DNA from: a virus
Virus record (IMG/VR): IMGVR_UViG_3300024265_000181
Coordinates: 1-27,035 of that record
Direction: 5' to 3' (one strand)
Length of the DNA: 27,035 nt
Positions 1 through 27,035 of this stretch are shown here, in pieces. Under the pieces are notes generated by a model that was not told the DNA's origin, searched no databases, and saw only the letters and a program-made list of their open reading frames with translations. Position 1 is the stretch's first letter. Each line of letters begins with the position of its first letter. A program made the translations under genes and the position numbers.

Positions 1-249
1 TTCAGATGTTAATATCTCTTTCCCACGTGGGGTTAATGCGGCGGTCTTGTTCTTATCGTCTACAGTGACATACCCGGCCAAGTCTAGGCTGTCTCTTGCT
101 GCTACAGAATTTCTGGCACCAGTTACAATAGAATATGCCATCTGGGGTGTGGGCGCTGTGCCGATATAGGCGACTGCCGCTTTCTGGGTGTTATCCAGAT
201 TCAATCTCGCTTCTTGAATGTTCTCTAGAATTGTCCTTAACGATCTCAT
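1..249 (-). CDS. Winged-helix-like small protein, 3' end cut by window edge
   Basis: An uninterrupted minus-strand frame of 83 codons runs from an ATG at 249 to the window edge, so the C-terminus is missing. The start is supported by AAGG five bases upstream of the ATG. It overlaps the 3' end of the preceding gene by 59 bases, in another frame. The protein starts MRSLRTILENIQEA. Its second half has a helix (VAARDSLDLAGYV) followed by a beta-wing-like stretch (VTVDDKNKTAALTPRGKEIL), the pattern of MarR-like winged-helix DNA-binding domains. A role in DNA binding is inferred from that pattern only. Without the C-terminus the family cannot be fixed. Confidence 0.6.
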   Translation of the reverse strand, partial: MRSLRTILENIQEARLNLDNTQKAAVAYIGTAPTPQMAYSIVTGARNSVAARDSLDLAGYVTVDDKNKTAALTPRGKEILTSE

Positions 250-817
250 ATCTACCTTGCTCTATTAAGTGGAGTTGTAGAACTATTGTAAGAGCATATG
301 CGAAGGCATGAGATTTTCTCATATCCTCCGGCATCCTCTTAGTGTACAGTTCTTCCCTATATCTCTCCGGGTTCTTAATGTATTTATACAAGAGTGGTCT
401 TTTGTTAGGACGAATTAGAGCAAACACGTCTGCAACTTCTTGGATTGACGTGGGGCGAACAGTGTTAACCAATTTAAAATGCTTTCCAAGGTGAAACAAG
501 TTTTTTACAACTTCTGGATCTTCAAGCAATTTCCAATTGGGTTCTTCTCTCTGAAGTCTCCGCATTTCTGCCTTTGATCTGAATTGTTTAAGGATATAGA
601 GTTTCAAGAAGTCTGTCTTGAAATACCCCAAATCCTCAGTTTGTTTGTGTGGTATTGCAGCAAGCCCAGTTATTACATCCACGGGAATGGTTTGAAAATA
701 ATATCCCACCGGGTGTTGTTTTAATTCCCCCCCTTCTTCCAGCATTGATGCTCGTATGACAGTGGGAAATAGTTTTTGTGGATCATGGTCAGGGGCTATG
801 TCAATATCAATGTCCAT
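191..817 (-). CDS. DnaE-like (family C) DNA polymerase core, C-terminal piece of a split protein
   Basis: The 208-residue product starts MDIDIDIAPDHD, which matches the catalytic D-x-D motif of bacterial DNA polymerase III alpha (E. coli D401/D403 region). Further collinear DnaE landmarks follow: HPVGYYFQTIP (res. 35-45), GYFKTDFLKL (64-73, matching the KFDFLGL segment with the third catalytic Asp, D69 here), VFALIRPNKRP (131-141, matching ALxRPGP) and KSHAFAYAL (168-176, matching NKSHSAAYAL). The preceding DnaE motif, GRGSS, is in a different gene at 7083-7643. It overlaps the upstream gene by 11 bases. It is far shorter than DnaE (about 1160 residues): no PHP domain, most of the fingers, tau-binding or OB region can be seen. 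Polymerase activity is unproven; it could be a repurposed fold. Confidence 0.7.
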   Translation of the reverse strand: MDIDIDIAPDHDPQKLFPTVIRASMLEEGGELKQHPVGYYFQTIPVDVITGLAAIPHKQTEDLGYFKTDFLKLYILKQFRSKAEMRRLQREEPNWKLLEDPEVVKNLFHLGKHFKLVNTVRPTSIQEVADVFALIRPNKRPLLYKYIKNPERYREELYTKRMPEDMRKSHAFAYALTIVLQLHLIEQGRYEIVKDNSREHSRSEIESG

Positions 818-1580
818 TGTATTCTTCTAGTATTCTCTTTAGTTTGGGTATTGTACGAGCTTCCTTGATTTGTTTCAACACATCAATATAGTCACTCTCA
901 ATGGAAACAAAATTGCTAATAGTATTGCTATGGGTTTTAAGTATGCTGGTGGCCACGCTGTCTAAATTTTTATCCAAGGTTACAGACAATAACTCCAATA
1001 ATGGAAAATTTGAGCCTACTCCAGACAAAAAATCAATGGCTTCGCTTAAACGCTCCGCATATAATACGTTTATTTCAATTGCAGGCGATTTTGCACATAT
1101 TTTCTTCTTATACGCCTCCTCAGCTTCATTCTGAGCGTATTTCCTTCCAAGTTTGATATCATCTATAGTGTCTAGATAATCCTCTATAGGGGCTTCTATG
1201 GACTCCTGAGGGGTATTCTCTTGTATGGGCTCCTGAGGGGTATTTTCTTGTTCTATTTCGGCTAATATCTCCAACATTTGCCTTTTTACGTCAATTCTGG
1301 AGATAATTGGCCCCTCTTTCTCAAAATACACCTCATCTTCAGTATATTCAAGTTTTGGCTTGGTCATCTTCAGTTTGGTTAACCTTTTAACGGCAGATAA
1401 ACGACGATTGAAATGTTCTTTATCAATCTTTCGTACTTCCCTTCTCCAAAGACGCCACGCTGTAACACAAGATTTCGATAACGACGAATCTGGTAACTGT
1501 GTCCAATCAGATTGGGTCAGCAACAGATTACGGGCCATACTAATATCGTCCCACGGAAGTTCTCTATTTTCGTCTGCCAT
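807..1580 (-). CDS. Unknown protein with a DWTQLPD tail-chaperone-like motif
   Basis: The 257-residue product has near its N-terminus RNLLLTQSDWTQLPDSSL (about res. 17-34) followed by AWRLWRREVRKI. This resembles the DWTQ...YRxxLRDI signature of phage tail-fibre assembly or tail-chaperone proteins (XkdW/TAC type). The middle is acidic and contains two copies of the nonapeptide QENTPQE(P/S)I. The C-terminal half is helical, with no motif I recognise. It sits between a zinc-finger gene and the DnaE-like C-terminal piece, a replication setting that does not obviously fit a tail chaperone. I am confident it is coding but not of its function. Confidence 0.6.
   Translation of the reverse strand: MADENRELPWDDISMARNLLLTQSDWTQLPDSSLSKSCVTAWRLWRREVRKIDKEHFNRRLSAVKRLTKLKMTKPKLEYTEDEVYFEKEGPIISRIDVKRQMLEILAEIEQENTPQEPIQENTPQESIEAPIEDYLDTIDDIKLGRKYAQNEAEEAYKKKICAKSPAIEINVLYAERLSEAIDFLSGVGSNFPLLELLSVTLDKNLDSVATSILKTHSNTISNFVSIESDYIDVLKQIKEARTIPKLKRILEEYNGH
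1200..1253. repeat. Two tandem 27-base units inside the DWTQ-motif gene
   Basis: The 15-mer CTCCTGAGGGGTATT occurs at 1203-1217 and again at 1230-1244, a period of 27 bases (nine codons). It encodes two copies of QENTPQE(P/S)I. The copies differ at a few positions, so this is an older in-frame duplication that forms an acidic, Pro/Glu-rich linker. Confidence 0.8.
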
Positions 1581-1612
1581 TGTTGTTCTCTTTTGTTGGT
1601 TGTATACCCTAT

Positions 1613-2287
1613 TTAAAGCTTTAATGCCTTAACATAAGTTTTCATTTTTTCCATTTCTTTGGGTTGTTTTTCAAAAATCAAATCCCACTTATCAAAATCC
1701 ATGAACTTCCCCAACACAATGCGTTGCTCACGGGTCATTTCGTTTTTGACAAACCCAAGAAACTTACTTGAAAATAGAAGTATCCAAGGGGACATTTTCT
1801 TGGCCTGTATAATCTGAATCAGCGACGATGGTTCAATATATACGAAAATCTCATGGGCTTCGCACTCAAATATGCGGGTTAATTCAAATACAGTTTCAAT
1901 GGTAACCGCTGCTTGTTCTTCTGGTGTTAACAGGTTTTCATATTCAGATATGAAATGATCATATACTAGATTAGATGACCAATCCTTAGGCTGAACGTCC
2001 AGCTTAACCATGTACTCCATAAATTTTTTCTTACTTGGAAGAGCAAATTTAGCGGCAAATTTAACGAACCTAAAAAACGGCACAAAAACTCTTGAGTCTA
2101 CAAACCTATCCTGACCATAGTTACGGCGTCCTTTAAGTTGTAACCATGTGGAGTAATCTTCCCACGCAGTTATTCCCTTCGTTGAACGCAGTATCTTGTG
2201 ACGCTTCATCTGCTCACATTCATGCTTCTTAAATGCTGCCTCTTTCACATATTTCTTGAGGCAGTGCTGGCATTCCATATAACTCAT
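1613..2287 (-). CDS. Zinc-finger protein of unknown function
   Basis: The 224-residue product opens with CQHCLKKYVKEAAFKKHEC (C6-x2-C9 ... H-x-C), a single treble-clef or C2H2-like zinc site. After it comes a mostly helical body rich in aromatic and basic residues (SRVFVPFFRFVKFAAKF near res. 65-81, then KFMEYMVKLDVQPKDWSSN). I recall similar hypothetical proteins from T4-like phages but no established function. Its size and neighbours (gp62-like and gp44 clamp loader upstream, DnaE-like piece downstream) would allow a replication accessory role. I compared it mentally with the helicase loader gp59 and found no convincing match. Confidence 0.6.
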   Translation of the reverse strand: MSYMECQHCLKKYVKEAAFKKHECEQMKRHKILRSTKGITAWEDYSTWLQLKGRRNYGQDRFVDSRVFVPFFRFVKFAAKFALPSKKKFMEYMVKLDVQPKDWSSNLVYDHFISEYENLLTPEEQAAVTIETVFELTRIFECEAHEIFVYIEPSSLIQIIQAKKMSPWILLFSSKFLGFVKNEMTREQRIVLGKFMDFDKWDLIFEKQPKEMEKMKTYVKALKL

Positions 2288-2297
2288 TGTTATTCTT

Positions 2298-2498
2298 TTA
2301 CTTTGATATTATTTCAATTGTGGGTTGACCATCAATGTTTCTATATCCATCACTTACAGCTACCATTCCATCTGGATTACCAACTGGTTCTATCCCCTCA
2401 AACATTCTAAAAGTATCCCCTCCCTTTATGTCCATTAGCCTTATCTTAACCCATGCATCTCCGACTTTGCACTCGACTAATCGTAATTCTCCTCTCAT
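2298..2498 (-). CDS. Small hypothetical protein (66 aa)
   Basis: A short frame starts at an ATG preceded by AAGG seven bases upstream, ten bases after the stop of the gp62-like gene, so it fits the operon spacing. The product (MRGELRLVECKVGDAW...) has alternating hydrophobic and charged residues, which suggests a small beta barrel or SH3-like fold. No motif is recognised. It is called coding because of its ribosome-binding site and the tight packing with both neighbours. Confidence 0.5.
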   Translation of the reverse strand: MRGELRLVECKVGDAWVKIRLMDIKGGDTFRMFEGIEPVGNPDGMVAVSDGYRNIDGQPTIEIISK

Positions 2499-2508
2499 AG
2501 TATCACCT

Positions 2509-2967
2509 TCATGCTAACTCTTTTTTAATTTTCTTCAGTGTATCTTCTTGTTCGCCCAAACCCTCCGCTATTGTTCTAACAAAATCATGATCAACTAATG
2601 GGATGTATCCCAACGCTGTTGCTGTACTACAATGATAATGTCTCCGAAGGGTATCAACAGACGCAGCATATTTTTTACTGCTAGTCTTTTTCTTAACCCA
2701 CTTGTATCTCTTTGGTTTCCCATCACTAGAAATACACGCTAGTTTATATAACAAGTCACGGTGCACTGAGGGCATCTCAAATATCAACGAGTTCATAAAC
2801 GCATTGAGCTGTCGTATTTGTATGGGAGATTTACAACCGGCCATCCACAGCATAAGAGTATATGGTGCAATGCCTTTCTTTTCTTCTTCGGTTAGGTTGT
2901 TGAAAAAAGCAAGGTCAAAGGCATCTATCCTTTTAAGAACTTCGAAAATGTCAACTTTGTTTGCCAT
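2509..2967 (-). CDS. 62: Clamp-loader small subunit, gp62-like
   Basis: The 152-residue product resembles the T4/cyanophage gp62 family, which joins four gp44 subunits to load the sliding clamp. Shared features seen by eye are an N-terminal helix (VDIFEVLKRIDAFD), a central MNSLIFEMPSVHRDLLYKL, the basic KPKRYKWVKKK segment (compare KRYGKWAK in T4 gp62), and a C-terminal block (LRRHYHCSTATALGYIPLV ... LKKIKKEL) comparable to the end of T4 gp62. It is somewhat shorter than T4 gp62 (187 aa). The clamp-loader ATPase gp44 lies in the same transcription unit 1.3 kb upstream, which supports the call. The similarity is diffuse, as is usual for this family. Confidence 0.6.
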   Translation of the reverse strand: MANKVDIFEVLKRIDAFDLAFFNNLTEEEKKGIAPYTLMLWMAGCKSPIQIRQLNAFMNSLIFEMPSVHRDLLYKLACISSDGKPKRYKWVKKKTSSKKYAASVDTLRRHYHCSTATALGYIPLVDHDFVRTIAEGLGEQEDTLKKIKKELA

Positions 2968-2985
2968 TTACTCTCTTTCGTATCA

Positions 2986-3009
2986 AAATGCCAATAATAG
3001 TGGGCATTT
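2986..3009 (-). other. Short hairpin upstream of the gp62-like gene
   Basis: Arms 2986-2992 (AAATGCC) and 3003-3009 (GGCATTT) form a 7-base stem with a 10-base loop. In minus-strand RNA the 3' arm ends in UUU and is followed by GAUACG, so it is at best a weak terminator-like structure. It lies between the long hairpin at 3022-3074 and the gp62-like start codon at 2967. Confidence 0.4.
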
Positions 3010-3107
3010 AACCGGACATGAAATGTTAGATAAAAGCAACATAAATCCCCCTTATGTTGCTTTTATCTAACATTAGGGGCTTTCAAACCGGTCATGTAAC
3101 CGGTCAT
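3010..3107. repeat. Three copies of AACCGG(T/A)CAT around the long hairpin
   Basis: The 10-mer AACCGGTCAT occurs at 3086-3095 and 3098-3107, 12 bases apart. A one-mismatch copy, AACCGGACAT, is at 3010-3019 on the other side of the 3022-3074 hairpin. All three are in the same orientation, and the copy at 3098-3107 spans the stop codon of the upstream gene. Regularly spaced direct repeats in a compact intergenic region suggest a binding site, but no protein can be named. Confidence 0.6.
3022..3074 (-). other. Perfect 23-bp inverted repeat, strong hairpin (possible terminator or processing site)
   Basis: Arms 3022-3044 and 3052-3074 are perfectly complementary over 23 bases with a 7-base loop (GGGGGAT in minus-strand RNA). 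It occupies the 136-base gap between the gene ending at 3104 and the gp62-like gene. No U-tract follows the stem on either strand, so it is not a classical intrinsic terminator. RNase III processing, attenuation or protein binding are equally possible. The perfection of the arms in noncoding DNA suggests selection or recent origin. Confidence 0.8.
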
Positions 3108-3436
3108 CTCTTGGGGTGTATTTTATTACCACAGAACTTGCACAAAATATGCCTCCCCCTATGAACCAAATAATCCAGAGGATGAACGCATTCAAGAATC
3201 ATTTTTTGCCGAACCACCTGAATCTTATCTAGAATAGGTTGTTTCTTTAATACTAACTGGAGGGCTTCCTCGTTAAGAGGTTCTAACTCTCTAAGAAGAG
3301 TCTCCATTCTGGTTTTCTTTCTACGCCATGACAATCGTTGGTTCTTATCGGCAAACTTCGAAATATCTGCTAATTCCTTTGCCACTTGATCTTCATCTAA
3401 TCGTACATCAGTCATCTGTTTCATTTTCCTCGGCAT
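3104..3436 (-). CDS. Small protein with C-terminal zinc-binding motif
   Basis: The 110-residue product is helical and charged for about 80 residues and ends with C-x-H ... C-x2-C (CVHPLDYLVHRGRHILCKFC), probably one zinc site. The ATG at 3436 overlaps the upstream gene by 29 bases. ATG 3415 (MTDVRLDEDQ), preceded by an AGGA sequence, would reduce the overlap and is an alternative start. No function is recognised. Its stop codon lies within one of the AACCGGTCAT repeats. Confidence 0.55.
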   Translation of the reverse strand: MPRKMKQMTDVRLDEDQVAKELADISKFADKNQRLSWRRKKTRMETLLRELEPLNEEALQLVLKKQPILDKIQVVRQKMILECVHPLDYLVHRGRHILCKFCGNKIHPKR

Positions 3437-3770
3437 GTAGATCCCAATACAAGGTCAATGCCTTTGCTATAAGATCACCCACAGCGTTTTGAAGTTCCTC
3501 TGAGGCTTCCGTCTGTGATATTCTACCCCAATCATGTACATGGGTCATAGCTGCTTGATCGCCACTATCATCTATAATTAACTCGTCATTGGCATCAAGA
3601 ATATACCTGAACTCACGACGAAATGGACTCTTGTAAAGCGCCAAAACCTTCCCTTCCACCTCGGTGGAGGGTACTGTCGGATCTATCCTATCAACAAGCG
3701 TCTTAACAATAACACGTGTCGCGCTGTGATCATTAAGCACTTCTTCCATTAACTGTTTTATTCCACTCAT
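3408..3770 (-). CDS. Hypothetical protein (120 aa)
   Basis: The frame starts at ATG 3770, eight bases after the stop of the Cys-rich gene upstream, and overlaps the next gene. It begins with a helical segment (MSGIKQLMEEVLNDH) followed by a mixed alpha/beta body containing SPFRREFRYILDANDELII, and has an acidic C-terminus. There is no zinc motif, signal peptide or membrane segment. Nothing identifies its role beyond membership of the clamp-loader transcription unit. Confidence 0.55.
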   Translation of the reverse strand: MSGIKQLMEEVLNDHSATRVIVKTLVDRIDPTVPSTEVEGKVLALYKSPFRREFRYILDANDELIIDDSGDQAAMTHVHDWGRISQTEASEELQNAVGDLIAKALTLYWDLHAEENETDD

Positions 3771-3778
3771 ATCAACCC

Positions 3779-4015
3779 CTAAAATGTCATATCATAAATT
3801 GATATGGGTGGCTTATATGTAAATGCCCACCGTTCAAGTCGCTCAATCCTTTCTTCAGTGGTGAGTTTTCGCATCTCAGCAAGATGGGCCTGTACCTTTT
3901 CTTCGGCAACCTTTTCTTCACATTCATGGCACATCGTAGGAAATTGCCCACTACCAACAGACATCTCCTTGGTTTGATGACACTCCTGACAAAACACATC
4001 TCTGAAATATGCCAT
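3779..4015 (-). CDS. Small zinc-ribbon protein (78 aa)
   Basis: The N-terminus holds two CxxC pairs (CQEC and CHEC) separated by about 17 residues, the layout of a four-cysteine zinc ribbon, followed by an amphipathic helix (EKVAEEKVQAHLAEMRKL). The start is supported by AAGGA seven bases before the ATG. It is ten bases downstream of the preceding stop, in the same operon as gp44. Small phage zinc ribbons often bind nucleic acid or proteins; here the function is unknown. Confidence 0.6.
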   Translation of the reverse strand: MAYFRDVFCQECHQTKEMSVGSGQFPTMCHECEEKVAEEKVQAHLAEMRKLTTEERIERLERWAFTYKPPISIYDMTF

Positions 4016-4025
4016 ATATTTTTCC

Positions 4026-4286
4026 TTAAAACGATTTAAATTCTGGGTTACGACCTGATACGTTGTTGCCCCTTATCATATCAGCTAATTCAATAATGTC
4101 AAGGTCATCTGTGTAATCTTCTGGCCAATCCAGTGAAGATGAGCAAACCATGCGGGTATCAGGATCATCAGGAAGATCATCGGAAACCCTATCAACGAAG
4201 TCTTGCACTGAGATATAGGTTCCAAGCACTTCCTCGTCTACTTTTAATACTAGACCATCTTTAGTTATATCAGCATAGAGAGACAT
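4026..4286 (-). CDS. Small acidic hypothetical protein (86 aa)
   Basis: The frame begins at ATG 4286, six bases after the gp44 stop, with GGAG nine bases upstream. The product is acidic, with runs such as DDLPDDPDTR and DYTDDLDIIE. It is much shorter than gp62 (about 150-190 aa) and does not resemble it, despite the T4 order 44-62; the gp62 candidate is further downstream at 2509-2967. No function can be assigned. Confidence 0.5.
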   Translation of the reverse strand: MSLYADITKDGLVLKVDEEVLGTYISVQDFVDRVSDDLPDDPDTRMVCSSSLDWPEDYTDDLDIIELADMIRGNNVSGRNPEFKSF

Positions 4287-4292
4287 TGCAAT

Positions 4293-5225
4293 TTACTCCA
4301 AAATGTTTGATAGTTTTATCATACAAGAACTGAAGTTTATTTCAGGATCAGCGACTTGTTGATTGAATCGTATATAGTCAGCAATGATTATGATAGCTTT
4401 CTTCCAATTCATTATATCATCAAACCCTTCAACCTGATCTATGTTATCATACAAGAATCTGTAAATATCATCCCACTCACCACTCTCTACATTTTGAATG
4501 ATGTTCTCTCGTACTTCCATCCATTTCCCTTTAGTTAGCTGCTCAACAACATTTATCATAAGACGGGCTGTATCATCAACATCCATTGACTCCACTAACT
4601 CGCCATCAATAATGTTGCCTTCCATGTTCATTAACAGCTTACGCATGTCGGGATAGCATTCATCAACATGCGCTTCAATGACCTCTGCTTTGATATTCTT
4701 AATACCTTCCTTTTTTAAAATATGGTAGGCGTGTACTTTCATATCACTTTTATTGAACTCGTTAAACAAAAACTCTTGGCAACGAGACTTAATTTCTGGG
4801 ATAATTTTGTGCGGCTTGTTACAGGTCAAGATGAAACGAACAGTATCCGCGTATTCTTCCATCATTCGGCGTAATGCTGCCTGTGCATTAGGTGTCAAAT
4901 AATCAGCTTCATCAAGAAAGACTATCTTGAAATCACCAAGCGGCATTGTCTGCGCAAATCCTTTAACACTATTACGGATGGTGTCAACAGAATTATCATC
5001 AGATGCATTCAATATTTTGAAATCACCGTCGGCAATACCCAATTCGTTCTTCAAAATAAAGGCCAAGGTGGTCTTACCGGTACCACGGTGTCCCTTTAAA
5101 AGAAGGTGCGGAATGGATTGTTCCGTTATGAATTTAGTGAACCTTTCCTTGTGGGATTCGTTCTGAAAGACATAATTGGCAATCTCTTCCGGTCGATACA
5201 CTTCAACCCAAAGTCTGTTTGGCAT
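4293..5225 (-). CDS. 44: Clamp-loader ATPase, gp44-like
   Basis: This 310-residue AAA+ protein has the features of the T4 gp44/RFC small-subunit family, which opens and loads the sliding clamp onto primed DNA. It has the RFC box at the N-terminus (LWVEVYRPEEIANYV), Walker A GHRGTGKTT (res. 45-53), Walker B FLDEADYL (103-110), sensor 1 TCNK (134-137) and the SRC arginine-finger motif (147-149). Length matches T4 gp44 (319 aa). The ATG is preceded by AGGA at good spacing. A candidate promoter lies just upstream (5250-5278), and a gp62-like partner lies downstream. No defect is visible in the ATPase motifs. Confidence 0.92.
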   Translation of the reverse strand: MPNRLWVEVYRPEEIANYVFQNESHKERFTKFITEQSIPHLLLKGHRGTGKTTLAFILKNELGIADGDFKILNASDDNSVDTIRNSVKGFAQTMPLGDFKIVFLDEADYLTPNAQAALRRMMEEYADTVRFILTCNKPHKIIPEIKSRCQEFLFNEFNKSDMKVHAYHILKKEGIKNIKAEVIEAHVDECYPDMRKLLMNMEGNIIDGELVESMDVDDTARLMINVVEQLTKGKWMEVRENIIQNVESGEWDDIYRFLYDNIDQVEGFDDIMNWKKAIIIIADYIRFNQQVADPEINFSSCMIKLSNILE

Positions 5226-5249
5226 AGTTTTGTCCTGTTAAGTAGGGAG

Positions 5250-5278
5250 AGTATACTAGAAAAAGAAATAAAAATCAA
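5250..5278 (-). promoter_or_regulatory. Candidate sigma70 promoter for the gp44 operon
   Basis: On the minus strand, TTGATT (5278-5273) is followed after 17 bases by TATACT (5255-5250), four and five matches to the -35 and -10 consensus. The expected start is near 5243, giving a leader of about 18 bases that carries the gp44 ribosome-binding site. The -35 element overlaps the stop codon of the membrane-protein gene. The -10 context TAGTATACT is also found in the candidate promoter upstream of the gp32 gene. Confidence 0.5.
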
Positions 5279-6213
5279 GAATTTTGATTATTGGGTTGTT
5301 TTCTCATACCATCAACAACAGATGATCTTTTGTCTGGAGTAGGCTTTCTTTGCTTAAAATCAGTTAATTCTGTGGATACATCCTCAACTGAACTGGCGAT
5401 TGACGCTATGGCTTCTTTTGATTCTTTATTTTCAACTTCGGCATTTTCTATAAAAGAATCTAGTTTGGATATAAGTTCCCCATTATCGTCCCTTTCTGGA
5501 ACTTCTCTTTCTTCTTTAGCTCTATTCACGGCATTATAATAACCCACGTTGGCAGCATATGTCAAGGATATTGCCATTGGATCAAAGATAAAAATGACAG
5601 CCAGAATGAAATACAGCATGGCTTTACCAGATTCAAGGCCCTCTATGGTCTTAGAGAGTAGTAAAATAGCACCAAACTCTGCTTCCCCTTCAATACGTTC
5701 CAAGGTTAAGTCAAGTTTTTTCTGTCCCAAATCATCCAATTCTTCTAAAATAGATTGGCGTTCAGGCTTAAACGTTCCAATCAGCTCCATACGCTTCGTT
5801 ACATAGGTTTCTGGGACGTTTGCTATTTGTAGGTCCATACCGGCTAACCTATCAGTTAAAACCGTCTTACGGTTGTCTAGGAGTGTTAACCGGGCATCGT
5901 TCTGTGTGATGGATAATGAGTCTTTCTGATAAGAACTTGAGAGGTAACCATACACACCCATCGACGTGACTGCCATGGCTACAATGATCATACTGAATAT
6001 TATACCTTTCCAAAGCATACTAAGTATGTCTCTGAGTTGGTAAATGACAGATACGCCAACTATTTTACCAACTTCAATGGTTGCTGCCATGTATGTTATT
6101 TTCAAGGTTGGTTCAAATAATTCACGAAAACCAAGTACCGTAAACAAAGCTGCCCCAAAAGCAAGGGACAGGGCAGTGATCATAACAATGGAGGGAAAAA
6201 TATAAGCTCTCAT
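5275..6213 (-). CDS. Membrane protein with coiled-coil periplasmic or cytoplasmic loop
   Basis: The 312-residue product has about four hydrophobic segments: res. 7-28 (IVMITALSLAFGAALFTVLG region), a weaker one at 40-58 (MAATIEVGKIVGVSVIY), 68-91 (GIIFSMIIVAMAVTSMGVYG) and 197-222 (MLYFILAVIFIFDPMAISLTYA). Between the third and fourth lies a charged helical stretch that may form a coiled coil. The C-terminal 80 residues are hydrophilic. The TSMGVYGYLS motif is typical of a membrane protein family I recall from marine T4-like phages, whose function is not known. No clear ribosome-binding site precedes its ATG. Confidence 0.65.
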   Translation of the reverse strand: MRAYIFPSIVMITALSLAFGAALFTVLGFRELFEPTLKITYMAATIEVGKIVGVSVIYQLRDILSMLWKGIIFSMIIVAMAVTSMGVYGYLSSSYQKDSLSITQNDARLTLLDNRKTVLTDRLAGMDLQIANVPETYVTKRMELIGTFKPERQSILEELDDLGQKKLDLTLERIEGEAEFGAILLLSKTIEGLESGKAMLYFILAVIFIFDPMAISLTYAANVGYYNAVNRAKEEREVPERDDNGELISKLDSFIENAEVENKESKEAIASIASSVEDVSTELTDFKQRKPTPDKRSSVVDGMRKQPNNQNS

Positions 6214-6279
6214 ATAGATATATATCAGAAATTAGGCACAACCAAGTTGGTTTGCACCTACCCCACTAGATATAAGAAC
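6214..6279 (-). other. Intergenic stretch with a 13-base palindrome
   Basis: The 66 bases between the co-chaperonin and membrane-protein genes contain the perfect odd palindrome AACCAAGTTGGTT (6240-6252), flanked on both sides by GCAC. The loop is too short for a good RNA hairpin, so if functional it would be a DNA operator. No convincing promoter or ribosome-binding site is visible ahead of the membrane-protein ATG. Confidence 0.35.
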
Positions 6280-6609
6280 TTATGATGGTAGATTATGAAG
6301 ATCGTCCCAAATAGCTAGAATTTTTTCATCAGTTGTGATCCAATATTGTTTATCGGTAACTTTAAACCCGCTGGTCCAACACAATTTCTCTATAAGGACA
6401 ATCTGGGTTTCTTCAAATTCAGTAACCTTGGGGCCGACAGCTAAAACTCTCCCCCATCTACAATAATCAACTTGTTTATCAGATGTTTGGCGAATTATAA
6501 CACCGCTAGAAGTTACCGAATCAAACTGCCCACCTCTGGTTTTTTCAATAAATTCAAAAATAATCTGGTTATGAATCGGGACCAATTCAGACAGTGCTAC
6601 TGCTTCCAT
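6280..6609 (-). CDS. 31: GroES-like co-chaperonin, gp31-like
   Basis: The 109-residue product has the layout of the GroES/T4 gp31 family, which caps host GroEL so that the phage capsid protein can fold. After a short first strand (VPIHNQIIFEFIE) there is a flexible, Gly/Ser-rich mobile-loop region (TRGGQFDSVTSSGVII, about res. 24-39). Then come RWGRVLAVGP (compare VVHSVGP in gp31 and GKVLAVG in GroES), a VLIEKL strand and the closing EKILAIWDD strand. Length equals T4 gp31 (111 aa). AAGGA is seven bases upstream of the ATG. The fold call is reasonable; replacement of host GroES is inferred. Confidence 0.62.
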   Translation of the reverse strand: MEAVALSELVPIHNQIIFEFIEKTRGGQFDSVTSSGVIIRQTSDKQVDYCRWGRVLAVGPKVTEFEETQIVLIEKLCWTSGFKVTDKQYWITTDEKILAIWDDLHNLPS

Positions 6610-6618
6610 AATAAATCC

Positions 6619-7053
6619 TTATTTTTTACTTTTCGGAGTTCTTTTTACAATCTTTTTTACTGGCTTCGCAGTTGCCGTTGAATCTGGTTCAACTACGGAT
6701 TTCCCCATTTCAGCCGGGACTTCCACCACATCGGCCACTTCCACCACATCGGCCACTTCCACCACATCGGCCACTTCCACCACATCGGCCTTACTCTTGG
6801 CTTCTTTAGCAGCCTTCAACGCATTACGTTTGCTCTGTTCTATCTTATCTCTAGCATCTGCTGCGTTTTTGTTTTGTTCTTTAACCAAATCAGATACGTT
6901 ACGGCGTGGGTTACGACGACGACGTATATCAATATATTTTTCACGTAGTTCTGCACTTTCTGGCTTTCTGCGGCCTTCAATACTCTGCTTGACTTTAAGC
7001 AAGTCAAAGTCAACAACTTCCCCACGTATGCTTCTTGCTTTTCTTTTTACCAT
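6619..7053 (-). CDS. Basic protein with VVEVAD tandem repeats
   Basis: The 144-residue product is highly basic in its first half (YIDIRRRRNPRRNVSDLV near res. 41-58, then an Ala/Lys-rich helix KRNALKAAKEAKSKAD). It then carries four tandem hexapeptides VVEVAD/VVEVPA and ends in a Lys-rich tail (KKIVKRTPKSKK). This composition, basic ends around an acidic hydrophobic repeat, suggests a nucleic-acid-binding or scaffolding protein, but I recognise no family. The ATG has GAGGT eight bases upstream. The repeat number could vary between isolates. Confidence 0.55.
   Translation of the reverse strand: MVKRKARSIRGEVVDFDLLKVKQSIEGRRKPESAELREKYIDIRRRRNPRRNVSDLVKEQNKNAADARDKIEQSKRNALKAAKEAKSKADVVEVADVVEVADVVEVADVVEVPAEMGKSVVEPDSTATAKPVKKIVKRTPKSKK
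6719..6790. repeat. Four tandem copies of an 18-base unit
   Basis: ACTTCCACCACATCGGCC is repeated four times without interruption (6719-6736, 6737-6754, 6755-6772, 6773-6790) and all copies are identical. In the minus-strand gene it encodes repeated VVEVAD hexapeptides. Identical copies point to recent expansion by replication slippage or recombination. Confidence 0.95.
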
Positions 7054-7082
7054 TTCAAGACCTCGTTCTTATTCTCAATATC

Positions 7083-7643
7083 TTAGCGGAAAAATTCACC
7101 AATATCTATTTCATGCTCCACACAGTCCACTTGGTGTAATCCGACCAGATATAGTATATATGATGCACAAGAACTTCCTCTACCCGTACCCCATACGACA
7201 TTTTCTTCTTCAAAGGTATTTACTATAAAAATTAAGGTACGCAACATATCATTAAGATTTCTTTTTTCCCAGAGTCTCAATTCCATCTTAGAGCGGTAGA
7301 ATCGTAATTTTAATTCGTCTTCTGTAAATACTCTCTCTTTATCTTCAGCCTTAAGTTTATCCAAAACATACTGCGTGATATCAAGAGTCTTGTATTCTTC
7401 TGGGATATTCCATTCGAGAGATACGTCATTTACCTTATGCTTGAATGTTACCTTGTCTTCTGGGAACTTATCGTTATAAGTAGATACCTCATTTGATTCA
7501 AAATCTTGTTTAGAAACAAACACTTCTGACGCTGGCTGTCCTTTCAATATATGGTCATACAGGAATTCCATCGGTACAACGGAATCCCCATCACCGAAAA
7601 GGATACGGTCATTTAATTTAGTGTTGAATGTTCCTAAATTCAT
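7083..7643 (-). CDS. DnaE-like (family C) DNA polymerase core, N-terminal piece of a split protein
   Basis: The C-terminal third of this 186-residue product matches the palm entrance of DNA polymerase III alpha. A helix (KMELRLWEKRNL, res. 119-130) corresponds to the RLxxELxVI helix, and then come VVWGTGRGSSCASYILYL (149-166, matching PVGPGRGSxAGSLVAYxL) and VDCVEHEIDIGEFFR (172-186, matching the DPLEFDLLFERFL segment). It stops exactly where DnaE continues into the catalytic D-x-D motif, and that motif starts the gene at 191-817. The first 110 residues are unrecognised and do not look like a PHP domain. A TATAAATA sequence lies three bases before the ATG, and no strong ribosome-binding site is visible. 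No intein motif ends the frame. Confidence 0.7.
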   Translation of the reverse strand: MNLGTFNTKLNDRILFGDGDSVVPMEFLYDHILKGQPASEVFVSKQDFESNEVSTYNDKFPEDKVTFKHKVNDVSLEWNIPEEYKTLDITQYVLDKLKAEDKERVFTEDELKLRFYRSKMELRLWEKRNLNDMLRTLIFIVNTFEEENVVWGTGRGSSCASYILYLVGLHQVDCVEHEIDIGEFFR

Positions 7644-7645
7644 AC

Positions 7646-8089
7646 TTATTTATATTCACTCTCTTGCATACCGTCTGAATCATCACGATTTTTAGTTTTA
7701 AATTTTTTCCCAGAGCTAATTACACCATTCTCATCCTTTCCCTCTACTATAGAATGAAGCTCTTCGGTATTATCCGTTCGCATATCAGTCTTTGGGGCAC
7801 TTGATTCCATGCTGGACCTAAACTCTGTTACTGCGGCATTTGAATTACTATCACCCAAATTACTATCATCCAAAATTGTCTCTCTGTTGCTCTTTGGTAA
7901 TAATCTATCACCAGTATTTTGTACCACAACTTGTGGTTCTTCTGGTTTGAGATTCATTATCATTTCAACAATTCTTTTCCACTGAGATCCATCTGGTAGC
8001 CAGTTGTCAGCGTTGAATTCCATGGCTCCATTTAAAAATGCTTGTAGTTCAGGCACTGTAACTTGTTTTACTTTCTTCTTTCTAGGCAT
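7646..8089 (-). CDS. Hypothetical protein next to the DnaE-like piece
   Basis: The start at ATG 8089 (MPRKKKVKQVTVPELQAFL) is preferred because AGGA lies five bases upstream. A GTG at 8101 would add four residues and overlap the previous stop. The 147-residue product has a basic N-terminus, then an acidic or Trp-containing segment (FNADNWLPDGSQWKRIVEMI, about res. 24-43). I recall that segment from T4-like phage hypotheticals. The Ser/Asp/Glu-rich tail looks disordered. It ends two bases before the DnaE-like ATG, so the two are probably translated together. Function unknown. Confidence 0.55.
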   Translation of the reverse strand: MPRKKKVKQVTVPELQAFLNGAMEFNADNWLPDGSQWKRIVEMIMNLKPEEPQVVVQNTGDRLLPKSNRETILDDSNLGDSNSNAAVTEFRSSMESSAPKTDMRTDNTEELHSIVEGKDENGVISSGKKFKTKNRDDSDGMQESEYK

Positions 8090-8100
8090 ATCGTTCCTCA

Positions 8101-8598
8101 CTAGGCCATCAGGTCACCAACTAATGTATTCCTTAAATATTTGTTATAATTGTCTGTTGGGGCAAGACAAACCCAACCATCTGGCCCAACATGATGACAC
8201 AACATTGTATGTTTATTTAGTGCTGGACTTCTAATGTGAGCCTCTTGGTGGTAATCGACCACTTGTACTGGACCGGGAATTATTTTACCAGTCTCATGCA
8301 TGTAAACAAGAGCCGTGAATCTTGATCTGGTTAAGTCTGAAATCTCGGCAACATCAACTTGTGCTGTTTCCTCAGAATATACTAAAATATTCCAATTTGT
8401 GGGTGCTTCCACAATATAACCATCAATGAGGAACTCTAGTGTGGGAGTTACCTGTTCTTCAAACATTACCAATTCTTGGAGGGTAAAATCAATTTCACCA
8501 TGAAGCGCTAATTGAAGAACCCAAAAATAGTTTGTTAATGTAGGTGTATCAATGCTGTCAATTAATATGGGGAAAGAATTTTCGTCTGAGATAACCAT
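8101..8598 (-). CDS. Conserved-looking phage protein of unknown function
   Basis: The 165-residue product begins two bases after the UvsW stop, with GGAG ten bases before the ATG. It is a mixed alpha/beta protein with a well-ordered C-terminal block: VQVVDYHQEAHIRSP, MLCHHVGPDGWVCLAP and DNYNKYLRNTLVGDLM. That block resembles hypothetical proteins I recall from other large myoviruses, but without a named function. The two adjacent His and nearby Cys could bind metal, which is speculative. Its position in the recombination operon suggests a DNA-metabolism role. Confidence 0.55.
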   Translation of the reverse strand: MVISDENSFPILIDSIDTPTLTNYFWVLQLALHGEIDFTLQELVMFEEQVTPTLEFLIDGYIVEAPTNWNILVYSEETAQVDVAEISDLTRSRFTALVYMHETGKIIPGPVQVVDYHQEAHIRSPALNKHTMLCHHVGPDGWVCLAPTDNYNKYLRNTLVGDLMA

Positions 8599-8600
8599 TA

Positions 8601-10085
8601 TTACAATTCTCCGATCAATTCCATATAATCAACTTTCGTTTCTTTATATGGGTATTTTTTATTTTTATAGTGCTTCTTTCTAATACTAGCATGTCTGCGA
8701 GAAAATTTCAAGTCACTATGTATATCATACACGTTTACTCTCACCTTATCGAAAGCCTTTCTTAATCCCCTACCAATACTCTGAATAACCTGTACATAAC
8801 TTTTACCGGGATCTATCAAAAACAGATTGAATATCCTCTTGATATTCAATCCAGTTGACCCCAGAGAATACGTCGTTATAGCTATAACATCATCCTCTTC
8901 TTCAAATGATTTATATAATTCCTTCCGTACTGCTTTCGAATCGGCCCCATAAAAAAAGACTGCGTTGGGTACAAGTTTCGTAATTGCCCTACCAAAGGCT
9001 ATATTAGGCACCAAAACCAGCGAGTTTCCGGGTGGTTTAGCAACAAGGTTAGCCAGCATCTGCAATCTCTCTGGCTTCTTTTGTATATACTTCTTCTCTG
9101 CAATGTAATCTTTAAAGTATTCAGATTTAAATTTTCTGTATGTTAATTTAGCCGCATCTATCGGGTTTTCATCACAAAACTTGTGATACTCAGAGCGTAA
9201 ATCCTCTATAAGTGAATAGCAATACAAATGTAATTCAGCAAGCCAACCAACTGCAATGAGTTCAGATGCTTCTACCCCTTCAACAACATCACCCATTGTT
9301 ACCCGTACTGCCATTTTGTCAATGTCTTCTTCGGGTAAAGTACCAGTGAGCCCCATACGAACACGACAACAGGCACCATGCTTGTTTAATATCTCTTGCA
9401 GAACTAGACCGGATACACCATGGCATTCGTCAACTATTACGATATGGTATTGCCCAATCAGCCCCTTATTGTTTTGTAAGGATTGCCATGTACTCACTAA
9501 ATGCTTATGATCAATATCCTTTTTGGTTCCACCATACACACCTACATCAACGCCAACCCTAGTTAGTTCATCATAGGTTTGATCAATTAAGTCTGAAGTT
9601 GGTACAATTATGATTGTTCTTAGTTTTCTTTCTTCCTCATATAAGAGGGCCAATACAGCCGCCATTAACGTTTTTCCGGCACCAGTCCCGCCCTCAAAAA
9701 TCCCCCCAGCTTCCGACAACAAGGCGTTAACACCACGAACTTGATGATCACCAAGCGTAATATCAATGCCCCTACATTGAAAATACTGGTTGTCTATGGG
9801 CTGAACAGTTAAGTTATACTTAGCCCGGTCATCAACCAATTTAATACCGTATTTGCGAATTCGTAAGAAGTTTAAAATCTCTGGGAGAAGTCTGACATAC
9901 GTTTTGCCCTGCTTATCACAGAAACGAATCTTACCATCCCAGTGGCCTAATTTGTATCTTGCTTGGTGACGAAATCCTTTAGCGTAAACTGCAAAGATGT
10001 TTGATAGTTCAGAATAATCTGCTATTGACAAACCTCTAACAATTATGTTGATTTCATCTTTAATATGAATCGTGGCTACTGTCAT
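8601..10085 (-). CDS. uvsW: UvsW-type DNA/RNA helicase
   Basis: This 494-residue superfamily 2 helicase matches T4 UvsW (503 aa), which unwinds R-loops and branched DNA and helps switch from origin- to recombination-dependent replication. Visible motifs are a Q-like element DHQVRGVNALL (res. 113-123), Walker A GGTGAGKT (132-139), motif Ia IIVPTSDLIDQT, Walker B VDECHG (218-223), motif III LTGTLPEED, and C-terminal motifs including TTYSLGSTGLNIKR and QSIGRGLRKA. The N-terminal 100 residues match the small UvsW N-terminal domain (HWDGKIRF). It overlaps the UvsY-like gene by four bases, which implies translational coupling. Confidence 0.9.
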   Translation of the reverse strand: MTVATIHIKDEINIIVRGLSIADYSELSNIFAVYAKGFRHQARYKLGHWDGKIRFCDKQGKTYVRLLPEILNFLRIRKYGIKLVDDRAKYNLTVQPIDNQYFQCRGIDITLGDHQVRGVNALLSEAGGIFEGGTGAGKTLMAAVLALLYEEERKLRTIIIVPTSDLIDQTYDELTRVGVDVGVYGGTKKDIDHKHLVSTWQSLQNNKGLIGQYHIVIVDECHGVSGLVLQEILNKHGACCRVRMGLTGTLPEEDIDKMAVRVTMGDVVEGVEASELIAVGWLAELHLYCYSLIEDLRSEYHKFCDENPIDAAKLTYRKFKSEYFKDYIAEKKYIQKKPERLQMLANLVAKPPGNSLVLVPNIAFGRAITKLVPNAVFFYGADSKAVRKELYKSFEEEDDVIAITTYSLGSTGLNIKRIFNLFLIDPGKSYVQVIQSIGRGLRKAFDKVRVNVYDIHSDLKFSRRHASIRKKHYKNKKYPYKETKVDYMELIGEL

Positions 10086-10585
10086 ATGTTAATGCCAAGA
10101 AATCCGGTTTCTGACGCCTTTATCAAGTTGTTTAGTGTGTAACCGCGCTGCTTATAAGACTCTACTCTACCAAGGAATTTATCGTGAACCTCTTTAACTT
10201 TCAAGTAACGAGAAAACAAATCAAAGATGTCATCATGCCCGTCAATTAGTTGATTTATTGCAGCATGATTCAAGTCTCGGGGAGTATTGCCTTTAATATC
10301 CTTATACTTCCGGCCACGCTTGTTTTTGATAAGTAAATCTAGATAATCCAAAAACGCCCGGATATTACCAGCGCAGGTTATGAAGAAATGAAATTCGGAT
10401 GGGTGGGTAGCCAATACATCCTGCACGTTTTGCCCTTCTATATCAACCAAAACTTTTGTTGATTTATGTATTACCCGGTACCGTTCCAATATATCATCGA
10501 GATTTGACATATCATCTTCTAAATCTTCAAATGTCTGTAGTTTAAGAAGATGCAGTTGTTCTCTAACTTTTTGTATATCTTTCAT
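10082..10585 (-). CDS. uvsY: UvsY-like recombination mediator
   Basis: The 167-residue helical product resembles UvsY, which loads UvsX onto gp32-coated single strands. Its C-terminal block, HDDIFDLFSRYLKVKEVHDK followed by FLGRVESYKQRGYTLNNLI (about res. 116-155), matches the UvsY pattern of a long helix (KLxYxKxxVxFLE) leading to RGFxIKNxIxW. The N-terminal half (NLDDILERYRVIHKST) corresponds to the helix pair in the family. It is slightly longer than T4 UvsY (137 aa). Context supports it strongly: four-base overlap with uvsW, as neighbours in T4, and uvsX upstream in the same operon. Confidence 0.6.
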   Translation of the reverse strand: MKDIQKVREQLHLLKLQTFEDLEDDMSNLDDILERYRVIHKSTKVLVDIEGQNVQDVLATHPSEFHFFITCAGNIRAFLDYLDLLIKNKRGRKYKDIKGNTPRDLNHAAINQLIDGHDDIFDLFSRYLKVKEVHDKFLGRVESYKQRGYTLNNLIKASETGFLGINI

Positions 10586-11160
10586 TTACTTGTATCCCGC
10601 ATCATAGTAAGGTTAAACGCTTCTTTTTGTTCATCAGTTAATTCATCAAGATTAAAGGTTGAAATAAAATGGGGGCGTTTTTCTAGTTTTTCCCCCCCGT
10701 TCTCTGGTTCTTCCTTTGCTTGTTTTTCTGTAACATCAGCAGGAATGTATTTTTGAAGAGTCTCCATCGTAGTGCTCTTGTCTTTCAGCCCTGTGACAAA
10801 CTCTTTTGGCCCCATAACCTGACTAACAGCACGTAAGGAACTGGATATGTCTGCAATCTGATAAGGTGTTGTGCCATCATCAAGTGTTGTCCAAGGTATA
10901 GTAAAACTGACAGATAGTTTGAGTTCTTCGTTTATCTCACCGGCATCACCCAAAGACATCCCCTTTTCTAATATAACAAATCCAACCACCATAATGAAAT
11001 TGCTTTCTGGAGAGAACCTGTAAATATTTTCCCACGAAACTGAGGCTTTAATTTCATAGATAACCTGAAACGTTCGATCTAGTATATCCTGATACTTCGC
11101 CAAGATATGTAGTTCAAACGCTTCTTTAGTTTTTAATAAAGAAAGTATAGGACTATCCAC
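10582..11160 (-). CDS. Hypothetical protein with GTG start (192 aa)
   Basis: The GTG at 11160 is supported by GAGGA seven bases upstream, and the frame begins three bases after the previous stop. The first two thirds look alpha/beta (FIMVVGFVILEKGMSLGD, then LKLSVSFTIPWTTLDDGTTP). From about residue 145 there is a charged Glu/Lys/Gly-rich linker, then a short helix (TFNLDELTDEQKEAFNLTMM). No family is recognised. It overlaps the UvsY-like gene by four bases, so it is co-translated with the recombination proteins. Confidence 0.55.
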   Translation of the reverse strand: MDSPILSLLKTKEAFELHILAKYQDILDRTFQVIYEIKASVSWENIYRFSPESNFIMVVGFVILEKGMSLGDAGEINEELKLSVSFTIPWTTLDDGTTPYQIADISSSLRAVSQVMGPKEFVTGLKDKSTTMETLQKYIPADVTEKQAKEEPENGGEKLEKRPHFISTFNLDELTDEQKEAFNLTMMRDTSK

Positions 11161-11163
11161 GTA

Positions 11164-11388
11164 TTAATCCTCTTCGGCTTTCTCAGCCGCTACTCGTTTA
11201 GTTAAACTTAAATCAACTTCGGTCCTACAATTTGGACAATTAACTCTTATAAAGGGTGGAAAACGGGGGTCATTTTTGTTAATATTTCTATCTGAGCCCT
11301 CTTCATCCTCTATCACTGCTTCGCACCAACTACACGTCCCTTCCCATATCCTTTTACAAACGTCCTTTCCTGCTTTGATTACTCTCAT
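11164..11388 (-). CDS. Small zinc-ribbon protein (74 aa)
   Basis: Two CxxC pairs (CSWC near res. 19-22 and CPNC near res. 51-54) separated by about 28 residues form a likely four-Cys zinc ribbon, with a charged C-terminal helix. The ATG has GAGG seven bases upstream. It lies between uvsX and the GTG-start gene in the recombination operon. Similar small ribbons occur near uvsX in other T4-like phages as hypotheticals. DNA or protein binding is likely, but the target is unknown. Confidence 0.6.
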   Translation of the reverse strand: MRVIKAGKDVCKRIWEGTCSWCEAVIEDEEGSDRNINKNDPRFPPFIRVNCPNCRTEVDLSLTKRVAAEKAEED

Positions 11389-11419
11389 ATTATTTCCTCT
11401 TCGATAGATTGTTTAATTT

Positions 11420-12562
11420 TCATGATTTATCGTCGGTCTCTTCCGCTTCCTTTTTCTTCTTGGCGTTTCTTTGGCGTTTATTTCGCATGGATTCGCCAAT
11501 ATCTTCTTCTAGTTCTGGAGTTATCTCAGTTACGTAATCATCAAGATTGGCATTAACTTCCCTGTCGTCGGTATCGACTTTTTTGATTTCCTCAAGAAGC
11601 ATATTCATGAAGTCAAGATCGGCTTCCGCTTTCTTCTGTTGGAACTTTTTACCTTCATAGGTTTTCGGGGTAAACCACCCACCATTCTTCGAAACAACAC
11701 CGTATTCTACGGCAATCTCAATCAAACCAGAAAACGGATCAACACCATTATCATATGGTATTTCAACCTTAACTACTTGCTTCTCACGAGCAAACCTGTT
11801 TTTATAGGATTTGCTCTTAAGAGTGAAACCCCTGTGTACCTTCTTATCACCAATCTTTTCTTTGAAAACTAACTTTTCAAAGATAATGATCTGGCTGAAA
11901 GCAAATTTCCATGACTCTGTTATTACCCACGGTTCCTCATATGCTAAAGTCTTATCTTGTTGCACATACGGTTGTTGTGTGCAGATGATAGTCACTGGTA
12001 GGCTATTAACAGAGTGTACCCAAGTTTTCAAGGTTGCTTTGATCTGCTTGGCTTGCTGTCCTTGGTCACCAGAAATGGCACCAGTCTTATCCAACTTATC
12101 TATTTCGGTAGATGTTAGCAACATGTTGAGTGAGTCAACAACGATTAACCCTCTTGTTTGTTCCCCACTTTGTCGATACATCTTAAGGATGTTGTTCACT
12201 TCAGAAGTTGCTTCTGGGATTCCGTCCACACCAATATAGTTGTAGTTTTTGTTATCAACATCAACCCCACAATTTCTCATGAATGCTTCATCAAGAGATG
12301 TTTCCGAATCCACAACGAATGTAAATCCACCTTCATTGAGGACACTTGCAACACAACTAGCAGCTACAAGGCTTTTACCAGAACTGGAGTGTCCAGAAAA
12401 CATCGTAAGACGGCCTTGTGGAAGACCTCTAGCAAAATTACCAGACATCAACTTGTTTAAAGCATAGTTGCCGGAATGCAAAAAATAATTCGGTGGCAAC
12501 AATTGAGTGTTGATGTTGACTTTTTTAGCTTGCCCCTTTTTGTAATCTGCCATAAACGACAT
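11420..12562 (-). CDS. uvsX: UvsX recombinase (RecA family)
   Basis: The roughly 380-residue RecA-fold ATPase matches T4 UvsX (391 aa), which forms filaments on single-stranded DNA and drives strand invasion. Motifs are Walker A GHSSSGKS (about res. 57-64), a VVDSETSLDEAF element carrying the catalytic-Glu region, Walker B LIVVDSLNML and a TIICTQQPYVQQ segment at the RecA TQQ position. The C-terminus is charged (NKRQRNAKKKKEAEETDDKS), as in UvsX. ATG 12562 is chosen because AAGGAG lies seven bases upstream; the alternative ATG 12568 would sit almost on the ribosome-binding site. It follows a strong terminator, so it may have its own promoter in the short gap. Confidence 0.92.
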   Translation of the reverse strand: MSFMADYKKGQAKKVNINTQLLPPNYFLHSGNYALNKLMSGNFARGLPQGRLTMFSGHSSSGKSLVAASCVASVLNEGGFTFVVDSETSLDEAFMRNCGVDVDNKNYNYIGVDGIPEATSEVNNILKMYRQSGEQTRGLIVVDSLNMLLTSTEIDKLDKTGAISGDQGQQAKQIKATLKTWVHSVNSLPVTIICTQQPYVQQDKTLAYEEPWVITESWKFAFSQIIIFEKLVFKEKIGDKKVHRGFTLKSKSYKNRFAREKQVVKVEIPYDNGVDPFSGLIEIAVEYGVVSKNGGWFTPKTYEGKKFQQKKAEADLDFMNMLLEEIKKVDTDDREVNANLDDYVTEITPELEEDIGESMRNKRQRNAKKKKEAEETDDKS

Positions 12563-12592
12563 AGGCATTCTCCTTTGTTATTATAATTGAAG

Positions 12593-12620
12593 AAAAAAAG
12601 GAGGGGGAACTTCCCCCTCC
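12593..12620 (-). terminator. Intrinsic terminator after the gp32 gene
   Basis: In minus-strand RNA a GGAGGGGG/CCCCCUCC stem (arms 12613-12620 and 12600-12607) closes a five-base loop and is followed directly by seven U (12599-12593). This is a textbook Rho-independent terminator, about 30 bases after the gp32 stop and 31 bases before the uvsX start. It separates abundant gp32 mRNA from the recombination operon. Confidence 0.93.
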
Positions 12621-12650
12621 CCAATCGAATGTGTGACGCAATGATATTTC

Positions 12651-13616
12651 TTAATCTTCGCTTCTTAGTTGAGCTAGAATATCACCGTCATCGTCATCGT
12701 CACCATCGTCACCAGCAGCTTCAACTATGGAATCAAGGGGGCTTTTATCTCCACTATCATCATCAGTATCAGCATTATCGTCATCGTCATCCCTCGTGCT
12801 TGTCTTGCTTTCTGACTTAGCTCTACGGTTGCGATTGATCTTATCCATTAATTCGTCTTCAGATTCAGTCTTATCATCATCTGAACTACCGCCATTGAAT
12901 TCGGCCTTCAAATACCGCTGAAGGAGTTCATCGGCTTCATCATAGGAAGGAATGTCTGGAATAAGAGCAGATAATGGTTCATCTGTAATTCCTTCTCTCC
13001 AACCCTTCTTGATCTTTGACGATTTGCGTGCAAAACCGCTACCCAAATCATACTTACCATATTCCTTTCCGCCCTTACTGAGCTGAATTTGCTTCTCGAT
13101 AATAAAATCAAGTCCATCGTCCAGATCCCAGAAAACATCTTCTTCGTCAAGTTTTCCGATTTCAGATTTTAGCTTAGTAGCTAACTGATAACTGAACTTG
13201 AATACTTTGACTGTGCCCGTTGCAGGCTCGTCATCTTCACCGTACTCAAGACCATCCTTTGTAACCAAACCACGGACAAGGGCATACATATCACGGTAGA
13301 AATATTTGCCTTTATCGTCGTTTTTGGCTTTGTAAAACTTCTGGGACATTTCACAGATAGGACAACTTTGTTCCTTGCCATTGTTCTTGACGCAGGGCAC
13401 GCGAGTAATCTCATCATTTATATGCAGAACATGCTCCATATAATCGGTGTAAACTACTAGGGGGTTTTCCTGATCTGGATCTTCCAGAATTCTTATCTTG
13501 GTTATGCCGTCTTTAGGTAATTTCCAATGGGGGTAATAAAATCCACTATTAGAACCACTTTCCTTACTTTCATTAGTAAGCCTTTCTTGCAAGGCTTTAA
13601 TCGAACGTCTAGTCAT
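12651..13616 (-). CDS. 32: Single-stranded DNA-binding protein, gp32-like
   Basis: This 321-residue protein matches T4 gp32 (301 aa), which coats single-stranded DNA at the fork and during recombination. The zinc ligands have exactly the T4 spacing: H62-x12-C75-x9-C85-x2-C88 (T4 H64, C77, C87, C90). The basic N-terminus (MTRRSIKALQERL) fits the cooperative B-domain, and the last 80 residues form the acidic, Asp-rich A-domain that recruits partner proteins. AGGA lies eight bases before the ATG. Its leader has a candidate promoter, a hairpin and direct repeats that could serve autoregulation as in T4; the gene ends at a strong terminator, so it can be a single-gene transcript. Confidence 0.93.
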   Translation of the reverse strand: MTRRSIKALQERLTNESKESGSNSGFYYPHWKLPKDGITKIRILEDPDQENPLVVYTDYMEHVLHINDEITRVPCVKNNGKEQSCPICEMSQKFYKAKNDDKGKYFYRDMYALVRGLVTKDGLEYGEDDEPATGTVKVFKFSYQLATKLKSEIGKLDEEDVFWDLDDGLDFIIEKQIQLSKGGKEYGKYDLGSGFARKSSKIKKGWREGITDEPLSALIPDIPSYDEADELLQRYLKAEFNGGSSDDDKTESEDELMDKINRNRRAKSESKTSTRDDDDDNADTDDDSGDKSPLDSIVEAAGDDGDDDDDGDILAQLRSED

Positions 13617-13642
13617 TTTCTTATTCCTCGTTTCTTATTATG

Positions 13643-13672
13643 CTTGTTGCTTAAGATTCTTGTTGCTTAAGA
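13643..13672 (-). promoter_or_regulatory. Direct repeat in the gp32 mRNA leader
   Basis: CTTGTTGCTTAAGA occurs at 13643-13656 and 13659-13672, two perfect 14-base copies with a 16-base period. In the minus-strand message they read UCUUAAGCAACAAG and lie 27-56 bases before the gp32 start codon. T4 gp32 represses its own translation by binding cooperatively to an unstructured leader next to a folded element. These repeats are a candidate for the same role; that is inference. Confidence 0.6.
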
Positions 13673-13708
13673 GTCTAACATATTCCCGTAAAGGATTTAG
13701 CATCCATA

Positions 13709-13731
13709 CTACGTTGATGTCCCAACGTTAG
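13709..13731 (-). other. Hairpin in the gp32 leader
   Basis: Arms 13709-13716 and 13723-13731 pair over eight base pairs with one bulged A and a six-base loop. It lies upstream of the direct repeats. If the candidate promoter at 13735-13762 is used, the transcript would start near 13728, inside the 5' arm, so the complete stem would form only on read-through mRNA from upstream. Confidence 0.45.
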
Positions 13732-13734
13732 AGC

Positions 13735-13762
13735 AGTATACTACGCTGCTTATAATTATCAA
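13735..13762 (-). promoter_or_regulatory. Candidate sigma70 promoter for the gp32 gene
   Basis: On the minus strand TTGATA (13762-13757) is followed after 16 bases by TATACT (13740-13735). Each hexamer matches five of six consensus bases. It lies in the 160-base gap between the SWIM-protein stop and the gp32 start, the largest fully noncoding gap of the window. The -10 context TAGTATACT is shared with the gp44 promoter candidate. Confidence 0.55.
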
Positions 13763-13776
13763 CACTTATTTTTAAT

Positions 13777-14313
13777 TTATCGAAGAAATCTTTCTTGTCT
13801 AAGTTTATCCGTAAGTGCAATAAGATGTTTACACAACCCCGGTATCCTAGTGGGGTTGACTGGTTCCCTATTATCAGTCTTATTAATATAAGGATCTGGT
13901 GGGTCACCAAGTAAACTACCGTCTTTATTATTCCATACAGAAAAACGGTAATAAAAATCAAGACAACTGCATCGTACTTTCACATCTTTACCAGTATAAC
14001 CAACTGGTTCAATGACGTAATCCTGATCATCCGGGGTCTGAAAACTAAAGGCATTAGCCTGATCATCATCTCCCCCCAAATATGTGATGTTATCAAAAAA
14101 CATCTTTGTCTCATACTCCTTGGCACTTGAACGAGTAGTAGCTCCAATCCCCACCGCGTTTATTCTTGGTGCCGCTATATAAACTGTCTTCACTATCTGC
14201 ACTCGTCCAGCACTTTGCTTCCGTGGGGTATTAAACCCCCGTAGCGTATTACTATATAGCCCAGCTAAAGGAGTTTCTATTAAAAATTGTACAGGTATGA
14301 TTATTTCGATCAT
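13777..14313 (-). CDS. SWIM zinc-finger protein
   Basis: The 178-residue product has a SWIM-type zinc motif: CSC near res. 113-115, an insertion containing DPYINKTDNREPVNP, and CKH near res. 159-161 (C-x-C-xn-C-x-H). SWIM domains bind DNA or proteins. This phage family sits next to terminase genes and has no established function that I know. The ATG at 14313 lies nine bases beyond the terminase stop but has no clear ribosome-binding site. A GTG at 14379, inside the terminase gene, has AGGAG four bases upstream and would add 22 residues, so the start is uncertain. Confidence 0.65.
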   Translation of the reverse strand: MIEIIIPVQFLIETPLAGLYSNTLRGFNTPRKQSAGRVQIVKTVYIAAPRINAVGIGATTRSSAKEYETKMFFDNITYLGGDDDQANAFSFQTPDDQDYVIEPVGYTGKDVKVRCSCLDFYYRFSVWNNKDGSLLGDPPDPYINKTDNREPVNPTRIPGLCKHLIALTDKLRQERFLR

Positions 14314-14324
14314 ACTATTATATA

Positions 14325-15872
14325 TCAGAGAACTCCCCCCGGAATCGGCATTTGCTCGTATTCTTGTTCCGTATACCACTCGTCTCCTTCGGCCTGATCT
14401 TCAAACCTATAGAGCTTAGCGTAGGCTCTAGGATCGTACATGGAAATTTCGCCTAGCATTCTGATAATCACGTATAGGGCTGAAATACAGTCATCTGTGG
14501 AACCTTTCTGAGCTTGAAAGCCATCTGCCCTTCTAATATATGTTTTCATCTCCCTATACAGCATCTTGGAGTAAATAAGCATTTCGTCTCGTTCAAACAT
14601 GTTCTTGAAACGAATAGCACAATCTCTCTTGGATGTGGCTGTGGTTGTGAAGCCCAACTTGTTTTTGCCCGGTTCACTCATAAAATGGGCATACATCGGT
14701 GGTTTCTCATCCTGCATATACAAGGCTATCACTGCTCTGCCAACCCCATTAGATTCTACACTAAAATATACATCGTTACTATACTTTTCTAGAAATCCTA
14801 TAACTTTCTTCAGATGAGAATACAACACCACCTCACTAACAGTATTCTCCCTCCACTCCATCACCTGATACATAGATGGAAACTCAAATACTTCAATCAC
14901 AGAATAGTCAGCACCACTTCCTGTGGCCGGGTCTACTCCTATCAAGTACGTCATTTCTTGAGATATTGGCTTAAAAAAGTCCTGTTCTTCAATGTTGAAC
15001 GCAATTGGGATATTCTCAACCAGCTTTTCTGCTTTCTGAACCACACGAGAGTCAAACAATGAACTATCGGATGATATGAACTCACACTCATACTCTTGAC
15101 GCCACCTATGTTCAGTGATATTCTTTATTTCATTCTCTTTAAATTCCTCATCTCTGCCCGGAGGATCATCCCAATAAACTCTACGTGGGAAGAAGTTATT
15201 GCTACCGGCTTCTGCTCCCTTCCAAAGAGTAGAAAACAAATCAACATCCCCATTCGGGGTGGAGGTGATAATCATCTTACCACCAGTACTCAACGTTGGT
15301 GAGATAGCTCCCCAAAACTCTTGCTGGATATGTGCCTTCACGAACGCCAATTCGTCACAGTACAATAAAGAAATGGAAAGACCACGACCTGATGTTTCTG
15401 TGGTTGATCTAGCAATGATGCGTGATCTATTATCAAACGCGGCAGTACCCTTGTTCCAGTTATCGTCTTGTATACCGGGCTTCAACCAATTGGGTAAACC
15501 CTCATAACCCTCCTGAATCCTCTTAATGATTTCCATTGCACTGTCAGCATCCTTGGACACCACCAATATGGTTTTATCATCATGAAATATGGCGTACCAT
15601 AGTAAAAATGCAGCAGATGTTTCTGTTTTACCTGTTTGCCTAGCAGATAGTACGATATTGTATCTGTTCTCTAAATAGTTATTGACTATATCCTTTTGAT
15701 AATCGTACATCTTAAAAGGAATTCGCCCGCGAACTGGATGTGTTATCTTGACATAAGTCTCAATGAAATAAATGGGGGATAGCAAGCACTTCTTTAACTC
15801 TTCTAATTTATCAAAGTCAAGTTCAATGGGTTCATGTGCTTTCTTTAGATATGGGTTGTTCTTTCTGCTCAT
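14325..15872 (-). CDS. 17: Large terminase (DNA-packaging ATPase and nuclease), gp17-like
   Basis: The 515-residue motor protein pumps DNA into proheads and cuts concatemers. The ATPase domain has Walker A SARQTGKT (res. 76-83), Walker B LLYCDE (169-174, catalytic E174) and coupling motif TSTPNG (203-208). The RNase-H-like nuclease has GVDPATGSGADYS (D314, D322), SVESNGVG (E373) and TDDCISAL (D460/D461), so all expected acidic residues are present. Length is close to other T4-type TerL proteins, though shorter than T4 gp17 (610 aa). A TATAAATA followed by AGG lies just before the ATG. A degenerate ATPase-like gene lies directly upstream. Confidence 0.95.
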   Translation of the reverse strand: MSRKNNPYLKKAHEPIELDFDKLEELKKCLLSPIYFIETYVKITHPVRGRIPFKMYDYQKDIVNNYLENRYNIVLSARQTGKTETSAAFLLWYAIFHDDKTILVVSKDADSAMEIIKRIQEGYEGLPNWLKPGIQDDNWNKGTAAFDNRSRIIARSTTETSGRGLSISLLYCDELAFVKAHIQQEFWGAISPTLSTGGKMIITSTPNGDVDLFSTLWKGAEAGSNNFFPRRVYWDDPPGRDEEFKENEIKNITEHRWRQEYECEFISSDSSLFDSRVVQKAEKLVENIPIAFNIEEQDFFKPISQEMTYLIGVDPATGSGADYSVIEVFEFPSMYQVMEWRENTVSEVVLYSHLKKVIGFLEKYSNDVYFSVESNGVGRAVIALYMQDEKPPMYAHFMSEPGKNKLGFTTTATSKRDCAIRFKNMFERDEMLIYSKMLYREMKTYIRRADGFQAQKGSTDDCISALYVIIRMLGEISMYDPRAYAKLYRFEDQAEGDEWYTEQEYEQMPIPGGVL

Positions 15873-15876
15873 ACCT

Positions 15877-15915
15877 TATTTATATGAGCAAATCTTATTA
15901 GCAACCGGCTAATAA
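15877..15915 (-). promoter_or_regulatory. Hairpin and T4-late-promoter-like TATAAATA before the terminase
   Basis: An 8-bp stem (15895-15902 with 15908-15915, five-base loop) spans the stop of the upstream gene. It is followed on the minus strand by TATAAATA (15884-15877), identical to the T4 late -10 consensus, only four bases before the terminase ATG. A transcript from it would be nearly leaderless, so it may be chance in A/T-rich DNA. Confidence 0.3.
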
Positions 15916-16514
15916 CCGTAGTTATAACCGTAGTTCTGGTCGTACTCCGGCATTTTGTTTACTATCATCTTTCCCGATGGTCGTAAATGAGCCATTATCT
16001 CGTACAACTCTCGATCAGATAAGGCCGTGGGAGCATCCAGAAATATATAATCAGATGATCTTCCTTTTATGGAAATTATCAAATTATCAGAATGCAAAAA
16101 ATCAATGGCCCCCATTTCATTAGAATTAAGATGTTTTAATACTATTTTCTTATTAGTGGGGTATTCCATGACAATCCCATTTATAGTAAAAGATCGGAAT
16201 ATGCCGCGCATCATATGATCATTTAAATGTTTTTTATTAAACAACATTATCACATTCTTTCCACACAAGGCATAGTAAGAGGCAATGATAGCCAATAAAG
16301 TAGATCCCCCCGTTGCTCTTCGTTGTGACCTCGTGACAAGGGTATTTTCGCCATAGAAAACTTTTTCAACGAACCGCTGTTCAGAGTCATCAAATTTTAT
16401 ATCAGAAAACAGATGGTGGACATCATTAAACCGACAATGGTTTCTAATAAAGTCCACTATTCCGTTCGGAACATGTTCGTATGACTTACCTAATGAGGGA
16501 AGCCTCGTTGCCAT
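15909..16514 (-). CDS. Terminase-like ATPase-domain protein with degenerate P-loop
   Basis: The 201-residue product aligns by eye with the ATPase core of the large terminase encoded just downstream. NTLVTRSQRRATGGSTLLA matches the strand-and-P-loop segment YNIVLSARQTGKTETSA, CGKNVIMLFNKKHLNDHMM matches the next strand, DYIFLDAPTA matches Walker B, and LRPSGKMIVNKMPEYD matches the coupling region. The P-loop lysine is replaced (GGST instead of GKT), the catalytic Glu after the Walker B Asp is not evident (DAP), and there is no nuclease domain. It ends in a Tyr/Asn/Gly repeat. ATG 16514 is preferred over 16538 because GGAG precedes it; it overlaps the upstream gene by 29 bases. Confidence 0.6.
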   Translation of the reverse strand: MATRLPSLGKSYEHVPNGIVDFIRNHCRFNDVHHLFSDIKFDDSEQRFVEKVFYGENTLVTRSQRRATGGSTLLAIIASYYALCGKNVIMLFNKKHLNDHMMRGIFRSFTINGIVMEYPTNKKIVLKHLNSNEMGAIDFLHSDNLIISIKGRSSDYIFLDAPTALSDRELYEIMAHLRPSGKMIVNKMPEYDQNYGYNYGY

Positions 16515-18204
16515 AATAGCTTGCTCTCCATTCCCCATTGATTACATTAATCAATGCTCTGGAACCGTTGGGGTAGATGATACAATGTGTGTGCAACCAA
16601 CTTGATGGCCCCACGGCATATTCAAGATCCCTTCTGGCTGACACACCAACTTGATATGCACCTTCAGTGATACCCGGTGAATGTGAATGACCGATAACAG
16701 TCTTGGGACCAATTTTTGCAAAAGACGATATATTTCCACGAGCACCGTTAATACCAACATCACCATGGAAAATAATTTCAATACCAGCAATCATATAACT
16801 TTCATCACGCTTCAAGAACCGTGTGATTTTGCTTGAGGGTAACCCATCCTGATCCAGTGGGTTATTGCACCAAAGTTCAAATGCTGGGATTGTTTCAAAC
16901 CCGGTTGATGTCTTCCTCACGTTTGACAACTGCTGTAGTTTCATATAGTGAAATAAACGGGCGTTTTCTGGATCTAATTTAGGGTCACAATCATTCAACC
17001 AACGATCAAACGCTTCGTTATGATTTGACGGCACTATCAGATTGGTCATTCCCGGTCTAGTAATCTTACTAATGAAGTCTGCTGAAATCTGTAACCCTTC
17101 TTCAACATTATCACGACCTAAGTGATGCTTACCGTATGCTATTATATCGTTGTTTTTGTGGTGATGGTTTCTACGATAGAAATCTTCAACATCATGAAGG
17201 ACCATAATTTTTGGATGCAAAGCACCAACTATGGACTGTGGGCCAATAAACGTGGCATTCTCTACGCCTTCATCAAGAAATTCAGCATGAATATCTCCGG
17301 GGACAAATCCTGCTATACCTTCATGCTTTGTTCTACCAGTAGTAGTGTAAAGATATTCAAGGTCATAAAAAGAACCATCCTCATCACCATGAACTTGACG
17401 AATGTGGAATTTATCGTTGTCAACTTCAACAATTATGGCACTGATATTATGGTGAAACTTGCCTTTATGACCAGCTTTACTATCGGAGTAATTATCAACT
17501 GTACACGTTCCAGATGTGGTGAGAATCTTAGGCATGTTCTTGTTCGGGGTGGCAACCGTTTTCATCTGGACTTTTGGATGACCAAATATAGCGGAATCAG
17601 ATCCCGTCAACCCATCATACCCAGACAACGGAATATTGGCAGTTGGCTGTATTTTAGCTTCAGCAATAAGTCGTAACCCCTTACATAACTGAACATCAGA
17701 AGTAACAAGATACGGTTCTAACTCTTTAAACCAATATTCATCAGCTTTGTTTGCTGCTGTCCATATTGATGTTGGGTTTCTGTACCTGACCGGTATGACC
17801 ATATATCTACCGTTACGTATTTCACAATACTTAAGGCAAGTTTTGTTAAATCTATCATGGACTGGAGTAGCGTTCTGTGCAGAAGTTATGACAAAAATTT
17901 GTTTCTTACTTTTGGAAACTTTAGCTGGTGTCGGGCCAGCATCCTTTCTAAGGATATTCTTATATGTTCTTTCGAAAAGTTCAACCTTTTCGATATCTAT
18001 TGAACCATCGAAGTCGTCTTGAAACGGTAAATACGAGAGAAACAAACCAACCCTTTCAATTATCCTTAGCCTTCGTCTGGAGATGGTGTCAACTTCTACT
18101 CCATGATAGTTGGCAAATTCTTGCCTTGTAAATTTTGCTGTTTGTGCAGCGTTATATCTTGCTATGAAATCTTTGTTGTCTGTTTTTATTATTATATTAG
18201 TCAT
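16486..18204 (-). CDS. Metallophosphoesterase-like protein resembling phage T5 A1
   Basis: The 572-residue product carries the ordered metal-binding motifs of calcineurin-like phosphoesterases: GDIH (res. 303-306), LHDVED (336-341), SNHNE (393-397), FHGD (479-482) and GHSHS (505-509). A helix-turn-helix-like segment (FTRQEFANYHGVEVDTISRR) is at res. 25-44. Large phage proteins of this type include T5 A1, which is needed for second-step DNA transfer and host DNA breakdown. The match to A1 is from memory and less certain than the phosphoesterase call. The ATG has AGG seven bases upstream. Position between terminase genes suggests nuclease action on DNA, which is inference. Confidence 0.65.
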   Translation of the reverse strand: MTNIIIKTDNKDFIARYNAAQTAKFTRQEFANYHGVEVDTISRRRLRIIERVGLFLSYLPFQDDFDGSIDIEKVELFERTYKNILRKDAGPTPAKVSKSKKQIFVITSAQNATPVHDRFNKTCLKYCEIRNGRYMVIPVRYRNPTSIWTAANKADEYWFKELEPYLVTSDVQLCKGLRLIAEAKIQPTANIPLSGYDGLTGSDSAIFGHPKVQMKTVATPNKNMPKILTTSGTCTVDNYSDSKAGHKGKFHHNISAIIVEVDNDKFHIRQVHGDEDGSFYDLEYLYTTTGRTKHEGIAGFVPGDIHAEFLDEGVENATFIGPQSIVGALHPKIMVLHDVEDFYRRNHHHKNNDIIAYGKHHLGRDNVEEGLQISADFISKITRPGMTNLIVPSNHNEAFDRWLNDCDPKLDPENARLFHYMKLQQLSNVRKTSTGFETIPAFELWCNNPLDQDGLPSSKITRFLKRDESYMIAGIEIIFHGDVGINGARGNISSFAKIGPKTVIGHSHSPGITEGAYQVGVSARRDLEYAVGPSSWLHTHCIIYPNGSRALINVINGEWRASYYGNEASLIR

Positions 18205-18212
18205 GTGGTTAC

Positions 18213-19316
18213 CTAATCAGTTTTAAAATACGCATCCAGTTTCCTAGATGGGGTAAAATAAATCTTGTATCTGTATCCCGTAACATTCTTAGCATACTTT
18301 TCCTTCTTAAACCGCAACTTAAACAGATCATTGCCGTCCTCATCAGCAATGCGGATTGATGGGTTTAGATGCTCGGGGCATATAGCTTCCAGTTTAGCAT
18401 CATATAAATTACAAAACATATTCTCTGCATTAAAGTTCCCGTTAGCGGTGTCATCCGTAGATATTAATATGCACTCACCATCATACGAAATAGACACACC
18501 ATAACATGCTTCGATCATATGCTGTAAAAGGTTTTGTTTGAAATCAACTAGAGCAGAGTCAAATGTTCTAGCAAACCCCATGTTTATTCTTTTACATAAT
18601 TCTATGTACAAATTACGTGTGGCCAACTCAACACTTTCAACTGTTGGTGATCCATTATTGTGGGCAGTCTGATAGTATACAGACGAATCGACTCCAATGT
18701 CAAGCCCTAAATGTGCATTTATAAATTTACGCTGGGAGTCAAACCCATAATCTTTATTCAATTCTTTCTGCCCAATCCCGCCAATTCCAGTCTTAAAATT
18801 GTAAATTGGTAAAAATGACTGAAACACATTAACTTTAGTATTGTCAACCATTACACTGGTGTCTCTAGGCTTATCAACTGAGATATTGTCTACATCTATC
18901 ACAATCCTGTTAATGACACCATTGTTAGTAACTAGAGATACCATTTGGTTAAACCCGGCATCATCATTTACAAAGTCAATGATGTGGTTGACCATAACGA
19001 ATTCACGTGATAATGTATCATGCATAAGCTTTCCTAGAAGATATGCTTTTGCTGCCTCCGAAACAGTTACTCGTATAGAAATTTGGTCTACAGTACCGGT
19101 GGATGGTTCTATACTTTGAAAATCAACACTAGATTTACCACGAGCCAGATATCCCAAAAGATGAACCACATGATCTGAAGCCAATTTAACACCTTGGTTT
19201 CGTATAAGAAACACAGAGGCTATACAGTACGCCAACACCGTATTAGCGACTTCATCAAGAACTGCTTGAGACGGCGTTGGTAAATACAGTTCAGCTAAGT
19301 GGCTATGCTTAACCAT
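18213..19316 (-). CDS. Unknown protein between small terminase and phosphoesterase genes
   Basis: The 367-residue product starts at ATG 19316 (MVKHSHLAELYLP), preferred because AGGG lies five bases upstream; a GTG at 19328 lacks one. It overlaps the small-terminase stop by eight bases. The sequence is soluble mixed alpha/beta, with two clear segments: VFQSFLPIYNFKTGIGGIGQ in the middle, and a C-terminal basic block (LFKLRFKKEKYAKNVTG). There are no Walker, nuclease or zinc motifs, signal peptide or membrane segments. I do not recognise the family. Its size and position in the packaging operon make it worth a structure prediction. Confidence 0.6.
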   Translation of the reverse strand: MVKHSHLAELYLPTPSQAVLDEVANTVLAYCIASVFLIRNQGVKLASDHVVHLLGYLARGKSSVDFQSIEPSTGTVDQISIRVTVSEAAKAYLLGKLMHDTLSREFVMVNHIIDFVNDDAGFNQMVSLVTNNGVINRIVIDVDNISVDKPRDTSVMVDNTKVNVFQSFLPIYNFKTGIGGIGQKELNKDYGFDSQRKFINAHLGLDIGVDSSVYYQTAHNNGSPTVESVELATRNLYIELCKRINMGFARTFDSALVDFKQNLLQHMIEACYGVSISYDGECILISTDDTANGNFNAENMFCNLYDAKLEAICPEHLNPSIRIADEDGNDLFKLRFKKEKYAKNVTGYRYKIYFTPSRKLDAYFKTD

Positions 19317-19758
19317 CATTTCCCTCACTCAATTTCTTACGTAGTTCATCCAATAACGCACTTCTATCATCAACTATCAGAGTGTTATTAGTTACCCTTG
19401 GACCGCCACCAGTTCCTTTAGAGTCTAATTTATCTTTATGTTCTTTCATCTTTGCCTTATGAGCGGCGGCATTCAAAGCAGCATTCAAGTGTTGGACAGA
19501 TACTTCACCCATGCGGGCTTTGTATCTTCCCTCTACTCGGTGTACCTCTTCAGACAGTTCATCGAACCCATCCATAGCACTATCGTATATCTCTTGAAAC
19601 TGCTCTTCAATTTCTTCATCTTTTGGATCATATTCTTCATCCTTGACCAACTCTCCCCCTCGTTCGAACACCTCAATCTCCGTTGAGTTAGGTTCGATAT
19701 CGAAGAAATCCTCAAGTGGGTGCTCTATGACTTTAACAACTTTCTTCTTATTGTTCAT
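19309..19758 (-). CDS. 16: Candidate small terminase subunit, gp16-like
   Basis: The 149-residue product has the architecture of T4-type gp16, which recognises viral DNA and stimulates gp17. An acidic N-terminal segment with YDPKDEEIEEQFQEIYDSAM is followed by two long helices (DELSEEVHRVEGRYKARMG and VQHLNAALNAAAHKAKMKE). A linker then leads to VTNNTLIVDDRSALLDELRK, matching the N-x-T-x-F-V-G-S-xx-EL-type ending of gp16 proteins. Length is close to T4 gp16 (164 aa). It is upstream of the large terminase as expected, but separated from it by three genes. A CATAAATA late-promoter-like site precedes it. Confidence 0.55.
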   Translation of the reverse strand: MNNKKKVVKVIEHPLEDFFDIEPNSTEIEVFERGGELVKDEEYDPKDEEIEEQFQEIYDSAMDGFDELSEEVHRVEGRYKARMGEVSVQHLNAALNAAAHKAKMKEHKDKLDSKGTGGGPRVTNNTLIVDDRSALLDELRKKLSEGNDG

Positions 19759-19789
19759 GCTAAATACCCATTATTGTTTGTATATAAGG

Positions 19790-19797
19790 TATTTATG
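19790..19797 (-). promoter_or_regulatory. T4-late-promoter-like CATAAATA before the small terminase
   Basis: CATAAATA on the minus strand differs from the T4 late consensus TATAAATA at one base. It lies 31 bases before the ATG of the candidate small-terminase gene, in a 40-base gap. A start about six bases downstream would give a leader of roughly 25 bases, a sensible arrangement. It needs a phage gp55-like sigma factor, which is not in this window. Confidence 0.35.
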
Positions 19798-19798
19798 T

Positions 19799-20161
19799 TT
19801 ATTCTTTTCTTGCGTTCGTAATAACGGTATTACATACCCTACTGAAAATACCATACATTAAGTCAGCATTGTCTTCTAAAACTGCCGTAAGTTGTTGATC
19901 AGTAAGTGTTCTGTTACATGTGTGGCTATACCAGTCTACTAAACTATACGATGCGGCAAGTTTACCTATCAAATATTCCTCATATCCTTTCTGAATAGCT
20001 GATATAATATCAGTGTTTAGTTCTTTTTCGGATGCGGGTTCATCAAGGACACGTGCTAACTCCACCACACTATTGAGAATGTTTATATCATCAACGGATA
20101 ACCCGGTCATATCTATCTTCTTACTAATAAGTAAAGCCATGGCTCTAATTAATTGATCCAT
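19799..20161 (-). CDS. Hypothetical helical protein (120 aa)
   Basis: The ATG has AGGA eight bases upstream, inside the end of the preceding gene, and the spacing to that gene is one base. The product is nearly all helical (MDQLIRAMALLISKKIDMTG, then LNSVVELARVLDEPA), with two cysteines and no motif. It lies between the helicase operon and the terminase genes. Function unknown. Confidence 0.5.
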   Translation of the reverse strand: MDQLIRAMALLISKKIDMTGLSVDDINILNSVVELARVLDEPASEKELNTDIISAIQKGYEEYLIGKLAASYSLVDWYSHTCNRTLTDQQLTAVLEDNADLMYGIFSRVCNTVITNARKE

Positions 20162-20162
20162 A

Positions 20163-20432
20163 TCAATCTTCCTCGTTAATTGGTTTATCTAAATTAAACT
20201 TAGCTTTAACACGTTTTAAAGACATCTGCTCTAATGTTATCTGCAAGGATCTCCTCGCGTGTTGCAGCTTACCATACTCGTAATCGAGATCGTGTAACTC
20301 TTTTCGAACTCTGTCAAGCATGAGGAATATCTCACTAAGTTCTGGGTCACTTAAAATTTCATCACGAAATAATTTATATTCCTTATTATCAATTGTTATC
20401 GTTATAGTTTCTGATTCTTGAAATTCAGGCAT
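20163..20432 (-). CDS. Small coiled-coil protein (89 aa)
   Basis: ATG 20432 (MPEFQESETITITIDNKEY) is preferred. A TTG at 20444 would add four residues and overlap the helicase stop. A short beta strand (TITITIDNKEYKL) is followed by a long charged helix with heptad character (DRVRKELHDLDYEYGKLQHA). This strand-plus-helix layout resembles small phage proteins of the DUF6447 type, a tentative comparison. Its function is unknown. Confidence 0.5.
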   Translation of the reverse strand: MPEFQESETITITIDNKEYKLFRDEILSDPELSEIFLMLDRVRKELHDLDYEYGKLQHARRSLQITLEQMSLKRVKAKFNLDKPINEED

Positions 20433-20436
20433 AATA

Positions 20437-21939
20437 CTATCCAAAATCTTCTACAAGACTAATTAATTGTTCTGCGTCTTCTTCAGTTACAATATTATCA
20501 ATAAATGCTACTGTAACAGATTCTTCAATTTTTGCAACCTCTTCTGTTATTTCTTCTTCAAAAAGGTTTTCAGGTGGTAGCTTGACTGGGGCATCGGGCA
20601 TTTCGATTCCCGGCAGACCATCAATGTCTACAGTCACTACACCTACTTGTTTGGTCTCTTCCTTATCTTCTTTCTTTCTACGAGCCTTGGGCATTACACC
20701 TTCGTTTGTTCCATCCTTACGATTACCAATACGAAGGTTGATTGGGTTGTATGCTAATATGGTAGACTTACCCTTAGCATGACTTGATCGAGATTTGAGA
20801 AAATAAGTATTCATTTCCCCTTCCAATTCCATGGTCTCATCCATAAACAGAGAAATATAGTTATCAACAGTATTTACCTTGGATATGCCACCGGCAATAA
20901 CACCTTGTGTGGGGGTTGTCATCGTTAGGGCTTCACGGTTTTGTTGGGATGCGGTTACCCCAATCATGTTATATTCTCTAAGTATGTTACGTAATTGTTC
21001 TGACTTTTGTTTATCTTGCTCAAACACACCTTGGCCATTAATGCCGCCGTTGGGGTTCATAACATCAAGATAATCAACTAACAAAACATCTGGTACCCTA
21101 TTAAACTCAATTTCATAGAATTTCAAATACGCTCTTATATCAAGAGCCGTAGCACCCTCGGGTATATTTTTTACCATATGTGTGCCGCCGTTGGATCTGT
21201 CCCTTACTGCTAAAATACCGGCACTAATCTCCGGTATATGAGATACCCAGTTAGATGCGTTTTCACCAGAAAGGATTGCCCCTAACCGCAAAAAAACCAT
21301 TTCCTCTTCCAACTCTAGGGTTAAGTTGAGTACATGGTACCCCTGCATAGCATAATTGTTTCCAATGTTTTGCAACATGAGGGATTTACCACCACCAGAG
21401 TTAGCGGAAAACAAAGTAAGCTGTTTACGTATAAGACCTCCCTCAAGTGGCCCATCAATTCCTTCTATCAATGTTGGAATAGTTGTGAATGATTCAATTA
21501 ACCCTTTCAATCTTTCTTCCGGCTCATCGTATACGTCAATTCCCATATCTTTCTGCAAAGACACCTGAACAGCGTCGGTGATAAGTTCAAGTACTTTACC
21601 CATCTCTTGTTTTTCTATATGGTCGAGGGAAGCGTAGATGGCATCTTTAACAGCAGATTCTTTACAAAAAACCTCAATGGTATCACAAGTAGATTCAATT
21701 CTATCCTTTGTTATTTTTGAGGACAATTCTATATCAACATCAAATTCAGAGTTAATCACGTCCATCGCTGGGACGGCGTGATACTTTTCATTATACGTGT
21801 GAATGAACTCTACAAGCCTTTCATACTCTTGATCAAAATATGAAGCCTTGAGGATATTAGCAACTCTAGTGTAGATTTCTGGGGATGCAAGTATATCTTG
21901 AATTATTAGCTTTTGTTTTTTAGTACTGGATGTTGACAA
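20437..21939 (-). CDS. 41: Replicative DNA helicase, gp41/DnaB-like
   Basis: The 500-residue hexameric helicase matches T4 gp41 (475 aa), which unwinds the fork and carries primase. The RecA-like motor has Walker A SANSGGGKS (res. 178-186), the catalytic-Glu strand LTLELEEE (206-213), Walker B DVLLVDYLDV (294-303) and a DnaB-type motif 3 (IGVTASQQNREAL, about 327-339). The N-terminal 150 residues are the helical domain. A C-terminal charged extension of about 100 residues ends the protein. The start is TTG, supported by GAGGAG eight bases upstream; the nearby ATG is out of frame. An extended -10 promoter lies just before it. Confidence 0.93.
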   Translation of the reverse strand: MSTSSTKKQKLIIQDILASPEIYTRVANILKASYFDQEYERLVEFIHTYNEKYHAVPAMDVINSEFDVDIELSSKITKDRIESTCDTIEVFCKESAVKDAIYASLDHIEKQEMGKVLELITDAVQVSLQKDMGIDVYDEPEERLKGLIESFTTIPTLIEGIDGPLEGGLIRKQLTLFSANSGGGKSLMLQNIGNNYAMQGYHVLNLTLELEEEMVFLRLGAILSGENASNWVSHIPEISAGILAVRDRSNGGTHMVKNIPEGATALDIRAYLKFYEIEFNRVPDVLLVDYLDVMNPNGGINGQGVFEQDKQKSEQLRNILREYNMIGVTASQQNREALTMTTPTQGVIAGGISKVNTVDNYISLFMDETMELEGEMNTYFLKSRSSHAKGKSTILAYNPINLRIGNRKDGTNEGVMPKARRKKEDKEETKQVGVVTVDIDGLPGIEMPDAPVKLPPENLFEEEITEEVAKIEESVTVAFIDNIVTEEDAEQLISLVEDFG

Positions 21940-21963
21940 TCCTGCCTCTCCTCAAAACGAACC

Positions 21964-21992
21964 ATTCTAGCAAAGAAATTAGATAAATGCAA
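21964..21992 (-). promoter_or_regulatory. Candidate promoter for the gp41 operon (extended -10)
   Basis: On the minus strand TTGCAT (21992-21987) is followed after 17 bases by TAGAAT (21969-21964), which is directly preceded by TGC, an extended -10 element. The expected start near 21957 gives a leader of about 17 bases containing the GAGGAG ribosome-binding site of the TTG-start helicase. It lies in the 76-base gap after the phospholipase-like gene. Confidence 0.45.
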
Positions 21993-22015
21993 ACAATGCT
22001 TGTATATATCCATTT

Positions 22016-22336
22016 TCAAAAAATGTTATGGTTCTTTTCAAGGTTAGCAATATACAAACGGCGGCTCTTTGATGATGGCCCAAAATAATATCCATACCAT
22101 CCACCTAGTCTAACTCCGATCCAATACACCCACGACAAGAAGGGGAACCCTTTGGCCTTTATACAGGCCCTTAGTTTTTTATCCGCCACTGGTCGTTTAA
22201 CATTTGTAGAATAATCTATATCATGTTGTTCGCAACAATCAAAGAATACCAGATCTGGAGCCAAAGAGCAACCGTCTGAGACAAAATCTCCTAAATATTT
22301 TAACTTTTCTATGGTATTCGGGTTACGTTTCATCAT
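22016..22336 (-). CDS. Phospholipase A2-like small protein
   Basis: The product of about 107 residues contains DGCSLAPD followed by DCCEQHDIDY and then ADKKLRACIKAKG. This is the CC-xx-HD-xx-Y active-site helix and partner helix of phospholipase A2-like proteins; parvovirus capsid PLA2 shows a similar HDxAY. The His-Asp dyad is present. A hydrophobic patch (FLSWVYWIGVRLGGWYGYYF) near the end may touch membranes. ATG 22336 overlaps the upstream stop by 14 bases; ATG 22357 is an alternative. It directly follows two virion genes, so a virion or lysis role is possible but inferred. Confidence 0.6.
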   Translation of the reverse strand: MMKRNPNTIEKLKYLGDFVSDGCSLAPDLVFFDCCEQHDIDYSTNVKRPVADKKLRACIKAKGFPFLSWVYWIGVRLGGWYGYYFGPSSKSRRLYIANLEKNHNIF

Positions 22337-24017
22337 CAAAGAAGGCATCCTTGTCATCTGGAGGGGTGACAGTAGAAGTTTCTGAATCTAATAACTTCTG
22401 AAGTTTGGCCTCAGTGTTCTTAAATTCTGCTCTACGGTCTTTCTCAAGGAACACCCAATCCTTTTTGATACTCGAAAATTTATGTAACCTAGCTGGAATA
22501 CCTGATCGGGTTGTAGTATATGTTAAACGATGGTAGTCTCCGTCTGTTGGGCTGGTTGGGAACACATCACCCTGTGTGTAGGGTTCGCCATTAGGTGGCA
22601 TAGCATCAAAACCAAACTGGGCACGAATCCTATCTATTTTCCTAGCAATCTCGGTACTTCCAGTGCCACTGTTTTCTTCAGCCCAATCATAAAACGCTGT
22701 GGGAACATCTGCTATGTCAGCAAAATCCACGCCGCGCTCTGGAACTTGTGTATTTTGTTCAGCTTTAATAGTTTGGGAAATCCCAGCAACATCCTGATAT
22801 TTTTTATCGTCTTGGCCATCATTTATATCTGCTGTCCCATGTACATCTATGTCTTCAGTTAATTTACCAAGAATATCCTGAGTCTCCTGAGACGCCATTA
22901 CTGGCTTGGCAATCAACCGTTGCATTACTGGAATCCAGTTCGGAGTATAACTATTTGTGCTCCAAGCAACGTCAGTCACTTCAACGTAACGTAACACGGC
23001 AGTCAAATCAGCGCTGTATTGTGTCTCCGCTGGTAATTGTAGAAGGTCACCTATAACAAAGGGTCTACCCAACAATTCCACCATAGAAGAAAAACTAACC
23101 TCTATAACCCATTCGTTACCAGTATACATACTACCAAAACCATGCTTGGCATTAAACGCCTGAATATCTATTGGCTGATAGGATGCCTTGATTCTTGTTG
23201 GGTTCTCATCATAATTTCGGTCACGGTTTTCTAACAAAATCCTGTCTTGTATATTATCAACGGCAGTGTTTTCATAGTCAAGCAGTTGTAGGGCTTCAAT
23301 TTCCCACGCATCCTCTGCCCCACCATTGAATTCTACTGGGCGAAGTCTCCAATACCGGGAAGGCACACTACGCTTGAAGTTAACACGGGCCGCACCTTCA
23401 CAATCAGGGAGATCAACGATCTGTACGCCATACCATTTAATACCATCAGAAGACCTTTCCACACGAGCCCTCGTAACACGATTCTTTTCTCGGCAACCCT
23501 GACGAATTTTCAAAGAAGAAACATCGTTTTTCACAAACGTCTCTACTCCATATCGCTTTCTAGCATTGTCTAATAGAATTTCACCAAAATCGTAGCCAAT
23601 ATACGCACTAGTAATATCATCACCAAGTTGTATGGATCTCCATGGGGTTCTTAGCAGATCAAAAGCATTAGCTGCTGGGAAATTGGGGTGATCACCGTTT
23701 GATATAGGCGAACCATTACCAGTTAAATCTTGCAAAGTACCCTGTTCATGGACTCCTAGAAGCCTGTGTACATTAATTACGGCACCGCCAATGGTAATGG
23801 TTTCGCTTATATATGAATCAATAAGCGCGGAGTCTGAGGACTCTGATAGTTCCCACGCTGGGTTAGGTGTAATAGCGTCTCCCGGTATCCCCGGATTCAA
23901 CTGTGTACAGATTCGTGCAACTGCATCATCTGTTGGTGGTGCTATAAAGTTACCATCACCATCAACAGGGCAATCCCCACTATCCAATAATGCTTCTAAC
24001 TGACTCGTAACGCTCAT
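22323..24017 (-). CDS. Virion neck protein candidate (gp14-like) with discoidin-like domain
   Basis: The 564-residue product directly follows the gp13-like gene with a three-base gap, as 14 follows 13 in T4. Residues of roughly 120-235 look like an F5/8 type C (discoidin) jelly roll: AYIGYDFGE, then RARVERSSDGIKWYGVQI, PSRYWRLRPVEFNGG and AWEIEALQLLDY. Around res. 300-380 lies GRPFVIGDLLQLPAETQYS then RYVEVTDVAWSTNSYTP, comparable to the KEGDLIYFP ... FEINWVEP core of T4 gp14. The rest is linker and coiled coil. It is twice the size of T4 gp14 (256 aa), so the gp14 call is moderate. AGGG lies six bases before the ATG. Confidence 0.55.
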   Translation of the reverse strand: MSVTSQLEALLDSGDCPVDGDGNFIAPPTDDAVARICTQLNPGIPGDAITPNPAWELSESSDSALIDSYISETITIGGAVINVHRLLGVHEQGTLQDLTGNGSPISNGDHPNFPAANAFDLLRTPWRSIQLGDDITSAYIGYDFGEILLDNARKRYGVETFVKNDVSSLKIRQGCREKNRVTRARVERSSDGIKWYGVQIVDLPDCEGAARVNFKRSVPSRYWRLRPVEFNGGAEDAWEIEALQLLDYENTAVDNIQDRILLENRDRNYDENPTRIKASYQPIDIQAFNAKHGFGSMYTGNEWVIEVSFSSMVELLGRPFVIGDLLQLPAETQYSADLTAVLRYVEVTDVAWSTNSYTPNWIPVMQRLIAKPVMASQETQDILGKLTEDIDVHGTADINDGQDDKKYQDVAGISQTIKAEQNTQVPERGVDFADIADVPTAFYDWAEENSGTGSTEIARKIDRIRAQFGFDAMPPNGEPYTQGDVFPTSPTDGDYHRLTYTTTRSGIPARLHKFSSIKKDWVFLEKDRRAEFKNTEAKLQKLLDSETSTVTPPDDKDAFFDDET

Positions 24018-24020
24018 TTA

Positions 24021-27000
24021 TTACCCTATGAAGAACTGTGAATTTACGTCGTTGTTGTGATCTTGGAATGAGCGATCAAGAATTTCTTCGCGTAAATTAG
24101 CTTGTTCATTTTCAGCCTGCGTAATAAGTTCTTGAGAGTTCAATACTGTTGAACCATTTGGACCCGGCAAGGTCTGGAACTTACCACGAATCTGTGACAA
24201 TATCATCTTAGCTTCTGATATGGCCCACTTTTTAATCCACAATTCCAAGTATCTATTAGTTATGAGATACTGCTCTGTACGTTCAATTGTGGCATCCAGA
24301 CATACTCTCTCATTGTTATAGAATATCTGATGACAGTTAAGAATCCTGCTATCCTCATAGAAATCAAATACAATGTTATCCGCGAACAAATACTGTAGGT
24401 CTTCCACATATGAAGACACCAAATAATATGACAACATATCAAATGTGCCCAAAGAATACAATTGTTGTAATGCAGCGTAGCCATAAATGTCATAACCACC
24501 GAATGTACCCTGAGACGCCCCAAGGAACCCAGTTCTCATTCTATAAATGGCGTTGATGTTCATGATCTTGTGGAAACCAACACACTTATCTGTTAGCCTA
24601 TATTTTTGTTGATTGGGAAACACATCCAAGAAGAAATATGTGCGCTCAAATGCATAACTTGAATGCTTTCTAACCATCAGTAAAGCATTGTCAATACACT
24701 CATCAAGTTCCTGTTTGGTTAACTCTACTTGTATGCCGGGGGCACCCAAACCTGCACGAATTTTATCATGTAACATTCGCCGTTCATCCGGTGTTCCATC
24801 AGTACCTACACCAAGTTCCCGGTGCATTGGGCCGCTTTCATTTGGACTGGTTCCGGTGGCCGGGGTATAATTAATGATGGGCTTATCTAACTGTGTGAAT
24901 AGTGTAGAGGTATGGTCTACTGAAATCTTTTGATCACATCCAGTCGCTGTAGTTCGAAATCTTATCAAGTCACGCCCAAACCTTTCAAAATCATTAAACG
25001 GTGAGAAAAGGTCAGTGTTAACATCTGGGATATCATCAAAAGTAACTTCACGATTAAATTCTAATTCTACTTCTGCAATGCCCTCTGTTTCTACCCATTC
25101 TGTACCGTCCCATTGGTATAGAATATTGTTGATTGTATCAAAGAAATAGGTGTCAGTCTCTGGAGCTAATGAGGTCAAAGAGAATTCCTGCACTTCCCAT
25201 GCACCAGAGACTCTCAAGTTCAATATACTATCGTCAAACCAAAAGATACCATCAGACACACCAAAAGGATCAATCTCAGACTCTATAACATCCAACAGGA
25301 CGTATTCTGAGCCATCCCAAATGTACCATGTGTCATCAGTCGTGTTCATCCAAATAAAGCCCACAGGAGGGTTCAGGGGATCATAGGGGGAGGAAATATG
25401 GACAACATTGGAACAATTAAGTCCAATGATCTTTTGCAAAACCTCAGTATCAGGGTTATACCAATAAGTACCATCTTCTAATACTGGCGGATCTGCTGGA
25501 TCGGTCTCTGATTGTGTGAAACTATTGACGGCATCCCATTCGGAATTAATCTCATCCCACTGGAATAAAGAATCAACTCCCAGAGAAACATCCCACCATA
25601 GGATGCAACCTTCTCGGTCAACTGGATCTTCTCCGCTGATAATCACGTTGATTTCATTCCATGTAGTATTAGCATCATTTCGTTGAAATAAAAGCTGCTC
25701 AGATGGGATAAACCAATAATGGGTGGCAACAGGATTATCTAAATCATCATCATCGTTACGTTCTTCATAACGAATGTTGGTTACGGCTTCCCATACATCA
25801 GCCTGCCTTATATAAGCCAACTCAGTAATTGTACTGTACCAATAATCACCATTTGCAATAGTGTTTGGATCTGTGTCCCATACAATAGGATCAACCGCCG
25901 TCCATGTTTTTAATTCGGTGTCACGTACATATACCACACCCGTTGTTTCCTTATACCAATAATCGCTGGAAGTCAAAACCGGTGGTAATAGTGGATTTCT
26001 TACTTGTATAATAGTGGGTTTTTTACACCATGTGCCGTTTTCCCATACCCATGCTGAACTATTAACAGTATCCAGATCACCCATGCTGTCCAATACTTCA
26101 TCAAACCAAACAGCACCATCAACCGGGATAGATGGATCTGTGACGTATGAAACGATTGCGGTATCACTGATAAGAGTCCATCCCCCTGAATCTCTCGTCC
26201 ATAGTTCTCCAGTCGATAGCTTAGTCCAATAACTACTTAGTATAGGAACTGATGGGTCAGTACTTAAAAAGATTGTTTCTTGTTCTACGTTCTGTGATCC
26301 GTCCCACTGATATACAATGGGCACGAGGGGATCAATCATGTATTTTCCTTCATTAGGAAACAAAGCCCCAAGCAACGGTTCAACCATGGAATTAAATCTT
26401 AAGTTAAGGTATGTCTCCATATCTTCATAGGTTTGCATCTCAGCACCCAAAAGATCGGTAAATTCATAACCAACACCGTTTACGTCCACGGTCAACTTAT
26501 AGTTTACTGCTTGTTGAAGGCCAGTAAGCGTCTTAGGTGTTATTCCTTCTGGGGTGTCTATTTGTATGTCGTGGAATGCCGGTGTTTCTATTATTGTTTT
26601 CTCTAATTCATTTTGATCAGTAGGGATGCTGTAAGCATGTACACCTTCGCGGAAATAGTTACCCTGTGCATCAACAGCATACGCTGAAACGTAATAGGGT
26701 GTTTGATCAAGAACGTCGGTTACGAGAAGTTGAACGGTAGTTCTGTCATGGTAAAAAGCACCCACAACAGAAGCCACGCTAACACTGTCCCCGGAGTGTA
26801 CATCTGAATCAAAGGTTGGGTCAGCATCATAGTATGTGCCGTTTTGTGGAGAAGATGTAATATAATTAGCGGGCCTAGAACTTACTAGGATAATGATGCC
26901 GTCATATGCCAGATCTTCAATATCACATCCGGCAATGTTCGGTATGTTCCACTTTATAGTGCCCGTACCGTCACCGTTTCTCACTAATTTTACAGTGACC

Positions 27001-27035
27001 TCTTGACCTTCCAGTTTCAGTCTGTCGGGGGAATC
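24021..27035 (-). CDS. Giant neck protein: Trp-rich repeats fused to a gp13-like domain (5' end cut by window edge)
   Basis: The frame is open to the window edge: 17 codons precede the first possible in-window start (GTG 26984), so the true start is outside. Numbering from that GTG, res. 10-125 look like a fibronectin-III-type beta domain (PYYVSAYAVDAQGN). About res. 215-635 are some ten degenerate repeats of the type DP-xn-GxYWY-xn-W-x-V. Res. 720-987 match T4 gp13, the neck/head-completion protein: AGLGAPGIQVELTKQELDE (compare RLGAPIINVELTPDQ) and LPGPNGSTVLNSQELI with NLREEIL at the end. It is followed by the gp14-like gene. T4 gp13 is 309 aa, so this carries an added 700-residue N-terminal extension. 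Confidence 0.72.
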   Translation of the reverse strand, partial: DSPDRLKLEGQEVTVKLVRNGDGTGTIKWNIPNIAGCDIEDLAYDGIIILVSSRPANYITSSPQNGTYYDADPTFDSDVHSGDSVSVASVVGAFYHDRTTVQLLVTDVLDQTPYYVSAYAVDAQGNYFREGVHAYSIPTDQNELEKTIIETPAFHDIQIDTPEGITPKTLTGLQQAVNYKLTVDVNGVGYEFTDLLGAEMQTYEDMETYLNLRFNSMVEPLLGALFPNEGKYMIDPLVPIVYQWDGSQNVEQETIFLSTDPSVPILSSYWTKLSTGELWTRDSGGWTLISDTAIVSYVTDPSIPVDGAVWFDEVLDSMGDLDTVNSSAWVWENGTWCKKPTIIQVRNPLLPPVLTSSDYWYKETTGVVYVRDTELKTWTAVDPIVWDTDPNTIANGDYWYSTITELAYIRQADVWEAVTNIRYEERNDDDDLDNPVATHYWFIPSEQLLFQRNDANTTWNEINVIISGEDPVDREGCILWWDVSLGVDSLFQWDEINSEWDAVNSFTQSETDPADPPVLEDGTYWYNPDTEVLQKIIGLNCSNVVHISSPYDPLNPPVGFIWMNTTDDTWYIWDGSEYVLLDVIESEIDPFGVSDGIFWFDDSILNLRVSGAWEVQEFSLTSLAPETDTYFFDTINNILYQWDGTEWVETEGIAEVELEFNREVTFDDIPDVNTDLFSPFNDFERFGRDLIRFRTTATGCDQKISVDHTSTLFTQLDKPIINYTPATGTSPNESGPMHRELGVGTDGTPDERRMLHDKIRAGLGAPGIQVELTKQELDECIDNALLMVRKHSSYAFERTYFFLDVFPNQQKYRLTDKCVGFHKIMNINAIYRMRTGFLGASQGTFGGYDIYGYAALQQLYSLGTFDMLSYYLVSSYVEDLQYLFADNIVFDFYEDSRILNCHQIFYNNERVCLDATIERTEQYLITNRYLELWIKKWAISEAKMILSQIRGKFQTLPGPNGSTVLNSQELITQAENEQANLREEILDRSFQDHNNDVNSQFFIG
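25080..26342 (-). repeat. About ten degenerate Trp-rich protein repeats
   Basis: Within the giant neck protein, units of about 35-55 residues recur, such as DPNTIANGDYWYSTITELAY, NPVATHYWFIPSEQLLFQ and DPFGVSDGIFWFDDSILNL, each closing with a W-x-x-V/I strand. They resemble the GDLWWDS...GxLYIYY...QWV modules of marine phage virion proteins. They are divergent at DNA level, so the array is old. Host-surface or glycan binding is inferred. Confidence 0.6.

Follow-up and report, generated by a model that had tools for sequence, protein, structure and literature searches.

The gene directly upstream of the large terminase gene (TerL) of a T4-superfamily phage most plausibly encodes a terminase ATPase-domain pseudoenzyme (a pseudo-terminase) that is under selection and serves the packaging motor as a nucleotide-insensitive partner or regulator, a reading to which we assign a probability of roughly 55%. 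The analyzed stretch of DNA (hereafter the window; 27,035 bases) belongs to an IMG/VR virus record and carries all of its convincing genes on the minus strand. By TerL, the nearest sequenced relatives of this phage are the jumbo phages XacN1, RAS14, and CM1 (~51% identity). The pseudo-terminase gene (15909–16514, minus strand) encodes 201 aa, and its stop lies 36 bp before the start of TerL, which follows on the same strand. The maximal ORF is slightly longer (15909–16538, minus strand, 209 aa), but on the sequence 16514 is the better start, because a GGAG ribosome-binding site lies 10 nt upstream of it and because the "NGE..IM" that is conserved upstream of the start in relatives is explained by the other frame of an overlapping gene for a T5 A1-like protein.

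The protein retains the motif order of a TerL ATPase domain and has lost the residues expected to act on ATP. Its P-loop region reads VTRSQRRATGGSTLL, and an alignment of 27 stand-alone proteins and 30 TerLs places a degenerate Walker A at residues 66–72 (RATGGST, vs RQTGKTE in TerL; 16299–16319, minus strand), in which Arg is retained and Lys is replaced by Gly—i.e. Gly70 occupies the position of TerL Lys82. An extra Arg stands directly ahead of this P-loop. The Walker B strand (residues 156–161, YIFLDA; 16032–16049, minus strand) keeps Asp160 and has Ala161 at the position of the catalytic Glu174 of TerL, and a coupling-motif-like strand follows at residues 180–190 (SGKMIVNKMPE, vs GGKMIITSTPN in TerL; 15945–15977, minus strand). 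The protein ends just past this strand and has no C-terminal RNase H/RuvC-like nuclease domain; its longest relatives stop at the boundary between the ATPase and nuclease domains, and in the clade of the window protein the C-terminal lid is absent as well.

The neighboring TerL (14325–15872, minus strand, 515 aa) is intact and of the T4 type, with Walker A RQTGKTE, a Walker B region YCDELAF, a nuclease domain, matches to Pfam Terminase_6N (PF03237; 72.8 bits) and Terminase_6C, and 51% identity to the TerL of XacN1. Some TerL genes of other phages look divided or interrupted. In Atu_ph07, TerL is divided between 2 ORFs inside the P-loop (L042:5983–8174), the first ending in GRQLGKS followed by intein-like sequence and the second carrying GILSHN and then TTVAAAYLLW, so that the P-loop looks like a split-intein site. 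Two further TerL genes (L013:3375–6236 and L077:2129–5029) have in-frame intein-like insertions just before the coupling-motif region; TerL inteins have previously been reported in RaK2 and K64-1 (PMC5259590).

The catalytic loss is a property of the family. Among 27 different stand-alone TerL-ATPase-like proteins, Walker A Lys is found in only 3 (L072, phiM12, and phiN3), with Ile, Gly, Thr, Val, Leu, Ala, or Ser in its place elsewhere, and the catalytic Glu of Walker B in only 2 (phiM12 and phiN3); L072 has the Lys, but DN in place of DE. By contrast, the P-loop Gly and the Ser/Thr after the Lys position are present in 27/27, the P-loop Arg in 26/27, and the Walker B Asp in 23/27, while all 30 TerLs used for comparison retain Arg, Lys, Asp, and Glu. 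The catalytic residues have thus been lost specifically, and the surrounding scaffold stays. The retained Arg corresponds to gp17 R162 and to R56 of HK97, a position that is conserved and important in packaging ATPases (PMC9410871). A strain defect or sequencing error is excluded by an identical copy in a second contig (L002) and by the absence of Lys from 24 of the 27 relatives.

Searched as a single sequence against Pfam and PHROGs, the window protein gives nothing convincing; we regard a match to phrog_32713/Bacillus SBSphiJ2 (E = 2e-4, residues 141–207) as chance, given that it spans the C-terminal third only and that the matched protein has no P-loop. The link to TerL comes from profiles. 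An HMM built from 19 family members, all from outside the clade of the window protein, recovers that protein with 36.6 bits (E = 3.7e-10), whereas the best of 2000 shuffled window-clade proteins scores 9.7 bits. Conversely, when 1451 ORFs are searched with an HMM of the window clade only, the best matches apart from the clade itself are TerLs and further stand-alone TerL-like ORFs. Compared directly with TerL, the profile of the window clade alone gives a weak match (probability 8%), so that the link needs intermediate members, and the profile of the family as a whole matches TerL across 235 columns. Such intermediates exist: ORFs occupying this position in uncultured relatives (L008, L009, L010, L011, L013, L059, L061, L064, L071, L072, L074, L075, and L085) form a series that runs from degraded copies to an obvious TerL ATPase domain. 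At the latter end, L085:495–1286 (263 aa) spans an entire TerL ATPase domain, with a stop exactly where the nuclease domain would be expected to start. It matches the T4 gp17 crystal sequence (2o0h, 2.9e-10), phrog_5989 (terminase, 2e-34), and, above cutoff, Pfam Terminase_6N (PF03237), and nonetheless reads RQTGASL for RQTGKTE and WDNA for CDEF (DN, not DE).

Structure prediction points to the same relationship. An AlphaFold2 model from a 15-member alignment (pLDDT 85.9, pTM 0.86) has T4 gp17 as its first 4 PDB matches in Foldseek (E 2.7e-7, TM 0.67), followed by the TerLs of P74-26 and D6E. As that alignment includes recognizably TerL-like members, a second model was made from 6 window-clade sequences only, and it too has gp17 as its first 4 PDB matches (pLDDT 72.0, E = 5e-5, TM 0.65). 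The window protein is thus predicted to have the ASCE ATPase core fold of gp17. An earlier note on this DNA, made from the sequence alone, had described a terminase-ATPase lookalike whose P-loop is broken, located beside the real terminase and lacking an obvious catalytic Glu and the nuclease domain, and all of this is borne out. Its further proposal, that the protein is a regulatory or structural subunit of the motor or a dominant-negative-like partner, is at most a putative role, and some jumbo phages manage without the protein. It had also named an unrelated fold, or orthologs with an intact P-loop, as grounds for abandoning the idea; the predicted fold is that of gp17, and the orthologs lack the Lys, L072, phiM12, and phiN3 excepted.

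How such a protein might work can be sketched from homology and gene position only, from which we infer a role in the packaging motor. The gene would descend from a duplicated T4-type large-terminase ATPase domain, and would have lost the nuclease domain, Walker A lysine, Walker B glutamate, and, in the window clade, the C-terminal lid, while retaining the P-loop arginine and backbone motif along with the core fold. Presumably unable to hydrolyze ATP and translated beside TerL, the product may dock onto TerL, TerS, or the portal by way of the faces with which TerL subunits contact one another. It could thereby influence how the motor assembles, starts, or pauses, acting either as a partner that caps or chaperones or as a dead subunit in substoichiometric amounts. 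A natural dead paralog could be a brake, a spacer, or an assembly partner, whether inside the ring or against it. In T4, the motor is a gp17 pentamer, and mixed rings in which 1, 2, or even 3 subunits have a defective Walker A can still package DNA, though at lower velocity and with more frequent pausing (PMC8589836); a dead subunit is therefore compatible with function.

The surrounding genes are those of a compact packaging cluster in the order TerS, a 371-aa protein, a T5 A1-like protein, pseudo-terminase, and TerL. TerS is of the gp16 type (19309–19758, minus strand; phrog_445, terminase small subunit, E = 1e-12); we rejected the small terminase as an identity for the window protein, as it has no match of the phrog_445 type and TerS is this separate gene. 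The 371-aa protein (18213–19328, minus strand) has no match in PHROGs, and its position between TerS and the A1-like gene is kept in L009, L010, L011, and L013. The T5 A1-like DNA transfer protein (16486–18204, minus strand; phrog_1745, E = 2e-152) shares a 29-nt overlap with the start of the pseudo-terminase gene, and its presence inside the packaging cluster, which extends across the whole group (also XacN1, RAS14, and uncultured relatives), is unexpected for a T4-type phage. Elsewhere in the window, a 113-aa protein (22016–22357, minus strand; phrog_6098, function unknown) carries CCEQHDIDY, which resembles a phospholipase A2-type calcium/histidine motif. The location of the pseudo-terminase gene between TerS and TerL would also suit a role in the packaging pathway outside the motor ring, in which the protein holds TerL monomers or the nuclease inactive or shares the role of TerS. 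We consider this unlikely, since a gp16-type TerS is already encoded and many family members have no added DNA-binding part.

Proteins that resemble a free-standing TerL ATPase domain are spread widely across phages of the T4 superfamily, most of them jumbo phages, and uncultured relatives of XacN1/RAS14 are among the carriers. The copy lies directly upstream of TerL in 121Q, in PBECO4 and RaK2 with their respective relatives, and in CBB, GAP32, Serratia BF, and Erwinia Hallingskeid; most members adjoin TerL even though the proteins diverge to 20–40% identity. Copies away from TerL are found in Phosso and Atu_ph07, and one downstream of it in L069. In XacN1, ORF261 is a weak candidate (E = 0.045 and 6.5e-5 in 2 profile searches; motif KRMHGITT) that probably represents a copy away from TerL, and ORF256, directly upstream of TerL, is unrelated to the family. 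The RAS14 copy (161 aa, E = 0.09) was placed mainly by its position and by the profile of an alignment (A1) that itself includes RAS14. We detected no copy in the complete genomes of T4, Munch, fENko-Kae01, and PA5oct, nor in the partial Vibrio 2.275.O genome or a 317-kb uncultured contig, and a scan of the collection with a RaK2-type alignment (A3) matched only 121Q and RaK2; another alignment (A2) is nowhere conserved strongly enough to serve for such a scan. This patchy presence makes the pseudo-terminase an accessory rather than a universal part. Its lack of universality, the positions in Phosso, Atu_ph07, and L069, and the fast evolution of the protein all count against a motor role, and adjacency to TerL cannot alone prove a packaging function.

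In a tree computed without the 2 catalytic columns, 23 degenerate members form one clade (98/97). Outside it, L085 falls at the base of the XacN1-type TerLs, L072 elsewhere, and phiM12/phiN3 apart, so that a single ancestral origin for all copies is unsupported; with such long branches these placements are unsure, and any count of duplications from the tree would be tentative. The pseudo-terminase evolves several times faster than TerL, and members shorten progressively from 263 to 161 aa. These 2 features, together with the patchy presence and the diversity of the Lys replacements, are what would be expected of a fading relic—i.e. a partial TerL duplication that has no function and is merely carried along. 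However, frames are intact in every lineage despite the divergence, and dN/dS is low where it is measurable (~0.1–0.2): 0.22 for CBB/GAP32, 0.205 for phiM12/phiN3 (the intact pair), and 0.08 for RaK2/KP13-7 (from only 7 differences). These values argue that the protein is maintained in the lineages concerned. The P-loop Arg and Gly, the Ser/Thr, and the Walker B Asp are, moreover, near-invariant, and the window gene has a ribosome-binding site at its start. Simple decay, which the earlier note had also disfavored, is on this evidence quite improbable.

Arms-race dynamics could produce a similar pattern. The protein might be a TerL decoy that occupies bacterial large-terminase sensors (Avs1–3 type) while lacking the nuclease or nucleotide-bound features that would activate them; a TerL-like fold with no active site, fast evolution, and a patchy distribution would all fit, and Avs3-bound TerL (8dgc) is among the fold matches. 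We find this doubtful, as the gene sits in the packaging cluster beside TerL and not among early accessory genes, and as the window protein matches no known defense-system family (no match to PADLOC anti-phage defense models at E up to 1). Finally, packaging ATPases do vary, with HK97 TerL needing an extra P-loop lysine (PMC9410871), and the window protein does have the extra Arg before its P-loop, but an active ATPase with an unorthodox P-loop (e.g. with a basic residue supplied from elsewhere) is very hard to reconcile with the loss of both Lys and catalytic Glu in nearly all members and with such varied replacements.

Tailed-phage packaging motors are regarded as rings in which every ATPase subunit is the same. 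That many giant phages carry a conserved, catalytically dead version of the ATPase domain next to TerL suggests a second, noncatalytic player in the packaging of very large genomes, our preferred reading being that of a nucleotide-insensitive partner or regulator. More tentatively, the motor of many T4-superfamily jumbo phages could possibly include a dedicated dead subunit, derived from a duplicated TerL ATPase domain, that regulates assembly or pausing regardless of nucleotide, which would make it a natural hetero-oligomeric ring. Because artificial doping with dead subunits slows the T4 motor and adds pausing, the natural dead paralog is directly testable as a regulator. Annotations of such genes as "truncated terminase" or "hypothetical" can be corrected.

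Truncated copies have been reported before: CBB_274 was described as a truncated large terminase that is also found in other RaK2-like phages and in phiM12 and phiN3 (Buttimer et al. 2017, PMC5259590). That paper does not mention loss of catalytic residues in these proteins, and a search of open-access literature turned up no mention of the catalytic loss, of the split between intact (phiM12) and dead copies, or of a wider family including the clade of the window protein; nor is a pseudo-terminase mentioned in the passages retrieved from comparative and review papers on jumbo phages. Within that scope, the conserved catalytic loss and the breadth of the family seem to be new.

Compared with T4 gp17 and T4-type TerLs (PF03237, phrog_5989, phrog_2), the window protein shares the predicted ATPase core fold, the motif order, the P-loop Arg and Gly, the Walker B Asp, and the coupling-like strand, and differs in that it lacks the Walker A Lys, the Walker B Glu, the nuclease domain, and, like the rest of its clade, the lid. 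The truncated terminases of the Sinorhizobium phages phiM12 and phiN3 are likewise stand-alone TerL ATPase domains of ~200 aa directly upstream of TerL, but they have intact GKTT and DE and a separate tree position, and are probably a separate type that may be active. In both phages (L100 and L120), the full-length TerL reads RQSAKTT, with Ala for the conserved P-loop Gly, and the adjacent truncated copy has the canonical ATGKTT. A further parallel is the second, truncated terminase found in RaK2-like phages (CBB_274; the 121Q/RaK2 members belong to phrog_27915). Encoded directly upstream of TerL, these proteins of ~230 aa have no nuclease domain and carry Leu, Thr, or Ile for Lys and, unlike the window protein, a C-terminal extension. 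With its homologous ATPase domain, Lys-less P-loop, absent nuclease domain, and gene beside TerL, the window protein fits this CBB_274-like group.
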